Assembly: GCA_946407095.1 (NCBI GenBank) | Contig: CAMJMR010000009.1 | Location: 1 to 64,000 of the forward strand | Direction of reading: 5' to 3' | Source of the DNA: an uncultured Selenomonadales bacterium | GTDB lineage: Bacteria; Bacillota; Negativicutes; Selenomonadales; Selenomonadaceae | DNA length: 64,000 nt | In this document: in pieces, positions 1 to 64,000 of the stretch | How positions within the stretch are numbered: the first letter of the stretch is position 1 | Layout of the letters: the number at the start of each line of letters is the position of its first letter | Notes under the pieces: model-generated | The model's database searches: none | Told to the model about the DNA's origin: nothing | Seen by the model: the letters and a program-made list of their open reading frames with translations, nothing else | Program-made: the position numbers and the translations under genes

Positions 1-54
1 TCAAAATCTGCCGTAGGCAACTACGTGCCGGTTCGAGTCCGGCCTTCGGCACCA
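1..54 (+). tRNA. tRNA-Leu(CAA), 3' part only (cut by window edge)
   Basis: The window opens inside the anticodon loop: T33 is followed by CAA, then AA and the 3' anticodon stem tctgc. A class II variable arm follows (cgtag, gcaa loop, ctacg), then a T arm gccgg-ttcgagt-ccggc, the acceptor strand cttcggc, discriminator A and an encoded CCA at 52-54. The long variable arm together with CAA fits tRNA-Leu. The 5' half lies outside the window, so acceptor pairing could not be checked. Confidence 0.88.
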
Positions 55-81
55 AAACCGAAAAACTTTTTTCCTAAATAG

Positions 82-112
82 AAAATCCCCTCGTGAAAGC
101 GGGGGGATTTTC
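82..112. terminator. Bidirectional hairpin terminator between tRNA-Leu and DUF192 gene
   Basis: aaaatcccc at 82-90 pairs with ggggatttt at 103-112 around a short loop, giving A/T runs on both sides. It can end the tRNA transcript rightward and the leftward operon that stops at 115. Confidence 0.85.
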
Positions 113-114
113 GT

Positions 115-465
115 TTACAGATTTAAATTTCGAGTGAAGCGTTGCCCGACGGCAAGCTTGAGACGCTCGGCCGCACCGCTCGGCAATTCAAGCGCACCCC
201 ATGCTCCGAAGCAAGCACTCACGCCCAACCACGGCGTCAAGTCGCGCACGATTTTCTTTATGCAAAAATTTTCGTCCAGATAAACCACGTCAATCGCGAA
301 GCGCATGAACAACATATGCACGCTGTTGCACGGCGCAAGCAACAAGCCTTTGCCCTCCTCAAGCCGACGACGAAACATCAGCCCGCGCAGGCGTCCGAAA
401 AAATTATCGGCAAGCTCAACCTCAAGCGTCGCGCCGTTAATGAAAAATTTCTCCATGCCGCTCAT
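115..465 (-). CDS. DUF192 (UPF0127) family protein
   Basis: This is a 116-residue protein of the DUF192 family, a small beta-rich fold of unknown biochemical function. The family hallmarks are visible: GRLRGLMFR near residue 25, then PCNSVHMLFMRFAIDVVYLD around residues 45-64 and ELPSGAAERL near residue 95. No signal peptide is seen, so it is probably cytoplasmic here, whereas some homologues are secreted. The ATG at 465 overlaps the upstream stop (ATGA), so it is translationally coupled to the zinc ribbon gene and is the last gene of the long leftward run; the 82-112 hairpin lies just beyond. A second ATG at 456 is a possible alternative start. Confidence 0.88.
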   Translation of the reverse strand: MSGMEKFFINGATLEVELADNFFGRLRGLMFRRRLEEGKGLLLAPCNSVHMLFMRFAIDVVYLDENFCIKKIVRDLTPWLGVSACFGAWGALELPSGAAERLKLAVGQRFTRNLNL

Positions 466-902
466 CTCGTGAACCTTGCCAAGGCCAAAAGCGCAAGCCC
501 AATCGCCAACAGCACGAACAGAATCGGCAACGCAACGAAGAACATCAGCGCGCCGAATGCAATTCCGATTAAGACCATCGCGATTTGCGCAAGGCGGCTG
601 CCGTTAAGCAGGGCGCGAACGAACGAGCTCAGAGCGCGCGTGAAAATATTCGAGCCGCCGAAGCTGACGTAAGTGCCGCGCGTGCTGTAGTCGTAATTGC
701 GCCGTTGACTGCGGAAAGTTTCATCGTTGCGCGCACCTGCCGAGCCCGTCGATTCGGCAGAGCCCGCATCAATCGTCACGCCGTTGAAGAAAGTTTTTTC
801 CGTGCGCGTCATTTCGCGGACGTTGCCCTCCGTGTTTTCGTAGCCGCAAAACGTGCACCGCAACGAATTGCCAAGCTCCTTGCCGCACCGCCGACACTGC
901 AT
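462..902 (-). CDS. Small zinc-ribbon membrane protein
   Basis: I chose the internal ATG at 902 (146 aa), preceded by GGGAG about ten bases upstream, instead of the longer 175-residue ORF that would run into the upstream gene. The N-terminus MQCRRCGKELG...CTFCGY has four cysteines (3, 6, 16, 19) spaced as a zinc ribbon. A polar linker follows, then a C-terminal hydrophobic stretch from about residue 98 to 145 consistent with two membrane segments. The family is unrecognised beyond the zinc-ribbon-plus-TM architecture. It sits between the RfbJ-like reductase and the DUF192 gene, and nothing ties it directly to sugar synthesis. Confidence 0.75.
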   Translation of the reverse strand: MQCRRCGKELGNSLRCTFCGYENTEGNVREMTRTEKTFFNGVTIDAGSAESTGSAGARNDETFRSQRRNYDYSTRGTYVSFGGSNIFTRALSSFVRALLNGSRLAQIAMVLIGIAFGALMFFVALPILFVLLAIGLALLALARFTR

Positions 903-907
903 TTTAA

Positions 908-1809
908 TCACGCTCCCAAGAATTTTTTTATGCCCTCCGCCAAGGGGACTTTCGGCGTCCAGCCCGGCAAAAGTTTGTACGAACTCCACTGCACCATAAT
1001 TTCACGCGCCCTGTACGGCCGCCCGCCCCATTCGATTGAAAGTTTCTTGCCCGCCACGCTCTCGAAGATTTTCACGACTTCGCGCAAGGGGATTGGTTTC
1101 GTCGACGACACGCCGTAAGTTCCGCAATAATCGTACTTGCACGCCGCCAACAATTTCCCCGCCAAAACGAACGCCTCAATCACGTCGTCGATATAAACAA
1201 TGTCAATCAGCTGTCCGCCCGGCGACATCTTCAACGTCTCGCCCGTCTCCGAAATTTTTTTCAGCAAGTCCAAAAATTTTTGCCGCTTTTCGTCCGAGCC
1301 GTAAGTATCGAACAAATGTAACGCAATGCATTTCAAATTGCGAACTTCAGCGTAGTATTTGATAATTCCCTCGAAGCATTCTTTCGTTGCCGCGTAAAGA
1401 TTGACGGGGCTATAGTCGGCGTCGTCGAAGTGTTGCGCAAAGGTGCCGACGTTGACGAAGTTGTAAACGTTGTTGGCAACCATCGCGTCCAAAAGCTCCG
1501 TGCCGAAAGTGATATTGCTTTGAATCAGGTCTTGAATGTCCTCGAAGCGGTGAACGTTCATAAAATTCGTCGCCAAGTGATAGACGACGTCGGGGCGGTG
1601 GTCTTCGACGCAAAGGTCGGTTATTATGTCAAGGACGGTGTTGTCTTTGTCGTAGACGTGAAATTGAACGTGCGGCGAAGATTTTCGCTCAGCTCGTCGA
1701 TTTTGGAAGTCGGGCGAACAATCGCGTAAACCTCGTGCCCGTCATTGACAAGCCGCTCGCCCAAGTAATGACCGATAAAGCCCGTGATGCCCGTCATTAA
1801 AATTTTCAT
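908..1809 (-). pseudogene. Frameshifted NAD-dependent sugar-nucleotide reductase/epimerase (RfbJ/CDP-abequose synthase-like)
   Basis: Two ORFs form one extended short-chain dehydrogenase. The first (1809-1624) carries the Rossmann glycine motif TGITGFIG. The second (from about 1675 down to 908) carries HLATNFMNVH, the YAATK catalytic pair, LFDTYGS and QLIDIVYIDDV, a pattern I associate with CDP-abequose/paratose-type 4-ketoreductases. The frames join if one A is added to the aaaa run at 1682-1685, giving SEKSSPHVQFHVYDKDNT without a gap, so a single-base deletion explains the split. AGGAGG lies 7 nt before the ATG at 1809. In context it would be the last enzyme of the CDP-6-deoxyhexose route starting at rfbF. 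It is either a real pseudogene or a sequencing indel. Confidence 0.8.
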
Positions 1810-1821
1810 ATCAACGCCTCC

Positions 1822-2367
1822 TCAGAAGGGCGAATCGAATTCGGCAAGCGGCGGGTGATTTTGGTCGCGGGTAGAAAGAATCGGCGAATCGCATTGCCAA
1901 TCGATGTTGCACGAGCTCCACAGAATGCCTTTGTCGTTTTCGGGCGAATAAACGCTCGTGACTTTATAAAACATGGTCGCCCGTTCGCTCAACGTCAAGA
2001 AGCCGTGCGCCAGACCTTTCGGGATGTAAAGTATGTTGGCTTTCGCGGCAGTCAGCTCAAAGGCGCAGTGTTTGCCGAACGTCGCGGAATCCTTGCGCAA
2101 GTCGACGAGAACGTCTTTAACCGCGCCCTCCATACAGAGAACAAGCTTGACGTGGTCGGCGGGCGGCGTCTGAAAGTGCATGCCACGCAGAACATTTTTT
2201 ATCGACGTGGAATAATATTCCTCTTTAAAGTCCGTAACTAATCCCAGTTCCGCGAAGGCGTCGGCGTGGAAAGTTTTCACGAACGAGCCGCGACTGTCTC
2301 CGCGAACAATCGGCTGTAACTCAAAGCAACCCTCAAACGGCGTCGAGATTTTTTCAAAAAGTTTCAC
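1822..2367 (-). CDS. rfbC: dTDP-4-dehydrorhamnose 3,5-epimerase family protein, copy 1
   Basis: This 181-aa cupin of the RmlC/RfbC family epimerises C3 and/or C5 of 4-keto-6-deoxy nucleotide sugars. Visible family marks are RGSFVKTFHADAF, LRGMHFQTPP with the catalytic-position histidine, VLVDLRKDSATFG with the conserved aspartate, and VYSPENDKGILW. It lies 12 bp after a paralogue and directly before the RfbJ-like reductase, downstream of rfbF and rfbG, so the likely substrate is CDP-4-keto-6-deoxyglucose and not the dTDP sugar (inference from context). An AGGAGG-like site (tctcctcctc on the plus strand) precedes the start. Confidence 0.85.
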   Translation of the reverse strand: MKLFEKISTPFEGCFELQPIVRGDSRGSFVKTFHADAFAELGLVTDFKEEYYSTSIKNVLRGMHFQTPPADHVKLVLCMEGAVKDVLVDLRKDSATFGKHCAFELTAAKANILYIPKGLAHGFLTLSERATMFYKVTSVYSPENDKGILWSSCNIDWQCDSPILSTRDQNHPPLAEFDSPF

Positions 2368-2379
2368 ATTGTCTCCTCC

Positions 2380-2928
2380 TCAAAAGGGCGAATCGAATTC
2401 GGCAAGCGGCGGCAGAGTCGTGTCCTTGTCGGAAAGAATCGGCGAATCGCATTGCCAATCGATGCCGCACGAGCTCCACAGAATGCCTTTGTCGTTTTCG
2501 GGCGAATAAACCGTGGTCGTTTTGCAAACTATAATCGCCCGTTCGCTCAACGTCAAAAAGCCGTGCGCAAAGCCTTTTGGCAGATACATCAAATTCCCCT
2601 TGCTGCCTTCCAAAATGCAAGTCGCGTGCTTGCCGAAGGTCGCAGAGTTTTTTCGCAAGTCAACGGCAACATCCACAACCTTGCCTTCGGGGCAGTAAAC
2701 AAGCTTTTCGTGGTCGTCGGGCGGCATTTGAAAATGAAGTCCGCGCAGAACATTTTTTATCGACGTGGAATAATATTCTTCCTTGAAGTCCGCCGCGAGT
2801 CCAAGCTCCGCGAAGGCGTCGGCGTGGAAAGTTTTCACGAACGAACCGCGTCTGTCGTCGCGAACAATCGGCAAAAGCTCAAAGCAGCCTTCAAGCGGCG
2901 TCGAAATTTTTTCAAACAGATTAGCCAT
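2380..2928 (-). CDS. rfbC: dTDP-4-dehydrorhamnose 3,5-epimerase family protein, copy 2
   Basis: This 182-aa paralogue of the gene at 1822 shares most residues, including EEYYSTSIKNVLRG and YSPENDKGILWSSC. It keeps the catalytic-position histidine in LRGLHFQMPP and the conserved aspartate in VAVDLRKNSATFG. Differences cluster in the substrate loop (FQMPPDDHEKLVYCPEGK versus FQTPPADHVKLVLCMEGA), so the copies may act on different intermediates. The start is preceded by GGAGG (complement of cctcc at 2936-2940), and the rfbG stop is 2 bp upstream of the ATG, so the two are probably coupled. Tandem duplication inside the operon is evident. Confidence 0.85.
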   Translation of the reverse strand: MANLFEKISTPLEGCFELLPIVRDDRRGSFVKTFHADAFAELGLAADFKEEYYSTSIKNVLRGLHFQMPPDDHEKLVYCPEGKVVDVAVDLRKNSATFGKHATCILEGSKGNLMYLPKGFAHGFLTLSERAIIVCKTTTVYSPENDKGILWSSCGIDWQCDSPILSDKDTTLPPLAEFDSPF

Positions 2929-2930
2929 AG

Positions 2931-3980
2931 TCAGTCCTCCAAAAAAGTTTCAAGTTGTCGTTCCATGCAAGCCGTCAAGTCTCCGCCCGCCCGATAAATT
3001 TTCGTCCAGTCGGCGACCATTTCAATCGCCGTTGCAATGTTCCAGCGCGGTGACCAATCGAAGACGGCTTTTATCTTTGAGCAGTCCAGCTTGAGGAAAT
3101 TCGCTTCGCGCGGCAAGTCGGTTGCCAATGCCTCCCAAGTCAAGCCTTCGCCCCAACAAGCGCAGAAAGTTTTCACAAGCTCGCCCGTCGTCACGCAATC
3201 GCTTTCGTTCGGCCCGACGTTGTAGCTGTCGGCAAAAGTTTTGTCGGCGTATTGAGCCTCGGCAATCATCATGTAGGCAAGCAGCGGCTCCAAGACGTGC
3301 TGATAAGGTCGAATGGAATTCGGGTTGCGGACTTTAATTGTCTCTTCGGCAAGCGCGGCGCGCACGCAGTCGGGAATGATTCTGAACGCCGCGAAGTCTC
3401 CGCCGCCAATGACATTGCCTGCCCGCGCCGTCGAAATCGCCGCTTGAATCTTATCGAAACTCCGCCGATAGCAAGCCGTCACGAGTTCGGAACAACTTTT
3501 GCTGTTCGAGTAGGGGTCAATGCCGTCGAGCGCGTCGGTTTCGCGGTAGCCCCAAGCCCATTCGTTATTGTGATAGACTTTGTCGGTCGTGACGTTCAGG
3601 AAGGATTTGACGGTCGAGCTTTGCCGCACGCACTCCAAAATGTTCACGGTGCCCATGACGTTGGTTGCGTAAGTGTCGGCGGGATTTTTGTAGCCCTCCA
3701 AGACGAGCGGCTGGGCAGCCATGTGGAAAACTATTTCAGGTTGAGCGGCGTCGAAAGTTTCCTTCAGCCTGTCGAAGTCGCGCACGTCGCCGATAACCGA
3801 ATGAATTTTTTTGTCCAATTCAAGCAACTCAAAGAGACTCGGCGAAGTGGGCGGCTCAAGCGCGTAACCCGTGACCTGCGCGCCGAAGTGATTCAATACG
3901 ACTACAAGCCACGCGCCCTTGAAGCCCGTGTGTCCCGTCACGAAAATTTTTTTGCCGTGCCAAAAATTTTTATTTGTCAT
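2931..3980 (-). CDS. rfbG: CDP-glucose 4,6-dehydratase
   Basis: This 349-aa short-chain dehydrogenase converts CDP-glucose to CDP-4-keto-6-deoxyglucose with bound NAD. The N-terminus has VTGHTGFKGAWLV (Rossmann glycines), then GDVRDF, FHMAAQPLV, the TTDKVY serine/threonine region, and DPYSNSKSCSE with the SxSK/YxxxK catalytic site. Motifs and length are typical of RfbG. It uses the product of rfbF at 7150 and feeds the two epimerases directly downstream. The ATG at 3980 lies inside the remnant C-terminus of the radical SAM pseudogene, whose last codons overlap it by 11 bp. Confidence 0.92.
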   Translation of the reverse strand: MTNKNFWHGKKIFVTGHTGFKGAWLVVVLNHFGAQVTGYALEPPTSPSLFELLELDKKIHSVIGDVRDFDRLKETFDAAQPEIVFHMAAQPLVLEGYKNPADTYATNVMGTVNILECVRQSSTVKSFLNVTTDKVYHNNEWAWGYRETDALDGIDPYSNSKSCSELVTACYRRSFDKIQAAISTARAGNVIGGGDFAAFRIIPDCVRAALAEETIKVRNPNSIRPYQHVLEPLLAYMMIAEAQYADKTFADSYNVGPNESDCVTTGELVKTFCACWGEGLTWEALATDLPREANFLKLDCSKIKAVFDWSPRWNIATAIEMVADWTKIYRAGGDLTACMERQLETFLED

Positions 3981-4698
3981 AACTCAATCCCCACGATTCG
4001 GTCTTGTTTCGGTTGCAATGTGACGATTGATAGCAATTCCGGCAATGGGGAGGCATGTTTGCGGCGTCGTTGACCGTGGTGCGGAACGCCTGAAATTTTT
4101 CGCCGTTTCACATTTCCGCGAAAGTCGCGTACTCATAGAAGCGGAAAAATTTTTCGGACGTGGACATGCACGGGCGAAGTAACTGTCAAAGCCCAAAAAC
4201 AAATCGCGCCGGCCGACGAAGCAATCTTTATGCGGCTTATCGCCGGCGGGGTCTTCGCCCGGCAAATGCGGCAACTTTATCAGGATGCCCGGCTCATCGC
4301 CAATTTCAACCGTCTTTTGAAAAACTTCAGCAAGGGATTCTGTTATCCCTCGGCCGGTACCTGATAATTTTGTTGAAGTTATCGCCGCGTCGAATGCGAT
4401 TGTTGGTATCTGCGCGGGCATCGTCTAGGCTTACGGCACTTATGTCGACGTGACGATTAAAAATTTCGTTCTTAAGTTCGCCGAGTTTCATGCCGTTTGT
4501 GCAGAAATATTTTCGCACGGAGAATGCGTCAAGCTGTCTTAGAATTTCGGCAAATTGCGGGCGGCGCGGCGCGGATTTTAAAATCGTCCTGCGCGCGTCG
4601 ACCTCTTTCAGATTGAGTTCGGAATTTTGTTTCTGTTCCTTCGTGAGCGGAAATCTGTCGAATAAAAATTTAGTTTTGGCACGTAAAATATTTGTCAT
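3970..4698 (-). pseudogene. Radical SAM/SPASM protein remnant (internal deletion, frameshifts, stop)
   Basis: Reading across frames gives pieces of one radical SAM protein. The 4698-4327 frame has VDARRTILKSAPRR, then CTNGMKLGEL and ISAVSLDDARADTNNRIRRG, which match the barrel. The 4421 frame gives GRRDLFLGFDSY. A third frame gives RPCMSTSEKFFRFYEY, an in-frame TGA where a Trp is expected, then NGEKFQAFRTTVN and PPHCRNCY (SPASM tail), ending TAA at 3970. The CxxxCxxC cluster segment between LKSAPRR and the barrel is missing, which points to an internal deletion. At least two frameshifts and one nonsense change are needed. A good GGAGG precedes the start, so it was once expressed in this operon. 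The specific substrate is unknown. Confidence 0.8.
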
Positions 4699-4708
4699 AA
4701 CTCAACCT

Positions 4709-4741
4709 CCGCAACAATTTGGCAATCGAAAATTGTTGCGG
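4709..4741. other. Perfect 12-bp hairpin next to radical SAM start
   Basis: ccgcaacaattt is followed by an 8-nt loop and aaattgttgcgg. It lies between ugd and the radical SAM remnant and directly abuts the latter's ribosome site (cctcc on the plus strand). There is no long T run on the minus strand side, so it is not a clear terminator; it could be a processing or translational structure. Confidence 0.5.
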
Positions 4742-4797
4742 CATGAGCCCTTGCGTTAATTTATCCCGATAAGCATTCCCCCTTTGCCGAAAATCTT

Positions 4798-6067
4798 TCA
4801 AAGCATGTATCGGCAATCGACAATTTTTTTGTTGCCGATCGGGGGGATTGTTTTGAACTCTTCCCAAGCCGTCACGATAGCGATAACGTCAGCCGCATCG
4901 TAAACGGCTTTGGCAGAGTCAAAAATTTTTATCGGCAAGTCGGGGTAGTGTTGTTTGAATTCGTCATTGGCGGCGGGGTCGTAAACAACGACGTTTTGGT
5001 AACCCGCGCCGAAAATTTCGCGAATGATTCGGGCGGCGGGCGTATCGCGAACGTCATCACTCAACGGCTTGAAACTCAAGCCCAAAATCCCGACGACAGT
5101 CGATTTGTCCAAACCGTCAACGATGCGGCGGGCAATCGTCTTCGGGCGGGCGTCGTTCGTCGCTATGACGTTCTTCAAAATCGGCGGCTCGAAGCCTTTG
5201 ACTTTGCTCTGCGCCAAAAGTGCGTTCGTGTCTTTCGGGAGGCAGTAACCGCCGTAGCCGCAACCGGGATAAACGTAAGAGGTCATGCCACAGCGATTAT
5301 TTAATCCCCCCCCCCACGGCGATATTCCAACGCTTGTCCATGTGAAGAATTCTGAACGCCTCGGCAACGTCAATGCCGCCGATTGTGTCGGCAACCTGCG
5401 CCATCTCGTTTGAGTAGCTTATCAGCGTGGCAAGCAGGGTGTTCGACAGGTATTTGATGAATTCGCCCGTCGAAGGCGTCACGCATTTAATCGGGGCATT
5501 CAGCGGAGTGTAAAGCGTCGTCAAAACTTCGCGGGCGCGTTCCTCGTCGGTGCCGATAACGATTCTGTCCGCGCCGATAAAGTCTTCCCAACAATGCCCC
5601 TCGCGGAGAAATTCGGGATTGTTGGCGACGGCAAAATTTTTCTCGCCGCATTTCGACTTGACGTGGGGAATAATTTTTTCGGCAGTCGTCGAGGGCGGTA
5701 TCGTCGATTTGGTGACGAGCACGCGAAATTTATCGTCGGCGACCGCCTCAATCGTCGTGTCAATCGCCGCGAACAGGTACGTCAAATCTGCGCTGCCATC
5801 TTCGCCGTAGGGCGTGCCCACGCAATAAAAAATAACTTCGCTGTCGGAAACCGACGCCGCAACGTCGTCCGTCACGAAAAAATTTTTGTCCAGATGAGTT
5901 TTCAAAACTTCGTCCATATGCGGCTCAAGGAAAGGCAATTGTCCGCCGCGCAGAGTCTTTTTTCGAGCCGCGTCAACGTCGACGCCGTAAACCTTGTTGC
6001 CGATATGCGCCAAGCCCAGAGCCGTTGTCAATCCCACGAAGCCCAAGCCGAAAACCGTAACGTTCAT
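4798..6067 (-). pseudogene. ugd: UDP-glucose 6-dehydrogenase interrupted at a G10 tract
   Basis: The 6067-5297 ORF carries the NAD domain (FGLGFVGLTTALGLA), CVGTPYGEDGSADL, KSTIPPSTT and NNPEFLREG. A +1 shifted ORF continues with YPGCGYGGYCLPKDT, containing the catalytic cysteine, and ILGLSFKPLSDDVRDTPA. The break is at ten consecutive Cs on the plus strand (5306-5315). With nine, the product reads VGGGLNNRCGMTSYVYPG and is full length (about 422 aa). UDP-glucose dehydrogenase makes UDP-glucuronate for surface polysaccharide. The start overlaps the upstream epimerase stop and has AAGGAGG. It may be a phase-variable ON/OFF gene or a sequencing artefact; I label the state given as broken. Confidence 0.87.
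5306..5315. repeat. C10/G10 homopolymer inside ugd
   Basis: Ten identical bases occur within coding sequence. The observed length puts the downstream half of ugd out of frame; nine bases restore it. Confidence 0.95.
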
Positions 6068-7140
6068 GCCCGCGCCTCCTTAAGGAAGGTTAAAAATCTG
6101 CGAACTCCCTCGTCAACCAAAATTGTCGGGTTGTAATGCAAAAGCCTCCGCGCCTTATCAAGGACGGGACAACGGCGTTGAGGATTGTTCGTCAAATATT
6201 CTTTGTCGTCGCTCACGGCGTAGCGCACTTGCCCGCGATAGTTCAAAAGTTCCGCGCCCGCCGCCCGATAAATTTCCGCAAGCTCCGCGATTGAAATTTC
6301 GGGCTTGTCCATGCCGATGTTGAAGTAATCGTAACGACTGTGCAGGAGGATTTTCAGATAACCGGCGGCGGCGTCGGCAATGTGGCAGAAAGTTCGTTTC
6401 GGCGCGCCGTTCGACAGAATCACGATGTCCTTGCCCTCCAGGACGTTTTTGGCGAAGTCGGCAGGCACGCGCTTATCGTTTAGCTTCATGCCGGGGCCGT
6501 AGTTGTTGAACGGGCGCACGACACCGATTGGCATATCGTAAACTTGCGCGAAAACTTTGCAGAGGGTCTCGCCGAAACGCTTTGACTCGTCGTAGCAAGC
6601 ACGCGGTCCCGTCGCGCTGACGTTGCCGTTGTAATATTCGTCGGTCGGCACATGTTCGGGCGGCGGGTCACCGTAAATTTCACTCGACGAAAAGAACAGC
6701 AAGCCCGCCAAGTTTTTGTCGCGATAAAAGTCCAAGAGGCGGCGCAAGCCCCAAATGTTGGCGTCAATGGTTTCAAGCGGGTGCAGGCGATAGAAAGTCG
6801 GCGAAGCTATCGACGCCATATGAATCACGAAATTAGCCTCGGCCGCCCCGTCAATCGCCGCAACGTCGTCACGAATCACGTCGAATTTTTCAAAGGCAAA
6901 GTGTTTGTCGCCCGTGAAGTTCGCTTGCCACGTGGGCGCGCCCAACATGAAATTATCCAGGCATATGATTTTCTTTAAGCCCAACTCTGCGCGGAAACGG
7001 CAGAAAAAATTCGTCAAGTAGTAGCCGATAAAACCCGCGCTACCCGTGAGCAGAATCGTGCCGCCCAAAAATTTTTGCCGCTCGGCGTCGGAAAGGCTCT
7101 TGTAAGTGTGTTGCAAGTCTCGTTCAATTTGCGGAATCAT
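6064..7140 (-). CDS. NAD-dependent epimerase/dehydratase (UDP-glucuronate decarboxylase-like)
   Basis: This 358-aa extended SDR has an N-terminal helical extension, then LTGSAGFIGYYL (NAD-binding glycines near residue 31), DNFMLG, HMASIASPTFY, FFSSSEIYGDPP and CYDESKRFGE (the YxxxK active site), plus RPFNNYGPGM. The HMASIASPxFY/YDESKR pattern resembles UDP-xylose synthases (UDP-glucuronate decarboxylases), which would pair logically with ugd, translated directly after it with a 4-bp overlap. GAGGTGA precedes the ATG. The exact product is an inference; a related nucleotide-sugar epimerase is the alternative. Confidence 0.82.
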   Translation of the reverse strand: MIPQIERDLQHTYKSLSDAERQKFLGGTILLTGSAGFIGYYLTNFFCRFRAELGLKKIICLDNFMLGAPTWQANFTGDKHFAFEKFDVIRDDVAAIDGAAEANFVIHMASIASPTFYRLHPLETIDANIWGLRRLLDFYRDKNLAGLLFFSSSEIYGDPPPEHVPTDEYYNGNVSATGPRACYDESKRFGETLCKVFAQVYDMPIGVVRPFNNYGPGMKLNDKRVPADFAKNVLEGKDIVILSNGAPKRTFCHIADAAAGYLKILLHSRYDYFNIGMDKPEISIAELAEIYRAAGAELLNYRGQVRYAVSDDKEYLTNNPQRRCPVLDKARRLLHYNPTILVDEGVRRFLTFLKEARA

Positions 7141-7149
7141 AAAGTCACC

Positions 7150-7917
7150 TCAATCCCAAATCTTCCAAGGCGCGCCGCTCTGCCAAAGTTCCTCAAGTCT
7201 GTTTTTGTCGCGGAGGGTGTCCATGCACTGCCAGAAGCCCTCGTGACGATAAGCCGCAACTTGCCCGTCGCGCGTCAAAGCTTTCATCGGTTCCTGTTCC
7301 AACGAAACATTGCCGACAAGATAATCGAAGACCGCCGCGTTCATTACCATGTAGCCCGCGTTAATCCAGCCGACGTCTTCCTTGCTTTTCTCGCGGAAGG
7401 CAAGCACATTGTCGCCGTCAAAGTCAATGTAGCCGAAACGACTTTCCGGCTTGACTGCGGTTATAGTGCAGATTTTTCCGTGCGCCTCGTGAAACATCAA
7501 CAGCGCGTTGATGTTGACGTCAGAGACGCCGTCGCCGTAAGTGAGGAAAAAATTTTCACCGTCGACGTAGGGCTGAATTTTTTTTACGCGCGCGCCCGTC
7601 AGCGTGCCGTAGCCCGTGTCGACGACCGTAACCTTCCACGCCTCGGCAAAGTTGTTGTGGACGGTGATTCGGTTTTCGCCTTGAAAGTCAAACGTCACAT
7701 CGCTGTTGTGGAGCGTGTAGTCCGCGAAAAATTTTTTTATGACGTGTTGCTTGTAGCCCGCGCAGATTATGAACTCGTTGTGTCCGAAATGCGCGTATTC
7801 CTTCATGATGTGCCAAAGAATCGGCTTTCCGCCGATTTCAATCATCGGCTTAGGGATAATCATAGATTCTTCGCTGATGCGCGTGCCGAAGCCGCCCGCC
7901 AAAATTACGACCTTCAA
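7150..7917 (-). CDS. rfbF: Glucose-1-phosphate cytidylyltransferase
   Basis: This 255-aa nucleotidyltransferase makes CDP-glucose from CTP and glucose 1-phosphate, the entry step to CDP-linked deoxy sugars. It shows the pyrophosphorylase signature LAGGFGTRISEES followed by PKPMIEIGGKPILWHIM, then YGDGVSDV, KPESRFGYIDFD and EGFWQCMDTLRD, which are RfbF hallmarks. The start is a TTG at 7917 with GAGGTGA eight bases upstream; no better ATG exists. Together with rfbG it defines the operon as CDP-6-deoxyhexose synthesis. No rfbH (3-dehydrase) is in the window, so a 3,6-dideoxy end product is not supported. Confidence 0.93.
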   Translation of the reverse strand: MKVVILAGGFGTRISEESMIIPKPMIEIGGKPILWHIMKEYAHFGHNEFIICAGYKQHVIKKFFADYTLHNSDVTFDFQGENRITVHNNFAEAWKVTVVDTGYGTLTGARVKKIQPYVDGENFFLTYGDGVSDVNINALLMFHEAHGKICTITAVKPESRFGYIDFDGDNVLAFREKSKEDVGWINAGYMVMNAAVFDYLVGNVSLEQEPMKALTRDGQVAAYRHEGFWQCMDTLRDKNRLEELWQSGAPWKIWD

Positions 7918-7941
7918 AGATTTTCACCTCGTTAAGAATTT

Positions 7942-10008
7942 TTAAGCTTTACGCCGGTTGAGGAAAAATTGCAGGACAACAATCATCACCGCGCCGATTA
8001 TCGCGCCGGGGATAAGCCCGTCGAGCCCGCGCATGAACGACATAAAAATCGGCGTGCGCATGTGAGCGAACGTTTCGACCATCGAGCTTTGACCGATTGT
8101 CCCCGCCATAATCAGCACGAAGCAAATCGATTTCGGGAACTTCTTCAGGAAGGCGGCGAACGCCAACATGAACGCGGGGTGCCCGAAGAAAATTTCCTTC
8201 GAACGCGGGCGGGCGTAAAACATTTGCTCCAGCATGGCGCGAACTTTTATTTCAAAGCCCGAAACCGGCATCCCCGACGTGTGACCGCTCCTGGCTATCA
8301 AAACCACGAACGCGCCCATAACGACCAGCAACGCCAAAAACATTTTCACGCTGATTGATTTGTCCAGAAGCTCCTTTATCTGTTGAGTGGCAGGGACGTT
8401 CTTCCGCAGTTCGTCGACGACGTTAAACCTTTGCAGGAACGCCACGGCTACCAAGACCAGCGGCAGGATAAACGTCAACTTTATGCCGCGAAAGATTTCA
8501 AACTCCAAAAAGTACGACACGTCCGACAGCGCGCCCGACAAATACGCCGCGCCCGTCATTGCCGTCACGCCCGTGACCAAAAGCGCGAAGCCCGATATCC
8601 AAACCAACTGAGCCGTCGACAAATTTTCTTTGAGCCGCGCCGTCCGATTTTGCACGCGTACTTTGTATTGAATCACGCGCAACAAGTCCAGCTGCCAAAT
8701 TATCGCCAAGGCGGGGAAAAGGTTTGCGCTAGCCAATGCCGCCAACAATCTGACTTTGCCGCCCGCGCCCATTAAAATCGGTATCGCCGCGCAGATTGCG
8801 ATTATCGCGAACAGCCGCAGTTGAAGTTTCCGATTGCGATTGAGCCGCCGCGATATTAACGACAGGTAAAGCACGCCCGCCGCCGCCACGCCGACAATCA
8901 CCAGCGCGCGCAGTATGACGTTCGGATAATAATTTTCAAAGGTGCCCGCCTTGCCGAAAGTGAAGCCGTCGCGTTCGAGGACTGCGCGGACTTCGCGAAA
9001 ATATTTCATGTTCGTTTCGAGCAAAGTAGTTTCGGGTTCGGGCTTATCGTAAATGCGCAGGAGGTTGATTCGGATGTTGCGCTCTCTGTCGGTCGTAGAC
9101 CAGCGATTGACGGCCGTCGACAGGGCAAGCTTAGGCTGTTCGTCCTTGGGTATGGCGTAGAGGCGCGCCACGCTGTCTTCGCCGATTTTTTGCACCAAGT
9201 AGTACATGCCCATTTGCGGATAGAATTGCAGTTGTGTGAAGTGCTCAATCACACCGAAAGTAATTTTGCGGCGCATCATGTTCATTGCGGTCAAGTCGAG
9301 GAAATTGGACGCGCCGAGGACTTCGGGGCCGTCGAAAACGATTTCGGAAATGGGATAGCCTTCAATCCTGCCGAAAAAAAATTGGACGTTCTCCGCCGTG
9401 CACTTTTGGAAATTCATCGGGCGGGCGAGAATCGTGAAGCCGAAGGCGCGAGCCTTATTCATTTCGTCGCGCGGCAGGCAAAGCGGCATTTTCATCAGCG
9501 CGCCGAATTGCGCCTTGACTTCGATGACTTCAATGCCGCCGACAGAAAAAATTTTGACGCGCTCCGAGCCGAGCCGCTGAATCAACGCCTCCTTGGTGTC
9601 GTAGTAGCTGTCGAGGTCGCCGCCGATAACGTAAACCCTGTTGGGCGCGATAAGTCCGAATTCAATCGTTTGACGCCAAAGGTCGTTGGACAAGGTGCCG
9701 CTCTGATAGTGCGCAAGAATTTCGCTGCCCGCCAACGTGAAGACTTTGCCGGTGCGCGCCAGCTTTTCCAGTGACGAATCGTAAATCGCAAGGGACGTAA
9801 TGCCCGCCTCTTTGGTCAGCTTCAGCACGTCGTCAAGCTCAAGCCCTTCGCGTTCGGCAAGGTCGACGATGCTTTGATAGTCAACCGCCAAGTCGATTTG
9901 CTTGTTCTCGGACTCTACGAAGAAACGTTGCCCCGCGATAATCAGCGCGGCGAACAAGCCCACTCCGATTGCCGCCAGCAGTACCCGATTGTATGTAAAT
10001 TTCTTCAT
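7942..10008 (-). CDS. DUF5693 family polytopic membrane protein
   Basis: This 688-aa protein has an N-terminal membrane anchor (residues about 8-27), a large extracytoplasmic domain to about residue 365, and then roughly eight hydrophobic segments ending in ILRALVIVGVAAAGVLYLS-type helices and a C-terminal FFLNRR. It matches my memory of DUF5693 proteins found near cell-envelope polysaccharide genes in Negativicutes and Clostridia; the biochemical role is unknown. It lies between DUF2993 and rfbF with 2 bp and about 24 bp gaps, so it is probably co-transcribed, suggesting an envelope-assembly function. Start ATG with AAGGA upstream. Confidence 0.78.
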   Translation of the reverse strand: MKKFTYNRVLLAAIGVGLFAALIIAGQRFFVESENKQIDLAVDYQSIVDLAEREGLELDDVLKLTKEAGITSLAIYDSSLEKLARTGKVFTLAGSEILAHYQSGTLSNDLWRQTIEFGLIAPNRVYVIGGDLDSYYDTKEALIQRLGSERVKIFSVGGIEVIEVKAQFGALMKMPLCLPRDEMNKARAFGFTILARPMNFQKCTAENVQFFFGRIEGYPISEIVFDGPEVLGASNFLDLTAMNMMRRKITFGVIEHFTQLQFYPQMGMYYLVQKIGEDSVARLYAIPKDEQPKLALSTAVNRWSTTDRERNIRINLLRIYDKPEPETTLLETNMKYFREVRAVLERDGFTFGKAGTFENYYPNVILRALVIVGVAAAGVLYLSLISRRLNRNRKLQLRLFAIIAICAAIPILMGAGGKVRLLAALASANLFPALAIIWQLDLLRVIQYKVRVQNRTARLKENLSTAQLVWISGFALLVTGVTAMTGAAYLSGALSDVSYFLEFEIFRGIKLTFILPLVLVAVAFLQRFNVVDELRKNVPATQQIKELLDKSISVKMFLALLVVMGAFVVLIARSGHTSGMPVSGFEIKVRAMLEQMFYARPRSKEIFFGHPAFMLAFAAFLKKFPKSICFVLIMAGTIGQSSMVETFAHMRTPIFMSFMRGLDGLIPGAIIGAVMIVVLQFFLNRRKA

Positions 10009-10009
10009 A

Positions 10010-10729
10010 TCAATTCCTTATCGCCTTCACGAAGGTTTCGCCGTCGCGCATTTCCACGGCTCTGAACTGCATGCCGAACGGCATTTTGACGTTCTCGGTC
10101 AAGTTGAAGTCGTGAAGGAACTTATCCAGGTTGACGCGGCGCAGAATGGCATTTTCGACGTTGATGTGATTCATTTGGAAGTAAAGGTCGCCGTCTCGCG
10201 CAACGATTTGCCCGCCGATTTCAACGTCGGCGTCGCGCCCGAAAATTTTAACTTTGCTCGATGCCTTAATGTCGTCGGCCGTCATAGTGACGTTCAGATT
10301 TTGCAAGCCCTTGCCGTCGACTTTCTGCACCAAAAAGCTCCGCAAGCTGTCTTCGGTTATGACGCCGCTCAATTCCAGACTGCCCGCCGATTTCAAGCAG
10401 CGGTTGGTATGTTCTTCGCGGCTGATGCCCTCGGTCGGCAAAAGCAGTTCCTTAATGTCAATGTGAATCGCAGAGCCGTCAAGTTCCGCCTGCTTCAGGT
10501 TGAGTTCGCCGATATTGGCGTCGGCGGCAGTGCAGTGGATTTTGTCGACGTAACCCAAGGCGATTTTGGCGGCGGGCAGGGCATCCAGCGTCAAGGTGAC
10601 TTCCTGCGCGTGAGTTGCCTCGGTGACTTTGCCTTTGAGATAGTTCGTCAAAGCTTTGGGCACGGCGAATTGAACGAAGGCAACCGCCGCTATCAGCAGG
10701 ACGACTACCACGGCTAAAATTTTTTTCAT
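10010..10729 (-). CDS. DUF2993 family secreted/lipid-binding-like protein
   Basis: This 239-aa protein has an N-terminal signal or anchor (MKKILAVVVVLLIAAVAFVQF) followed by a beta-rich domain. TLTLDALPAAKIALGYVDKIHCTA and ADDIKASSKVKIF fit the DUF2993 family, whose better-known members (for example LmeA) act in envelope glycolipid processing. It is only 2 bp from the DUF5693 gene and 12 bp after prfB. A GAGGTA ribosome site precedes the ATG. Family assignment is moderately sure; function is unknown. Confidence 0.7.
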   Translation of the reverse strand: MKKILAVVVVLLIAAVAFVQFAVPKALTNYLKGKVTEATHAQEVTLTLDALPAAKIALGYVDKIHCTAADANIGELNLKQAELDGSAIHIDIKELLLPTEGISREEHTNRCLKSAGSLELSGVITEDSLRSFLVQKVDGKGLQNLNVTMTADDIKASSKVKIFGRDADVEIGGQIVARDGDLYFQMNHINVENAILRRVNLDKFLHDFNLTENVKMPFGMQFRAVEMRDGETFVKAIRN

Positions 10730-10741
10730 ACTCGATACCTC

Positions 10742-11849
10742 TTAAATCTTGACGTTCGCCTTGGCGGCAAGGTAGGCGCGAATGAACGGGTCGATGTCGC
10801 CGTCCATAACCGCCTGAACGTTGCCGGTCTCTTCGCCCGTGCGCAAGTCCTTAACCAGCTTGTAGGGTTGGAAGACGTAAGAGCGAATTTGACTGCCCCA
10901 TTCGATTTTTTTCAAGTCGCCTTCAAGCCCGGCGATTTCGGCTTCCTTTTTCTCAAGTTCAAGCTCGAAAAGTTTGGCGCGGAGCATTTTAAGGCAACGC
11001 TCGCGGTTTTGGATTTGCGAACGCTCATTCTGACATTGAACGACGATGCCCGTCGGGATATGCGTCATGCGGACGGCGGAGGACGTTTTGTTGATGTGCT
11101 GACCGCCCGCGCCGCTCGCTCGGTAGGTGTCGACGCGCACGTCCGCCATGTTTATATCGACTTCAACGGCGTCGTCGATTTCGGGCATGATGTCGCACGC
11201 GCTGAACGACGTATGACGCCGCGCATTTGAATCGAACGGCGAAATTCTCACCAGCCGATGAATGCCCTTTTCGGACTTCAGGTAGCCGTAAGCGTTGTGC
11301 CCCTTGATGAACAATGACGCCGACTTGACGCCCGCCTCGTCGCCGGGGAGGAGGTCGACGGTTTCAATCTCGAAGCCGTGACGTTCAGCCCAACGCGTGT
11401 ACATGCGCAACAGCATTTGCGTCCAATCTTGCGCCTCGGTGCCGCCCGCGCCCGCGTGCAATGTCAAAATCGCGTTGTTGGCGTCGTAGGGCTCGCTTAG
11501 CATTATTTCAAGCCGCAAATTTTCCAAGCCGCTTTCAATCGCCGCTATCTCCGCCGAAATTTCCGCCTCTTGCGAAAGGTCGTCTTCTTCCAGCGCAAGT
11601 TCAAGCAGAATCTGCGCGTCGTCGAATTTCGCCGTCAAGCCCTTGTAGGTTTCGATGCCCGATTTGAGCCCGTTGAGTTCCTGGGTTATCTTCTGCGCGG
11701 CGTCGGGGTCGTCCCAAAAGTTGGGGGCGCCCATTTTGTATTCAAGCTCGGCGATTTTTTCTTCTTTGCGCGCGATGTCAAAGTGAATTCCCCATTTCGT
11801 TCAGCTTGTCGCGCAGAGCAACCAGCTCCGCCTTTCTGTCTTCCAGCAT
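10742..11849 (-). CDS. prfB: Peptide chain release factor 2 (programmed +1 frameshift)
   Basis: RF2 recognises UGA and UAA and releases the finished peptide. Reading starts at ATG 11849 (MLEDRKAELVALRDKLNEMG), reaches CTT TGA C with the in-frame TGA at 11780-11778, and continues after a +1 shift as LDIARKEEKIAELEYKMGAPN into the 10742 ORF. This is the classic autoregulatory frameshift: low RF2 favours shifting. The main frame has the SPF codon-recognition motif in RISPFDSNARR and the catalytic GGQ in ASGAGGQHINK. The Shine-Dalgarno-like stimulator is ggggaattca before CTT, six bases away compared with the usual three. The full product is about 368 aa. The ORF track start (MGAPN) is not the true start. 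Confidence 0.93.
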
Positions 11850-11863
11850 TGAATCACATCCTT

Positions 11864-13460
11864 TTAAGTTTTGTTTTCCAGCTTTATTTGAATGGCGTTG
11901 AGCTTGACGCCGTAAGAATAAAGAGCCTCGCCGTTTTTCGCCCAAGGCGTCCACGTGTCGTCGAATTTGTGCAGGCGGTAGAGAATGTCGAATTCTTTAG
12001 AGCCCGCCTCGTCGAAACGAATTCTCAAGCCGAAAATCGATTTGCGCTTACCGACAGTGCCCGCCGTTTCAGGAGCCAAGACTTCCTCCGACCAGCCCTC
12101 CGCGTCGTTGAAATACACCGAGTAATAAACCTTTTGATTCGGGAAATTTATTTTTATCGCCTGAATGTCAAATTTTTGTTCAAGCGGGTTGCTGATTTGC
12201 TCTTCGCTTTTCCAGTCACTGTCCCAACCGTGTTTGTCGACATGCGTTTGATAAGTGAGCAACGGCCGCAGTTTTTCCCAATGAGGCGGCATGTCGCAAG
12301 CCGTTATCAAGTCTTCACGCTGTTTCAGCCGTTCCATAAAATCTTGAAGGACTGCGCCGTAACCCGTTACTTCGTTGGGATTAACTGAACGACCTTTTTT
12401 TATCATGGCAAATTTAGCATAATCGAGAAATGTTTTGAAGTCGTTTTCGTCATAGCCGTCGAATTTGTCGCCGAAAAATTCCCGCATTTGCTTGCTGATT
12501 ATGAAACAGAATGAGTCGTGGCGTACATTGTACACCGACAACGAAGAATCTATATAGTTCACATTCAGCGGATTAACTTGATTGATTACCAGCTGATAAG
12601 GATTTGCAAAATTGGTAGAGCGGGGGATGATAATGACTTCGGTACTGTCGCGCAGAAAAAGGGAATTATGTGCGCAAGATCCCAACGTCGACGCGAAACT
12701 GTCCGCGTTTATCAACAGATTGAGCTGTTCGTCGAGCGTCAATTTTTCGGGCGAAACAATATCGTAACCCTTGGACTTGAAATATTCCGCAAGCCGTTCT
12801 TCGCCGAATTGGTTCCTCCCATAGAGATAGTAAACTTTATTGCTTGAAGTCGGCGTACGATTTTTTTTCGCAAAGTCTCTTAAGCGGTCGATCGTCTCGC
12901 GATATTCTTGCGTAAAACCGCCGCCATAGGAACTATCGGGCAAAATAATTTTGTCAAACTGTGTCGGTTGAGTTATTGGTTGAAGTCTGTCAACGTCAAT
13001 ATCCAATATCTCAAGCAGACGCACAAAACTCCGATATTCTTTGAGTGATTTTCCAGGCCAAGGAATGTAGACGAGCGGATAATCTTTGAAATTAAATTTA
13101 AACACTTCGCTATTTAAAAACCACGCTCTTTGAATATCGTCAGTAATGCAGTGCCCCCATACAGGATAAAGATATCCAAAATAAACGACAGTTTCTGAAC
13201 GGCGTTGAATTGATTCTGCTGGGGGGGGGGTAACCTCTGTCGCTTCTAAAAAGGCCTACAAAACTTCTCCTAATGTACTTGCCGCTGCTATCAACGATCC
13301 CGCCAAGAGCTCCGATTAAACCTCCAAGCGGTGTCCTTTTGTACGGGAGAATTGTGCCATTTTCGATGACGCTGAAGCCCAATTTCTTGTCGACGAAAAA
13401 ATTTTTGCCGAAAACATGCTTCGCGGCGTCGGGGTTATAGAGATAATCAAGATTTACCAT
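11864..13460 (-). pseudogene. GT61-family glycosyltransferase with ChW-like repeats, interrupted at a C10 tract
   Basis: The 13460-13140 ORF begins MVNLDYLYNPDAAK and breaks after RGYPPP. The 13105-11864 ORF continues the same protein in another frame. With nine instead of ten Cs at 13221-13230 the frame runs on as PPPAESIQRRSETVVYFGYLYPVWGH, matching the intact neighbour at 13482 over its whole length. It has the GT61/DUF563 region (SPEKLTLDEQ, LGSCAHNSLFLRD) and a C-terminal set of ChW-like repeats (AGTVGKRKSIFGLRIRF). AAGGAGG precedes the start. Either it is a phase-variable gene in the OFF state, a pseudogene, or a homopolymer error. Base composition is more A/T-rich than the surrounding genes. 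Confidence 0.85.
13221..13230. repeat. G10/C10 homopolymer inside GT61 gene
   Basis: Ten identical bases interrupt the first GT61 paralogue. The paralogue at 13482 has non-repetitive sequence (RSYLPHEP) at this site. Nine bases would restore the frame. Confidence 0.95.
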
Positions 13461-13481
13461 CTGTAAATCGCCTCCTTAAAT

Positions 13482-15083
13482 TTAAACAGTTGCCGTATTC
13501 GTTTTGTTTTCCAGCTTTATTTGAATGGCGTTGAGCTTGACGCCGTAAGAATAAAGAGCCTCGCCGTTTTTAGCCCAGGGAGTCCACTCGCCGTCAAAAG
13601 TATGCACGCGATAAAGAATGTCGAATTCTTTTGCGCTCTCGTCATCAAATCGAATTTTTATGCCCGTGATTGATTTGTTTTTGCCGACAGTGCCCGCCGT
13701 GGTAGGCGATTCGACTTCTTCAGACCAACTTTCTTCGTCTTCGAAGCACACCGAGTAGTAAATCTTGTGATTGGGAAAATTTATTTTTATCGCTTGAATG
13801 TCGCGCTTTGAGTCGAGAGGGTTGCTGATTTTATTTTCGTTTTGCCACAAGCCCCAGCCTTTTTCGTGAACGTTTGTGCGATATTTCAGCGACGGTTGAA
13901 AGTTATTCCAAACTTGAGGAATGTCATAAGCTTTGATTAAAGCCGCGTGTTTCTTCAGCTGTTTGATGAAGTCTTGAAAAGCCGCGCCGTAACTTTTTAC
14001 TTGCGCGGAATTAATCGCCACGCCTTTTCCGCTGACAAACTTGACATATTCCAAAAACGTTTTGAAATCTTCTTCCTCGTAGCCGTTAAATTTATCGCCG
14101 AAAAAACGTTTCAGCTGCTCGCTGATTATAAAACACAGCAAGCCGTGACGTACACTGAAAACCGAAAAAGTAGAATCTATGTAGTTCGGGCTGAGAAAAT
14201 TAACTTGGTCAAGTATCTGCTGATAAAAAGTAAATGTGTTGGCAGTGCGCGGAATGAAAATTGTTTCTGTACCGTCGCGCAGGAAAATGGAATTGTGCGC
14301 GCATGAGCCCAATGTCGAGGCAAAGCTTTCGCAATTTATTAAGAGGTTGAATTGCTCTTCGAGAGTCAACTTTTCGGGCGAAATAATCTCGTAGCCCTTT
14401 GAGCGAAAATATTCCGCAAGCCGTTCCTCACCAATTTGGTGCCTGCCGTAAAAGTAGTAGACCTTTTTGATTGAAGTGGGCGTGCGATTTTTCAGTGCAA
14501 AGTTTCTAAATCGGTCAATCATCTCGCGGTATTCTTTGGTAAAGCCGCCTCCAAAGGAACCGTCAGGCAAAATAATTTTGTCAAACTGCGTCGGTTGAGT
14601 TATGGGCTGAAATCGGTCAAAATCAATTCCCAAAATCTCCAGCAAACGCTTGAAATTTTTATCGGTTCCTTCACGACGTTGAAACCAAGGAATGTAAACA
14701 ATCGGACAGTTTTTGAATTCTTTTTTAAAGGCTGCGCTTTCCAAAAACCAAATACGGCGGAGATTATCCGTGAGTACATGTCCCCAGACCGGATAATAGA
14801 ATCCAAAATAAATGACTGTTTTATCAGAGCGTTTAATCGGTTCGTGGGGCAAATAACTTCTGTCCGTTTTGGAAAATTTTACGAAACTGTTGTTAACGTA
14901 GTCGCCGTTGCCATCTACAATGCCGCCCAAAGCTCCTATTAAACCTCTGGGCGAAGTATCTCTATGCGGAAGAATCACGCCGTTTTCGATAACGCTGAAG
15001 CTCAATTCTTTATCGATGAAAAAATTTCTGCTAAAAGCATTCTTCGCGGCGTTCGGGTTATAGAGATAATCGAGATTGACCAT
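13482..15083 (-). CDS. GT61-family glycosyltransferase with C-terminal ChW-like repeats
   Basis: This 533-aa protein has an N-terminal/central region resembling GT61 (DUF563) transferases: YFGFYYPVWGHVLTDNLRR, WFLES, ISPEKLTLEEQFNLL and LGSCAHNSIFLRDGTE. From about residue 405 come three repeats with hydrophobic/W spacing (YRTNVHEKGWGLW, YYSVCFEDEESW, LYRVHTFDGEWTPW), each followed by a glycine turn and an AIKI(N/R)F-type strand, as in clostridial hydrophobic (ChW) repeats. It has no signal peptide. Probably a surface-glycan transferase; the acceptor is unknown. It is an intact tandem duplicate of the 11864 gene. GGAGGAG precedes the ATG at 15083. Confidence 0.8.
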   Translation of the reverse strand: MVNLDYLYNPNAAKNAFSRNFFIDKELSFSVIENGVILPHRDTSPRGLIGALGGIVDGNGDYVNNSFVKFSKTDRSYLPHEPIKRSDKTVIYFGFYYPVWGHVLTDNLRRIWFLESAAFKKEFKNCPIVYIPWFQRREGTDKNFKRLLEILGIDFDRFQPITQPTQFDKIILPDGSFGGGFTKEYREMIDRFRNFALKNRTPTSIKKVYYFYGRHQIGEERLAEYFRSKGYEIISPEKLTLEEQFNLLINCESFASTLGSCAHNSIFLRDGTETIFIPRTANTFTFYQQILDQVNFLSPNYIDSTFSVFSVRHGLLCFIISEQLKRFFGDKFNGYEEEDFKTFLEYVKFVSGKGVAINSAQVKSYGAAFQDFIKQLKKHAALIKAYDIPQVWNNFQPSLKYRTNVHEKGWGLWQNENKISNPLDSKRDIQAIKINFPNHKIYYSVCFEDEESWSEEVESPTTAGTVGKNKSITGIKIRFDDESAKEFDILYRVHTFDGEWTPWAKNGEALYSYGVKLNAIQIKLENKTNTATV

Positions 15084-15143
15084 TCATTAATCTCCTCCTC
15101 AAACTTGCATCTACGCTGAAAATTTTCAAACACTCGCCGCGAA

Positions 15144-16382
15144 TTAAAATTGAGCCATGATTTTCGCATTCTCGGCGGCAGAAAGACTCGGTGAAAACTT
15201 TTTAAGCGCAGTTATCGTCTTGTCGAAGGTGTCAGCCAAAACCAACTCGACGCGCCCGCCCAACAATCGCTTCGCCTGCTTGAATACCAATCGATAATCG
15301 GGACTCGACGCGACAAGTACATAGCTCGACGCCAAATCCGAATGCGCCGCGCCGATTATTTCTGCCAATGACGGCGACGACTCTTCGCTGCCCGAAACCA
15401 ATATCGATGCGCCCGCGTCTTGAAGTTTTTGCGCCTCGGTCGAATCCTTGGCAACCGCCAAAGCCGCCACTTTCATTAGCGCCTCGTTGACGGGCAAGGC
15501 GTGCGCCTCGCTCATGTTGGTTATCTTGACTTCCGACAGCGGACCCCAGCCTATTGCCTGTTCCAAAGTCGTGCCGACGTGATCTGTGTGCAAGTGAATG
15601 TCCAAGCCGCCGCGTGCCCGCTCCACTATCGAAAAGCTGCTGAAGTCTCGCATTTGCCGTTCCAATTCGGGCAGATTGGCCTTTGAGTTCTTCACGCGCA
15701 GGCGTATGCAATACGGGCGTACCAAATCGTTGCGCGGGTCGGGCATGTTCTTGTGCGTGCCAAGTCCAAGCGATAAGCTCACGGCAGGCGATACGAAATT
15801 CCCGTCCAAGCCCTTCAAGCAGCCGCGCAGGAAACTAAGCATGATGTTCGCGCCCGCCTCCGTCAAGCCCGCTTGCTTGACCGACGCCTCGCCCGAATGA
15901 ATCGCCTCTTGCAAAATTTCTACAATCGGTCTGCCGTCTCGCACCGCGCGATACGCTCCCTTAGCTACGGCCTTCGCCACAGTGATGAAAGGTCGTTCGG
16001 GCTCTTCGGGGATGACTCGTTGCGCGTAAAGAATGCCGTACTGAAATGCCTTGCCGAATTCGGAACCCGTCGCGTCGTATTTGCCCGCCAAGCCCGCGCT
16101 TATTCCGCGAAACATCTGCGCCAAGACGACACCCGCATTGCCGCGCGCGCCGAAGACTGCCGCCGTAGCCACACGCCGACTAAGCCCGCCGATTGAATCG
16201 TCTTTCGCGTCGGCAAGGGGCATGACCGCCGCGCCCATCGTCCTCAAGATGTGCGTGCCCGGCAAAGTTCCTGCGCCGCCCAGCCCGTTTATCGTCTCGT
16301 ACTCCAAGAGAAATTCGCTGTAGGCGCCTGCAACCATGCGCTTGAAGTCGCCGCCCGTTATAACTTCTCTGCTGCCCGTCAT
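15144..16382 (-). CDS. DAK2-domain protein (FakA-like) lacking the DGDTG metal motif
   Basis: This 412-aa protein resembles DhaL/DAK2 proteins such as the fatty acid kinase subunit FakA: GARGNAGVVLAQMFRGIS, PFITVAKAVAKGAYRA and GANIMLSFLRGCLKGLDG are typical, followed by a region with LDIHLHTDHVGTTLEQA. The N-terminus, where family members have NVFPVPDGDTGTNM, reads INGLGGAGTLPGTHILRTM, so the aspartates that bind Mg-nucleotide are absent. It is also shorter than the usual size of about 550 aa. It may be a non-catalytic homologue. A strong AAGGAGG precedes the ATG. It stands alone on the minus strand with no adjacent asp23-like gene. Confidence 0.78.
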   Translation of the reverse strand: MTGSREVITGGDFKRMVAGAYSEFLLEYETINGLGGAGTLPGTHILRTMGAAVMPLADAKDDSIGGLSRRVATAAVFGARGNAGVVLAQMFRGISAGLAGKYDATGSEFGKAFQYGILYAQRVIPEEPERPFITVAKAVAKGAYRAVRDGRPIVEILQEAIHSGEASVKQAGLTEAGANIMLSFLRGCLKGLDGNFVSPAVSLSLGLGTHKNMPDPRNDLVRPYCIRLRVKNSKANLPELERQMRDFSSFSIVERARGGLDIHLHTDHVGTTLEQAIGWGPLSEVKITNMSEAHALPVNEALMKVAALAVAKDSTEAQKLQDAGASILVSGSEESSPSLAEIIGAAHSDLASSYVLVASSPDYRLVFKQAKRLLGGRVELVLADTFDKTITALKKFSPSLSAAENAKIMAQF

Positions 16383-16397
16383 AGGATTACCTCCTTA

Positions 16398-16637
16398 GGG
16401 TTTGTTGGCAAGTTGTCGGCTTCGATTCGATTAATCATAACTTTTGTGATTAGGATCTACTTTCTTTCAGCGAAGAAAGAAAGTAGCAAAGAAATTCGCC
16501 TCGCAGGGGCGTTAAGTTGTCGTCGCCGCAATGCCCGCGTCCCAGTCAGCCACTTGTGCCGGCAAAAAAACTTCCATGTTTTTGTTGCCGGCGGCCGTCA
16601 TCCATGACGGCCTCAAGATTCGCGCCGTGACGTTTCT
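16398..16637 (+). repeat. Type A dispersed repeat (MITE-like), right end decayed
   Basis: It opens with gggtttgttggcaagttgtc and continues with the hairpin ggatctactttctttc/gaaagaaagtagcaaagaaa, the cctcgcaggggcg block and a gcggccgtc...gacggcct hairpin. The same order occurs in the copies at 42295 and 49898. The right inverted terminus is not recognisable. It fills the 350-bp gap between divergent genes together with the upstream region of the FtsA-like gene. Confidence 0.75.
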
Positions 16638-16733
16638 CATTCCTCATTCCAAATTCCTAATTGCTTTTGAAAGGATTATCCCCTTGATTCGCGAAATAAG
16701 CGCAATAACCTTTAAAGTCAAGGAGAAAATTCA

Positions 16734-19112
16734 ATGGACGATAAAAAAGTTGGCGCGGACTCGAAACCCGCCGAAAAAATTCCTCGACACGAACGAACGA
16801 AAAAGCTTGACACGACCGACAAGCCCAAGCGCGCTCGCAAGAAAATTTCCTACAAGGACGACGCTCGCGAAAAAATTTTTGCTCTCGACATAGGGACGCG
16901 TTCGGTTATCGGGATTGTCGCGGTGCAGGACGACGACGGCAGCTTGAAGGTAATCGCCACGCACAGGCTGGAACATACCAGCCGCGCCATGCTCGACGGA
17001 CAAATTCACGACGTGCCGCAAGTCGCCGAAGTCATCATACGCGTGAAAAATTTTTTGGCAGATAAAGTCGGCGAACTCAAAAGCGCGGCGATAGCGGCGG
17101 CAGGTCGTGCGCTCTACACCATGACGGCCGAAGCCTCCGTCGAAGTCAACGGCGTCATTACAGACGAAGTTCAAAGCTCGCTGAATTTCGCCGCCGTTCA
17201 GCTCGCGCAAGCCCAACTCACCAGCGAAAAGAAAATCGACGCCCGAATCTATTACTGCGTCGGCTTCAGCATAATCAGCTACGAACTCGACGGCATCAGG
17301 CTCAAAAGTTTGGTCGGGCAGCGCGGCAAGTTCGCCAAGACAAAAGTTATCGCGACCTTCTTGCCTCGTCAAGTTGTCGACTCAATGCAGACCGCTTTGA
17401 CTTACGCCGGCCTGGAAGTGCGCGCGCTGACCCTTGAGCCTATCGCCGCCATTAACGTCCTTGTCCCGCCGAGTATGCGCCATTTGAATATCGTCCTGGT
17501 TGACATAGGCGCGGGCACGTCCGACGTTGCCATAACCAAAAACGGCTCCGTCATTGCCTACGGAATGGTTCCGCTTGCGGGCGACGAAGTCACCGAGGCC
17601 ATTTCGCAACGCTTCCTGCTTGACTTCAATGTTGCCGAGGAAATTAAGCGCAAGGCTACCAACGGCGAAGGCGCGACCTTCAGCGACATTTTGGGGCGCA
17701 ACTACGACTTGACGGCCGAAGAAATTCTCATGCCCATTAACGAACACGTCGGCATGATTGCAAACGCCATTGCCAAGACGATTTTTGAACTCAACGGCAA
17801 CGAGCCGCCGCAAGCCTTGCTTTTGGTCGGAGGAGGCGCGTTGAGCCCGAACTTGAACAAATTGGTTGCCGAGGCCTTGAACATGCCGCTTGACCGCGTT
17901 GCCGTCCGCAAGCCCGAAAACGTCGAAGGCATCAAGAACATTCCCGCCGCTCTGCAATCGCCCGACGCCGCCACACCGCTTGGCATACTCAAGGTTGCGT
18001 CGACGGACACTTTCCATTTCTTCAACGTCACGATTAACGACCAAGAGGTAAACCTGTTCCACTTCCGCGAACTCACCGTCAGCGACGCCGTTTTGAGCGC
18101 GGGCATTGACTACAAAAAATTCAACGGCAAGCCCGGCTTGGGCGTCATGATTACGTTGAACGGCGAAAAAAAATCTTTCCCCGGCACGATGGGCACCTTC
18201 GCGAAAATTTTCGTCAACGACAAGCCCGCGACGCTCGACACGCCGCTTGAGGACAATTGCCGAATCGTGATTGAGCCGGGCGAAGACGGCATAAGCGCGC
18301 TGGTTAAAATCGACGACGTCATTGCGATTGAGCCGACTTTCACCGTGACGGTCAACGGCAAAGATTTTTCCGTCAAGCCAAAAATTTTGGTCAACGACGA
18401 AGTCAGCTTGCCGACGCGCATCTTGCAGGACGGCGATGTTGTCGACACCAAGACGCGGCGCACTGTCGGCGAACTGTTGAGGCTTGCGAACTTCCCGCCC
18501 GCCGGCAAGAAGATTCACTACACGCTCAACGGCAACAGGAGCCATTACGTCTGCAAGCCCGATATTTTCCTGAACGGCGACCGCGCAGATGTTTCGGACG
18601 TGCCGCAGGCGGGCGACGCCATTGAATACGTTGCCAACGACGCGATTAAAGTTGGCGAGATTGTCAAGGACGAAAACCGCACCGCCGCCATTAAAATTTT
18701 CTACAACGGCAAGGAATATCAAATCCCGACGGCGACGACCGTTTTGTTGAGCGTCAACGGGCGCGTGTCGAACGAAAACACGATTATCGAGGACGGCGCG
18801 GACATCCTTTACGAGCGCGAGGAAAAAAATTCCGTCATGATAAGCGACGCGCTCCTTGCCGTGAACTTCAAGCCGCCGCCCGCCTCCAGCCGCATGAGTT
18901 TCGAGATAAAAGTCAACGGCGTGCCCGTCGACTTCGCTGACCCCGTAAAGAGCGGCGACCACTTGGAAGTTACCTTGAAGACGCCCGACGGCCTGGAATT
19001 CAAACCGCTTGACGATTTGGAAACGCCCATACGCAAAGACGCGCCCGCCACGCCCGCGCAGCTTGAGCCCAACAAAAAATTTTCGTTAAGCGATTTTATA
19101 CGCACGGATTAG
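16734..19112 (+). CDS. FtsA/PilM-like actin-fold protein with long C-terminal extension
   Basis: This 792-aa protein has a basic 45-residue tail, then an ASKHA actin-like domain: FALDIGTRSVIGIV (phosphate 1, near residue 49), LVDIGAGTSDVAI (phosphate 2, near 256) and LLVGGGALSP (adenosine loop, near 363). FtsA-type SHS2 features are suggested by SIISYELDGIRLKSLVGQRG. The last ~370 residues are repeats with lines such as FTVTVNGKDFSVKPKILVN and IHYTLNGNRSHYVCKPDIFLNG, far beyond normal FtsA length (about 420). Family annotations would read cell division FtsA domain-containing protein. It may tether envelope machinery to the membrane; its role is unproven. AAGGAG precedes the ATG; 11 bp downstream are two GT8 genes. 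Confidence 0.82.
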   Translation: MDDKKVGADSKPAEKIPRHERTKKLDTTDKPKRARKKISYKDDAREKIFALDIGTRSVIGIVAVQDDDGSLKVIATHRLEHTSRAMLDGQIHDVPQVAEVIIRVKNFLADKVGELKSAAIAAAGRALYTMTAEASVEVNGVITDEVQSSLNFAAVQLAQAQLTSEKKIDARIYYCVGFSIISYELDGIRLKSLVGQRGKFAKTKVIATFLPRQVVDSMQTALTYAGLEVRALTLEPIAAINVLVPPSMRHLNIVLVDIGAGTSDVAITKNGSVIAYGMVPLAGDEVTEAISQRFLLDFNVAEEIKRKATNGEGATFSDILGRNYDLTAEEILMPINEHVGMIANAIAKTIFELNGNEPPQALLLVGGGALSPNLNKLVAEALNMPLDRVAVRKPENVEGIKNIPAALQSPDAATPLGILKVASTDTFHFFNVTINDQEVNLFHFRELTVSDAVLSAGIDYKKFNGKPGLGVMITLNGEKKSFPGTMGTFAKIFVNDKPATLDTPLEDNCRIVIEPGEDGISALVKIDDVIAIEPTFTVTVNGKDFSVKPKILVNDEVSLPTRILQDGDVVDTKTRRTVGELLRLANFPPAGKKIHYTLNGNRSHYVCKPDIFLNGDRADVSDVPQAGDAIEYVANDAIKVGEIVKDENRTAAIKIFYNGKEYQIPTATTVLLSVNGRVSNENTIIEDGADILYEREEKNSVMISDALLAVNFKPPPASSRMSFEIKVNGVPVDFADPVKSGDHLEVTLKTPDGLEFKPLDDLETPIRKDAPATPAQLEPNKKFSLSDFIRTD

Positions 19113-19123
19113 GGGGTGATGCC

Positions 19124-20359
19124 ATGATTCACGTTTGCTTCAGCCTTCACGACAAAACGGGACGCTATTCAAAATTCACGGGCACGGCCATGCTTTCAAT
19201 GTTTGAAAACACCTCCTCGGAAGTGACGGCGCACATCCTGCACGACAAAACTTTGACGCCGAACAATCGCGACAAGTTCATTTACCTTGCGGGACGCCAC
19301 AATCAGCACGTCGAATTTCATAACGTTGAGCAATTCTACACGAAGGAATTGGCGGAGGCCTTGTCGGAAAATTTTCAAGCTCTGTACAGTTCGGCGGCAA
19401 TGTATCGCTTCCTTATCCCGAAATTTTTCCCTGCGTCGGTCGACAAAGTCATTTACCTTGATTCGGATGTTATCGTCAACACGGACATTGAGGAACTGTG
19501 GCGCACGCGGCTTGTCAGCGAGCCCGTTGCGGCAGTGCCCGCCTCCCTGCAGAATACCGACTTGCAAGACGGAATTAAGCGCGTCAGGCGAATGTTCCGC
19601 ATGTGCGAAGACGGCGGCGTTAAGCCCGAAGATTATTTCAATTCGGGCGTCCTGCTGATGAATTTGCGCGCCTTCCGCGACGAGGAAAAAAATTTGATGA
19701 ACGCGATTAAATCAATCGCCGCCTACCCCGAATACAAATTCCTTGACCAAGACGTTTTGAATTACTGCTTTGCCGCGCGAGCCCTGCGCTTGCCCGTCAA
19801 GTTCAATCGAGCCGTGCGATATGAGCGGCTGGAAGGCAATGCCGAGCCCGTGAAGAAAATTTATCACTACGTCGGGCAAAATTATCTTTGGAGCGTCAAT
19901 CTGGACATGAGCGACCCGCTTAACCGCCTGTGGATGGATTATTTCATGAAGACGCCCTGGTTCGGCTTGGAGAGTATCGGGCGGCTTTACGAAAGCATAA
20001 AACGCCTTCACATTCAGCTTAAGCAGGCGATGATAACCACGTCGACGATAATGAGCGGCAAGACGCGCGTGTTCTTCTCAATGCCGGAAAATTTGGAGGC
20101 GACGAAGGAAGTTTTTGAAGTCAAGGACGACGAAGAGATAATTCTTGCCGAGTCGGCGGATTCGCTGCGGGTTTTGCTTTACGAGATGAAAATTTCTCAA
20201 GGCAAAAAAATTTTCTTCATAATGGTGACGGATTTCCCGTTCGACGTGTTGACGGAGGCGGGCTTCGTCCGCAGTCAAGATTTCGTCAACGGCTTCGAGT
20301 TCTTGTCGGAGGCGCAGGGCGCGCCGCTTGACACCTACCGACTAATCAAGGCAATGTAG
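19124..20359 (+). CDS. GT8-family glycosyltransferase, copy 1
   Basis: This 411-aa GT-A transferase of the GT8 (LPS galactosyl/glucosyltransferase-like) family starts HVCFSLHDKTGRYSKFTGTA. It has the metal-binding DxD in IYLDSDVIVNTDIEELW (about residue 110), NSGVLLMNLRAFR and FLDQDVLNY, and the family's (H)Y motif in IYHYVGQNYLW. A C-terminal ~110-residue domain (KTRVFFSMPENLEATKEVF) is shared only with the next gene. It is cytoplasmic and probably transfers hexose to a surface polysaccharide or glycoprotein. RBS gggggtgatgcc precedes the ATG. Confidence 0.9.
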   Translation: MIHVCFSLHDKTGRYSKFTGTAMLSMFENTSSEVTAHILHDKTLTPNNRDKFIYLAGRHNQHVEFHNVEQFYTKELAEALSENFQALYSSAAMYRFLIPKFFPASVDKVIYLDSDVIVNTDIEELWRTRLVSEPVAAVPASLQNTDLQDGIKRVRRMFRMCEDGGVKPEDYFNSGVLLMNLRAFRDEEKNLMNAIKSIAAYPEYKFLDQDVLNYCFAARALRLPVKFNRAVRYERLEGNAEPVKKIYHYVGQNYLWSVNLDMSDPLNRLWMDYFMKTPWFGLESIGRLYESIKRLHIQLKQAMITTSTIMSGKTRVFFSMPENLEATKEVFEVKDDEEIILAESADSLRVLLYEMKISQGKKIFFIMVTDFPFDVLTEAGFVRSQDFVNGFEFLSEAQGAPLDTYRLIKAM

Positions 20360-20370
20360 GAGGCGATTGG

Positions 20371-21594
20371 ATGATTCACGTTTGCTTCGGGCTCTACGAC
20401 AAAACAGGACGCTACTCAAAATTCACGGGCACGACCATGCGCTCAATCTTCGCCAACACGACCGCCGACGTCACGGTTCACCTCCTCCACGACGACACCT
20501 TGACCGCCGACAATCGAGAAAAATTTTCCGCCTTGGCCGCTCAATACAATCAGCGCGTCGAATTTTATAACGTCGAGGCACTCTGCGCGGAAGGGCTTAC
20601 CGAAATAAAGCGGCTTGTCCCGCGTGTCGAGGGGACGCGCTACAGCATTGCCACGTTCTACCGCTTCCTGATTCCGCAAATGTTCACGCCCGACATTGAA
20701 AAAATCATTTACCTTGATTCGGACGTCGTCGTCAATCTGGACGTTGAGGAGCTGTGGAAAATTGATTTGGAAGACAAGCCGCTTGCCGCCGCGCCCGAAG
20801 CCGTGATTAATCACTTAGACCACCCCTTCCACGCGAAGACGAAATTCATTATGGCGAAAGGCTTTGTGGCTTACGAAGATTATTTCTGCGCGGGCGTCCT
20901 GCTGATGAATTTGAACTTTCTGCGCGGCGACGACGAAAATCTGAAACGCGGCTTAAAATTTTTGAACGCGAATCCCGAACTGGATAACTTCGACCAAGAC
21001 GTTTTGAATTACCTGTACGCGAAAGACAGCGTCAAGCTACCCGAAAAATTTCACGTGTTTGTCGGCATTGAGCGCAGGGCAGGGAAAAATTTTCTTCGCG
21101 AGGCGATTTATCACTACGCGGGCTGGACTTGCACGCTTGAAATGAATGACGCCTTCAATCGGCTGTGGATGCGTCATTTCATGAAGACGCCGTGGTTCGA
21201 CGAAGATTCAATCGGACGGCTCTGCGCGGGTGCCCAAAAGATTCAGGACGGCTTGCGCGGCACGATGATCAAACTTACGGCTCTTATGAGCGGCAAGACT
21301 CGCGGCTTCGTCGTGTCGAAGGGCGACGTCGACGCAATAAAAAAACTCTTCGCCGTGCGCGCAGATGAAGAAATGCTTATCGTCGAACGCGCCACATCAC
21401 GGCAAGAGATTTTTGAACGTATGAATGCCTTACGCGGCAAAAAAATTTTTTTCGTCTTCGTACAGAATTTTCCGTTCGTGAACTTTGAGAAACTCGGCTT
21501 CGTCTACGGCAAGGACTTCATCAACGGCTTGGACTTGTTATCGGGCGCGCAAAGCCTGTTGGTGAATTCGTATCTGCTGCTGAAGGAACTTTGA
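20371..21594 (+). CDS. GT8-family glycosyltransferase, copy 2
   Basis: This 407-aa tandem paralogue of the gene 11 bp upstream begins HVCFGLYDKTGRYSKFTGTT. DxD lies in YLDSDVVVNLDVEELW, followed by CAGVLLMNLNFLRGD, NFDQDVLNYLY and IYHYAGWTCTLEM. The same C-terminal extension with a KTRGFVVSKGDVDAIKKLF-type segment follows. Retention of both copies with diverged middles suggests different acceptors. AGGAGG lies seven bases before the ATG. The stop is adjacent to the convergent decarboxylase gene, with no hairpin terminator visible between them. Confidence 0.9.
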   Translation: MIHVCFGLYDKTGRYSKFTGTTMRSIFANTTADVTVHLLHDDTLTADNREKFSALAAQYNQRVEFYNVEALCAEGLTEIKRLVPRVEGTRYSIATFYRFLIPQMFTPDIEKIIYLDSDVVVNLDVEELWKIDLEDKPLAAAPEAVINHLDHPFHAKTKFIMAKGFVAYEDYFCAGVLLMNLNFLRGDDENLKRGLKFLNANPELDNFDQDVLNYLYAKDSVKLPEKFHVFVGIERRAGKNFLREAIYHYAGWTCTLEMNDAFNRLWMRHFMKTPWFDEDSIGRLCAGAQKIQDGLRGTMIKLTALMSGKTRGFVVSKGDVDAIKKLFAVRADEEMLIVERATSRQEIFERMNALRGKKIFFVFVQNFPFVNFEKLGFVYGKDFINGLDLLSGAQSLLVNSYLLLKEL

Positions 21595-21595
21595 A

Positions 21596-23002
21596 TCAAC
21601 GGACGACTTTCAGCGTTGCCAAAGTCGAATCGTCCGCGCCTATAACCCTTCCGTGCGATTGTCGAATCAGCTCGACGGTCTGCGCGGATATTTTTTCGCC
21701 CGGCATAAGCAGCGGAATGCCCGGCGGGTAGAACGTCACCTCCTCGGCGCAGATGCGACCGACTGCCTCCTTCAAGCTGACGACTTCGACGGGCGCGTAG
21801 AATGTTTCTCGCGGCGACAGTTCTGCTGCGTTTAAGGGACTAGGGACTAGGGACTGGGGACTAGGTTTCGGCGGACGGCAAGGCAAAAGTTTCAGCGCGT
21901 CGACCAAAGCGGCCGTCGTCTCGACCGAATCGGCGTAGGTTATCAGGAACAGCAAGTTAGCCGCGTCCGACAGCTCGCATTGCACTTTCAGCTCGCGACG
22001 CAAAATTTCTTCCGCCTCCCAACCCGTCAAGCCCGTTCCCGCGACGTTCACCGTTACTTTCATCACGTCAAGCGAAAAATTTTTCACGGCGTCGAATGTC
22101 TTCAGCCCGCGCAGATTTTTCAGCTCGCCGCGCAGATTCTTCGACAGCTCGACCGCCGCGCCAATCAGCCGCCGTCCGTCCGTTTCCATTTGCAAGCGCG
22201 CAATGTCAAGCGACGCAAGCAGTAATTGATTCGGGCTCGTCGTCTGGAGGAGGCTTGCCGCCCGCTTAACCCGTTCCGCGTCGACAAAGCCGCGCCGTAT
22301 CATCAGCATTGACGTTTGCGTCAGTGAGCCCAAAAGTTTGTGCGTCGACTGCGCCGCCAAGTCTGCGCCCGCATCAATCGCCGATGTCGGCAGTTCCGCG
22401 CTGAAAGGCAGGTGCGCACCGTGCGCCTCGTCGACAAGCAACAACATGCCCGCCGCGTGCACAAGCTCGGCTATTCTCGGCAAGTCCGCCGCCACGCCGT
22501 AATAATTCGGCGACACCAACAAAACCGCCCGCGCTTGCGGGAATTTTTTTATCGCGCGACCAATCGTCTCGACGCTTACGTTCAGCGGCAAGCAAAGTTC
22601 CTCGTCGAAGTCGACGGGCAAGAAAATCGGCATTGCGCCCGAAAGAATCAGCCCCGCGATAACCGACCGATGAGCATTGCGCGGTATCATGACCGAATCG
22701 CCCGCCTGCAACGTCCCGAAAATCATTGCCTGCACCGCCGCCGTTGTGCCGTTGACCATGAAAAGACAATCGTCCGCCCGCCATAAGCGCGCCGCCAAGT
22801 CCTGCGCGGCTTTTATGCAAGAATGCGGCTCGTGCAAGTCGTCAAGCTCCTCCATGAGCGAAACTTCCTGCCGCAAGCCTTCCGTCGTCAACAGTTCGCG
22901 CAAAAGTTCATGCGCGCCGCGTCCCTGCTTATGCCCCGGCGTGTGGAAGGGCGTTACCGCGTCTGCCGAATATTTTTTCATTGCCGCGACGATTGGCGTC
23001 AT
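21596..23002 (-). CDS. Orn/Lys/Arg decarboxylase family PLP enzyme
   Basis: This 468-aa fold type I PLP enzyme of the SpeA/Cad/YaaO class without the N-terminal wing domain starts with TPFHTPGHKQGRG, the family's substrate-binding opening. NGTTAAVQAMI, SPNYYGVAADL, LLVDEAHGAHLPFS and the PLP lysine in QSTHKLLGSLTQ are present. Its C-terminal domain contains FYPPGIPLLMPGE. It probably decarboxylates lysine, ornithine or arginine to a polyamine; in Negativicutes cadaverine/putrescine are covalent envelope components (established for Selenomonas), but the substrate cannot be read from sequence. A low-complexity insert (PSPQSLVPSPL) interrupts the C-terminal region. GGAGGAATC precedes the ATG. 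Confidence 0.88.
   Translation of the reverse strand: MTPIVAAMKKYSADAVTPFHTPGHKQGRGAHELLRELLTTEGLRQEVSLMEELDDLHEPHSCIKAAQDLAARLWRADDCLFMVNGTTAAVQAMIFGTLQAGDSVMIPRNAHRSVIAGLILSGAMPIFLPVDFDEELCLPLNVSVETIGRAIKKFPQARAVLLVSPNYYGVAADLPRIAELVHAAGMLLLVDEAHGAHLPFSAELPTSAIDAGADLAAQSTHKLLGSLTQTSMLMIRRGFVDAERVKRAASLLQTTSPNQLLLASLDIARLQMETDGRRLIGAAVELSKNLRGELKNLRGLKTFDAVKNFSLDVMKVTVNVAGTGLTGWEAEEILRRELKVQCELSDAANLLFLITYADSVETTAALVDALKLLPCRPPKPSPQSLVPSPLNAAELSPRETFYAPVEVVSLKEAVGRICAEEVTFYPPGIPLLMPGEKISAQTVELIRQSHGRVIGADDSTLATLKVVR
21838..21867. repeat. Short iterated gggact(a)-unit within decarboxylase gene
   Basis: gggactagggactagggact is followed by ggggactagg, units of about 7 bp, encoding the PSPQSLVPSPL insert. 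Similar iterated units occur in noncoding sequence at 62815-62836 (gggacacggggcacgggacaaggg). Confidence 0.7.
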
Positions 23003-23034
23003 TGTCGATTCCTCCGTTTGATAATTGGTTGCAA

Positions 23035-23385
23035 AGAACAGAAGCCGTCATGGATGACGGGCAACGGCGAATGCGCGCTGGCAAGCATGAGGTTTGCATC
23101 CAGATAACGCGCTGAAAGTCGTCGTCGGCTTAAGGGAGGACGCCGCGTCCCAACTGTTCCCCCGCTTCTAAAGCGGGTCTTTCGTCACTGAAAGAAAGTA
23201 GATATAAAAAAATAAATTTAATCGAAAAGCCGAGTCGAAGGGACACGCCCGCCACCTTAAGGCAGTGAAACGTTGGAGCGCGTCCGCTGTTCCCCCGCTT
23301 TTAAAGCGGGTCTTTTGGGCGCAGCAAAAGAAAAGTTGATTTCAAAATTCAAAAGTTATCGAAACGCTTAATCAGAGCGCATTCC
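23035..23385. repeat. Composite dispersed-repeat tract (fragments of types A and C)
   Basis: This gap of over 400 bp between the decarboxylase and the 3D gene contains no credible gene. It holds modules seen elsewhere: gccgtcatggatgacggg, gcatccagataacgcgctg, two copies of ttcccccgctt(c/t)taaagcggg with following tct ttcg/ttgg, a gaaagaaagtagat half hairpin and a gcaaaagaaaagttgat half hairpin. It looks like several elements inserted into or next to each other and then decayed. Exact limits are uncertain. Confidence 0.6.
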
Positions 23386-23392
23386 CAATTAA

Positions 23393-23423
23393 AACCAAAA
23401 ACTCCCTGCACATTCGCAGGGAG
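23393..23423 (-). terminator. Terminator of the 3D-domain gene
   Basis: ctccctgc-acattc-gcagggag, with an A-rich run on the plus-strand left side that becomes the T run of the leftward transcript. The gene stops at 23436. Confidence 0.85.
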
Positions 23424-23435
23424 AGTGGACATATT

Positions 23436-24122
23436 CTATTTCAAAACGAAAACGGTAACGTTGCGCCTGCCGAAATCCATTGCCTGATAATAATCCTCCA
23501 TGCAAAGGTCGATTCGATAGCCGTAAATCGCGCCGCCGGTGTCTGCCGCCAAAGCCTCGCCGTAGCCGGGGATGTAGACCCTTGAGCCCAGCGGGATAAC
23601 GTCGGGGTCAACCGCCACAATCCCGTAAGTCGCGGGAACGCCCATTGCGGTAATCCCTGCCCCGTCGCCGTCCGTCGGCAAATAGGCCGTGGCCTCCATG
23701 CTCATCATTTGGCTGTAGTTAAGATAGCCTTGCGAAGTTTCTACGACGTTTTCGGGCTGCGGTTCTTCGACAGGATATTGTTCCTCGAATTTTTCCAAGT
23801 CTTCAATCGTGTTGATGTTGTCGAAGGGTGCCTCGACGGTCTGCGTCAAGTCTTGCCCCAAGGAACGCTCCACGACTTCAGCGAAGGCTCGCGTCAATTC
23901 GTCGTCCGCGTCGGCTGTAAGCCTGCCGTTTTCGCCAACTGCAATTGCTGTCGGTTCTTTCGCGCTCGTATCTTCGATTTCGACTTCTTCGACGGGCTCG
24001 GCGGGCATTTCCGTTTCCTGTTCGGTAAAGCCCGTATTCATTGCCGTGAAGCCTAAAATCATGAGACAGAGCACACATTTTTTTTCGATAGATTTAAGTT
24101 TCTCGAATATTCTACGCTTCAT
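23436..24122 (-). CDS. Secreted 3D (Asp-Asp-Asp) domain protein, putative peptidoglycan lytic enzyme
   Basis: This 228-aa protein has an N-terminal hydrophobic stretch (about residues 15-32, CVLCLMILGFTAMNTGF) acting as signal or anchor. An acidic Glu/Pro-rich linker follows to about residue 128, then a C-terminal 3D domain: MEATAYLPTDGDG, GIVAVDPDVIPLGSRVYIPG, ALAADTGGAIYGYRIDLCM. The three conserved aspartates (VDP, ADTGG, IDLC) are present; the fold is that of MltA/YabE/RpfB-type transglycosylases. It probably cleaves peptidoglycan on the outer face of the membrane. It has its own terminator (23393-23423). Unusually for the family there is no G5 or LysM binding domain. Confidence 0.87.
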   Translation of the reverse strand: MKRRIFEKLKSIEKKCVLCLMILGFTAMNTGFTEQETEMPAEPVEEVEIEDTSAKEPTAIAVGENGRLTADADDELTRAFAEVVERSLGQDLTQTVEAPFDNINTIEDLEKFEEQYPVEEPQPENVVETSQGYLNYSQMMSMEATAYLPTDGDGAGITAMGVPATYGIVAVDPDVIPLGSRVYIPGYGEALAADTGGAIYGYRIDLCMEDYYQAMDFGRRNVTVFVLK

Positions 24123-24350
24123 TATTCCGCCGCCTGCGCAACATCCCGTTGCGCCCCAAGCAGGACGACTGACTTAGTCGCCTCTTTGCCTCGGAGCAGC
24201 ATTTCCCCCTTTCAAAAACAAAACCGTGAACACTTCCCGCCGTCGTGCTTAATTGGCGGGCAACCTTGCGAACATGATTTTCGTTCGCGTTTATGCATTA
24301 TCGCATTTTGCGCTGAAATTTCCTTGAAATATATCAAAAAATATCAAAAC

Positions 24351-24455
24351 CGCCGCCCGCTTTAAAAGCGGGGGAATAGTTGACGCGCCTCAACGTTCCG
24401 ACACTTGAAACTAATCGCCCGCATTTGAACGCAACGCTGGCGCATTGCTAGCCTC
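24351..24455 (-). repeat. Type C dispersed repeat
   Basis: Read on the minus strand it is ggctagcaatgcgccagcgttgcg, then gcgggcgattagtttcaagtgtcgg, gaggcgcgtcaact and finally the palindrome cccgcttttaaagcggg. The module order is shared with copies at 28124, 29110, 32056, 47920, 51599 and 62976. It lies in a 433-bp gap (24123-24555) that otherwise shows no gene. Confidence 0.75.
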
Positions 24456-24555
24456 GTCGATTACGCATTGTGCATTTGTTTAAAAGGTCAATCAAAAACC
24501 GCCGCGCAATATACAGCGTGACGGTTACTTTGTCAAGCTTTGGGTTATATGTTGC

Positions 24556-25632
24556 TCATCCTACCTTGCGAGAATCCGCCAAGATAGCGTCAATTTCCTT
24601 GAAAAGTTCGGCGACGAGTTCGGCTTCGGGCACCTTGCGGACGATGACGCCTTTGCGGAAGATAATGCCTTCGCCGTCCGCGCCCGCTATCCCGACGTCA
24701 GCCGTGCGCGCCTCGCCGGGGCCGTTCACGACGCAACCCATTACCGCGACCGTCAACGGCTGTTTGATTGAAGAAATTTTTTCCTCGACCTGCGCGGCGA
24801 TTTTGGGCAAGTCAATCCTCGTGCGCCCGCAAGTGGGACAGGCTATCAAAGTGACGCCGCCTTCGCGCAAGCCCAACGACTTGAGAATTTCCTTGGCGAC
24901 TTTGACTTCGACGACAGGGTTACCCGTCAGCGAGACGCGAACGGTATCGCCAATGCCCTCCGCCAACAGCGCGCCGATACCGACCGCCGACTTAATGACG
25001 CCCGTGTTGACCGTTCCCGCCTCGGTTATGCCCAAGTGCAACGGGTAATTTTTTTTCGCGCTCATAAGGCGGTAGGCGGCAAGCGTCAAGGGCACGTCGT
25101 GAGCTTTGAGAGAAATTTTTATGTCGAAAAAGTTTTCCGCCTCCAAAATCGCGACGTGTTCCAAAGCCGATTCGACCAGAGCTTCAGGCGTTGCGCCGCC
25201 GTATTTCGCCAACAGCTTGCGACTCAACGAGCCCGCATTGACTCCGATACGAATGGGAATTGCCGCCGCCCGCGCTGATTGAACGACTTGGCGAACGTGA
25301 GCCGCGCCGCCGATATTCCCCGGATTGAGCCGCAGAGCCGCCACGCCTTGCGCGATTGATTCGAGCGCGAGCTTGTAGTCGAAGTGAATGTCCGCGACAA
25401 TCGGCACGTCGACGGCGGAAACGATTTTGCCCAAAGCCTGCGCGGCGTTCAAGTCGGGCACCGCCACGCGCACGATATCGCAACCTTCCGCCGCCAGCCG
25501 CTGAATTTGTTCGACGGTGGCGGGCGCGTCGTGAGTTTTCGTGTTCGTCATCGATTGAATGCTTATCGGCGCATTGCCGCCGACTTTGACCTTGCCGACG
25601 CTGATTTGTAGTGTAAGTTTTCGTTCAAACAT
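24556..25632 (-). CDS. ispG: 4-hydroxy-3-methylbut-2-en-1-yl diphosphate synthase
   Basis: IspG (GcpE) reduces methylerythritol cyclodiphosphate to HMBPP in the MEP isoprenoid pathway with a [4Fe-4S] cluster. Recognisable are SIQSMTNTKTHDA, VADIHFDYKLAL, LRLNPGNIGG, HLGITEAGT and the cluster ligands in ACPTCGRT and MGCVVNGPGEA. Length (about 358 aa) is normal for the bacterial one-domain type. I prefer ATG at 25632 (MFERKLTL), preceded by AGGTGA, over the GTG at 25641, which lies inside that ribosome site. The gene appears monocistronic; the usual dxr/rseP neighbours are absent. Confidence 0.94.
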   Translation of the reverse strand: MFERKLTLQISVGKVKVGGNAPISIQSMTNTKTHDAPATVEQIQRLAAEGCDIVRVAVPDLNAAQALGKIVSAVDVPIVADIHFDYKLALESIAQGVAALRLNPGNIGGAAHVRQVVQSARAAAIPIRIGVNAGSLSRKLLAKYGGATPEALVESALEHVAILEAENFFDIKISLKAHDVPLTLAAYRLMSAKKNYPLHLGITEAGTVNTGVIKSAVGIGALLAEGIGDTVRVSLTGNPVVEVKVAKEILKSLGLREGGVTLIACPTCGRTRIDLPKIAAQVEEKISSIKQPLTVAVMGCVVNGPGEARTADVGIAGADGEGIIFRKGVIVRKVPEAELVAELFKEIDAILADSRKVG

Positions 25633-25722
25633 TTTTATCACCTGACGGAAATTATATTTTTGTTTCGCAATAATTTACAACATCGCCGAATCCTGCGCAA
25701 CGAAAAATTTTTTCGCGAGCTA

Positions 25723-25750
25723 TTGCTTGGGGGGGATGTATTATTATTAT
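25723..25750 (+). promoter_or_regulatory. Candidate promoter with G7 run in the spacer
   Basis: TTGCTT at 25723-25728 and TATTAT at 25745-25750 are separated by 16 bp that contain seven consecutive Gs (25729-25735). It would serve the secreted-protein gene starting at 25807. The match to consensus is moderate. Confidence 0.4.
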
Positions 25751-25806
25751 CGTGTCAAAAGATTTTTTTTTTAGCTTGATATATCAATTCAAAGGAGGGC
25801 CTTGAC

Positions 25807-26393
25807 ATGAAAAAATATCTTGCAGTATTGGCGTTGACGTTAACTTTATTCGCGCTTGAAAATGTCGCCCAAGCTTACACAACGGTTCAGCTCTGCGACC
25901 GCAAACTCGAAAGCGTCATCAGCGATTTAAGCAAAAAAGTTAAAAATTTCGGCGTCACATTGTGGGGTAAAGAATATTACACCTACAAGGGCGAACAACG
26001 TTGTCAATTTTATTTTGGCAACAACAAAACCAACATCATTCGCTTCCGCGTCAACAACGACAATACGGTCGGCGGGCTTACGTGACCGCTACATTTCAAT
26101 ATGGTCAAGATAGAGAGGAACGAGATTACATTCTTTCGCAAGAAACTATGACGGTGATGTCTCTAATAGATTGTATCGAATTAAGCGAATCCGACGAAGA
26201 TACTTTGACTCATAAAATGCAAGAACTAATCAATAAATGGAATGAATCAATCGAAAACAACTCCTCGTCGCCGCACGCTCAAGTTTCGGTCTGGTGTCCA
26301 AGCGTTCAACGTTACATTCTTTTGGATGCAGAAATTAGATACTTGTCCGACACTGAATATTCGATAAATTTTTCATTTGACGCCTACAAGTGA
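25807..26393 (+). pseudogene. Secreted protein of unknown family, split by a one-base frameshift
   Basis: The first ORF (25807-26085) starts MKKYLAVLALTLTLFALENVAQAY, a clear signal peptide, and continues to NNDNTVGGLT-stop. The sequence carries on in another frame as AYVTATFQYGQDREERDYIL through to FSFDAYK at 26393. Adding one G to the ggg at about 26077-26079 joins them (NTVGGAYVTATFQ) into one protein of about 195 aa. Two cysteines occur near CDRKLES and QRCQFYF. No family is recognised. AAGGAGGG precedes the ATG. It may be a recent pseudogene or an indel error. Base composition is A/T-richer than its neighbours, hinting at recent acquisition. Confidence 0.72.
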
Positions 26394-26409
26394 GGGTCGA
26401 ACTCGACGA

Positions 26410-26448
26410 AAAAAAGAGCCGCTCAAAATTTTAGGAGGTTCTTTTTTT
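26410..26448 (+). terminator. Terminator of the secreted-protein gene
   Basis: aaagagcc pairs with ggttcttt (one G-T pair) around an A/T-rich loop, followed by ttttttta. It lies 20 bp after the stop at 26393. Confidence 0.65.
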
Positions 26449-26566
26449 ATATTAAAAGTTTTTCATAAGATAACTTTCAAACGTGACGTTGACGTAAATT
26501 TTTTCGCTAAGAAACGCGGCGACGACCGTCGACAACAAATTTTCCATCAGTGAACAGCAAAAATCG

Positions 26567-26595
26567 TTGACGTTGACAATCGGCTTTTGTATAAT
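26567..26595 (+). promoter_or_regulatory. Promoter of bioY-bioB
   Basis: TTGACG (26567-26572), a 17-bp spacer and TATAAT (26590-26595) precede bioY. GTTGACAA occurs on both flanks of the -10 (26572-26579 and 26602-26609), and TTGTATAAT faces GTTGACAA around it; this could be a BirA-type operator, but the match is weak. Confidence 0.65.
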
Positions 26596-26624
26596 CGGCG
26601 CGTTGACAAGAGGAGGCACTTTTC

Positions 26625-27149
26625 ATGCAAGCAAGAGACTTAACGAAGATGTCAATGTGCGTGGCGTTGTGTTGCGTGACGGCGTATATCTCGTTTCCGC
26701 TGCCGTTCACGCCTGGGCTCGTTACCGCGTTGACTTTCGCGCTTAGCTTGACGGCATACATCTTGCCACCGAAACAAACGTTCGCGGTCGTCGTGACGTA
26801 CATTTTGCTCGGAGCGGTCGGCTTGCCGGTATTCGCGGGCGGGCAGGGCTTGAGTCGGCTGGTCGGTCCCGCAGGCGGCTTTTACTTCGCGTGGATACCC
26901 GCCTACGCGCTGTTGAGCCGATTCAAGGGCACAGTCCCGAACTTCAAGCGATACTTGGCGGCGAACGTCCTAATCGCGGTGCCGATAACCTACGTCGGCG
27001 GTCTGCTTTCGATGATGGCGGTGCTGAAAGTCGGCGTCTTCGAGGCGGCAACGATGGCGGTCTTCCCGTTCATCCCCGGCGATGTGATTAAGGCGGCGGC
27101 GGCGGCAGTTTTGGGCGTCAAGTTGCAAAAAGTTTTGGAGAGGCGATAA
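26625..27149 (+). CDS. bioY: Biotin transporter S component BioY
   Basis: This 174-aa integral membrane protein binds biotin for ECF-type uptake. It has about six hydrophobic segments and the family motifs ISFPLPFTPGLVTALTFA, YILLGAVGLPVFAGGQG, LVGPAGGFYFAWIPAY and FIPGDVIKAAAAA. AGGAGG lies eight bases before the ATG. bioB begins 2 bp after its stop, so the cell pairs biotin import with the last biosynthetic step. No bioMN energising genes are adjacent, so it would use a shared ECF module or act alone. Confidence 0.93.
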   Translation: MQARDLTKMSMCVALCCVTAYISFPLPFTPGLVTALTFALSLTAYILPPKQTFAVVVTYILLGAVGLPVFAGGQGLSRLVGPAGGFYFAWIPAYALLSRFKGTVPNFKRYLAANVLIAVPITYVGGLLSMMAVLKVGVFEAATMAVFPFIPGDVIKAAAAAVLGVKLQKVLERR

Positions 27150-27151
27150 CA

Positions 27152-28099
27152 TTGAGCATTGCGGAGGAAATTATCGGCGGCAGACGACTTGAGCCGTCCG
27201 ACACGAAATTTTTAATCACGACACCGCTTGAGGAGTTGCAGGCGGGCGCGCGGCTGATTCAGCGTCATTTTCGCGGCAAGCACGTCGACCTTTGCACGAT
27301 AATCAACGGCAAGAGCGGGCGTTGCAGTGAAAATTGCAAGTACTGCGCCCAATCTGCGCGGCACCGCACGGGCATTGACGAGTATGACTTTCTGCCTGCC
27401 GAAAAGATTTTGGCGGTCGCCGTGGCGAACGAGGCGGCGGGCATCAACAGATTTTCTGTTGTGACGAGCGGACGCGCCCTTGACGGAAAAAATTTCGAGC
27501 GGGCGATTGAAACTTACAAAATCCTGCGCGGCAAGCTTAAAATCGAACTCTGCGCCTCTCACGGCATTTTGAACGCCGAACAGCTTAAGCGGCTCAAGGC
27601 GGCGGGTGTCAAGCGTTATCATCACAACTTGGAGACTTCGCGGCGGTTCTTCCCCGAAATTTGCACGTCACACAGCTACGACGAGCGAATCAACACGATT
27701 AAACTTGCGCAAGCGGCGGGCTTGGAGGTTTGCAGCGGCGGGATTATCGGCATGGGCGAAACTTGGCAAGACCGCATCGATTTGGCCTTCGAGGTCGCGC
27801 ACTTGGGCATAATGTCAATCCCCGTCAACATTTTGACGCCGATAAAGGGCACCGCCTTGGAAAATCTGCCTAAGCTCGGCGCGGATGACATTTTGCGCAC
27901 GATTGCCCTTTTCCGCTACATAAATCCCGAAGCCGACGTTCGCTTTGCGGCGGGCAGAAATTTTTTGCCCAACGGCGGAGCGTCCGCGCTTTTGCACGGA
28001 GCCTCGGCGGCGATAACCGGCAACATGCTGACGACTTCCAACAACAACATCAAAGCCGACATGAAACTTTTGGCTGAACTCGGCTTGACGAATCAATGA
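27152..28099 (+). CDS. bioB: Biotin synthase
   Basis: This 315-aa radical SAM enzyme inserts sulfur into dethiobiotin. The [4Fe-4S] motif is CSENCKYCAQSA (Cys at CxxxCxxC), followed by the family's ELCASHG, YHHNLETS, CSGGIIGMGET, IPVNILTPIKGT and AAGRNF with the arginine that supports the second cluster. The start is TTG at 27152 with GGAGAGG upstream, tightly coupled to bioY. No other bio genes (bioA, D, F) are in the window, so dethiobiotin synthesis must be encoded elsewhere or the precursor is imported. Confidence 0.95.
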   Translation: MSIAEEIIGGRRLEPSDTKFLITTPLEELQAGARLIQRHFRGKHVDLCTIINGKSGRCSENCKYCAQSARHRTGIDEYDFLPAEKILAVAVANEAAGINRFSVVTSGRALDGKNFERAIETYKILRGKLKIELCASHGILNAEQLKRLKAAGVKRYHHNLETSRRFFPEICTSHSYDERINTIKLAQAAGLEVCSGGIIGMGETWQDRIDLAFEVAHLGIMSIPVNILTPIKGTALENLPKLGADDILRTIALFRYINPEADVRFAAGRNFLPNGGASALLHGASAAITGNMLTTSNNNIKADMKLLAELGLTNQ

Positions 28100-28123
28100 C
28101 AAATCTTCAAGCGCGGCAACAGG

Positions 28124-28220
28124 TGGGCTAGAAATGTGCATGCATTTCGTATGAACGCGGCGATAACGTTCAAAGTGTCGGACAGCGAGGCGCGCTATCA
28201 GGATGCAACGTCACGTTGCT
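28124..28220 (+). repeat. Type C dispersed repeat
   Basis: gggctagaaatgtgcatgcatttcg, then gcggcgataacgttcaaagtgtcgg, gaggcgcgctatcaggatgc and the palindrome gcaacgtcacgttgc. It lies in the 220-bp gap after bioB; the rest of the gap shows only the ribosome site of the next gene. Confidence 0.75.
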
Positions 28221-28320
28221 TATCCCCTTGCACCCCATAGGGAAATTTTGCCGATTACGGCGGAATTTATTGACTTATCCCTTGCAGGGGGATATACTTC
28301 GTCCAAAGGAGTGATTGAGA

Positions 28321-28505
28321 TGAAAATCGTTGCTTTGGTGATAGTGGCCTGCAGTATTCCGTCCGTTTGCTCCGCGCATTCGGGCACCGTGATTAACGCG
28401 GTCGCGAACTATCTGCCGTTCCTTGCCCCGGTATTCGCGGCGGGCGGGTTCGCAGGCGTCGTGAAGTTCATTCGCAACCTCTTCAAGCGGGACAAAAAAT
28501 CTTAA
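28321..28505 (+). CDS. Small secreted/membrane protein, unknown
   Basis: The ORF track starts at 28203 inside a repeat. The ATG at 28321, preceded by AAAGGAGTGATTGAG, is the better start and gives 61 residues: signal-like MKIVALVIVACSIPSVCSA, then a second hydrophobic segment YLPFLAPVFAAGGFAGVVKF and a basic end NLFKRDKKS. It is a plausible small membrane protein placed before the superoxide reductase gene. No family is recognised; the second helix is glycine-rich. Confidence 0.55.
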
Positions 28506-28562
28506 GCTTGACGAATGCGCCGCCGTGATTTAAGCTTGAGAAAAACTTTTGGAGGGCTGATT

Positions 28563-28943
28563 ATGAGCAGACTGTTGATTTCGGAGGACAAGCAGTCGGT
28601 TATCATGCTGATCGGCGGCAAGGGCACGGATATTTCTTGCGGCGGCAAGCCCATGAGCTTTTTGCAGGCGAACACCACCGACGCCGCGCAGGAAAAGCAC
28701 GTCCCGCAAGTGACGGTCGAAGGCAAAAAAGTTTTCGTCAAGGTCGGCAGCGTCGAACACCCCATGACTGACGCGCACTTGATTCAATGGATTTACTTGC
28801 AGACGAAACGCGGCGGGCAATACGTCCACTTGAGCGCGACTGATAAGCCCGAAGCCGAATTCATCGTTGCTGACGGTGACGAACCCGTTGCCGCTTACGA
28901 ATTCTGCAACCTTCACGGCCTTTGGAAAGCTGACATCGCTTAA
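28563..28943 (+). CDS. Superoxide reductase (desulfoferrodoxin family) with degenerate N-terminal iron domain
   Basis: From ATG 28563 (GGAGGGCTGATT upstream) this is a 126-aa protein. The C-terminal neelaredoxin domain keeps the Fe(His4Cys) ligands: EKHVPQV, VEHPMTDAHL and YEFCNLHGLW. It reduces superoxide to peroxide in anaerobes. The N-terminal stretch aligns with the desulforedoxin domain (ISCGGKPMSFLQANTTDAA corresponds to CCGKPM..L..NTTDAA), but the CxxC pair and one of the CC cysteines are missing, so the rubredoxin-type centre I is lost. That makes it a class III-like enzyme. A terminator follows at 28961. Confidence 0.9.
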   Translation: MSRLLISEDKQSVIMLIGGKGTDISCGGKPMSFLQANTTDAAQEKHVPQVTVEGKKVFVKVGSVEHPMTDAHLIQWIYLQTKRGGQYVHLSATDKPEAEFIVADGDEPVAAYEFCNLHGLWKADIA

Positions 28944-28951
28944 AATTTTTT

Positions 28952-29109
28952 TCGCAACAAAAAAGCCCCTCGCAAGCTCGCGGGGGGTTTTTGCTTATTC
29001 AAAGTCGGCGGAAGAGATTATCGGCTCGAAGTCGGCGGGATTAAAGTCGGCGGGCGTGTCGACGCTCGGAGCGCGAAGAATTTTTTTCCCGTCGAAGTCG
29101 GGCTTGCCG
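28952..29109. repeat. Direct duplicate of the topB 3' end plus terminator (copy A)
   Basis: About 158 bp here repeats 29203-29359 with few mismatches: terminator stem, attcaaagtcggcggaagag and onward to gtcgaagtcgggcttgccg. Copy B is the real end of topB; copy A encodes the same last ~37 residues (GKPDFDGKK(I/F)LRAPSVDT) detached from any gene. The ORF at 28995-29252 is a by-product of this duplication. Confidence 0.9.
28961..28992. terminator. Bidirectional terminator after superoxide reductase
   Basis: aaaagcccctcgc-aagct-cgcggggggttttt. It is part of the duplicated segment; the other copy is at 29211. Confidence 0.85.
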
Positions 29110-29200
29110 GCAACGTGACGTTGCATCCAATGGACGCGCCGTGCCGCTCGTGATTCAAAGGTAATCGCCGCGCCGAAACGCAACGCTGGCGCATTTCTAG
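29110..29200 (-). repeat. Type C dispersed repeat between duplicated topB ends
   Basis: Plus strand: palindrome gcaacgtgacgttgc, atccaatggacgcgccgtgccg, gattcaaaggtaatcgccgcgccgaaacgcaacg, and ctggcgcatttctag. This is the reverse orientation of the 28124 copy. It separates the two 158-bp direct repeats exactly. Confidence 0.8.
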
Positions 29201-29210
29201 ACTCGCAATA

Positions 29211-29242
29211 AAAAATCCCCTCGCAAACTCGCGGGGGCTTTT
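29211..29242 (-). terminator. topB terminator
   Basis: aaaaatcccctcgc-aaact-cgcgggggctttt, adjacent to the topB stop at 29245, with a T run on the leftward transcript. Confidence 0.85.
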
Positions 29243-29244
29243 GC

Positions 29245-31491
29245 TTATTCAAAGTCGGCGGAAGAGATTATCGGCTCAAAGTCGGCAGGATTAAAGTCGG
29301 CGGGCGTGTCGACGCTCGGAGCGCGAAGAAATTTTTTGCCGTCGAAGTCGGGCTTGCCGTCCTTGTCGTCGAAAGTCGTGCGGCATTTCGGATAGGACGC
29401 GCAGCCCCAAAATTCGCCGTTCTTGCCCTTACGCTTGACCAAGGCACTGCCGCAATTCGGACACGTGGGCGCGCCGTCTTTAATCAGCCGCGCCGCTCGC
29501 GCTTTGCCGTCGAAGTCCGGCTTGCCGCCGTTGTCGTCGAACGCCGCCTTGCATTCGGGATAGCCCGTACAACTCCAAAATTCGCCGTTCTTGCCCTTAC
29601 GCTTGACCAAGGCATTGCCGCAATTCGGACACTTGAAAACGCCTTCCGCCTCGACGAACTTCGCCGTCGTCGCCGCAGTGACCAGCTCGCTCGTGAATTT
29701 GACTTGACCAGCCAAAAAATCCTCAAGCGTGCCGTCACCCTCGCTCATTGAATGCAATTTGTCTTCCCAAATCGCGGTCGCGTCGGGATAAGTCATTTCG
29801 TCGGGCAAGGCGTCAATCAGCAGGTAGGCGCGCTCGGTCGGGTAAAGATTTTTCCTGCTGACCTTCAAGAAGCCGCGCTGTATCAAGTCGTCGATAATCG
29901 CCGCGCGCGTCGCCTCGGTGCCGATGCCGTAGACGTCCTTGAGCTGCTTTTTCGATTCGGGATTCTTAACGTACTTGTGGATGTCCTTCATGCCTTGAAC
30001 CAGGCTCGACGAAGTGAAACGCTTTGGCGGAGTCGTGGTGCCCTTCTTCAGCGAAGAGGCTTTGTGTTGAACGTCGTCGTCGGTTTGCATTTGCGGCAAA
30101 AGGGTTTCGGTCTCGTCGTCGGCCTTGACTTTCGGCGCAACGTAAAATTCTCGCCAACCAAGCTGCTTGACGACTTTGCCGCGCGCCGTGAAGGTCTCGC
30201 CCTTGTACTTGACGGCAATAACGGTCTCGTCGTAGACGTGCAACGGGTAGAACTGGACGGCGTAGTTTTTGGCGATAAGGTTGTAAACGTTGAGCTCGAC
30301 TTCGGGCAGGCTTATCGTCAAGGGCTTTTGCGTCGGGATGATGGCGTGGTGCGCGGAAATTTTTTTATCGTTCCAAGCGCGGCTTTTAATGGCGGCGGAG
30401 GCGTGCGTTGCCAAATTTTGCAGGCCCTCGTTGCCCGAACGCGTAAGGTTTCTTAAAATCGTCAGCGCGTCTTTGAATTGAGTCGTCGGCAAGAATTCGC
30501 AATCGGAACGCGGGTAGCTGGTCAATTTTTTTTCGTAAAGGCTCTGCGCGGCGTCCAAGACTTGTTGCGGCGTGTAGCCGAACGTTTTTCCCGCCGCCAC
30601 TTGCAACGTCGACAGCGAAAACGGCAGCGGTTGAGCCTCCTTGCGCTCGGTCGTCTTGTAGGAAGAAATTTTCCCGTCGAACGGCGCGGCTGAAAATTTT
30701 TTAATCAACTTCTCGGCGAAGGCTTTATCGATTAGGCGCCCCTCGCTGTCGAAGGCGGGCAAGTCAAGCATTTTCTTCGACGGCTTGAACTGCGCGACGA
30801 AATTACCGTTGTCGTGAACGAACGTCGTCCGAATGGTAAAAAAGTCTACGGGCTTGAAGTTTTGGATTTCGCGCTCGCGGCGCACGACCAAGGCAAGCGT
30901 CGGGGTCTTCACGCGTCCGACAGGCAAAACCAAATCGTGACCAAGCCTCCTCGCCGCCAAGGTGTACGCTCGCGAAAGATTCATGCCGATAAGCCAATCG
31001 GCACGGCTGCGGGCAAGCGCGGACTGCTTCAGGTTGAAAAAGTCGGCGTTATCCCGCAAGTCGTCGTTGGCGCGGCGGATACTCGTCTCGTCCAGCGCGT
31101 TGAGCAAAATTCGCTTGACGGGCTTCTTGTTGCCCAGGAAGTCAAGCACCTCGTCGACAAGCAATTGCCCTTCGCGGTCGGGGTCTCCGGCGTGAACGAT
31201 GACGTCAACATCTGCGCGGGCTATCAGTGCCTTGACGATTTGGAATTGTTGAACGGTCGCGGGATTGACTTCAAGCTTCCATTGACGCGGGACAATCGGC
31301 AAGTCCTCGGCTCGCCACGTTTTGTATTTTGGGTCGTAAGCGTCGGGCTCCGCCTGCTCCAACACGTGACCGATCAGCCACGTCACCAAGCCGCCCGCCG
31401 TGTTTATGAAACCGTTGCCCTTTTGAGGATTTTTCAAGCACGCGGCAATTTCTCGCGCCATCGACGGCTTTTCCGCTATGTAAAGTTTCAA
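29245..31491 (-). CDS. topB: DNA topoisomerase III (type IA)
   Basis: This type IA topoisomerase of about 748 aa has the N-terminal TOPRIM LYIAEKPSMAREIA, HAGDPDREGQLL with acidic metal ligands, RSRADWLIGMNLSRA, VGRVKTPTLALV and the active-site tyrosine in KKLTSYPRSDCEFLP. The C-terminus carries two nearly identical zinc ribbons (CPNCGNALVKRKGKNGEFW and CPNCGSALVKRKGKNGEFW) and the tail SVDTPADFNPADFEPII. I prefer TTG at 31491 (MKLYIAEKPS, AGGTGA 6 nt upstream) over GTG 31500, which sits in the ribosome site. It lies 15 bp after ctsR. Its 3' end is duplicated downstream with an inserted repeat. Confidence 0.94.
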   Translation of the reverse strand: MKLYIAEKPSMAREIAACLKNPQKGNGFINTAGGLVTWLIGHVLEQAEPDAYDPKYKTWRAEDLPIVPRQWKLEVNPATVQQFQIVKALIARADVDVIVHAGDPDREGQLLVDEVLDFLGNKKPVKRILLNALDETSIRRANDDLRDNADFFNLKQSALARSRADWLIGMNLSRAYTLAARRLGHDLVLPVGRVKTPTLALVVRREREIQNFKPVDFFTIRTTFVHDNGNFVAQFKPSKKMLDLPAFDSEGRLIDKAFAEKLIKKFSAAPFDGKISSYKTTERKEAQPLPFSLSTLQVAAGKTFGYTPQQVLDAAQSLYEKKLTSYPRSDCEFLPTTQFKDALTILRNLTRSGNEGLQNLATHASAAIKSRAWNDKKISAHHAIIPTQKPLTISLPEVELNVYNLIAKNYAVQFYPLHVYDETVIAVKYKGETFTARGKVVKQLGWREFYVAPKVKADDETETLLPQMQTDDDVQHKASSLKKGTTTPPKRFTSSSLVQGMKDIHKYVKNPESKKQLKDVYGIGTEATRAAIIDDLIQRGFLKVSRKNLYPTERAYLLIDALPDEMTYPDATAIWEDKLHSMSEGDGTLEDFLAGQVKFTSELVTAATTAKFVEAEGVFKCPNCGNALVKRKGKNGEFWSCTGYPECKAAFDDNGGKPDFDGKARAARLIKDGAPTCPNCGSALVKRKGKNGEFWGCASYPKCRTTFDDKDGKPDFDGKKFLRAPSVDTPADFNPADFEPIISSADFE

Positions 31492-31506
31492 AGCACTCAC
31501 CTCGCG

Positions 31507-31983
31507 TCAGGTTATCTTCGACAGCGTCACGAAGATTGAGCGAATCAACTTTGCGCGCTCCTCCGCCGAAATTTGCTCCGCCGCCTCCGATTTGTAAAGG
31601 TTCGCCGACATTTGCGCGATTAGTTCGGCCTCGCGCCGCGTTATCAGATTGCCTTTCAGCAGAAAGTCAATCATTGATTTAATTTCGGCGAACGGCGTCC
31701 TTGAGTCGATTTCGTTTACTATGTCGTTGAAAAGGATTTGCTTTTGGTCAAGCTGTTGCGGTATCAGCGCGATGCGAATGTAGCCGCCGAGTCCGCGCCG
31801 CGACTCCACCACGAAGCCGCGCTCCGTCGTGAAACGCGTGCTTAGGACGTAACTTATCTGCGACGGCGCACAACTTATTTCGTCAGCCAGTGCCGTCCGT
31901 TTCAGTTCAATCTGCCCGCTTGCGTTTTGCTCCAGCCTTTTGCGTATGTATTCTTCAATCGTGTCTGCTTTGTTGTTCAACAT
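31507..31983 (-). CDS. ctsR: CtsR transcriptional repressor of heat-shock/Clp genes
   Basis: This 158-aa winged-helix regulator represses clp and other stress genes in Firmicutes. Typical features are IEEYIRKRLEQN, the helix-turn-helix with CAPSQISYVLSTRFTTERGF and the wing VESRRGLGGYIRI, with the C-terminal domain FLLKGNLITRREAELI. Usually it heads ctsR-mcsA-mcsB-clpC; here none of these follow and topB is the only downstream partner. GAGGTGA precedes the ATG. The promoter at 32014-32042 has TTTGACT/GTCAAA half-sites that could support autoregulation. Confidence 0.93.
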   Translation of the reverse strand: MLNNKADTIEEYIRKRLEQNASGQIELKRTALADEISCAPSQISYVLSTRFTTERGFVVESRRGLGGYIRIALIPQQLDQKQILFNDIVNEIDSRTPFAEIKSMIDFLLKGNLITRREAELIAQMSANLYKSEAAEQISAEERAKLIRSIFVTLSKIT

Positions 31984-32013
31984 AAATCAATCACCTCACA
32001 TTGATATTTTGAC

Positions 32014-32042
32014 ATTATAGCCGTCTGAAGTCAAATCGGCAA
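32014..32042 (-). promoter_or_regulatory. Promoter of ctsR-topB
   Basis: On the minus strand TTGCCG (32042-32037), a 17-bp spacer and TATAAT (32019-32014). TTTGACT lies in the spacer and GTCAAAA just after the -10; these resemble CtsR operator half-sites (GGTCAAANANAGTCAAA), but a full tandem box is not present. Confidence 0.65.
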
Positions 32043-32055
32043 GCCTCTGCCCTTT

Positions 32056-32165
32056 CGGCCGCTTTAAAAGCGGGCAACGTGACGTTGCATCCAGATAGCG
32101 CGCCGTGCCGTTCGATATTTTCAGCCGACAGCCGCGCCGAAACGCAACGCTAGCGCATTGCTAGC
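32056..32165 (-). repeat. Type C dispersed repeat
   Basis: It contains cggccgctttaaaagcggg, gcaacgtgacgttgc, atccagatagcgcgccgtgccg, ccgcgccgaaacgcaacg and the palindromic ctagcgcattgctag. It carries both alternative terminal palindromes (cgctttaaaagcgg and gcaacgtgacgttgc) side by side, linking the two subtypes. Confidence 0.78.
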
Positions 32166-32259
32166 TTCGTGCTTTAAAAAGGCCTCAAAAGCAAGTTTCG
32201 CGGCAGGAAGTCTTCGGCGCGTCGAAGAATCAATTGAAAAAATTTTTGGAGGTTTAAAC

Positions 32260-32757
32260 ATGCGGCAAGCAATTTTCTTTGACAGAGACGGCGTCCTCAA
32301 CGAGGAGGTCGGTTATCTTTGGGAAGTCGAGCGTTTCAAGTGGATTGACGGCGCGCGCGAGGCGATTAAGCTTTGCAACGAGCGAGGGCTGTTGACGGTC
32401 GTCGTCACCAATCAAGGCGGCATTGCACGCGGGCTGTACAGGGCGCGGGAGGTCGACACCCTTCATGCCTTCATGCAACGCGAGCTGTCGGAGGTCGGCG
32501 CGCATATCGACGCCTTTTACTACTGCCCGCATCATCCCGAAGGCGTCGTCGAAGAATTCAGCATCGTCTGCGATTGCCGCAAGCCCAAGCCCGGAATGAT
32601 TTTGCGTGCCTGCGCCGAGCTTGACATAAATCCCGCGCAGTCGATTCTTTTCGGCGACAGCAAGCGTGACATTGAGGCGGCGGCGGCGGCGGGACTTCGT
32701 GACGGCATTCTTTTCACGGGCGGCAATTTGTTCGACGCCGTCAAGCTTTACGCATAA
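32260..32757 (+). CDS. gmhB: D-glycero-D-manno-heptose 1,7-bisphosphate 7-phosphatase (HAD family)
   Basis: From ATG 32260 (GGAGGTTTAAAC upstream) this is a 165-aa HAD phosphatase. FFDRDGVLNEEVGYL carries the nucleophile/acid aspartates, VVTNQGGIARG the second motif, CPHHPEG...CDCRKPKPGM the GmhB zinc loop and lysine, and LFGDSKRDIEAA the metal-binding end. It dephosphorylates heptose bisphosphate on the route to ADP- or GDP-heptose of LPS or S-layer glycan, supporting an outer-membrane lifestyle. The longer ORF at 32158 begins inside a repeat and is not used. Other heptose genes are not nearby. Confidence 0.9.
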   Translation: MRQAIFFDRDGVLNEEVGYLWEVERFKWIDGAREAIKLCNERGLLTVVVTNQGGIARGLYRAREVDTLHAFMQRELSEVGAHIDAFYYCPHHPEGVVEEFSIVCDCRKPKPGMILRACAELDINPAQSILFGDSKRDIEAAAAAGLRDGILFTGGNLFDAVKLYA

Positions 32758-32783
32758 AAAAAGACTCTCGACGGTGCCGAGAG
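32755..32783 (-). terminator. Terminator of rplM-rpsI
   Basis: ctctcg-acggtgc-cgagag with the A-rich run on the left, which is a T run for leftward transcription; it may also serve gmhB from the other side. Confidence 0.82.
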
Positions 32784-32799
32784 CCTGACGAAAAAATTT

Positions 32800-33192
32800 T
32801 TAACGTTTCGAGAATTGGGAAGCCTTGCGAGCCTTTTTGAGACCGTATTTACGACGTTCCTTTTCGCGCGGGTCGCGAGTGACGAAGCCTGCTCTTTTGA
32901 GCGCGGGGCGAAGACCTTCGTCGAGTTCCATGAGCGCGCGGGTTATTCCGTGACGAATTGCGCCCGCTTGACCCGTGGTGCCGCCGCCTTTGACGTTGGC
33001 GATGACGTCGTATTTATCGTTCATTTCGGTGAGGACGAGCGGCTGACGAACAATCAGTTCCAACGTCTTCAAGCCGAAATATTCTTCCATAGCGCGATTG
33101 TTAATCGTGACTTTGCCGTCGCCCGGAACAAGGCGGACGCGTGCAACCGAACTTTTGCGGCGGCCTGTGCCGTAGTAGCTTACTTGTGCCAT
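32800..33192 (-). CDS. rpsI: 30S ribosomal protein S9
   Basis: This is a 130-aa ribosomal protein with the usual N-terminus [43 protein letters not shown] and the basic tail [12 protein letters not shown] that reaches the P-site tRNA. I use the ATG at 33192 (AAGGAG eight bases upstream) and not the ATG at 33201. It directly follows rplM, the standard pair. Confidence 0.97.
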
Positions 33193-33204
33193 ATCATTCA
33201 CTCC

Positions 33205-33645
33205 TTAGCGCGTTTCGATTTTGAGTTCTTCGGGCTTCTGCGCGGCGTAGGGGTGCTTATCGCCCGCGAAGACGTGCAGCTTCCTGAACAAATCCGCGCC
33301 GAGTTTGTTTTTGGGCAACATGCCTTTGACGGCGTGTTCAAGGACGCGTTCGGGAAATTTTTGCATCCATTCGCCCGCCGTAGCGTACTTGCCGCCGCCG
33401 AGGTAGCCGGTGTGGTGGAAGTAAACTTTTTTGCGGAGCTTTTTGCCGGTGAAGACTGCCTTCGCGGCGTTGATGATTATGACATAGTCGCCCGTGTCGA
33501 CGTGCGGCGTGAAGATTGGCTTATTCTTGCCGCGCAGGACTTTGGCGACTTCAGCGGCGAGGCGTCCGACGGTTTTGCCTTCGGCGTCGACGAGATACCA
33601 TTTTTTCTCGACGGTGCCCGCCTTTGCCATGAATGTGTCTTTCAT
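33205..33645 (-). CDS. rplM: 50S ribosomal protein L13
   Basis: This 146-aa protein has [45 protein letters not shown] and [13 protein letters not shown], typical L13 landmarks. The ATG at 33645 follows GGAGGAATCCAC; the 168-aa ORF extension upstream is not homologous to L13. It forms the rplM-rpsI operon ending at the 32755 terminator. Confidence 0.97.
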
Positions 33646-33769
33646 GTGGATTCCTCCAAAAATTTTTTTGCGGTGGGTGCATATGTCCGGGGCTAGTGGA
33701 AACACAGGCAAGCCGCCATATAAACGCGATTGTAATGGAAACTTTTTGCGCTGTCAAGGAGGACTTATT

Positions 33770-33885
33770 CATACTTTCTTTTGCTGCGCCCAAAAGAAAG
33801 TATGCAAAGAAAAGGGCGTTCGACCGGCAAAGAAACATCCCTGTTTCTGTTGCCGGCGGCCGCCGTCCATGGCGGCCGGGTTTAG
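33770..33885 (+). repeat. Partial type A dispersed repeat
   Basis: The hairpin actttcttttgctgcgcccaaaagaaagtatgcaaagaaa is followed by two inverted pairs: ccggcaaagaaacatccctg/tttctgttgccgg and gcggccgccgtccatggcggcc. It corresponds to the first and last modules of the 253-bp element with the middle missing. It occupies most of the 300-bp gap between rplM and the DUF3298 gene. Confidence 0.7.
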
Positions 33886-33898
33886 ACTATCCGTAACG

Positions 33899-33927
33899 TT
33901 GCCCGCAGTTTTGACGATTGATATAAT
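33899..33927 (+). promoter_or_regulatory. Promoter of DUF3298 gene
   Basis: TTGCCC (33899-33904), 17-bp spacer, TATAAT (33922-33927), 20 bp before the ATG at 33947. Confidence 0.7.
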
Positions 33928-33946
33928 CGGTCGGGAGGTGTTTGAC

Positions 33947-34573
33947 ATGAAAAAATTTTTGATAGCGTTGATGATGATGGTCAGTGCGACGTGTTCGGCG
34001 GCGACGATTGAGACCGCTCACTTCAACAGCAACGACGAGCTGATTTATCCCGTGGTGCGCGTCGAGGACAAGGCTGTCGAGAAGAAAATCAATGTGGCGA
34101 TTATCGCCGAGATTGACCGCTTCGTCACGGGCGTCTACCGCAATGCCCAAGTCAACGGCTACGAGGTCGGCGGCGTTCACACGAGCTTCGACGTCGGCAG
34201 CAACCAGGCGGGCAACACCGTTATCCTAAGCCTCATCATTACCGAAAGCTGCTACTATAAAATGGCGGCGCATCCTTCGACTTTCCAACGCGCGCTCAAT
34301 TTCAACACGTCGAGCGGCGAGCTTATAAACATTGGCTACTTGACGGAAGTCGGCGAAGGTTTCAGGACGGGCGAATTGACTCAACGCCTCAACGAAAAAC
34401 TTCAAGCCAAAGTCGAACGAGAAAACCTTTTCCTGTTCCCCGAAGCCTTACCGCTGAAAGAATTGCCGCCCGATTTTTATTGGGATGAAAATCTTCACGT
34501 GCACTTTATCTTCCAGCAGTATGCGGTTGCGCCCTACGCGGCGGGCATTATCGACGTTGACATCGACGAATGA
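33947..34573 (+). CDS. Secreted DUF3298 (RsiV-like C-terminal) domain protein
   Basis: From ATG 33947 (GGGAGGTGTTTGAC upstream) this is a 208-aa protein with signal peptide MKKFLIALMMMVSATCSAA. YPVVRVEDKAVEKKINVAI is typical of DUF4163/DUF3298 openings, and AAHPSTFQRALNFNTSSGELI and YAAGIIDVDI correspond to the DUF3298 core and end. Homologous domains occur in RsiV anti-sigma factors and secreted proteins; here no transmembrane anti-sigma part is present. Function is unknown; it is probably extracytoplasmic. Confidence 0.75.
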   Translation: MKKFLIALMMMVSATCSAATIETAHFNSNDELIYPVVRVEDKAVEKKINVAIIAEIDRFVTGVYRNAQVNGYEVGGVHTSFDVGSNQAGNTVILSLIITESCYYKMAAHPSTFQRALNFNTSSGELINIGYLTEVGEGFRTGELTQRLNEKLQAKVERENLFLFPEALPLKELPPDFYWDENLHVHFIFQQYAVAPYAAGIIDVDIDE

Positions 34574-34597
34574 AAAAAGCCCGCGCAATCGGCGGGC
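34573..34597 (-). terminator. Terminator of the fmt-ruvB operon
   Basis: gcccgc-gcaatcg-gcgggc preceded on the plus strand by aaaaaa, giving a T run for leftward transcription; ruvB stops at 34604. Confidence 0.82.
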
Positions 34598-34603
34598 AGT
34601 GAT

Positions 34604-35638
34604 TCAATCTTCAAAGTCGAACAGCGTCGGCGTGGCGTCGTCAGCCTTCGGGAAGGTCAAGCCCAAATGACGATAAGCCGCCTCCGTGACGACGCGGCCG
34701 CGCGGCGTGCGCATGATGAATCCGAGTTGCAAAAGGTACGGCTCATAAATGTCTTCAATCGTTTCGCGAGTTTCACTTATGGCGGCGGCGAGCGTGTCCA
34801 ATCCCACGGGACGCCCGCCGAATTTTTTTATCATGGCGTCGAGCAGGCGGCGGTCGGTGTGGTCGAGCCCTGCGCGGTCAACTTCCAAGGCAAGCAAAGC
34901 TTTGTCGGCAATGGCGTCTGTTATAACGTCCGAGCCTTCCACTTGCGCGAAGTCGCGGACACGTTTGAGCAGACGGTTGGCAATGCGCGGCGTCCCGCGT
35001 GAACGGCGAGCAATTTCCTCTGCGCCGCCCGCTTCAATCGGTATCTTCAAAATCTGCGCGGCACGAGTGATTATTTCGACGAGCGCGTCGGTTGAATAGT
35101 AGTCAAGGCGGGAAATTACTCCGAAGCGGTCTCTTAGCGGCGGCGAGAGCGAACCCGCCTTGGTCGTCGCGCCAATCAGCGTGAAAGGCGAAATGTCGAC
35201 GCGAATGCTCCGAGCCCTTGGTCCTTTGCCGATTATGATGTCGAGCGCGAAGTCTTCCATTGCCGAGTAAAGAATCTCTTCGACTTGGCGGCTTAGGCGG
35301 TGAATTTCGTCGATAAACAGAACGTCGCGCTCCTGCAAGTTGGTAAGGATAGCGGCGAGGTCTCCTGCGCGTTCGATTGCCGGCCCCGACGTTTGACGGA
35401 AGTTTACGCCGAGTTCGTTTGAAATTATCGCGGCCAGTGTCGTCTTGCCGAGCCCCGGCGGGCCATAAAGCAAAACGTGGTCGAGAGCCTCCCGCCGAGT
35501 GATTGCCGCCTTGACGAACACCGAAAGGTTTGCCTTGGCCTTGTCCTGCCCAATGTATTCCGACAAGCGGCGCGGACGCAACGAGTATTGCCAATCGTCC
35601 TCAAGCTTGGCACCCGTCGCGATTATGCGTTCGTCCAA
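34604..35638 (-). CDS. ruvB: Holliday junction branch migration helicase RuvB
   Basis: This 344-aa AAA+ motor of RuvABC has [16 protein letters not shown], Walker [13 protein letters not shown], Walker [16 protein letters not shown], sensor [18 protein letters not shown] and the C-terminal winged helix [15 protein letters not shown]. The start is TTG at 35638, preceded by GGTGACGAC; the coding sequence overlaps the end of fmt by 16 bp. ruvA and ruvC are not adjacent, unlike the common ruvCAB order. Confidence 0.96.
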
Positions 35639-36513
35639 AGGTCGTCACCGCCCTTGTAGCCGCGCAGGAAGTCGCCCGCATTGAGCCGCTTGGAATTGGG
35701 GGCTTGAAGTTCCAAAATTTCCAGCGAGCCTTCACCCGTGCCGACGAAAAGCTTTTGGTCGACGATTTTAATCTGCGCGGGTGCAAGTTCTATATCGGCG
35801 AGCCGAGTCCGCCAAATCTTGAATTTGCCCGCCCGTGCCGAGCCGTACAGCCCGCGTACCAGATTGTGTATTGCCCGCGCAGGTTTTTGCCAATCGATTA
35901 GCCCCGTGTCTTTTTTGAGCAGCGGCGCGTAGGTCGAAAGCGAATCGTCCTGCTTGACGGGCTGAATCGTGTCGAGGTTGGCGAGCGTTTCAACCAACAG
36001 CTCCGCGCCCGCCGTCATGAGCCGTTCGCGCAATTCGGGCAAAATCATATCGTCGCCAATCGGCACTTCGCGCTTTAGAAGCATATCGCCCGTATCGAGC
36101 CCCGCGTTCATTAACATTGTCGTGACGCCCGTGACTTTTTCGCCGTTGATAATCGCCCACTCAATCGGCGCGGCTCCGCGATATTTCGGCAACAGCGAGG
36201 CATGAACGTTAATGCAACCGAATTTTGGCACGTCAAGCAGTTTTTGCGGGAGGATTTGTCCGAAGGCAACGACGACGATTAAATCGAGCTTGAAGTCGGC
36301 GATTTGCGCGATGACTTCGGGCGCGCGAACTTTGACGGGCTGAAGGACGGGCAGATTGTTTTCTTCGGCAAAGACTTTGACGGGCGGCGGCTGAAGCTTG
36401 TGACCGCGCCCTTTTGGTCTGTCGGGTTGAGTGACGACGGCGACGACGTTTGACTTAATGGCGTCGAGCGCGGGCAATGCGAAATCGGGCGTGCCCATGA
36501 AAATTATACGCAA
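35623..36513 (-). CDS. fmt: Methionyl-tRNA formyltransferase
   Basis: This 296-aa enzyme formylates initiator Met-t[15 protein letters not shown] opens the protein; the catalytic loop is [17 protein letters not shown], followed by [17 protein letters not shown], and the C-terminal OB-type domain follows to LWTNA. The start is TTG at 36513 after AAGGAGG. The gene is usually next to def; here it is upstream of ruvB and downstream of a small Ada-like gene. Confidence 0.95.
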
Positions 36514-36525
36514 ATCAAAACCTCC

Positions 36526-36747
36526 TTAGGGTTTGCAACGCTTGCAGGGGATGTAGCCGGCTTTAACGGCCTCTTCGCGCGCGTTGAAGTAGACGCGATG
36601 CTTTTGGTTCATCTTGCGGGCGTAAGTGCAGTTGGCGTAGTGAAATTTCCCGCTGTTTCTGTTGCCGACGTAGCTTGACGCCAAAACCGAAGCGAAAGAC
36701 GCCGTCAGCACGACGAGCGCAACAATCGCCGCGAAAAATTTTTTCAT
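36526..36747 (-). CDS. Small secreted Ada-type zinc-binding domain protein
   Basis: This 73-aa protein has a signal peptide (MKKFFAAIVALVVLTASFASVLA) followed by the Ada-like metal-binding pattern YVGNRNSGKFHYANCTYA and EEAVKAGYIPCKRCKP. The domain commonly sits at the C-terminus of secreted nucleases; here it stands alone, so any activity would depend on a partner. AGGAGG precedes the ATG. It lies between the AmmeMemoRadiSam gene and fmt with gaps of about 12 bp, hence likely co-transcribed. Confidence 0.8.
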   Translation of the reverse strand: MKKFFAAIVALVVLTASFASVLASSYVGNRNSGKFHYANCTYARKMNQKHRVYFNAREEAVKAGYIPCKRCKP

Positions 36748-36759
36748 GACGCACCCTCC

Positions 36760-38154
36760 TCAGTGGTGCCGCACGACTTCAAATCTGAACAGCGCAACCT
36801 TTTCTTCGGGACGAATGCCCGCCTTGCGCTTGGCGATGGCGATTTGCTCTTCGGGTGTGTCGACGCCTTCCAGGTCGGGCAACAGCAAGCCGCGCCGCCC
36901 GTCATTTTCGACTATCACGCCGAAACGCCGCGCATCCAAATCCTTCAGGCTGAAAACGCGTTCGGGCTCGCCCAAAACGTCTACGCTGTATTCGATGTCG
37001 TCAAGCTCCTCAATCGTCACGGGGTCGAAGCGCGGGTCTCTTGAACAAGCCGAAATCGCATTATGAATAATTTCTTCAGCCAAGTTGTCTTGCGTCGCCG
37101 CTATCGTGCCGATACAGCCGCGCAGGTTGCCGTCCTTGTGCAAGCTTACGAACGCGCCCGCTCGGCGATTGGTCAGCTCTTCGGGCAAGTGGTCGGGCAA
37201 AACGGCAGTCTTGCGCGTCCTCACGAAGGTTTCAAGGCTGTAGCGCGCCAACTTGACAAAAGCGTCCTCTTTAGCCCTGCGCTTAGCCGCCGCGTCCGCT
37301 TTGAAGCGCTCAAGTTGCGTGGCGAAGTTCCGCGAATCGTCAGCCGCGCCGACGTTGAAATAGACAATGCCGTAGCCGACGCCGAACGTTCCCTCGTAAG
37401 ACAGCCGCTCCGCCTCGACGGCAAGCTTATCCAACGCTCCCGCCATTATCCAGAACGAACGCAAACCGCATTCCGCCGCCCGACTGCAAAGCTTATCGTC
37501 CATAGTCAACAGGCTCAAAAAATCTGCGCGGCTCAAGTTGTTCATAAGCTGTCCGTCGAAGATGGGACCCTCGTCAACGAAACCGTAAGGCCCGTCGGCT
37601 TTCAGCTTGTGTGACAAATCGCCGCTGGCAAGGAAGAAAATTTTTCGCCCAATTTCGTCCGCGACGTGCGCGATAATCTGTCCAAGCTTGTAATGATCGG
37701 CGGCATCCAGCCCGCTCAAGCCTATGCGCAAAAATTTCACGCTGTCGAAGTCAAGCCCCGCCTTTTGCAAGAAACGCAACGGAATCATGGTGCCGTGGTC
37801 AAGTGACGGGTTGCGCTCGCCCAATGTGCCTGCCGCCACGCCTTCCGCCATCGTCGACGACGTAAGCTTCTGAACGAATTCGACATCGTAATTGACGGCA
37901 AGAGCCACTTGCGGTGCGCGGAATTGTTCCATGGTGCCTGCCGCGCCTTCGCCCGGCGATATGTGAAAGTAGTCGGTGTACATTACCGTATGCGGGCTCG
38001 TGATTATAATCGTTTCGGGTTCAAGCTCGACGATACGCCGTGCCACTTCCTCGTAAGCCGTCGTCGTTGCTGAAATTTTTTCTTCCTCGCCGCGTCCGAC
38101 TTCGGGCAAGATTATCGGCGGATGCGGGACTGCTGCCGCGCCTAATATACTCAT
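36760..38154 (-). CDS. AmmeMemoRadiSam system B/A fusion (MEMO1-like plus AMMECR1-like)
   Basis: This 464-aa fusion starts at ATG 38154 (MSILGAAAVPHPPIILPEV; GGAGGTG upstream). The N-terminal half is the MEMO1/class III dioxygenase-like AmmeMemoRadiSam B protein (ITSPHTVMYTDYF, ASGDLSHKL). The C-terminal half from about residue 275 is AMMECR1-like protein A (FVSLHKDGNLRGCIGT, AISACSRDPRF, EYSVDVLGEP). In this system A, B and a radical SAM protein co-occur; the radical SAM partner is not in the window. Biochemical function is unknown. The ORF-track extension to 38373 runs into a repeat element and should be ignored. Confidence 0.92.
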   Translation of the reverse strand: MSILGAAAVPHPPIILPEVGRGEEEKISATTTAYEEVARRIVELEPETIIITSPHTVMYTDYFHISPGEGAAGTMEQFRAPQVALAVNYDVEFVQKLTSSTMAEGVAAGTLGERNPSLDHGTMIPLRFLQKAGLDFDSVKFLRIGLSGLDAADHYKLGQIIAHVADEIGRKIFFLASGDLSHKLKADGPYGFVDEGPIFDGQLMNNLSRADFLSLLTMDDKLCSRAAECGLRSFWIMAGALDKLAVEAERLSYEGTFGVGYGIVYFNVGAADDSRNFATQLERFKADAAAKRRAKEDAFVKLARYSLETFVRTRKTAVLPDHLPEELTNRRAGAFVSLHKDGNLRGCIGTIAATQDNLAEEIIHNAISACSRDPRFDPVTIEELDDIEYSVDVLGEPERVFSLKDLDARRFGVIVENDGRRGLLLPDLEGVDTPEEQIAIAKRKAGIRPEEKVALFRFEVVRHH

Positions 38155-38178
38155 TGAATTTGACACCTCCAAAAAAAT
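38153..38178. repeat. Direct repeat (copy A) flanking the type A element
   Basis: attgaatttgacacctccaaaaaaat matches 38427-38452 (attgaatttgacacctccgaaaattt). Copy A supplies the ribosome site and start of the leftward AmmeMemoRadiSam gene. Confidence 0.85.
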
Positions 38179-38426
38179 CAATGCGACAACGCCATTAAAG
38201 GCCGCCCAAGGACGGGCGGCCGTCGCCGACGCTTTTGCGTGATGCAAAAACCGTCGGCGCAAGCGAGCTGAAAATATCGGACGGCGCGGGTTGCGACCTT
38301 TCGCCCCTGCGAGGGGTCCTTTCTTTTGCAACTTTTCTTTGGACAAGCAAAGAAAAGTTGATCCTAAGCACAAAAGTCATTGACACGTTGAATCGAAGGG
38401 ACGCGCCCGCCGCCTTAAAGCCACTG
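38179..38426 (-). repeat. Type A dispersed repeat between 26-bp direct repeats
   Basis: On the minus strand it reads aggatcaacttttctttgcttgtccaaagaaaagttgc, then ctcgcaggggcgaaaggtcg, cgcgccgtccgatattttcagc, the hairpin cgccgacggtttttgcatcacgcaaaagcgtcggcg and ggccgcccgtccttgggcggcc. The same series is found at 42295. It separates the divergent AmmeMemoRadiSam and BofA-like genes; this 340-bp gap has no other gene. Confidence 0.82.
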
Positions 38427-38433
38427 ATTGAAT

Positions 38434-38462
38434 TTGACACCTCCGAAAATTTTTTTTATTAT
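38434..38462 (+). promoter_or_regulatory. Promoter of the bofA-like gene and leuS
   Basis: TTGACA (38434-38439) lies inside direct repeat copy B; after a 17-bp spacer comes TATTAT (38457-38462). The same TTGACA in copy A is on the far side of the repeat element. Confidence 0.65.
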
Positions 38463-38498
38463 AACACGTCGAATCAACAAGGCAAAGGAGGCCTCAAC

Positions 38499-38738
38499 AT
38501 GATAGAAACTGCCGTGGGCTTGGTGGCGGGCGTGCTGATTCTCGCCGCGCTGATTTTTTTCATCCAGTTGCCCTTCAAAATAATTTGGAACAGTATAGTC
38601 GGCGGCGTGATTCTTTGGCTCGTGAACTTGACGGGAATTTTGACGATTAAGATAACTTTTATTCATGCGCTGATAGTCGGCGTGTTCGGAGTGCCGGGGC
38701 TGATTCTGTTGGCGATTTATCTGAACTTTATCAAGTAG
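38499..38738 (+). CDS. BofA-family small membrane protein
   Basis: This 79-aa protein has three hydrophobic segments. The C-terminal IVGVFGVPGLILLAIYL and the middle IVGGVILWLVNLTGI match the pro-sigma-K processing inhibitor BofA family. In Bacillus BofA inhibits the SpoIVFB protease; Negativicutes keep homologues even where sporulation genes are lost, so the role here is unclear. AAAGGAGG precedes the ATG. leuS follows after an 80-bp hairpin-rich gap. Confidence 0.8.
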   Translation: MIETAVGLVAGVLILAALIFFIQLPFKIIWNSIVGGVILWLVNLTGILTIKITFIHALIVGVFGVPGLILLAIYLNFIK

Positions 38739-38811
38739 GGAATGAGGGAAGCAGGGAAGCAGCATTCTAATTCCCTATTTCCCTGCTACCATACTTCCCT
38801 TACCAAGGAGG
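38739..38811. repeat. Gggaa/ttccc hairpin repeat (copy 1)
   Basis: ggaatgagggaagcagggaagcag faces ttccctatttccctgctacc, forming an imperfect stem. A related unit is found at 58816-58886 between hyaA and hyaB. It lies directly upstream of the leuS ribosome site; no T-box motifs are seen. Confidence 0.65.
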
Positions 38812-38818
38812 CTTTTAC

Positions 38819-41281
38819 GTGGAAAAATACAATCCTCAAGCTATCGAAAAGAAATGGCAAGCGGTCTGGAACGCGCCCGACTACTACCGCACGACCGAAG
38901 ACGACTCGCGACCGAAATATTACGCGCTGGAGATGTTTCCGTATCCTTCGGGCAATTTGCACATGGGTCACGTCCGCAACTACTCAATCGGCGATGTGGT
39001 TGCGCGCTATCGTTCAATGGCGGGCTACAACGTCCTGCACCCGATGGGCTTCGACGCCTTCGGCATGCCCGCAGAAAACGCCGCCATTGCTCACGGAGTC
39101 AAGCCCGGCAACTGGACGTTCGCCAATATCCGCAACATGACCGCTCAGCAAAAGGCAATGGGGCTCGCCTACGATTGGAGCCGCGAAGTCGAAACTTGCC
39201 GCGCAGATTATTATCGTTGGACGCAATGGCTGTTTGAATTGTTTTACAAGCGCGGGCTCGCTTACAAGAAGGAGGCCGCCGTCAACTGGTGTGACAAGTG
39301 CGGCACCGTCCTCGCGAACGAACAGGTTATCGACGGAAAGTGCTGGCGTTGCGATTCGGAAGTCCACAAGAAAAATTTGGCGCAATGGTTCTTCAAAATC
39401 ACCGCCTACGCCGACGAATTGCTTGCCGACCTCGACAAACTCACGGGCTGGCCGGCTCGCGTCAAGACCATGCAGGAAAATTGGATTGGACGCTCGGAGG
39501 GCTTGGAAATCACTTTGGACGCGCCCGAACTCGGCGAAAAAATTTCCGTCTACACCACGCGACCCGATACGTCTTTCGGCATAACTTTCCTCGCGCTCGC
39601 GCCCGAACACCCGCTTGTTGAGAAAATCCTCGCGCGCAGCCCGAAAGCCGACGAACTCAAAAAATTTGTCGACAAAGCCCGCGCTCACAGCGACATCGAA
39701 CGCACGTCAAGCGAATCCGAAAAGGAAGGCATCTTCACGGGCTTCTACTGCGTCAATCCTTTCAACGGCAACAAAGTTCAGATTTGGATAACGAACTACG
39801 TCGTCTTTGAGTACGGCACGGGCGCGGTCATGGGCGTTCCTTCGGGCGACCAACGCGATTGGATGTTCGCGAAAAAATACGGGCTCGACATCATCTTGAC
39901 GCTTCAACCCAAGGGCACGGAGCTTAAGCTTGAGGAAATGGACGCGGCCTACGTCGAACACGCAGGCGTTTTGGTTAATTCGGGCAAGTTCACTGGCATG
40001 GACTTCGACGCGGGCTTCAAGGCGATAATGGACGAGGCTGAGGCTCAAGGCTTCGGCAAGCGCAAAGTCAACTATCGTCTGCGCGACTGGCTGATAAGTC
40101 GTCAACGCTATTGGGGCGCGCCCATTCCCGTCATCTACTGCGACAAGTGCGGCGAAGTTCTTGTTCCCGAAGAGCAATTGCCCGTTCACCTGCCCGACGA
40201 CGTCGAATTCAAGCAAGGCGCGTTGAGTCCGTTGTCGACAAGCAAGCACTTCGTCGAATGCACTTGCCCGAAATGCGGCGGTCACGCTCACCGCGAAACC
40301 GACACGATGGATACGTTCATTTGTTCAAGCTGGTATTACATGCGCTACACCGACCCGAAGAATGACAAGCTGCCTTTCGCCCGCGACAAAGTCAACTACT
40401 GGAGCCCTGTCGACCAATACATTGGCGGCATTGAGCATGCGATTTTGCATTTGCTGTATTCGCGTTTCTTCACGAAGGTTTTGCGCGACGCCGGCATGCT
40501 TGACTACGACGAGCCCTTTGCCAACCTGTTGACGCAGGGCATGGTTATCAAGGACGGCGCGAAGATGTCGAAGTCTTTGGGCAACGTCGTGAGCCCCGAA
40601 GAGATTATCGGCAAGTACGGCGCGGACACGGCAAGATTGTTTATCCTGTTCGCCGCGCCCGTCGAACGCGACCTGGATTGGAGCGACGAAGGCGTTCAAG
40701 GCTCGTTCCGCTTTTTGAATCGCGTCTGGAGGATTTTGAACATTTTCGCCGACGCAATCAAATCGCCCGACACCGCGCAGGTTTTGACGGCAGAGGAGAC
40801 GGCATTGCGGCGCACGCTTCACAAGACGATAAAAAAAGTCACGGAGGACGTCCGCGACCGCTTTGCGTTCAACACGGCGATAAGCGCGCTGATGGAGCTG
40901 GTCAACGCAATGCACGCCTTCCAAGACAAGCCGATTAACCCGACGCTCGCCCGCGAACTTGCCCGCGACCTGCTGTTGATGCTCGCGCCGTTCGTGCCGC
41001 ACATTTCGGCGGAGTTGTGGAGTCAATTCTTCGACGGCGACGTTCACAAGCAAGCGTGGCCGACCTTCGACGCGAAGGCTGTCGTGGAGGACGAAGTTGA
41101 AATCGTCGTGCAGATTAACGGCAAAGTCCGCGACCGAATCAACGTGGCAGTCGGCTTGAGCAAGGCTGACCTTGAGGCGTTGGCGCCGACACTTCCGAAA
41201 GTGCAAGCCTTGACGGCCGGCAAGCAAATCGTCAAGATTATCGCCGTCCCTAACAAGCTGATTAACATTGTCGTGAAATAA
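38819..41281 (+). CDS. leuS: Leucyl-tRNA synthetase
   Basis: This 820-aa class I synthetase has the HIGH-type motif in [16 protein letters not shown], a zinc knuckle [12 protein letters not shown]...CWRCDSEV, editing domain TTRPDTSFG and [27 protein letters not shown], and KMSKS in [12 protein letters not shown] near residue 580. The anticodon-binding domain and C-terminal tail complete the protein. The start is GTG at 38819 after AAGGAGGC. A hairpin terminator follows the stop. Confidence 0.97.
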
Positions 41282-41303
41282 ATCGACTCTCGGAATAACG
41301 TTG

Positions 41304-41328
41304 AGCCCCCTAAGATTGGGGGCTTTTT
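41304..41328 (+). terminator. leuS terminator
   Basis: agccccc-taagatt-gggggct followed by ttttt. Confidence 0.92.
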
Positions 41329-41377
41329 GTTTGACGGTGCGAACGTTTTTTGCTACACTCGGCGCGGAGATGATTTC

Positions 41378-41680
41378 ATGGGTGAAATTGAAGTTGGCGA
41401 ATTCATAGTCGAATGGGACGACAACAAAGTCGCGTTGAATTGGAAAAAGCATAAGATTTATTTTGAAGACGCCGCGCTGGTTTTTTTAGACGACAACAGA
41501 ATTGATTTCCTTGATTAAGATCACAGCGACGACGAGGAACGTTGGAAAGTTATCGGCAGAGTGCGGAACATTTTAGCGGTTATCTACACCGAACGCGGCG
41601 AAAAGTATCGAATAATCTCAGCGAGGTATGCAAGTAACGAAGAGGAGGAGGAATATTATGGGCAGTATCCGAGTCTATAA
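41378..41680 (+). pseudogene. brnT: BrnT-family toxin with premature in-frame TAA
   Basis: From ATG 41378 the frame reads EVGEFIVEWDDNKVALNWKKHKIYFEDAALVFLDD and DFLD, then TAA at 41516-41518, and continues in the same frame as DHSDDEERWKVIGRVRNILAVIYTERGEKYRIISARYAS to 41680. Both parts match the BrnT ribonuclease-like toxin (WDENK..N..KHGI.FEEA..VF.D; YTERG..IRIISAR). A single GAA-to-TAA-type change (DxDHSDDEERW) explains the break. The tail overlaps the antitoxin start by 23 bp. The toxin is probably dead, unless the stop is read through. Confidence 0.85.
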
Positions 41681-41849
41681 AGGAATGCCGCCGTTGACAG
41701 AGGAACAAATTCGCAGACTCGACGAAAACAAACCGAAGTCCGACGACGAAATTGATTTCAGCGACATTCCGCGCATGACCAAGGAAGAACTCGCGAAATT
41801 TAAACCTGCGCGGCTTCGGCTGAAAGAATCCAAAAATATCGCAAGCTGA
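41658..41849 (+). CDS. brnA: BrnA-type antitoxin
   Basis: This 63-aa protein starts at ATG 41658, whose GAGGAGGAGG ribosome site is provided by the EEEEE codons of the BrnT frame. DEIDFSDIPRMTKEELAKFKPARLRL resembles the C-terminal part of BrnA antitoxins (DFSDIPELTEE.L...RPA). The ribbon-helix-helix DNA-binding part is hard to see, so it may bind the toxin without autorepressing. The ORF-track start at 41628 is less likely. A strong terminator follows. Confidence 0.78.
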   Translation: MGSIRVYKGMPPLTEEQIRRLDENKPKSDDEIDFSDIPRMTKEELAKFKPARLRLKESKNIAS

Positions 41850-41854
41850 ATCAG

Positions 41855-41887
41855 AAAAGCCCTTCGGAGAATGTCGGAGGGCTTTTT
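41855..41887 (+). terminator. Terminator after brnA
   Basis: aaaagcccttcgg-agaatgt-cggagggcttttt, bidirectional in composition, so it may also end the leftward HIT gene transcript. Confidence 0.88.
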
Positions 41888-41922
41888 GATTTTTATAACG
41901 GTGTCGTAATGTCTAAGCGGAA

Positions 41923-42270
41923 TCATCCGGGCGGCCACGTCATTTTCCTTTTGGCGAGGAAGTGAACGTGCAAATGCGGAACGGTTTGCCCGCCGTCTTT
42001 GCCGGTGTTGATTGTGAGCCTAAAGCCCGCCTCGTCGACGCCGAAGTCGGTAGCAAGCTTTGGCACCACGTCGACGAAGATGTGCGCCGCAAGTTCCTTG
42101 TCTTCCTGTTGGAAGTGCGCGACGCTCTGAATGTGTTTCTTCGGGACAATCAGCACGTGAACGGGAGCCTTGGGCGACAGGTCTTTGAAGGCGATAACGC
42201 TGTCGTCCTCGTAAACTTTTTGCGAGGGGACGGAGCCCGCCGCAATCTTGCAGAAAATACAATCGGCCAT
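41923..42270 (-). CDS. HIT-family hydrolase (HinT-like)
   Basis: From ATG 42270 (AAAGGAGGTTTTCAA upstream) this is a 115-aa protein: ADCIFCKIAAGSVPSQKVYED, HVLIVPKKHIQSVAHF and the histidine triad in TVPHLHVHFLAKRKM. HinT-type enzymes hydrolyse nucleoside phosphoramidates such as aminoacyl-AMP. It is cytoplasmic. Length and motifs are normal. It is monocistronic here, flanked by a repeat element upstream. Confidence 0.94.
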   Translation of the reverse strand: MADCIFCKIAAGSVPSQKVYEDDSVIAFKDLSPKAPVHVLIVPKKHIQSVAHFQQEDKELAAHIFVDVVPKLATDFGVDEAGFRLTINTGKDGGQTVPHLHVHFLAKRKMTWPPG

Positions 42271-42294
42271 TTGAAAACCTCCTTTTGTCAATTA

Positions 42295-42547
42295 GGGACT
42301 GTTGGTAAATGGATTTTAGGATCTACTTTCTTTTGCTCACCCAAAAGAAAGTAGCAAAGAAAAACCTCATGCTTGCCAGCGCGCATTCGCCCTCGCAGGG
42401 GCGAAAGGTCGTAACCCGCGCCGTCCAATATTTTCAGCGTGGTTGCGCCGACGGTTTTTGCATCACGCAAAAGCGTCGGCGACGGCCGCCCGTCCATGGG
42501 CGGCCTTTAAGGGCGCGTTCGTCGACTTACCATTTGCCAACAGACCC
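42295..42547 (+). repeat. Type A dispersed repeat, complete (253 bp, terminal inverted repeats)
   Basis: The left end gggactgttggtaaatgg and the right end ccatttgccaacagaccc are inverted copies. Between them are actttcttttgctcacccaaaagaaagt, ctcgcaggggcgaaaggtcg, cgccgtccaatattttcagc, cgccgacggtttttgcatcacgcaaaagcgtcggcg and ggccgcccgtccatgggcggcc. It has no ORF of its own. It ends exactly at the stop codon of the DUF6056 gene. Structure suggests a MITE mobilised in trans. Confidence 0.85.
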
Positions 42548-43981
42548 TCATTCGTTGACTCCTACGACGTGCTTGACGCCGTAATATTGCGCTACCAGCA
42601 TGTTCAGGCAAAAGTACGGATTCTCGTTGACGCCCGCCAAAAACTTCATGTAGGGCACCGCGCTCCTGTCGCCTTGAATTTTTTCGAAGCGGTGACGGAC
42701 GGGCATTATCGGCAGCTGTATAGGGTCAAGCTCGGCGTTGCGGTGAATGTAGCGCACTTGCCGACGCGCCGCGTTGAATACCGATATGTCGACGTAGATG
42801 AACGTCAGGAAGTACGCAACCAGAATCGAAGTCAGCACCGTCGACACCCCGCGCAGGAATTTTGGCGGCAGTTGCAAGTTGAACTTGAGACTTTGCCGCT
42901 CCATTTCCAAAATCGCGCTCGTCGACGAAACCAGCACGAACGCCAACGACGGCACCGACACCCGCAAGTTGAATTCGGGGGAAAAGAGCATCGCCGCCGG
43001 CACAAGCAAGCCCGCCGTCGCGAACGCCAACATCAAAACATCCGCCGTCGACAAACTTCCGAAGCCGCGCCGCAAAAAATATATGAACATCGGAATCAGC
43101 GCAATCAAATCTGCTCCGACGACGCGGTCAAAGCCCTCCGTCAAGTGCTCGTAGAAAAGCTCCTCGGTGTAGACGAAGTTCGGGTGCGCGAACTCCAAGC
43201 GTGCGAAATTCCCCGGTGCAAGCAACATGAACGCGCAGCCGACAATCAAAGCCGCCAAGCCCGCCATCATCCACGGACGGAAGACGCCGCGCGCCTTGCA
43301 CATGGCGATTAGTAACAGCGTCAAGCAGACGGTAGCCAAAGCCCCCGCCTCGTTCGACCAGCCCGCCAACAGCCCAAGCAAAATCATCAGCACGACGTTG
43401 AGCGCGGAATTGCCCGCCTCGCGCGAACGCAACGCTTTGACGTACGGCGTAAGGAAAAACAGCTGGAAGAACGCCATCCACATGTAATTGCACGCGCCCG
43501 TCAGCCAAAGCATACTCGTCAGCGAACACGCCGCCAACAGAAAAAAACTCAAAAAAATCCAGACCAACGCTTTGCGCGAAATTTTCAGCCACGTGTTGGC
43601 CAAGTTGATTATCGTCAAGATTAGGAAGACGAACATCACGGTATTGGCCACGTCGAACACGGGCTTGCCCAGCCATATGAAAAATTGCGCCAGCCCGTGC
43701 GCAAAAATCCTGCCGCCCCACGTGAAGTAGTGAGACTCCATCGAGCGGACAATGTCGTTGAGAGATTCGACTCGTTGACGGGTTTCGACTTCGGGCGAGC
43801 CGACTTGCATTGCCTCCAAGTTGCCGCCGTGTTCGCCGTCCCAAATGAACGCGTAGGCGTAATCGTCGTGACTTAGCGGCAAAAGCGTCGTCCTTACGAA
43901 AAAAAATCCCGCGAACGTCACGAACAGAATCAGCGAGCGCGACGAGTTCAGCGTGCGATTTATGTATTGGAAAAAGCTCAA
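42548..43981 (-). CDS. DUF6056-like polytopic membrane protein
   Basis: This 477-aa protein has about ten hydrophobic segments, an N-terminal helix followed by LPLSHDDYAYAF (an acidic DD after TM1, as in GT-C fold glycosyltransferases) and WGGRIFAHGLAQFF. It matches my memory of DUF6056, found in surface polysaccharide loci. It may be a GT-C type glycosyltransferase or modifying protein using lipid-linked sugar (inference from fold). The start is TTG at 43981, overlapping the sirtuin stop, with GGAGGC upstream. Its stop codon adjoins the type A repeat, which may have replaced the original downstream sequence. Confidence 0.75.
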   Translation of the reverse strand: MSFFQYINRTLNSSRSLILFVTFAGFFFVRTTLLPLSHDDYAYAFIWDGEHGGNLEAMQVGSPEVETRQRVESLNDIVRSMESHYFTWGGRIFAHGLAQFFIWLGKPVFDVANTVMFVFLILTIINLANTWLKISRKALVWIFLSFFLLAACSLTSMLWLTGACNYMWMAFFQLFFLTPYVKALRSREAGNSALNVVLMILLGLLAGWSNEAGALATVCLTLLLIAMCKARGVFRPWMMAGLAALIVGCAFMLLAPGNFARLEFAHPNFVYTEELFYEHLTEGFDRVVGADLIALIPMFIYFLRRGFGSLSTADVLMLAFATAGLLVPAAMLFSPEFNLRVSVPSLAFVLVSSTSAILEMERQSLKFNLQLPPKFLRGVSTVLTSILVAYFLTFIYVDISVFNAARRQVRYIHRNAELDPIQLPIMPVRHRFEKIQGDRSAVPYMKFLAGVNENPYFCLNMLVAQYYGVKHVVGVNE

Positions 43982-44718
43982 CCGAACGCCTCCTTTACCG
44001 CCGCCGCCAAAGTTTTGCCGATGGGTTCGCGAATCACCAATTCGGCGTCGGCATCTGCGCGGGTGGCGGTCTTGTTAATCAAAATCAGGTGTTGCCCGCT
44101 GAAGTAGTCAATCAGCCCCGCCGCAGGGTAGACGATTAAGCTGGTGCCGCCGACAATCAGCGTATCGGCTTGAGCAATCGCGCGAATCGCTCCGCCAATC
44201 GTTTCGCTGTCGAGGTTTTCGCCGTAAAGGACGACATCGGGCTTGACTGTGCCGCCGCACACTTCGCAGTAGGGAATCGGCTTGTTTTGCATGACGAAAT
44301 CGATACCGTACTTCGCGCCGCACTTGACGCAATAGCTCCGCCGAATCGAGCCGTGAAGTTCATAAACGACTTGCGAGCCCGCCACTTGATGAAGTCCGTC
44401 GATATTCTGCGTGACGACCGCGCTCAAGTGCCCGCGCCGCTCCAATTCGGCAAGCGCAAGGTGCCCGGCATTGGGTTTGGCGTCGAGGTAAACGAAACGC
44501 TCACGATAGAACGCAAAAAATTCTTCGGGGTGCTTGACGAAAAAATTATGCGACGCCATCTCTTCGGGCGAAAAAGTTTTATTGAGTTTCTGATTGTAAA
44601 TGCCGTCGGCACTGCGGAAATCGGGAATGCCCGACTCGGTGGACATGCCCGCGCCGCCGAAGAATACCGCGCTTGAACTTTGCGCCAAAATCTTTCCAAG
44701 CCTCTCAACGTCCGTCAT
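43978..44718 (-). CDS. cobB: NAD-dependent protein deacylase (sirtuin)
   Basis: This 246-aa sirtuin removes acyl groups from lysines using NAD. It shows FFGGAGMSTESGIPDFRS, TQNIDGLHQVAGS, the catalytic histidine in ELHGSI, two CxxC zinc pairs (CVKCG, CEVCG), KPDVVLYGE and VGGTSLIVYPAA. It is transcribed away from ahcY; the 44719-44884 gap holds the ahcY promoter. Coupled through a 4-bp overlap with the DUF6056 gene. Confidence 0.93.
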   Translation of the reverse strand: MTDVERLGKILAQSSSAVFFGGAGMSTESGIPDFRSADGIYNQKLNKTFSPEEMASHNFFVKHPEEFFAFYRERFVYLDAKPNAGHLALAELERRGHLSAVVTQNIDGLHQVAGSQVVYELHGSIRRSYCVKCGAKYGIDFVMQNKPIPYCEVCGGTVKPDVVLYGENLDSETIGGAIRAIAQADTLIVGGTSLIVYPAAGLIDYFSGQHLILINKTATRADADAELVIREPIGKTLAAAVKEAFG

Positions 44719-44827
44719 ATCAATTCGCCTCCCAAGAAATTTTTTTTACACGACAAACTCTAGCGAATTTTAATTCACGCCGCCGCTTTTGGCAACAGAT
44801 TCAGTCAACAAATCGCTTGAAAAAATC

Positions 44828-44856
44828 TTGAAACCGCCAACGCCTTCCCGTATAAT
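44828..44856 (+). promoter_or_regulatory. Promoter of ahcY
   Basis: TTGAAA (44828-44833), 17-bp spacer, TATAAT (44851-44856). The ATG is at 44885, giving a very short leader, so a SAH riboswitch is not likely. Confidence 0.72.
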
Positions 44857-44884
44857 GAAAAAAATTTTTGAGGAGGCTTATCGA

Positions 44885-46123
44885 ATGCAGTCAATCGTAA
44901 AGGATATGTCGCTCGCGCCGTCGGGTCACGACAAAATCGAATGGGTCAAGAACTTCATGCCGGTGATGAGCGCGATAGACAGAGAATTTTCGCAAAGCAA
45001 ACCGTTCGCGGGCAAGCGGCTGTCGATAACGTTGCACTTGGAGGCGAAGACGGCTTACATGGCGGAAGTGTTCATGCACGCGGGCGCGGACGTGGTTATC
45101 ACGGGCTCGAATCCGCTTTCGACTCAAGACGACGTGGCGGCGGCCTTGGTTGAAGACGGCGTCACTGTCTTCGCTACTCACGGCTGTTCTGCCGAAGAGT
45201 ACAACGACTATCTGAACAAGGCGGCGGACTTCGCGCCCGACATCTACATAGACGACGGCGGCGACTTCACGGAACTTTTGCACACGACTCGCCGCGACGC
45301 GCTGGAAAAAGTTATCGGCGGCTCGGAGGAGACGACGACGGGCGTATTGCGGCTTCGCGCTTTGGAGCGGCAAGGCAAGCTCGCCTACCCGATGATCGCC
45401 GCCAACGACGCCTATTGCAAATTTTTGTTCGACAATCGCTACGGCACGGGGCAATCGACGTGGGACGGGATAATGCGCACGACGAACTTGGTTGTGGCGG
45501 GCAAGACGGTCGTTATCGCGGGCTACGGCTGGTGCGGCAAGGGCGGCGCAATGCGGGCTCGCGGGCTCGGCGCGAATGTCATTGTCACGGAGGTTGACCC
45601 GATTAAGGCGATTGAGGCGGTCTTCGACGGCTTCCGCGTCATGCCAATGGCGGAGGCGGCTAAGGTCGGCGATATTTTCTTGACGCTCACGGGCGATAAG
45701 GACGTTATCACGGGCGAACACTACCCGCTGATGAAAAACGGTGCCATGCTCGCCAATGCCGGTCACTTCGACGTTGAAATCAACATCCCCGAACTCGCCG
45801 CGCAGTCCGTCAGCCGCAAGGTCGTCCGCAAGAACGTTGAAGAATTCCTCCAGCGCGACGGCCGCAAGATTTACCTTTTGGCGGAGGGGCGGCTCGTTAA
45901 TCTTGCTTCGGGCGACGGACACCCCGCAGAGATTATGGATTTGAGTTTCGCCGTGCAATTCTTCAGCGCGGCGCACATCCTCCACAATCACGACAAGCTC
46001 GACAAAAAAGTTTACCTCATGCCCGAAGAGATTAACGCCAAAATCGCCGAGATTAAGCTTGAGTCAATCGGCGTTCAAATCGACACGCTCACCGACGCGC
46101 AACGCGAATACCTCGGCTTATGA
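44885..46123 (+). CDS. ahcY: Adenosylhomocysteinase-family protein
   Basis: From ATG 44885 (GAGGAGGCTTATCGA upstream) this is a 412-aa NAD enzyme. It has ITLHLEAKTAYMAEVF, GSNPLSTQDDVAAAL, YIDDGGDF, the NAD loop VIAGYGWCGKGGAMRARG, LANAGHFDVEI and the C-terminal tail ending in YLGL. It is of the compact bacterial/archaeal type, with a degenerate-looking TGQSTWDGI where the classical enzyme has TGES. It hydrolyses S-adenosylhomocysteine to adenosine and homocysteine. It is followed by a BrnT pair and mtaD, whose deaminase also handles SAH or MTA, so the locus covers SAM by-product recycling. The ORF-track start at 44789 lies upstream of the promoter. Confidence 0.92.
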   Translation: MQSIVKDMSLAPSGHDKIEWVKNFMPVMSAIDREFSQSKPFAGKRLSITLHLEAKTAYMAEVFMHAGADVVITGSNPLSTQDDVAAALVEDGVTVFATHGCSAEEYNDYLNKAADFAPDIYIDDGGDFTELLHTTRRDALEKVIGGSEETTTGVLRLRALERQGKLAYPMIAANDAYCKFLFDNRYGTGQSTWDGIMRTTNLVVAGKTVVIAGYGWCGKGGAMRARGLGANVIVTEVDPIKAIEAVFDGFRVMPMAEAAKVGDIFLTLTGDKDVITGEHYPLMKNGAMLANAGHFDVEINIPELAAQSVSRKVVRKNVEEFLQRDGRKIYLLAEGRLVNLASGDGHPAEIMDLSFAVQFFSAAHILHNHDKLDKKVYLMPEEINAKIAEIKLESIGVQIDTLTDAQREYLGL

Positions 46124-46458
46124 ATACGACAATCGACGGGCGGCTCTTCGAGTGGGACGACGCCAAAAATAAAATCAACAAAATTAAGCACGGCATCAAC
46201 TTCAAGACGGCGGCGAAGGTTTTCAGTGACCCGAATTGTTTTGAAGAATATGACGGTAAGCATTCGCAAGACGAAGAACGATGGAAAGCCATAGGCATGG
46301 TTGACGACATTTTGATGGTAATATACACTGAACGCGGAGAATCCATTCGTTTGATTTCGGCGCGAAAAGCCGAACCGGAAGATAGGAGGAAATATTATGG
46401 CGACCGTATTTTATTTTTTGCCGAAGAATGCGCCCCTGACGGAGGAAGAGAAAGCTGA
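46120..46458 (+). CDS. brnT: BrnT-family toxin (intact)
   Basis: This 112-aa protein starts ATG overlapping the ahcY stop (ATGA). LFEWDDAKNKINKIKHGINFKTAAKVF, SQDEERWKAIG and VIYTERGESIRLISARKAEP are the BrnT signature (ribonuclease fold related to RelE). The normal core ends near KYYGD; a further ~18 residues (RILFFAEECAPDGGRES) arise by reading over the start of the next gene. It is placed within the ahcY-mtaD run, an unusual location for a toxin. The partner antitoxin is presumably the overlapping gene at 46397. Confidence 0.9.
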   Translation: MNTTIDGRLFEWDDAKNKINKIKHGINFKTAAKVFSDPNCFEEYDGKHSQDEERWKAIGMVDDILMVIYTERGESIRLISARKAEPEDRRKYYGDRILFFAEECAPDGGRES

Positions 46459-46642
46459 GATTGCCGCCTTGAAAGACCGCCCCATTGTCTACGACGAAGA
46501 CTGCCCTCCCACGACTAAGGAAGAAGCCGACGAGGCTATCTACCTCATGCGCAAGTACAAGACGCGCCGTATCACGAAAGAAATTTTGATGGCAGAATTC
46601 CCCGAACGGTTTCAAAAGCACAAAACGGAGGCAGCAGGATGA
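46397..46642 (+). CDS. Putative antitoxin partner of BrnT, non-BrnA type
   Basis: This 81-aa acidic/basic protein overlaps the brnT end by 62 bp and starts at ATG 46397 after GGAGGAAATATT. NAPLTEEEKAEIAALKDRPIVYDEDCPP resembles the toxin-binding part of small antitoxins. The C-terminus IYLMRKYKTRRITKEILMAEFPERF could be a short DNA-binding or hydrophobic helix. It does not show the BrnA C-terminal pattern. The role is inferred only from position and size. Its stop overlaps the mtaD start (ATGA). Confidence 0.65.
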   Translation: MATVFYFLPKNAPLTEEEKAEIAALKDRPIVYDEDCPPTTKEEADEAIYLMRKYKTRRITKEILMAEFPERFQKHKTEAAG

Positions 46643-47913
46643 ATGATTTTGTTATCGGCGGCGTGAAGATGTTCAAGCCCGACGGCACGGTCGAGGCGGC
46701 GAACATTCACGTCAGCGGCGATAAAATTTCAAAGATAACTCAAGGCGAAATCGACGGCTCAACGGTTATCGACGGGCGCGGCAAGTTCGCGACGCCGGGG
46801 CTGGTCAACGCCCACACTCACGCCTCAATGACTTTGCTTCGCAGCTATTCCGACGACAAAGCTTTAATGGATTGGTTGCAAAAGGACATTTGGCCTGTCG
46901 AAGACAAAATGACTCGGCGCGATATTTATTGGGGCGCGGCACTTGCGGCGGTCGAAATGATTCGCGGCGGGACGACTGCCTTTGCCGATATGTACGGTCC
47001 TTGCATGGAGGAGGTTGCCAAGGTCGTCGACGAAGCGGGCTTGCGCGGCTGTTTGAGTCAAGGGCTGATAAGTTTCGCCAACGGCGACAAAAAGCTTGCA
47101 AGCAATATCGAGCTGTACAAAAATTTTCACGGCTCGGCGGACGGCAGAATAACCGTCATGTTCGGCCCGCACGCGATTTACACTTGCCCGCCCGATTATC
47201 TTCGCAAGGTTGCCGACGAGGCGGCGAAGTTGGGCGCGGAAGTCCACATGCACATGAACGAGACGCAAGGCGAAATCGACGACTGCGTTAAGGCTTACGG
47301 CAAGCGTCCGTTTGAAGTCGTGGCGGAGACGGGACTTTTCGACAACGGAGCATTGGCGGCTCATTGCGTCTGGTTGAGTGACGCGGAAATCGAAATCATC
47401 AAGCGCAAAAAAATTCGCGTGGCGCACAATCCCGGCTCGAACATGAAATTGGCAAGCGGCATCGCGCCCGTAACGAAACTGCTTGCCGAAGGCGTGACGG
47501 TCGCCCTCGGAACGGACGGCGCGTCCAGCAACAACAATCTTGACATGCTGGAGGAGGTAAGGCTTGCGGCTCTGCTTGCCAAGGTCGACACGCTCAACCC
47601 GCTTGCCGTGCCCGCCGCGCAGGCTTTGCAGATGGCAACCGAATTCGGCGCGGAGGCTCTCGGCTTGAAGCAAGTCGGGCGGCTGGAGGCGGGTTGCAAG
47701 GCTGACATCGTGCTTTGGGACATGAACGGCGTCGAGTGGTTGCCGAATTACAATCCCGTGTCGCTTTTGGTATACTCGGCGAATGCCTCGACAGTCGATA
47801 CGGTCATCGTCGACGGCAAAATCTTAATGCAAGGTCGCGAGCTGAAAACCTTGGACGAAGAAAAAATCTGCGCGGAGTTCACGGCTTGCGCCAATCGTCT
47901 GACGGGCAAGTAA
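46639..47913 (+). CDS. mtaD: 5-methylthioadenosine/S-adenosylhomocysteine deaminase
   Basis: This 424-aa amidohydrolase deaminates MTA or SAH to the inosyl forms. Metal ligands are seen in TPGLVNAHTHASM (HxH), HMHMNETQGEIDDC, LAAHCVWLSD and LGTDGASSNNNLDM. Length and motif order are standard for the MtaD/TrzA/SsnA group. It follows ahcY and the BrnT pair with overlapping start and stop codons, so it is co-translated. The final 38 bp are duplicated beyond a type C repeat at 48018-48055. Confidence 0.92.
   Translation: MNDFVIGGVKMFKPDGTVEAANIHVSGDKISKITQGEIDGSTVIDGRGKFATPGLVNAHTHASMTLLRSYSDDKALMDWLQKDIWPVEDKMTRRDIYWGAALAAVEMIRGGTTAFADMYGPCMEEVAKVVDEAGLRGCLSQGLISFANGDKKLASNIELYKNFHGSADGRITVMFGPHAIYTCPPDYLRKVADEAAKLGAEVHMHMNETQGEIDDCVKAYGKRPFEVVAETGLFDNGALAAHCVWLSDAEIEIIKRKKIRVAHNPGSNMKLASGIAPVTKLLAEGVTVALGTDGASSNNNLDMLEEVRLAALLAKVDTLNPLAVPAAQALQMATEFGAEALGLKQVGRLEAGCKADIVLWDMNGVEWLPNYNPVSLLVYSANASTVDTVIVDGKILMQGRELKTLDEEKICAEFTACANRLTGK
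47872..47909. repeat. Direct repeat (copy A): mtaD 3' end
   Basis: gcggagttcacggcttgcgc and onward to gacgggcaa recurs at 48018-48055 with one mismatch (gcagagttc). The type C element lies between. Confidence 0.9.
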
Positions 47914-47919
47914 ATGACG

Positions 47920-48017
47920 GGGCTGGTAATACGCAGGCATTGCGTATCGGCGCGGTGATTAGCTGAAGTTGTCGGACGCCACGGCGCGCTAACTGTTCCG
48001 CCGCTTTTAAAGCGGCC
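47920..48017 (+). repeat. Type C dispersed repeat between duplicated mtaD ends
   Basis: ggctggtaatacgcaggcattgcg, tatcggcgcggtgattagc, gttgtcggacgccacggcgcgctaactg and the palindrome ccgcttttaaagcgg. The 240-bp gap to rodZ is otherwise taken up by the second copy of the mtaD end and the rodZ leader. Confidence 0.82.
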
Positions 48018-48152
48018 GCAGAGTTCACGGCTTGCGCCAATCGTCTGACGGGCAAAGCTTAAGTTGCGGCACGCCAACCTTTGCCCGCGAACAAACCCCT
48101 TGTATTTTTGAAAACAGTCGTCTATAATGCGCCCTGAAAGGGGATGTTTGAC

Positions 48153-48962
48153 ATGGTAGGTTACACGCTTCGCCAAGAACGCGAGCGACAAAATTTATCC
48201 GTAAGTGACATTGAACAGGGCACAAGCATACGCACTGCTTACATAGAGGCTATCGAAAACGGCGAATACGACAAACTGCCGGGCAAAGTCTACACCAAGG
48301 GCTTCGTCAAAAACTACGCGAAATTTTTGGGATTAGACACCGACGCCGTTGCCAAAGAGTTCGCGGCCGATATGCACGAGCTTGAGGCAACGCCCGAACC
48401 TGAACCCGCACCGAATGCCGCAGAGTCCGCGCAGGCTCCCGAAAAACCCGCTGAAGTCAAGCCCGCAAAGCCCGAAAGAAAACCGTTGGGGCATTCCATT
48501 CAGGAAGAAAGTCGTTTCCCGCAAAGCAAGTTAATCGTGGCGGCGGTCGTCCTGCTTGCGATATTGGCGGGCAGTGCATGGGCATTCCTTTCGGGCTCGG
48601 ACGACGATGTTGCAAAAGTCAATACGCCCGCGCCTCAAGAACAGCCCGCAGCTCCCGAACCGCCTCCCGTCGAAAATCCTACGCCCGTTGCGCAAGCCAA
48701 TCCTGCACCCGCGCCCAAGGCTGACGTCGTGGCAGTTCAAGCGCGTTTCAATGACCGTTGCTGGGCTCTGGTTACCGTCGACGGCTCAGTCGTTCAAGAG
48801 GGCGTTATTGAGGGCGGACAAACCATTTCGTGGGAAGGCAAGGAAAATATCAGCTTCCGCCTCGGCAATGCCGGCGCGGTCGAATTCTTCCAAGACGGCA
48901 AGAGCCTCGGCGTTCAAGGCGCGATTGGCGATGTCGTCGATAAAACTTTCACCCGTAGCTAG
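48153..48962 (+). CDS. RodZ-like helix-turn-helix membrane protein (DUF4115)
   Basis: This 269-aa protein has an N-terminal Cro/CI-type HTH (GYTLRQERERQNLSVSDIEQGTSIRTAYIEAIENG, KGFVKNYAKFLGLD) and a Pro/Ala/Glu-rich linker. One membrane segment follows (SKLIVAAVVLLAILAGSAWAFL, about residue 128-150), then an extracytoplasmic Pro-rich stretch and a DUF4115 domain (CWALVTVDGSVVQEGVIEGG, ISFRLGNAGAVEFF). This is the RodZ layout; RodZ links MreB to the membrane in rod-shape control. I use ATG 48153 with AAGGGG at proper distance, not ATG 48144. Confidence 0.85.
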   Translation: MVGYTLRQERERQNLSVSDIEQGTSIRTAYIEAIENGEYDKLPGKVYTKGFVKNYAKFLGLDTDAVAKEFAADMHELEATPEPEPAPNAAESAQAPEKPAEVKPAKPERKPLGHSIQEESRFPQSKLIVAAVVLLAILAGSAWAFLSGSDDDVAKVNTPAPQEQPAAPEPPPVENPTPVAQANPAPAPKADVVAVQARFNDRCWALVTVDGSVVQEGVIEGGQTISWEGKENISFRLGNAGAVEFFQDGKSLGVQGAIGDVVDKTFTRS

Positions 48963-48984
48963 AATCGTCAAACAAAAATCCTCG

Positions 48985-49031
48985 GTTGCTTTAAAAGCGC
49001 AAGCTTGAGGCTTGACCCAGATAGCGCGTTC
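48985..49031. repeat. Fragment of a type C repeat
   Basis: ggttgctttaaaagcgcaag and gacccagatagcgcgttcaa correspond to the palindromic end and adjacent module of the type C element. It lies in the 159-bp gap before the deacetylase gene. Confidence 0.5.
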
Positions 49032-49121
49032 AATCATTCATAACCGCAACTACTCGCCGCGTATTGTGGCGAGAATTTTTTTTTGCTATTATGGCAGAAA
49101 ATTTTATAGGAGGCGACGGCT

Positions 49122-49898
49122 TTGCGATTAATCGGCATTGCGACTTGCATGTTGGCTGCGCTGATTGCCGCCGTGATTTTGCTTTTGCCCGAACCCGAAG
49201 GCTTCCCGATTCTGGAATATCATCAGGTGACGGACAAGCCGCTTGACCCCGCCTTTGATGTGTACAACGTGCCGCCTGCCGCCTTCGCCGAACAACTGGA
49301 CTATCTGCAGGCGGAGGGCTACACGACGATAACGCTCAACGATTTCATGTACGCGGTGCGCGGCTACAGGAAATTGCCCGAAAAGCCGATTGTCCTGACC
49401 TTCGACGACGGCTACGCCGACAATTACTCGGAGATGCTGCCGATATTGGAGGCGCACGGCATGACGGCAGTCATCTACGTCATATCGAACGAACTGGGCA
49501 AGGCGGGCTACCTGACGTTCGACGAGCTAAAGGACATGCAACGGCGCGGCATCGAAATAGGTTTGCACACGGCTGACCATTTGGCACTGACTTCGCTGGA
49601 CGAGGCGGCAAGGCGGCGGCAAGTGCGCGAATCGAAAATCCTTTTGGAGTGGAGCGGGCTTGAGGCGATAGGCAGTCTGTCCTACCCCAACGGCGCGTAC
49701 AATCCCGAAGTCGAACAGCTTTTGCGCGAGGAAAATTACTTGACGGCTGTGACGGGCGAGGCGGGCTTGAATACGCTTGAAACGAATCCCTACGAGCTTT
49801 ACCGCATACACATACGCCGCCCGCGCTTCGGGCTGACGGAATTCAAGCTTCGTTTGTTCAAGGCGACGTTCTTCGCCAAGTTGCGGAACATTTTCTAG
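49122..49898 (+). CDS. Polysaccharide deacetylase family protein (CE4)
   Basis: This 258-aa protein has an N-terminal membrane anchor (LIGIATCMLAALIAAVILLL). The NodB-type domain follows: LEYHQVTDKP, VLTFDDGYADNYSEMLPIL (metal aspartate in FDDGY), EIGLHTADHLALTSL (metal histidines) and SLSYPNGAYNPEV. It probably deacetylates peptidoglycan or a surface glycan outside the membrane. The start is TTG at 49122 with AGGAGGCGACGGC upstream. Its last base touches the left terminus of the type A element at 49898. Confidence 0.9.
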   Translation: MRLIGIATCMLAALIAAVILLLPEPEGFPILEYHQVTDKPLDPAFDVYNVPPAAFAEQLDYLQAEGYTTITLNDFMYAVRGYRKLPEKPIVLTFDDGYADNYSEMLPILEAHGMTAVIYVISNELGKAGYLTFDELKDMQRRGIEIGLHTADHLALTSLDEAARRRQVRESKILLEWSGLEAIGSLSYPNGAYNPEVEQLLREENYLTAVTGEAGLNTLETNPYELYRIHIRRPRFGLTEFKLRLFKATFFAKLRNIF

Positions 49899-50151
49899 GT
49901 GCTGTTGCTAAAAAAGTGCGCAACGAATTTTGAGGCCGCCAAGGATGGCGGCCGCGCCGCGTACTGAGCGTGACGCGAAGTAGCGGCGCACACACGGCTG
50001 ACTGGGACGCGGACGTTGCGGCGGTGGTCGCTATCCGCCCCTGCGAGGCGGGTTTCTTTGCTACTTTCTTTCCCCGGCGAAAGAAAGTAGATCCTAAATA
50101 TAAGAGCTAATCGAATCGCCGAATCGGAGCCGACAATTTACCAACACGCCC
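49898..50151 (-). repeat. Type A dispersed repeat, complete (254 bp, terminal inverted repeats)
   Basis: The plus-strand left end ggtgctgttgctaaa pairs with the right end tttaccaacacgccc; both are flanked by TA. Internal modules are gaggccgccaaggatggcggcc, cgcccctgcgaggcgg, and tttgctactttctttc/gaaagaaagtagatccta. The length equals the 42295 copy. It fills the 340-bp gap before lepB; no gene is present there. Confidence 0.83.
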
Positions 50152-50237
50152 TAATCCCTTGCCCCTCATTCGGCAGGAAAATGGCGTTGTTGGCAGAATG
50201 AAATTTCAATCATAAAAAAAATCGCGAGGAGATTTTT

Positions 50238-50756
50238 ATGGACATAGGTCAAGAGGCAAAGAGTTGGATAATTTCAATCACATCAGCAGTCTTGGTGGCA
50301 TTGCTGATTCGTTATTTTATCGTGGAGCTGTACGTCGTCGACGGTCCGAGCATGCAACCGACATTGCAGGACGGCGAGCGGCTGGTCGTAAACAAATTCA
50401 TTTACCATTGGCGCAACCCGCTGAAGGGCGAGGTCGTCATCTTCCGCTATCCGCGAGACCACAGCCGCGACTTTATCAAGCGCGTAATAGCGACGGGCGG
50501 CGACACCATCGAGATTAAAGACGGTCACGTTTTCGTCAATGACGCGCTTGTCAACGAGGATTACATATCGGAAAAGACGCGCACCGAATATCCCAAGCAA
50601 ACCGTGCCCGAAGGTACGCTTTTCGTCTGCGGAGACAATCGGCGCAACTCATTGGATTCGCGCTTCCCCGACGTGGGCTTCGTGCCGTTGGAACTCGTCA
50701 AGGGCAAGGCCGCGCTGATTTTCTGGCCGATTGACTACATTGCCGCTCTGCCGTGA
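50238..50756 (+). CDS. lepB: Signal peptidase I
   Basis: This 172-aa membrane protease removes signal peptides. One N-terminal membrane segment (SWIISITSAVLVALLIRYFI) is followed by the nucleophile in VDGPSMQPTL, VNKFIYHWRNPLKGEVVIFRYP, the lysine in DFIKRVIATGGD and CGDNRRNSLDSR. Length and boxes are typical of Gram-positive type enzymes. CGAGGAGATTTTT precedes the ATG. The next gene starts in its stop codon. Confidence 0.95.
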   Translation: MDIGQEAKSWIISITSAVLVALLIRYFIVELYVVDGPSMQPTLQDGERLVVNKFIYHWRNPLKGEVVIFRYPRDHSRDFIKRVIATGGDTIEIKDGHVFVNDALVNEDYISEKTRTEYPKQTVPEGTLFVCGDNRRNSLDSRFPDVGFVPLELVKGKAALIFWPIDYIAALP

Positions 50757-51592
50757 ACAGCAACTTCTACGCGGCAATAACGGTCGTCCTGTGGGGAGCA
50801 ATGCCCGCGCTTACCAAAGACTTGCTCAACGCCCTGCCGAATTTCGAGACGTTGGCTTTAAGCTCTGCGTTCGCGTTTTTGTTTCTGTTCGCGGTGAACA
50901 GGCGGGAAGGCACGCTTAAAAATTTTTCGGCGGAAGAAATTTTGACGGCGGCGGGCTTGGGCTTTTTGGGGCTGTTCCTGTATTCGGCGTTTTTCTACTA
51001 CGGCTTGGCGCGCATGACATCGCAAGAGGCTTGCATACTCAACTACCTGTGGCCGCTGATGATAGTTTTGTTTTCCTGCCCGATACTGGGCGAGCCGCTG
51101 ACTAAGCGAAAACTTTTGGCGGTCGGGATGTCGTTCGTCGGCGTGGTCGTGATGATGGGCGGCGCGTCCGATTTTTCGGCGGAAAAGCTTTGGGGCGCAT
51201 TGGCTTGCGTGACGGCGGCGGCGTGCTACGGTTTATTCTCGGTGCTAAACAAAAGGCGGCGGCTCAACCAAAAGCTTGCCATGATGATAATCTGGGCTGT
51301 GACGGCGATTTGCGCATTCGCGGCGGGATATTTTTCGGAGACGTGGCTTTTGCCCGGCGCACGGCAAATCGTCGGGCTGCTGTGGCTGGGCGTCGTGATT
51401 AACGCGGTCGCCTATCTGACGTGGGCATTGGCTCTGGAGAAAACGTCTAACACTGCGCGGACGGCGAATCTTGCCTATCTGGTGCCGATATTGGCGATTT
51501 TTATATCGACGTTTGCTTTCGGCGAAGAACTGTCGCCCGCCGTGATTCCCGCGTTGATTCTGATACTCGGCGGCATTTTAATCAACAAGTGA
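50753..51592 (+). CDS. EamA/DMT-superfamily transporter
   Basis: This 279-aa protein has ten predicted membrane helices in two EamA halves: FYAAITVVLWGAMPALTKDLL opens the first and LWGALACVTAAACYGLFSVLNK the second; AYLVPILAIFISTFAFGEELS and ALILILGGILIN are typical endings. It is probably a small-molecule exporter (amino acid or metabolite); substrate is unknown. The start is GTG at 50753, overlapping the lepB stop. Its last codons are duplicated beyond a type C repeat. Confidence 0.88.
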   Translation: MNSNFYAAITVVLWGAMPALTKDLLNALPNFETLALSSAFAFLFLFAVNRREGTLKNFSAEEILTAAGLGFLGLFLYSAFFYYGLARMTSQEACILNYLWPLMIVLFSCPILGEPLTKRKLLAVGMSFVGVVVMMGGASDFSAEKLWGALACVTAAACYGLFSVLNKRRRLNQKLAMMIIWAVTAICAFAAGYFSETWLLPGARQIVGLLWLGVVINAVAYLTWALALEKTSNTARTANLAYLVPILAIFISTFAFGEELSPAVIPALILILGGILINK

Positions 51593-51594
51593 AT
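51568..51594. repeat. Direct repeat (copy A): EamA gene 3' end
   Basis: cggcggcattttaatcaacaagtgaat recurs at 51696-51722 as cggcggcattttaatcaaccagtaaat. Copy B would encode the same GGILIN ending with its own stop. The type C element lies between. Confidence 0.88.
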
Positions 51595-51598
51595 TACG

Positions 51599-51695
51599 AG
51601 GCTAGAAATGCGCAACATTTCGTTTCGGCGCGGCGATTAACTTTGAAGTGTCGGACGGCACGGCGCGTTATCTGTTCCGCCGCTTTCAAAGCGGC
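51599..51695 (+). repeat. Type C dispersed repeat between duplicated EamA ends
   Basis: aggctagaaatgcgcaacatttcg, tttcggcgcggcgattaac, gaagtgtcggacggcacggcgcgttatctg and the palindrome ccgctttcaaagcgg. This is one of the cleanest copies. Confidence 0.85.
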
Positions 51696-51746
51696 CGGCG
51701 GCATTTTAATCAACCAGTAAATCTTGCACGATTGGAGGTTGTTAGT

Positions 51747-52667
51747 TTGTTTGGGAAAAGTGTTACAGCCATTAAAAATTTTTCGGCGGAGGAAATTCGT
51801 ACGGTCTTGGACGCGGCTTACAAGTTCAAGCAAATCATTCGGCGCGGCGGCAATAAAAAGCTGTCGAACCTGCGCGGCAAGGCGATAGTCAATCTGTTTT
51901 ACGAGCCGTCGACGCGAACGCGTACGTCCTTTGAGCTGGCGGGCAAGTACCTCGGCGCGGACGTGGTAAGCATAAACAGCGGCACCAGTTCAATCGTCAA
52001 GGGCGAAAGTCTTCGCGACACGTTGAGGACGATTGAGGCGATGGGCGTCGATGCGATTGTCATGCGGCACAAGGCGGAGGGCGCGGCCGATTTCGCGACG
52101 CAAGTCGTCAAGCCCGTGATAATCAACGCAGGCGACGGTGCTCACGCGCACCCCTCGCAAGCACTGCTTGACTTGTTCACGATTGAACAGCGCAAAGGTC
52201 GTTTGGCGGGGCTCAAGGTTGCGATTGTCGGCGATATCCTTCACAGCCGCGTTGCCCGCTCCGATGTCTACGCTATGACGCGCATGGGCATGGAAGTTCG
52301 CTTTGCGGGCTTCAAGACGCTGTTGCCGAGATTTTTTGAGTTCGACGGCGTGAAAGTTTACGAAAGCCTCGACGAGGCGATTAGCGGCGTCGATGTGATT
52401 AACGTCCTGCGCATTCAGCTTGAGCGGCAACAGGCGGGGCTTTTCCCTTCGACGCGGGAATATGCGCGGGTCTTCGGCATTAACGACGAACGCTTGAGGC
52501 TTGCGGCGGACGACGTGCTTATCCTGCATCCGGGGCCGCAGAACAAGGGGCTTGAAATTTCGTCGGCAGTCACCTATTGCGAGCAGTCGGCGATTCACGA
52601 CCAAGTTCAAAACGGCGTGGCAGTTCGCATGGCTTTGCTCGATTTGACATTGGGAGGCGGCGCGTGA
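51747..52667 (+). CDS. pyrB: Aspartate carbamoyltransferase catalytic subunit
   Basis: This is a 306-aa enzyme of pyrimidine synthesis. The carbamoyl phosphate loop is FYEPSTRTRTSFELAGKYLG, with SGTSSIVKGESLRDTL, MRHKAEGAA, NAGDGAHAHPSQALLDL, IVGDILHSRVARS and LHPGPQNKGLEIS. The ORF track begins in the repeat; I choose TTG at 51747 (MFGKSVTAIKNF), which has TTGGAGG eight bases upstream. No pyrI regulatory subunit follows. No PyrR attenuator was seen, and the upstream region is occupied by the type C repeat. Confidence 0.95.
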   Translation: MFGKSVTAIKNFSAEEIRTVLDAAYKFKQIIRRGGNKKLSNLRGKAIVNLFYEPSTRTRTSFELAGKYLGADVVSINSGTSSIVKGESLRDTLRTIEAMGVDAIVMRHKAEGAADFATQVVKPVIINAGDGAHAHPSQALLDLFTIEQRKGRLAGLKVAIVGDILHSRVARSDVYAMTRMGMEVRFAGFKTLLPRFFEFDGVKVYESLDEAISGVDVINVLRIQLERQQAGLFPSTREYARVFGINDERLRLAADDVLILHPGPQNKGLEISSAVTYCEQSAIHDQVQNGVAVRMALLDLTLGGGA

Positions 52668-52915
52668 TGTTTTTTCTCAGCAAAGACGGTGCCACTGCTC
52701 TCAACAGTTCGTTCGTGAAAGGACTCTTTATCGACTGGTCATACGGAGTTGTAGCAACTGTATACGCCAAAACCTCAAACAGTTCATATAAAGAGGGTTC
52801 AACTGATGATGTTTGGCTGGCGACATTCAATACTGGTGATGGGGAAAAAAATTTCAGAGCGGCAAAAAAATATCTGGCAAATTTGGTCAAGATATTGAAC
52901 GGAGGCGGCGAATGA
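52667..52915 (+). CDS. Small protein of unknown function in the pyr operon, copy 1
   Basis: This 82-aa protein starts at ATG 52667, overlapping the pyrB stop (TGATG), with GGGAGG upstream. FIDWSYGVVATVYAKTSNSS precedes the tail FRAAKKYLANLVKILNGGGE. The C-terminal A.K.LA.L...LNGG pattern is shared with the next ORF, so the two are likely distant paralogues. No motif for nucleotide metabolism is seen. Codons are more A/T-rich than pyrB and pyrC. No family is recognised. Confidence 0.7.
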   Translation: MFFLSKDGATALNSSFVKGLFIDWSYGVVATVYAKTSNSSYKEGSTDDVWLATFNTGDGEKNFRAAKKYLANLVKILNGGGE

Positions 52916-53118
52916 TGTTTATCAGACTTCGCAACGAAGATTATATCAACACTGACGAAATAAAAATTTTCAGCCTGACGCACGGCGACGAACCGATTGC
53001 GCGCGCTGTCGAAAAGAACGGCGAAGTTCACGACGTAAAAGGTTTTTCCAACCGTCACGAGGCGGAAAAGTGGCTTGCCGACCTGATAACCGAATTGAAC
53101 GGGGGCAAAGTCTTATGA
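52912..53118 (+). CDS. Small protein of unknown function in the pyr operon, copy 2
   Basis: This 68-aa protein overlaps the previous stop (ATGATG) and ends inside the pyrC start. FIRLRNEDYINTDEIKIFSL and GFSNRHEAEKWLADLITELNGG give an alpha/beta look. The C-terminal HEAEKWLADLITELNGG aligns with the previous protein. It may be a small binding protein; function is unknown. Confidence 0.7.
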   Translation: MMFIRLRNEDYINTDEIKIFSLTHGDEPIARAVEKNGEVHDVKGFSNRHEAEKWLADLITELNGGKVL

Positions 53119-54425
53119 ATCAAACGTGGCAGTTCCAAAATAAATTTCAATCGTTGCTGATTCGCGGCGGGCGAGTGCTTGACCCTGCCAACGACTTCGA
53201 CGACAAGGCAGACGTTTTGATTGTCGACGGGAAAATCGCGGCGGTTGCGCCCGACATCGATTCCCCCGCGCAGATTGTCTACGACGCGGCGGGCAAGCTT
53301 GTCGTGCCGGGACTGATTGATATGCACGTCCACCTCCGCGAGCCGGGACAGGAGGCTAAGGAAGACTTCCTAAGCGGCGCAAAGGCGGCGGCAGCGGGCG
53401 GCTTCACGACGGTCGCCACTATGCCCAACACATCCCCCGCCGTCGACAACGCGGCATTGGTTCGGGCTATGGTTAAGCGCGCCGAGGACGTCGGGCTTGT
53501 CAACATAAAAATTATCGGCGCAGTCACCAAAGGGCAGCAAGGGCAGGAACTTGCCGAAATGCGCGATATGATGACGGCGGGTGCGGTTGCCTTCAGCGAT
53601 GACGGACACTTCGACGACAACGCCAGGATTTTCCTAAACGCGCTGGACTATCTGCACGACACGGGCAAGGTTATCATTTGTCACGAGGAGGAGACCGAGC
53701 TTGTCAAAGGCGGCGTCATGAACGAGGGCAAACGCTCTGCCCTGCTTGGGCTCAAAGGACGCCCGACGGTCGCCGAGGACATTGCGGTTGCGCGAGACGT
53801 TTTGCTTGCCGAATACACGGGCGGGCGCGTTCACATTGCGCATATCAGCTCTGCGCGGGCGGTCGATATCGTTCGCGAGGCTAAGCGGCGCGGCGTGAAG
53901 GTTACGGCCGAAGTCACGCCGCAACACTTGACTATGACGGAAGATTTGGTTAATCCCGCCGATGCGTCGACGAAAATTAACCCGCCGCTTAGGACGCAAG
54001 CCGATTGCGAGGCGATGTTGGCGGGTTTGCTTGACGGCACGATTGACGCGATTGTTACAGACCATTCGCCGCACGCGCCTGAAGAAAAAGACCGAGAATA
54101 CATTTACGCGCCGAGCGGCTTCCCCGGCTTGGAGACGAGCGTCGGCGTCTTGCTGACCGAGCTGTATCACACGGGCAAGATTGATTTGCAGACGTTAATC
54201 AGCAAGATGACGGCGGAACCTGCGCGGCTGTTCGGGCTTGAGGCGGGGACGTTGTCTGTCGGCGCGCCCGCTGACGTGACGATTATTGACCCCGAATTGA
54301 CTTGGACGGTCGACGCGAAAAATTTTTACACGCGCGGAAGTCATTCGCCGTTCGTCGGCCGCAAGCTGAAAGGTCGGGCGGTCGCCACAATCGTCCGCGA
54401 TAACCTAATGACGCTCAACCAATGA
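53115..54425 (+). CDS. pyrC: Dihydroorotase
   Basis: This 436-aa class I dihydroorotase starts at ATG 53115 (overlap ATGA with the small gene). Metal ligands and signatures are GLIDMHVHLREPGQEAKED, ATMPNTSPAVD, AFSDDGHFDDN, CHEEETELVKGG, HIAHISSARA, the carboxylate motif IVTDHSPHAPEEK and FPGLETSVGVLL. It closes carbamoyl aspartate to dihydroorotate, the step after PyrB. The first ~13 residues are unusual for the family and an internal start is possible. A terminator follows at 54436. Confidence 0.94.
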   Translation: MNQTWQFQNKFQSLLIRGGRVLDPANDFDDKADVLIVDGKIAAVAPDIDSPAQIVYDAAGKLVVPGLIDMHVHLREPGQEAKEDFLSGAKAAAAGGFTTVATMPNTSPAVDNAALVRAMVKRAEDVGLVNIKIIGAVTKGQQGQELAEMRDMMTAGAVAFSDDGHFDDNARIFLNALDYLHDTGKVIICHEEETELVKGGVMNEGKRSALLGLKGRPTVAEDIAVARDVLLAEYTGGRVHIAHISSARAVDIVREAKRRGVKVTAEVTPQHLTMTEDLVNPADASTKINPPLRTQADCEAMLAGLLDGTIDAIVTDHSPHAPEEKDREYIYAPSGFPGLETSVGVLLTELYHTGKIDLQTLISKMTAEPARLFGLEAGTLSVGAPADVTIIDPELTWTVDAKNFYTRGSHSPFVGRKLKGRAVATIVRDNLMTLNQ

Positions 54426-54435
54426 AAAATTTCCG

Positions 54436-54463
54436 CCCCCTGCCGAAGCGCGGGGGTTTTTTT
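54436..54463 (+). terminator. Terminator of pyrB-pyrC operon
   Basis: ccccc-tgccgaagcgc-ggggg followed by seven Ts. Confidence 0.88.
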
Positions 54464-54474
54464 GCGCCAAAATC

Positions 54475-54504
54475 TTGTACCTTTCCCCTTGCCCGTGATA
54501 TAAT
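54475..54504 (+). promoter_or_regulatory. Promoter of tatA-tatC
   Basis: TTGTAC (54475-54480), 18-bp spacer, TATAAT (54499-54504), 28 bp before the tatA ATG. Confidence 0.65.
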
Positions 54505-54532
54505 CGCGAAAAATTTTTTTGGAGTGATTCAC

Positions 54533-54724
54533 ATGTTTGGTATCGGAGTCCCCGAACTCATTTTGATTTTGATAATCGGCTTGGTCGTCTTCGGCCCCGG
54601 CAAGTTGCCCGGTGTCGGCAAGGCATTGGGTCAAAGCATCAAGGAATTCAAGCAGGCGAATTCCGACGACCCCAAGACCATCGACGTAGCCGAACAAAAA
54701 AAACTTGACGCCGAGAAAAAATGA
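54533..54724 (+). CDS. tatA: Sec-independent protein translocase TatA
   Basis: This 63-aa protein has the TatA layout: short N-terminus, a membrane helix ELILILIIGLVVF, FGPGKLPGVGKALG as hinge and amphipathic helix, then a charged tail. ATG 54533 follows GGAGTGATTCAC. It forms the translocation channel for folded twin-arginine substrates together with TatC. No separate TatB is present, so a minimal TatAC system is suggested. Confidence 0.95.
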   Translation: MFGIGVPELILILIIGLVVFGPGKLPGVGKALGQSIKEFKQANSDDPKTIDVAEQKKLDAEKK

Positions 54725-55476
54725 GCGAGCCTGAAAAAAATTCCGCGCAGGACGAACAAGACAAAGTTCCCGCCGAGGACGACGGCACCATGCCGTTGCT
54801 TGAACACTTGGCGGAGCTTCGTTCGCGGATAATCAAATCGCTGTTGGCAATTGCGTTCGGCAGTGGCGTGGCGTATCTTTTCCTGGACGAAATCACGCAG
54901 TGGCTGACTTTGCCCGTCGGCAAGCTCTACTACATGAAACCCGGCGAGGCATTCTTCACGTATCTGAAAATCGACATAGCGGCGGGCTTTTTAATTGCCT
55001 TGCCGATAATTTTTTATCACGCGTGGAGATTCTTCCTGCCCGCGCTGACGAAGGGCGAGCGTTCCGTCTTGGGAATACTGGTGCCCGCGTCGGTGGCGTT
55101 ATTCTTCGTGGGCTTGGCGTTTTCGTTCTTCCTCATCTTGCCGACCGCGCTGAAATTCTTCATGGGCTTCGGCGAGGAGTCTGAAAATCTGCAAACGATG
55201 TTCTCATTCGGTAGCTACTTCGAGTTCGTGATATTGTTCGTGCTACCGTTCGGCTTCGTCTTCGAGTTGCCGCTGGTGATAATCGTCTTGGGCAAGCTGG
55301 GCATTTTGACGAGCGAGAAGCTGGGCAAGTATCGCCGCTACGTATTTTTCTTTTCGTTCGTTATCGGCGCGCTGGTCACGTCGCCCGACGTGATAACGCA
55401 AGTCGCCGTGGCAATCCCCGTCGTCCTGCTCTACGAGGTCGGCTATCTTGTCGTGAAGTACATCCTAAGGCGGTGA
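54721..55476 (+). CDS. tatC: Sec-independent protein translocase TatC
   Basis: This 251-aa polytopic receptor for twin-arginine signals has an N-terminal acidic tail, then MPLLEHLAELRSRIIKSLLA (conserved LxELRxR), YMKPGEAFFTYLKIDIAAG, and six membrane segments; FVLPFGFVFELPLVI and FSFVIGALVTSPDVITQV are typical. It overlaps tatA by 4 bp (ATGA). Genomic closeness to hyaA, which carries an RR signal, suggests the hydrogenase is its main client. Confidence 0.96.
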   Translation: MSEPEKNSAQDEQDKVPAEDDGTMPLLEHLAELRSRIIKSLLAIAFGSGVAYLFLDEITQWLTLPVGKLYYMKPGEAFFTYLKIDIAAGFLIALPIIFYHAWRFFLPALTKGERSVLGILVPASVALFFVGLAFSFFLILPTALKFFMGFGEESENLQTMFSFGSYFEFVILFVLPFGFVFELPLVIIVLGKLGILTSEKLGKYRRYVFFFSFVIGALVTSPDVITQVAVAIPVVLLYEVGYLVVKYILRR

Positions 55477-55480
55477 CGGC

Positions 55481-56137
55481 ATGAAAATGTTTTTGGCGGA
55501 ATTTTTGGCGGCAATCTGCGCGGCGTTGGTTTTGAGCCACTACTTCAGCGATAAGCCTGCCGAGCCTCCGCCTCAAAAGGTTATCGTTCAAGTCGAACAG
55601 CAGACCGTTGCCCCCGTCAAGCCGTCGAACGTCGACGCACCACCGCCCGCTGAGGACGAGCCGAAAAATTATTTTGCCAACGGTCAATTCAAAGTCGGTG
55701 CAGACTTGCCTGCGGGCGAATACCTTGCTGTCGGCACGGGCTACGTTGAAGTCGCCAAGTCGAGCGGCGGCGGCGTGAACAACATCCTCGTCAACGACAA
55801 CATCGAAAACACGCAACGCTACATTGCAGCCGCTGACGGCGAATACGTCAAAGTCACGGGCGATATAAAGCTGTATCCTTCAGCGGACGCGCCCAAGCTT
55901 GACACGAGCGGCAAATTGCAGGCAGGGCAATACAAGGTCGGCGTCGACATTCCTCCCAGCGAATACAAAATCTTTTTGGAGGCTGGCGGCTACTTCGCCG
56001 TCACGAAAGACACGCGTCACGCCTACGTCAAGAATCAGTTTACGAACGAAGGCGGACAATTCTACGCCACGGTCGCCGAAGGGCAATATTTGCAGATAAA
56101 GGCAGGCACGGGCGAATTCGTCGGAGCCGCTCAATAA
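55481..56137 (+). CDS. Secreted protein with two GxYKVGxDxPxxEY-type repeats
   Basis: This 218-aa protein has an N-terminal signal/anchor (MFLAEFLAAICAALVLSHYF) and a Pro/Val-rich linker. Two ~70-residue repeats start GQFKVGADLPAGEYLA (about residue 68) and GQYKVGVDIPPSEYKIF (about 145), each ending in an ADGEYVKV/AEGQYLQI strand. Such repeats occur in secreted clostridial proteins of unknown role. It is 4 bp after tatC, so may share its transcript, but its signal lacks an RR motif. Confidence 0.78.
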   Translation: MKMFLAEFLAAICAALVLSHYFSDKPAEPPPQKVIVQVEQQTVAPVKPSNVDAPPPAEDEPKNYFANGQFKVGADLPAGEYLAVGTGYVEVAKSSGGGVNNILVNDNIENTQRYIAAADGEYVKVTGDIKLYPSADAPKLDTSGKLQAGQYKVGVDIPPSEYKIFLEAGGYFAVTKDTRHAYVKNQFTNEGGQFYATVAEGQYLQIKAGTGEFVGAAQ

Positions 56138-56175
56138 AAAAAATCCCCTGCAACTTCGCGGGGGATAATTTTTTT
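56136..56175. terminator. Bidirectional terminator between the tat run and hya operon
   Basis: aaaaaaaatcccctgc-aactt-cgcgggggataatttttt serves the rightward tat run and the leftward hydrogenase operon. Confidence 0.87.
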
Positions 56176-56188
56176 GCCCGAAAAAAAA

Positions 56189-56887
56189 TCAGTCCAGTTC
56201 GTTGGCGTCCTTAGGGTTGTGAGCCAAAATTTTCTTGCCGCTGAACATGCTTGAAATTTCGCTTTCGCCCTCCATGAACTCGGCGCGAATGACCATGTAC
56301 AAATGCCCGATGGCGAAAAGGATTATGAACCAGGCAACGTAGTGGTGAATGTAATGGGACATCATTTCGCTGCCGACAAGCACGTTGACCCAGCCGAAAA
56401 GCATTCCGCCCGTCGACGAGGGATTTGTCATGAAGTACATGGCGAAGCCCGTCAAAATCTCAATGGCAAGCAAAACGTACAGAGCGGCATAGGAACCGCG
56501 AGCCAACGGATTGCGCAGGAAGGAGGCGTGATGCGGTCTTATCAGCATGTAGTGGAGCGCAACGTCGACGGTCTCTTCGTAGAAATGCCCCTCCCACACG
56601 CGCGGGAACAGACGGTCGCCCTTGTTGATTATGAAGCCGTAAATCCGCAGAATCAACGACGCGCACAGGATAAACGCCGACGTGAAATGAATGTCGCGCA
56701 CCAAATCCATTGACGTTATCGAAAAGACGGGCTCGGTTATCGCAACGTTCATGGGCTTGGTTATCAGCAAACCCGTCGCGAAGAGTATCACGATTTGAGA
56801 CGCCATAATCCAATGGAAAATGCGCAGGAACGGGCTGAAGATGTAAAATTCCTTGCGCTTGACTTCCTTGACAGATTTAATCGCCAC
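56189..56887 (-). CDS. hyaC: [NiFe] hydrogenase b-type cytochrome subunit
   Basis: This membrane cytochrome b of about 232 aa transfers electrons from the hydrogenase to the quinone pool. It contains FSPFLRIFHWIMASQIVILF, RDIHFTSAFILCASLILRIY, and HYIHHYVAWFIILFAIGHLYMVI with heme histidines. I prefer GTG at 56887 (GGGAGG nine bases upstream, inside the hyaB tail) over TTG 56893, which is too close to the ribosome site. It is last in the hyaA-hyaB-hyaC order; no maturation protease (hyaD type) follows it. Confidence 0.92.
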   Translation of the reverse strand: MAIKSVKEVKRKEFYIFSPFLRIFHWIMASQIVILFATGLLITKPMNVAITEPVFSITSMDLVRDIHFTSAFILCASLILRIYGFIINKGDRLFPRVWEGHFYEETVDVALHYMLIRPHHASFLRNPLARGSYAALYVLLAIEILTGFAMYFMTNPSSTGGMLFGWVNVLVGSEMMSHYIHHYVAWFIILFAIGHLYMVIRAEFMEGESEISSMFSGKKILAHNPKDANELD

Positions 56888-56893
56888 AGCCAA

Positions 56894-58795
56894 TCACCTC
56901 CCGTAAGGGTCGGTCGAAATGATATTAATCTCTTCACCCTTGGCGTTATACATGTGCGTCGCGCAAGCCATGCACGGGTCGAACGAGCGGACAACCTTTG
57001 CGATTTCGAGCGGCTTGTTCGGGACGGCAACGTGAGTCGTCATCATTGCCTGTTCGTATGCGCCGTGACCTGCCTGGTCGTCGCGCGGGCAAGCATTCCA
57101 CGTCGTCGGGACGATGCATTGATAGTTGCTGGTCTTGCCGTCCTTAATGCAAACCCAATGGCTCAACGCGCCGCGCGGAGCCTCGTACAGACCGACGCCC
57201 ATGCATTCGGGAGCCCACGTTTCGGGGAACCATTTTTCATTGTTCATGGTCGCGGTGTCGCCCATTTTGATGTTGGCAACGAGCTTGTCGAAGAAGAACT
57301 TGTTAATCTCTGCGGCAAGTTGCGCGTCGAGGCAACGGCAGGCGGTGCGTCCCAACATGGTAGGCATCCAGACTTCGGCACCCACGCCCAAGACGCTTGA
57401 GACCGCTTCAATCTGCTTAAGCATGAGCTGTTCAGCCCAAGTCGGGTCGGGGAGCAAACCTTTGGCGGCTTTGGTGTAGATGATGATGTAATGCGCCAAG
57501 GGTCCCACTTCACAGAGCTTGCCCTTCCACTTCGGAGTTTTGAGCCAAGAATATTTGCCAGCCTCGTTGAGGGTTTCCCACATGGTCGGCGTGCCGGTCT
57601 TCGGGCCGGTGTACTTGTCCTTCGTGACGCCTTCCCACGGGTGCAAGTCCTTCGCGCCGCCGTCGGGATATTCATACCAAGCATGTTCGACGCCCTCGGT
57701 GAAGTTCTCGGGAGCCTTCAAGTCTTCGGCAGTGACGGGCGTGAAAGTCGCATTGGCAACGCCGTTGCCGAAATTTTCAACGACGCCGTTCGAGCGGACA
57801 AGCAGATTGTCGAAGTAGCCGCCGCCGTTGGACGTGCCCTTGTAGCCGTGAAGCGGATAGTCGCCGAAGGCAAGCACGCGCGTTTTCGACAAGCCGCCGC
57901 CGTCGACGCGTCCCGCCTTCGCGTAGATGACGCCGATAGCCACAAGGTCGGGCAGATAGTAGTTGTTGACCAAGTCGCGAGCCATGTTGATAGCCCTGTC
58001 GACAATCGCCAGGCGTGCCGTGTTAATCGGAGCGTTGCCGTCCGTCATCGAAATGGAACAGGGCATTCCGCCGACAGCGTAGTGAGGATGCGGATTCTTG
58101 CCGCCGAAGATGACGTGCGGCGTGATAATTTCGCGTTGCTTGTCGAGCATTTCAAGATAGTGAGCCACAGCCATAAGATGAACTTCGGGAGGCAAGAGCT
58201 TGTAATCGGGATGATCCCACCATTGCGCGGCGAAGATACCGAGCTGCCCGCTTGCCACGATAGCTTGAACCTTTGACTTGATGGCGGCGAAGTATTGAGG
58301 CGTTGCGGCGGGGAAGTCGTGAGGATAAGCTTCGGTCGCCACTTCGTCAGGAACTTTGATGTTAAGCCTGTAAGCGTTGAGAACCGCCGTTTGAAGTTCT
58401 GCAGTCTTGGCGGGGTCGGCAGCAAGTGCTTCGACGGGACTAACCCAATCGAGCGCGTGCAGGTGGTAGAAGTGAATCAAATGGTCTTGAACGGTGAGCG
58501 TCGCCGCCATGATGTTGCGAATGTAGTTGGCATTGTTCGGGATTGAAATACCGAGGGCGTCTTCGACGGCGCGGACGGAGGCGAGGGCGTGAGCGGTCGT
58601 GCAGACGCCGCAAATCCTCTGAATGTAAGCCCAAGCGTCGCGGGGGTCGCGGTCTTTCAAAATCAGTTCCAAGCCACGCCAAGCCGTGCCGCTGCTAATC
58701 GCGTCGGTGACGGTGCCGGTCGTTTCGTCTACGGTTATTTCAACGCGCAAGTGCCCTTCAATTCGCGTGATAGGGTCTACTACAACGTGTTGCAT
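56894..58795 (-). CDS. hyaB: [NiFe] hydrogenase large subunit
   Basis: This 633-aa catalytic subunit oxidises H2. DPITRIEGHLRVEI opens the protein; the N-terminal Ni ligands are in RICGVCTTAH (Cys62, Cys65) and the C-terminal ones in FDPCMACATH (Cys608, Cys611). The last 19 residues after His614 are the extension cleaved by a maturation endopeptidase that is not encoded nearby. The sequence type fits membrane-bound periplasmic uptake (group 1) enzymes. GGGAGA precedes the ATG. It is exported with HyaA by Tat. Confidence 0.96.
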   Translation of the reverse strand: MQHVVVDPITRIEGHLRVEITVDETTGTVTDAISSGTAWRGLELILKDRDPRDAWAYIQRICGVCTTAHALASVRAVEDALGISIPNNANYIRNIMAATLTVQDHLIHFYHLHALDWVSPVEALAADPAKTAELQTAVLNAYRLNIKVPDEVATEAYPHDFPAATPQYFAAIKSKVQAIVASGQLGIFAAQWWDHPDYKLLPPEVHLMAVAHYLEMLDKQREIITPHVIFGGKNPHPHYAVGGMPCSISMTDGNAPINTARLAIVDRAINMARDLVNNYYLPDLVAIGVIYAKAGRVDGGGLSKTRVLAFGDYPLHGYKGTSNGGGYFDNLLVRSNGVVENFGNGVANATFTPVTAEDLKAPENFTEGVEHAWYEYPDGGAKDLHPWEGVTKDKYTGPKTGTPTMWETLNEAGKYSWLKTPKWKGKLCEVGPLAHYIIIYTKAAKGLLPDPTWAEQLMLKQIEAVSSVLGVGAEVWMPTMLGRTACRCLDAQLAAEINKFFFDKLVANIKMGDTATMNNEKWFPETWAPECMGVGLYEAPRGALSHWVCIKDGKTSNYQCIVPTTWNACPRDDQAGHGAYEQAMMTTHVAVPNKPLEIAKVVRSFDPCMACATHMYNAKGEEINIISTDPYGR

Positions 58796-58815
58796 AAAAA
58801 AATCTCCCTTCGGTC

Positions 58816-58886
58816 GGTTTTAAGGGAAATAGGGAATTAGGGAATCAGTCTGCTTCCCTATTGCCCTGCTTCCCTAATTCCCTAGT
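58816..58886. repeat. Gggaa/ttccc hairpin repeat (copy 2) in the hyaA-hyaB gap
   Basis: aagggaaatagggaattagggaatcag faces gcttccctattgccctgcttccctaattccct as an imperfect stem-loop, related to 38739-38811. Being inside the operon it may attenuate or stabilise hya mRNA segments. Confidence 0.65.
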
Positions 58887-59964
58887 CATGATGTTCGTCG
58901 TCGATAAGATTTTCGCGGCTGTTGCGCTGAACGATACTTGCCACGGCATGACCGACAACGCCCGCCGCCGTCAAGACGCCGAGCCCTACGCCGATTTTGT
59001 CAGCGTCGCCAAGCTTGCCGTATTGCGGCAGACGAGCCGTGAAGGGGTCTTCGTCCCAGAAATTTGAATTCGAGCAACCGATACACGGCGCGCCCGATTG
59101 AATGGGATAACTCATGCCCTGCCACCAGCGCAAATTGCCGCAAGAGTTGTAAGTTTCGGGGCCGCGACAGCCGAGCTTGTAAAGACACCAACCCGCCTTT
59201 GCGCCCGCGTCGTCGAAAGTTTCCGCGAACATGCCCGCGTCGAAGAACGGGCGGCGATAGCATGTGTCGTGAATTCTGTTGCCGTAAAATTGTTTCGGAC
59301 GTCCGTCACCGTCGACGGGCGGAATGGTGCCGAAAAGCGCGACGTGCATAACGACACCCGTCATAACTTCGGGAATGGGCGGGCAGCCTGGGACTTTGAC
59401 GACGGGCTTGCCGCCGACGAACCGCTCAATGCCCGCCGAGCCCGTAGGATTGGGTTTGGCCGCTTGAATGCCGCCGTATGCCGAACACGAGCCGTAAGCG
59501 ATAATCGCCGCCGCGCCCTTGGCCGCCTTCTCCAAAAGGTGCGTGAACGTGTGGCCGCCCGACATGCAGTAGACGCCGCTGTCTTTGGTGGCAATCGCGC
59601 CTTCGACGCAAAGAATGTATTGCCCGTTGTATTTGGCAATGGTTTCGTCGAGATGCGCCTCAAACGGTGCTCCGCAGGCCGCGCTGAGCAAATGGTCATA
59701 CTCAAGCGCGATAGACGACAAGACGACGTCCGAGGCGAGCGGCGCGCCCGAACGTATGAACGATTCGTCACAGCCCGTGCATTCGTGCCCGTGAATCCAG
59801 ATAACTACAGGCAGCGGCTTATTTTCCGCAGCCTCCACGACTTTCGAGAACATATCGGTGCTGAAGCCCATAAGCGAAGTCAGCGCGACGCAACCCTTCA
59901 AGAAGCTCCGACGACTGAAGCCGCGCCGCAGATATGCCTCCCATAAACTCTCCCTTTTTTCCAA
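58882..59964 (-). CDS. hyaA: [NiFe] hydrogenase small subunit with Tat signal
   Basis: From TTG 59964 (GGAGGGGCGGAAA upstream) this is a 360-aa protein. The N-terminus GFSRRSFLKGCVALTSLMGFS is a twin-arginine signal. The FeS-binding part shows WIHGHECTGCDESFIRS, EGAIATKDSGVYC, YGSCSAYGGIQ, PGCPPIPEV, CYRRPFFDAG and APCIGCSNSNFWDEDPFT. The C-terminal IGVGLGVLTAAGVVGHAVAS is the membrane anchor typical of group 1 enzymes. The ORF-track N-terminus upstream is derived from a short repeat. It carries electrons from HyaB to HyaC. Confidence 0.95.
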   Translation of the reverse strand: MEKRESLWEAYLRRGFSRRSFLKGCVALTSLMGFSTDMFSKVVEAAENKPLPVVIWIHGHECTGCDESFIRSGAPLASDVVLSSIALEYDHLLSAACGAPFEAHLDETIAKYNGQYILCVEGAIATKDSGVYCMSGGHTFTHLLEKAAKGAAAIIAYGSCSAYGGIQAAKPNPTGSAGIERFVGGKPVVKVPGCPPIPEVMTGVVMHVALFGTIPPVDGDGRPKQFYGNRIHDTCYRRPFFDAGMFAETFDDAGAKAGWCLYKLGCRGPETYNSCGNLRWWQGMSYPIQSGAPCIGCSNSNFWDEDPFTARLPQYGKLGDADKIGVGLGVLTAAGVVGHAVASIVQRNSRENLIDDEHHD

Positions 59965-59982
59965 TTTCCGCCCCTCCTTAAC

Positions 59983-60016
59983 TGCAATGCGTAATGCGGA
60001 ATGCGCAATGCGGAAT
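59983..60016. repeat. Iterated aatgcg(n) short repeat upstream of hyaA
   Basis: gcaatgcgtaatgcggaatgcgcaatgcgg is followed by aat, about four units of 8 bp. It lies just before the hya ribosome site; the rest of the 200-bp gap shows only the PLD-gene terminator. Confidence 0.75.
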
Positions 60017-60129
60017 AAATGAGTTCCAAAAAATTTTATCACGACTTGCGCAATATGAATACGATATCGGTAACCACTTTCGCCAAAATCTTTTCAAATC
60101 CTGCCCGACGTTGAACGCCGCAACAAAAA

Positions 60130-60152
60130 ACGCCCTCCGAACGTCGAAGGGC
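60130..60152 (-). terminator. Terminator of the PLD-domain gene
   Basis: gccctccga-acg-tcgaagggc with an A run on the plus-strand left, a T run for the leftward transcript. Confidence 0.78.
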
Positions 60153-60172
60153 TGAAAATTTTTCTGTGCGGT

Positions 60173-61711
60173 TTAAAAGTCGAAGTATTCTTTCCTGTGA
60201 TGCGCAATCAATTCAGCGTCGTTGGACAAAAGCCCTGCCTCGCCGAACGTGTTAAGTTTCCCGTCCTTTGTCAGCACGTTGTAACTGGACAGCACCAAAA
60301 ATTTATCGTCGCAGATGAAAACCTTCGCGTGCGTGTCCGTCCGCTTGATTTTGAAATTCGGATAGCGACGGAAAGTTGCTTTGAGCCTTTCGGCGGTCTC
60401 TTTCGTTTTTCGATTCCCGACAGCATCCTCCTCGCCGATGCCGTAAAAAATTTTTATCGTCACGCCGCGTTCAAGCAGTTTACGAAATTTTGGCTCGTAG
60501 CTTGTTGTCACGTTATTTAATCTCATTGCCGTCACGTCCAGTTCAACTTGAGCCGACTCGACTGCCTCGTCAAAGCGTTGCCGAATCTCTTCGTCCTTGA
60601 GCGGTTGAAGTTCCGAACTTTTAACGCGTTCTGCTGATTGCAAAGCTTGCGGGCTTATTTTCGTGCGGAATTCAATGTAGCGTTCAAAACACCGCTCGAA
60701 AGATTTTTTAGCTGCCGAAACTTCCGCGTCAAGATTTTCGTTGAGTTTGTCGTTTTTGTCGATGACTTTCAGCGAACCGTAAGATTGCACGACCTGCGCG
60801 GCGTCGCGAATGATTTTTCGATAATTTTCGTTGCAACCGACTTTCGGCGCGGTGAAAGACAGCGCAACCAAATGTTGAAAAAATTCTGCGGAACGATAGA
60901 ATTCGTGATTCATCTCGCGCAAAACCTTAAAACCTTTTTCTACGCCGTCGAAATAAATTTTATCGGACTCGCGCCGCTTCTCGTAAGCTGCCCGTTGAGC
61001 CGTTGCTTTTTTGTGGGCGTCCGCTATCTGATTGTGAGCGACAAGCCCCGCTACGGCAATCGCGGGCAAGAAAAATGCTGCTCCCAAAAGAGCCGCGCCG
61101 CCTGCCATGCCGAGCCCGCCGCTTGCCAAGGTGCCGCCGCCCAAAGCCGCAAGCACAGCATGCACGTATGCGGTGCCCGTCAAGCCGGAAATGGCCGCGC
61201 CCGTGCCCGCCGTGCCGAAAGCCGTTATGAGCCCGACCGCACTGACGCCGACGCCCAAGCCCGCTCCGAATCCGCTTTTTATCGCAGTGCTTCCGTCGAA
61301 GGTAACTTGCTTGTCTTCGTTCCCGGCGAGAAATTTGTTCAGATTGTTTTCGGAAAAATTTTTCGCCGAAACTTCGCGGTCAAAATAAATTTTCTCCAGC
61401 GTATTCAAAGTATCGAACTGCTTGCGCACGCCGTCGACAATCCGCAAATAATCTTCCTGAATTGTTTTGAAGTCGCGCTTATAGTGTTCGGCATTGCTTT
61501 TGAAATTTCTGTCAATCTCGGCACAAAATGCATTGCTTGCTTCAATTTCCTCCTTAAGTTGCCAATCGTCGGCAAGGGCTTTTGCGCCCTTTACCACAAG
61601 CTTGCCGCCTTCCAAAACGGCCTTACCGCCAAGGTAAGCAACGCCGCCTACAATTCCTATTCCGCCGTAAAGAATTTTTTCACCAAATGAAAGTTTTTCC
61701 CATTCATTCAC
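60173..61711 (-). CDS. Phospholipase D-like domain protein with glycine-rich membrane hairpin
   Basis: This 512-aa protein starts with a hydrophobic glycine-rich segment (GGIGIVGGVAYLGGKAVLEGG), then a helical region with predicted coiled-coil character. A long Gly/Ala-rich hydrophobic domain from about residue 150 to 225 follows (AIKSGFGAGLGVGVSAVGL, ALGGGTLASGGLGMAGGAALL), resembling a membrane-inserting hairpin. A second helical region leads to a C-terminal PLD-type domain with one HKD motif, THAKVFICDDKFLVLSSYN (HxKx4D). A single HKD implies dimerisation. The layout suggests a membrane-acting nuclease/phospholipase effector or a stress protein; the family is not named with confidence. It is monocistronic. 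Confidence 0.7.
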   Translation of the reverse strand: MNEWEKLSFGEKILYGGIGIVGGVAYLGGKAVLEGGKLVVKGAKALADDWQLKEEIEASNAFCAEIDRNFKSNAEHYKRDFKTIQEDYLRIVDGVRKQFDTLNTLEKIYFDREVSAKNFSENNLNKFLAGNEDKQVTFDGSTAIKSGFGAGLGVGVSAVGLITAFGTAGTGAAISGLTGTAYVHAVLAALGGGTLASGGLGMAGGAALLGAAFFLPAIAVAGLVAHNQIADAHKKATAQRAAYEKRRESDKIYFDGVEKGFKVLREMNHEFYRSAEFFQHLVALSFTAPKVGCNENYRKIIRDAAQVVQSYGSLKVIDKNDKLNENLDAEVSAAKKSFERCFERYIEFRTKISPQALQSAERVKSSELQPLKDEEIRQRFDEAVESAQVELDVTAMRLNNVTTSYEPKFRKLLERGVTIKIFYGIGEEDAVGNRKTKETAERLKATFRRYPNFKIKRTDTHAKVFICDDKFLVLSSYNVLTKDGKLNTFGEAGLLSNDAELIAHHRKEYFDF

Positions 61712-61782
61712 GGCTATCAGCCTCCTCTTGCAAAATATCGGAAAAAATTTTTATATGCTTAAAAATCTGCGCGAAAGCTCAC

Positions 61783-61810
61783 AAAAAAAGCCCCTCGTCA
61801 GTCGAAGGGC
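61783..61810 (-). terminator. Terminator of rpiB-like gene
   Basis: gcccctcg-tcagt-cgaagggc with seven As on the plus-strand left; rpiB stops at 61832. Confidence 0.8.
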
Positions 61811-61831
61811 AGAAAAATTTTTCGGACGAAT

Positions 61832-62293
61832 TTATTTTACGGGGACGCAGTGTTTGTTGTTGATGTCGGCGACCTTTTGGACGCGGCGGCGATATTTTTC
61901 TGCAGTCAAAGGCTCGGTCTTGAGCCACGTCTTGACGATTTCCATAGCGATGGCGGAGCCGATAATCTTTCCGCCGATGCAAAGGACGTTTGAGTCGGTG
62001 TGTTCGCGGGAAAGTTGCGCGCAGAAAGGATCTTGGCAGACAGCCGCGTAGATGCCGTAAATTTTGTTGGCGATGAGCGCGCTGCCGTAGCCGACGCCGT
62101 CGACGAAAATGCCGCGGTCGCATTCGCCCTTCGCCACAGACAGAGCGGCGGGGTACACGAAGTCGGACAAGTCGCACGCGCCCTCGTCGTAGGTGCCGAA
62201 GTCTTTAACCTCGTAGCCCTGTTCTTCAAGGTACGCTTTGATTTGGTTTTTGAGCGCGGTGCCGGCGTGGTCGTTCGCCATAGCAATTTTCAT
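61832..62293 (-). CDS. rpiB: RpiB/LacA/LacB-family sugar-phosphate isomerase
   Basis: This 153-aa isomerase interconverts ribose 5-phosphate and ribulose 5-phosphate or a related pair. IAMANDHAGTALKNQIKAYLEEQGYEV is the standard opening with Asp-His ligands. The loop that in E. coli RpiB is CGTGIGMSIAANK reads VDGVGYGSALIANK, lacking the catalytic cysteine, so it belongs to a variant subgroup and may prefer another sugar phosphate. HTDSNVLCIGGKIIG follows normally. AGGAGGAGTCCCT precedes the ATG. Confidence 0.87.
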   Translation of the reverse strand: MKIAMANDHAGTALKNQIKAYLEEQGYEVKDFGTYDEGACDLSDFVYPAALSVAKGECDRGIFVDGVGYGSALIANKIYGIYAAVCQDPFCAQLSREHTDSNVLCIGGKIIGSAIAMEIVKTWLKTEPLTAEKYRRRVQKVADINNKHCVPVK

Positions 62294-62344
62294 AGGGACT
62301 CCTCCTTAAAAACATTTGTCACAGTTTAGCACGCCGCCGAAAAA

Positions 62345-62368
62345 AAATAAAGCCCAAAACTTTGGGCT
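62345..62368 (-). terminator. Terminator of zinc ribbon gene
   Basis: agcccaaa-ac-tttgggct with A-rich sequence to the left on the plus strand. Confidence 0.8.
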
Positions 62369-62399
62369 TGAAAGGTGTCGCTCTTAAATTTTATCTGAA

Positions 62400-62693
62400 T
62401 TATGCTCGCCGCGCAGGACGATGTTTGCTGAAGCAGTCGCGGCAGTAGACGGGGCGGTCGTTCTTGGGCTCGAAGGGAACTTCAGTTTCCTTGCCGCAGT
62501 CGGCGCAGACCACCGTGAACATTTGCCTTTGTTCGCCGCCTTCGCGATTGCGTTTGCGTTTGTCGCGGCAGTCCCGGCAACGCACGGGCTCGTTTTCGAA
62601 GCCGCGCTCCTGATAGAATTCTTGTTCGCCCGCAGTGAAGATAAATTCTTTTCCGCAGTCCTTGCACACGAGTGTTTTGTCTTCAAAAGCCAT
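62400..62693 (-). CDS. Two-zinc-ribbon small protein
   Basis: From ATG 62693 (AAGGAGATTTTTTTA upstream) this is a 97-aa protein. The first ribbon is LVCKDCGKEFIFTAGEQEFY followed by PVRCRDCRDKRK; the second is VVCADCGKETEVPFEPKNDR followed by YCRDC. This is the widespread short zinc-ribbon family of Firmicutes and Chloroflexi (CxxC-CxxC twice), of unknown role, sometimes proposed to bind nucleic acid. The ORF-track start at 62759 extends upstream without support. Confidence 0.85.
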   Translation of the reverse strand: MAFEDKTLVCKDCGKEFIFTAGEQEFYQERGFENEPVRCRDCRDKRKRNREGGEQRQMFTVVCADCGKETEVPFEPKNDRPVYCRDCFSKHRPARRA

Positions 62694-62858
62694 TAAAAAA
62701 ATCTCCTTACAAACCAAAAAATTCTTCGCGTCTGACTCGGAACCTTGCACCCGAATCAATACGCGCGAATTATATCACGCTTTACAAAAAAAGCAAGACG
62801 TAAGGAAGGGACACGGGGCACGGGACAAGGGACAAGTTATTTGAATTTGTCCCTAAGC

Positions 62859-62890
62859 AAAAGAGACGCACCGAAGCGGTACGCCTCTTG
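62859..62890 (-). terminator. Terminator of tRNA-Gly
   Basis: aaaagagacgcacc-gaagc-ggtacgcctctt; on the minus strand it ends in a short T run after the tRNA 3' end at 62902. Confidence 0.75.
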
Positions 62891-62901
62891 TGTTTTCGTA
62901 T

Positions 62902-62975
62902 TGGAGCGGGCAATGGGAATCGAACCCACCTCTGAAGCTTGGGAAGCTCCCGTTCTACCGATGAACTATGCCCGC
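62902..62975 (-). tRNA. tRNA-Gly(CCC)
   Basis: The minus strand reads gcgggcatagttcatcggta and so on. Acceptor gcgggca pairs with tgcccgc, the anticodon stem ggagc/gcttc encloses loop ttcccaa with anticodon CCC, the T arm is gtggg-ttcgatt-cccat, and CCA is encoded at 62904-62902. It is 74 nt. A type C repeat abuts the 5' end directly at 62976. Confidence 0.93.
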
Positions 62976-63075
62976 GCAACGTGACGTTGCATCCGGATAG
63001 CGCGTTGAAACTAATTGACGGCTTAAGATTAACCGCCGCGCCGTTACGCTCGCCCACAGGGCTCGCTAGCCTCAT
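62976..63075 (-). repeat. Type C dispersed repeat abutting tRNA-Gly
   Basis: gcaacgtgacgttgc, atccggatagcgcgttgaaac, gattaaccgccgcgccg and gggctcgctagcctcatg; reverse orientation as at 29110. It fills the gap between tRNA-Gly and the flagellin-like gene. Confidence 0.78.
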
Positions 63076-63079
63076 GATT

Positions 63080-63961
63080 TTAAAATAATAAGTCCAAAAC
63101 GTTTGCGCGATTGTGATTGAATACGTTCACTGCGAAAAGTGCAAGCTGCTCTTGAGTCTGCCGGCTTTTGAGTTCGGCAACCTGCTTGGCAATGTCGGCG
63201 TCCGAGTTCGCTTGGGCGGCAAGCTGATTTTCTTCCATCGTAGTGTAGTTTGCTTGCTGATATTCCAGACGTTGGAGCTGTGCGCCTTGCGTCGTCGCCT
63301 CGTCCAGAGCTTTGTCGAATGTGAAGCCGTCCATAACGTAATCTTGCATGAAGTGCAGCGAGTCGAGAATTTCGCCCGTCTTGGTTGACGCGCTGTCGAC
63401 GATTTTCAGCGAAGCGTTTGCCGCGTCAACTGTCGACACGTCGATTGTAACATTGCCGTCTTTGTCCGTCAAGCCTAAAATTTGCGTGCGCAGGTCGCCG
63501 ACTTTGAAGCCTTCAAGCCCGTCAATGCCCGAAAGTGCCAAACTGTTGTGGGAGCCGTCGAGCAAATTCCTGCCGTTGTACTGCACGTAGGCATTGGAGT
63601 CGATTTGCGCCACGATTTGATTAATTTCCTTTTGAAGTGCCGCGCGGTCGAGTGAACCGTTGGTATCGTTCGCCGCGTTGATTAGGTGTTGCTTGAGTGT
63701 CGTAAGTGCTTTAATCGTGTTGCCGGTTGCGCCCTCGGCGGTTTTGAGCATCGCGCTGAAATTCTGCGTGTTTTGAACGGACTGCGACGTTGCGCCGATG
63801 TTGCTTGCCAAGCGGGCACCTATCGCGTATTCGGACGCGCCTTGCGCCGCCGTCGGATGATTTGTGGCGGTCGTTATCTTTTGCGCGGTTAATTGGGAGG
63901 AGCGGTCAATCCCGTTGTACGCGCTGACGTAAGGATTGACTCCGCCAAGTGTCATAGCCAT
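63080..63961 (-). CDS. Flagellin-like protein
   Basis: This 293-aa protein has N- and C-terminal coiled regions of the flagellin type: GARLASNIGATSQSVQNTQNFSAMLKTAEGA, LQKEINQIVAQIDSNAYVQYNGRNLLDG (matches the flagellin ND1 region), and a C-terminal ANVLDLLF in place of the common VLSLLQ. The central variable domain is small. The N-terminal 40 residues (GVNPYVSAYNGIDRSSQL) deviate from classic MRINTNV starts, so it may be a minor filament or secreted homologue. GGAAGGGTGAAACAGC precedes the ATG. No other flagellar genes are in the window. Confidence 0.82.
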   Translation of the reverse strand: MAMTLGGVNPYVSAYNGIDRSSQLTAQKITTATNHPTAAQGASEYAIGARLASNIGATSQSVQNTQNFSAMLKTAEGATGNTIKALTTLKQHLINAANDTNGSLDRAALQKEINQIVAQIDSNAYVQYNGRNLLDGSHNSLALSGIDGLEGFKVGDLRTQILGLTDKDGNVTIDVSTVDAANASLKIVDSASTKTGEILDSLHFMQDYVMDGFTFDKALDEATTQGAQLQRLEYQQANYTTMEENQLAAQANSDADIAKQVAELKSRQTQEQLALFAVNVFNHNRANVLDLLF

Positions 63962-64000
63962 GCTGTTTCACCCTTCCTTGAATCGAAAATTCCTTCCGTT

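Follow-up and report, generated by a model that had tools for sequence, protein, structure and literature searches.

A hairpin-rich repeat with a long target duplication in the shared control region of divergent MEMO and bofA-leuS genes of a rumen Selenomonadaceae bacterium

How can a mobile repeat settle in a control region that has no base to spare, and what becomes of the two genes that share it? The question is raised by a 64,000-nt stretch of DNA (the window) from a rumen Selenomonadaceae bacterium, in which a LigB/AMMECR1 fusion gene (AmmeMemoRadiSam type, 'MEMO gene'; 36760-38154, minus strand, start at 38154; 464 aa, intact) diverges from a bofA-like gene (38499-38738, plus strand; 79 aa) and leuS (38819-41281, plus strand), with a tight shared control region. 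The locus provides a before-and-after case of such an entry, in which a long target duplication gives each neighbour its own copy of the shared stretch. In comparison with the nearest relative found (locus L061, CAMZAX010000001.1, an uncultured Selenomonadales metagenome assembly; hereafter the sister), the MEMO protein is 89% identical and the reading frame of its gene is intact, with dN/dS of 0.11; dS of the adjoining genes is 0.33-0.60.

Positions 38149-38175 (copy A) and 38423-38449 (copy B) form a direct repeat of 27 nt with 25/27 identities. The first-pass annotation had recorded a repeat of 26 bp here; the repeat is real, its length is corrected to 27 nt and the sequence printed for it is an 18-nt exact core. 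This core has no third site with ≤2 mismatches in 522 kb of the studied genome (the part of that genome that was compared; the genome is about 89% complete) or in 1.89 Mb of the sister genome, and the flanking-repeat alignment score is 23.5, compared with a mean of 8.0 for randomly paired junctions of other indels. Copy A, which corresponds to the lone copy in the sister locus, carries on the minus strand the MEMO start codon (ATG, 38154-38152) and ribosome site (GGAGGTG), while copy B holds TTGACA, the -35 box of bofA-leuS, and the former start codon there reads ATC. The first reading, that the repeat combines the MEMO ribosome site on one strand with the bofA-leuS -35 on the other, and that copy A retains the leftward ribosome site and copy B the rightward -35, agrees with these positions. 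The copies differ at two positions, one of them the start codon, and copy A matches the sister at both. An extra T common to copies A and B is missing from the sister, as expected if the stretch was copied after the two genomes split.

In the sister the two genes are likewise head to head, with a single copy of the 27-nt stretch and no insert (CATTGAATTGACACCTCCAAAAATTTTTTTTATTATAACACGTCGAATCAACAAGGCAAAGGAGG). BLAST comparison of the two loci maps window positions 34001-38175 and 38424-38739 to sister positions that overlap by 25 bp, so that about 25-27 bp were duplicated with the insertion. Because the sister site has one copy and no insert, and because the segment between the copies is an interspersed repeat, the duplication appears to have arisen together with the insertion. 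There is no sign of an ancestral site with two copies, which would have undone the original claim; the element-free relative has one. Among relatives whose MEMO-type gene or bofA was inspected, no third genome with the two genes head to head was found, and the polarity assumed here (empty site as the older state) rests on one relative. The studied genome and the sister are both metagenome assemblies; collinear flanks and the two base differences between the copies argue against an assembly artefact. No donor for the 20-bp sequence at the left junction was found in the DNA compared.

The segment between the copies (38176-38422, plus strand; 247 bp, 55% G+C) is a non-coding, hairpin-rich, multicopy interspersed repeat that is inserted at junctions between genes. 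It has at least 40 matches in its own genome versus 12 partial matches in the sister, and no Rfam match to a known structured RNA. Aligned copies have three hairpins, with compensating changes in 11/38 predicted pairs. Palindrome 1 (38200-38221; GGCCGCCC..GGGCGGCC) and palindrome 2 (38224-38259; CGCCGACG..CGTCGGCG) are recognised by sequence and by paired changes across copies, and palindrome 3 (38329-38360; CAACTTTTCTTTG..CAAAGAAAAGTTG) is the module most widespread in the genus. The element is a mosaic: a copy at 42390-42515, 4 kb away, shares 94% identity with its left half, and one on contig C2 shares 92% with its right half. A second such repeat (42293-42549), inverted with respect to the first and with ends GGGACTGTTGGTAAA / TTTGCCAACAGACCC, separates a HIT-family gene from its neighbour upstream; the corresponding site in the sister is empty. 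Inverted repeats GGGNCTGTTGGTAAA form the ends of some related copies (180 occurrences of the motif in the genome with ≤1 mismatch, versus 0 for a reversed control), while the studied copy has neither end. The terminal motif GGGNCTGTTGGYAAR, with about 180 copies, often in inverted pairs 225-315 bp apart, marks a large MITE-like family, for which no mobilising transposase was found. This related terminal-repeat family may duplicate a TA target, to judge from one nested insertion.

Within the region of the two predicted promoters, a 47-bp stretch is the same base for base in the studied genome and the sister, against dS of 0.33-0.60 in the adjoining genes; the predicted MEMO promoter falls in this stretch. 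In the promoter scan, the predicted bofA-leuS promoter (38434-38462, plus strand; TTGACA-17-TATTAT, 11/12 matches) is the same in the sister, and the predicted MEMO promoter (38458-38485, minus strand; TTGCCT-16-TGTTATAAT, with a TG extension, 10/12 matches) is conserved there. The former is made complete by copy B, and the ribosome site and start of the MEMO gene are retained in copy A. The predicted MEMO promoter, which the first-pass annotation did not record and which overlaps the bofA -10, was left beyond the element, and the distance from its -10 to the ATG is 303 bp here versus 28 bp in the sister. The annotated claim that both genes keep their signals therefore stands for the MEMO ribosome site and start and for the bofA-leuS promoter, and fails for the MEMO promoter, displaced to 303 bp. 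The predicted MEMO transcript now passes through the element, and the promoter scan identified no terminator-like site or nearer promoter for the MEMO gene on its strand.

The bearing of duplication length on these signals was evaluated by enumerating every insertion point of the 59-bp interval bounded by the MEMO start and the distal edge of the MEMO promoter, and scoring both promoters and both ribosome sites. With a 27-bp duplication all four signals remain whole at 58/59 insertion points, compared with 0-5 of 59 for duplications of 0-5 bp, and an insertion between the MEMO ribosome site and the bofA -35 leaves both intact only if the duplication is 11 bp or longer. By this count a long duplication suffices to spare the signals, which is no demonstration of selection; that it made this insertion tolerable we infer. 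Tolerance is only partial, because the MEMO promoter was moved away.

Between stretches of the studied genome and the sister there are 48 indels of 120-520 bp, only two of which are element insertions with long flanking repeats by pairwise score: the studied site and one on contig C4 (C4:48742). At this second site, between genes for larB and an aldo/keto reductase (C4:48697-49010; L267 8697-9010), the element lies between two copies of the larB C-terminal codons. In the sister, larB ends ASKINRRR-TGA, overlapping the ribosome site of the reductase gene; in the studied genome this end is ASKINRMR-TAA upstream of the element and ASKINCAR-TAA downstream of it, where the reductase gene then starts. 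The gene is presumably larB, a name suggested by an AIR-carboxylase-type Pfam match.

Including this one, there are four further insertions of the kind, each with target copies spanning an overlap of neighbouring genes, and the duplications at these sister-empty sites vary (7, 8, 10 and about 27 bp, in addition to the 27 bp of the studied site). At the junction of an MBL-fold gene and greA a 10-bp duplication spans the stop and the ribosome site. Between sufS and sufU (C4:79219-79437; L030 1473-1689) a 7-bp duplication falls in overlapping frames, and the ends of the insert supply a TAA stop for sufS and an AAAGGAG ribosome site for sufU. At a fabH-like/glycosyltransferase junction, with an 8-bp duplication, the stop is supplied by the insert. 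These gene identities are putative and were assigned from sequence motifs. The short duplications (7, 8 and 10 bp) are not above chance by pairwise score and were seen via one-copy sister sites. No duplication is visible at other insertions into tight junctions, so that duplicating the target is one of several ways to survive. Since both flanks have to align, insertions at tight junctions are also detected preferentially. A fixed long target duplication was rejected as a family property, since 0/28 other copies have a long flanking repeat by sequence alone; most element copies with an empty sister site likewise have no long duplication, so that a length of 27 bp is not intrinsic to the element.

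With a target duplication, an empty site, a multicopy element and both signals in place, we consider it probable that the hairpin-rich repeat was inserted at a staggered break and duplicated its target, the copies serving one gene each. A copy of the non-coding repeat would have entered a break, presumably staggered, between the MEMO gene and bofA-leuS, and fill-in of the ends would have left 25-27 bp of target on either side of it. The duplicated stretch carries the overlapping signals on opposite strands (MEMO ribosome site and start versus bofA -35), so that the left-hand gene would be served by the left copy and the right-hand gene by the other. With one copy for each neighbouring gene the insertion could persist, presumably under selection for tolerance; the start codon would have decayed afterwards in the right copy, and MEMO expression would go on through a leader of about 300 nt. 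The one-copy empty site, the many element matches here against few and partial ones in the sister, the T shared by both copies, the four other insertions with duplications across overlapping gene signals, the intact MEMO gene and the minimum of 11 bp for sparing both signals speak for this reading. The preponderance of sister-empty copies with no long duplication, the lack of terminal repeats, the displaced MEMO promoter and the single relative count against it.

The same end state would be reached if replication slippage had first duplicated the 27-bp stretch in tandem, the repeat being inserted between or at the copies later, and the scarcity of long duplications at related copies fits an element that need not make them. 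This order of events requires two independent steps, and the coincidence would have to be repeated at at least one other insertion (larB/aldo-keto reductase); we regard it as unlikely. Less probable still is that the filled state is ancestral and that, in the sister, recombination between the direct repeats of 25-27 bp removed the element, leaving a clean one-copy site. The element is indeed bordered by direct repeats, and the gene arrangement is common to only one relative, but full element copies are generally missing from the sister, and many sites filled in the studied genome are empty there, most of them without repeats able to drive a clean loss. That the repeat is a fixed feature of the element ends (e.g. 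terminal repeats) and not target DNA, as its presence on both sides of the element might suggest, is refuted by the empty site, which contains the 18-mer once, and the 18-mer is in none of the other copies examined; the idea can be set aside almost entirely.

It is conceivable, although we lean slightly against it, that hairpin-rich repeats insert with widely varying duplications and that selection keeps those spanning signal overlaps. The repeats would thereby un-overlap compact gene boundaries genome-wide, and in some cases, as at sufS/sufU, their own ends would contribute a stop codon or ribosome site. If the five-site pattern holds genome-wide, duplication length would be a measurable filter on the sites at which repeats survive, and insertion would be a route for separating overlapping bacterial gene boundaries. 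Rescue of overlapping gene signals by a target duplication was not reported in the papers searched, although this is only weak evidence that no such report exists.

The palindromic elements of Yersinia (YPAL / RU-2; De Gregorio 2006, as reviewed in PMC2229807) are an exception among bacterial MITEs, which for the most part end in TA and duplicate their target. YPAL/RU-2 have internal inverted repeats, are not A+T-rich and have no TA at their ends, and the target duplications reported for them range from 3 to 26 bp. The YPAL elements appear to be the closest known kind, and the element studied here may work like these, to judge from a likeness of features. As in YPAL/RU-2, it is a small, non-coding, intergenic multicopy repeat with 55% G+C and internal inverted repeats, without TA ends in this copy, with variable-length target duplications and with empty and filled sites between relatives. 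Unlike them, it belongs to a different bacterial class, is about 250 bp long (YPAL, 168), is a mosaic of hairpin modules and has as its target a control region with overlapping signals of two genes. The related high-copy family with GGGNCTGTTGGTAAA terminal repeats in the same genome resembles IS630-type MITEs (RUP, Correia/NEMIS, ERIC), whereas the studied copy has no terminal inverted repeat at either end and a 27-bp, not a 2-bp TA, duplication. REP/BIME are similarly high-copy, palindromic, mosaic intergenic repeats, from which the element differs in that its target is duplicated and no Y1 transposase was found in the genome. REP/RAYT mobilisation was accordingly rejected (0 PF01797 (Y1) matches in the about 89% complete genome; control genomes match), as were IS6-type mobilisation, hinted at by CTGTTG ends (no PF13610 match in the genome), and Ku end joining (no Ku gene found in the genome, 89% complete).

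Two further duplications were observed in the studied genome. At C2:12704-12926 a different hairpin repeat is followed by a duplicated gene start, element and start being present twice in tandem. In the window, 28983-29646 is a tandem duplication of several hundred bases with copies 83-96% identical, partly missing in the sister.
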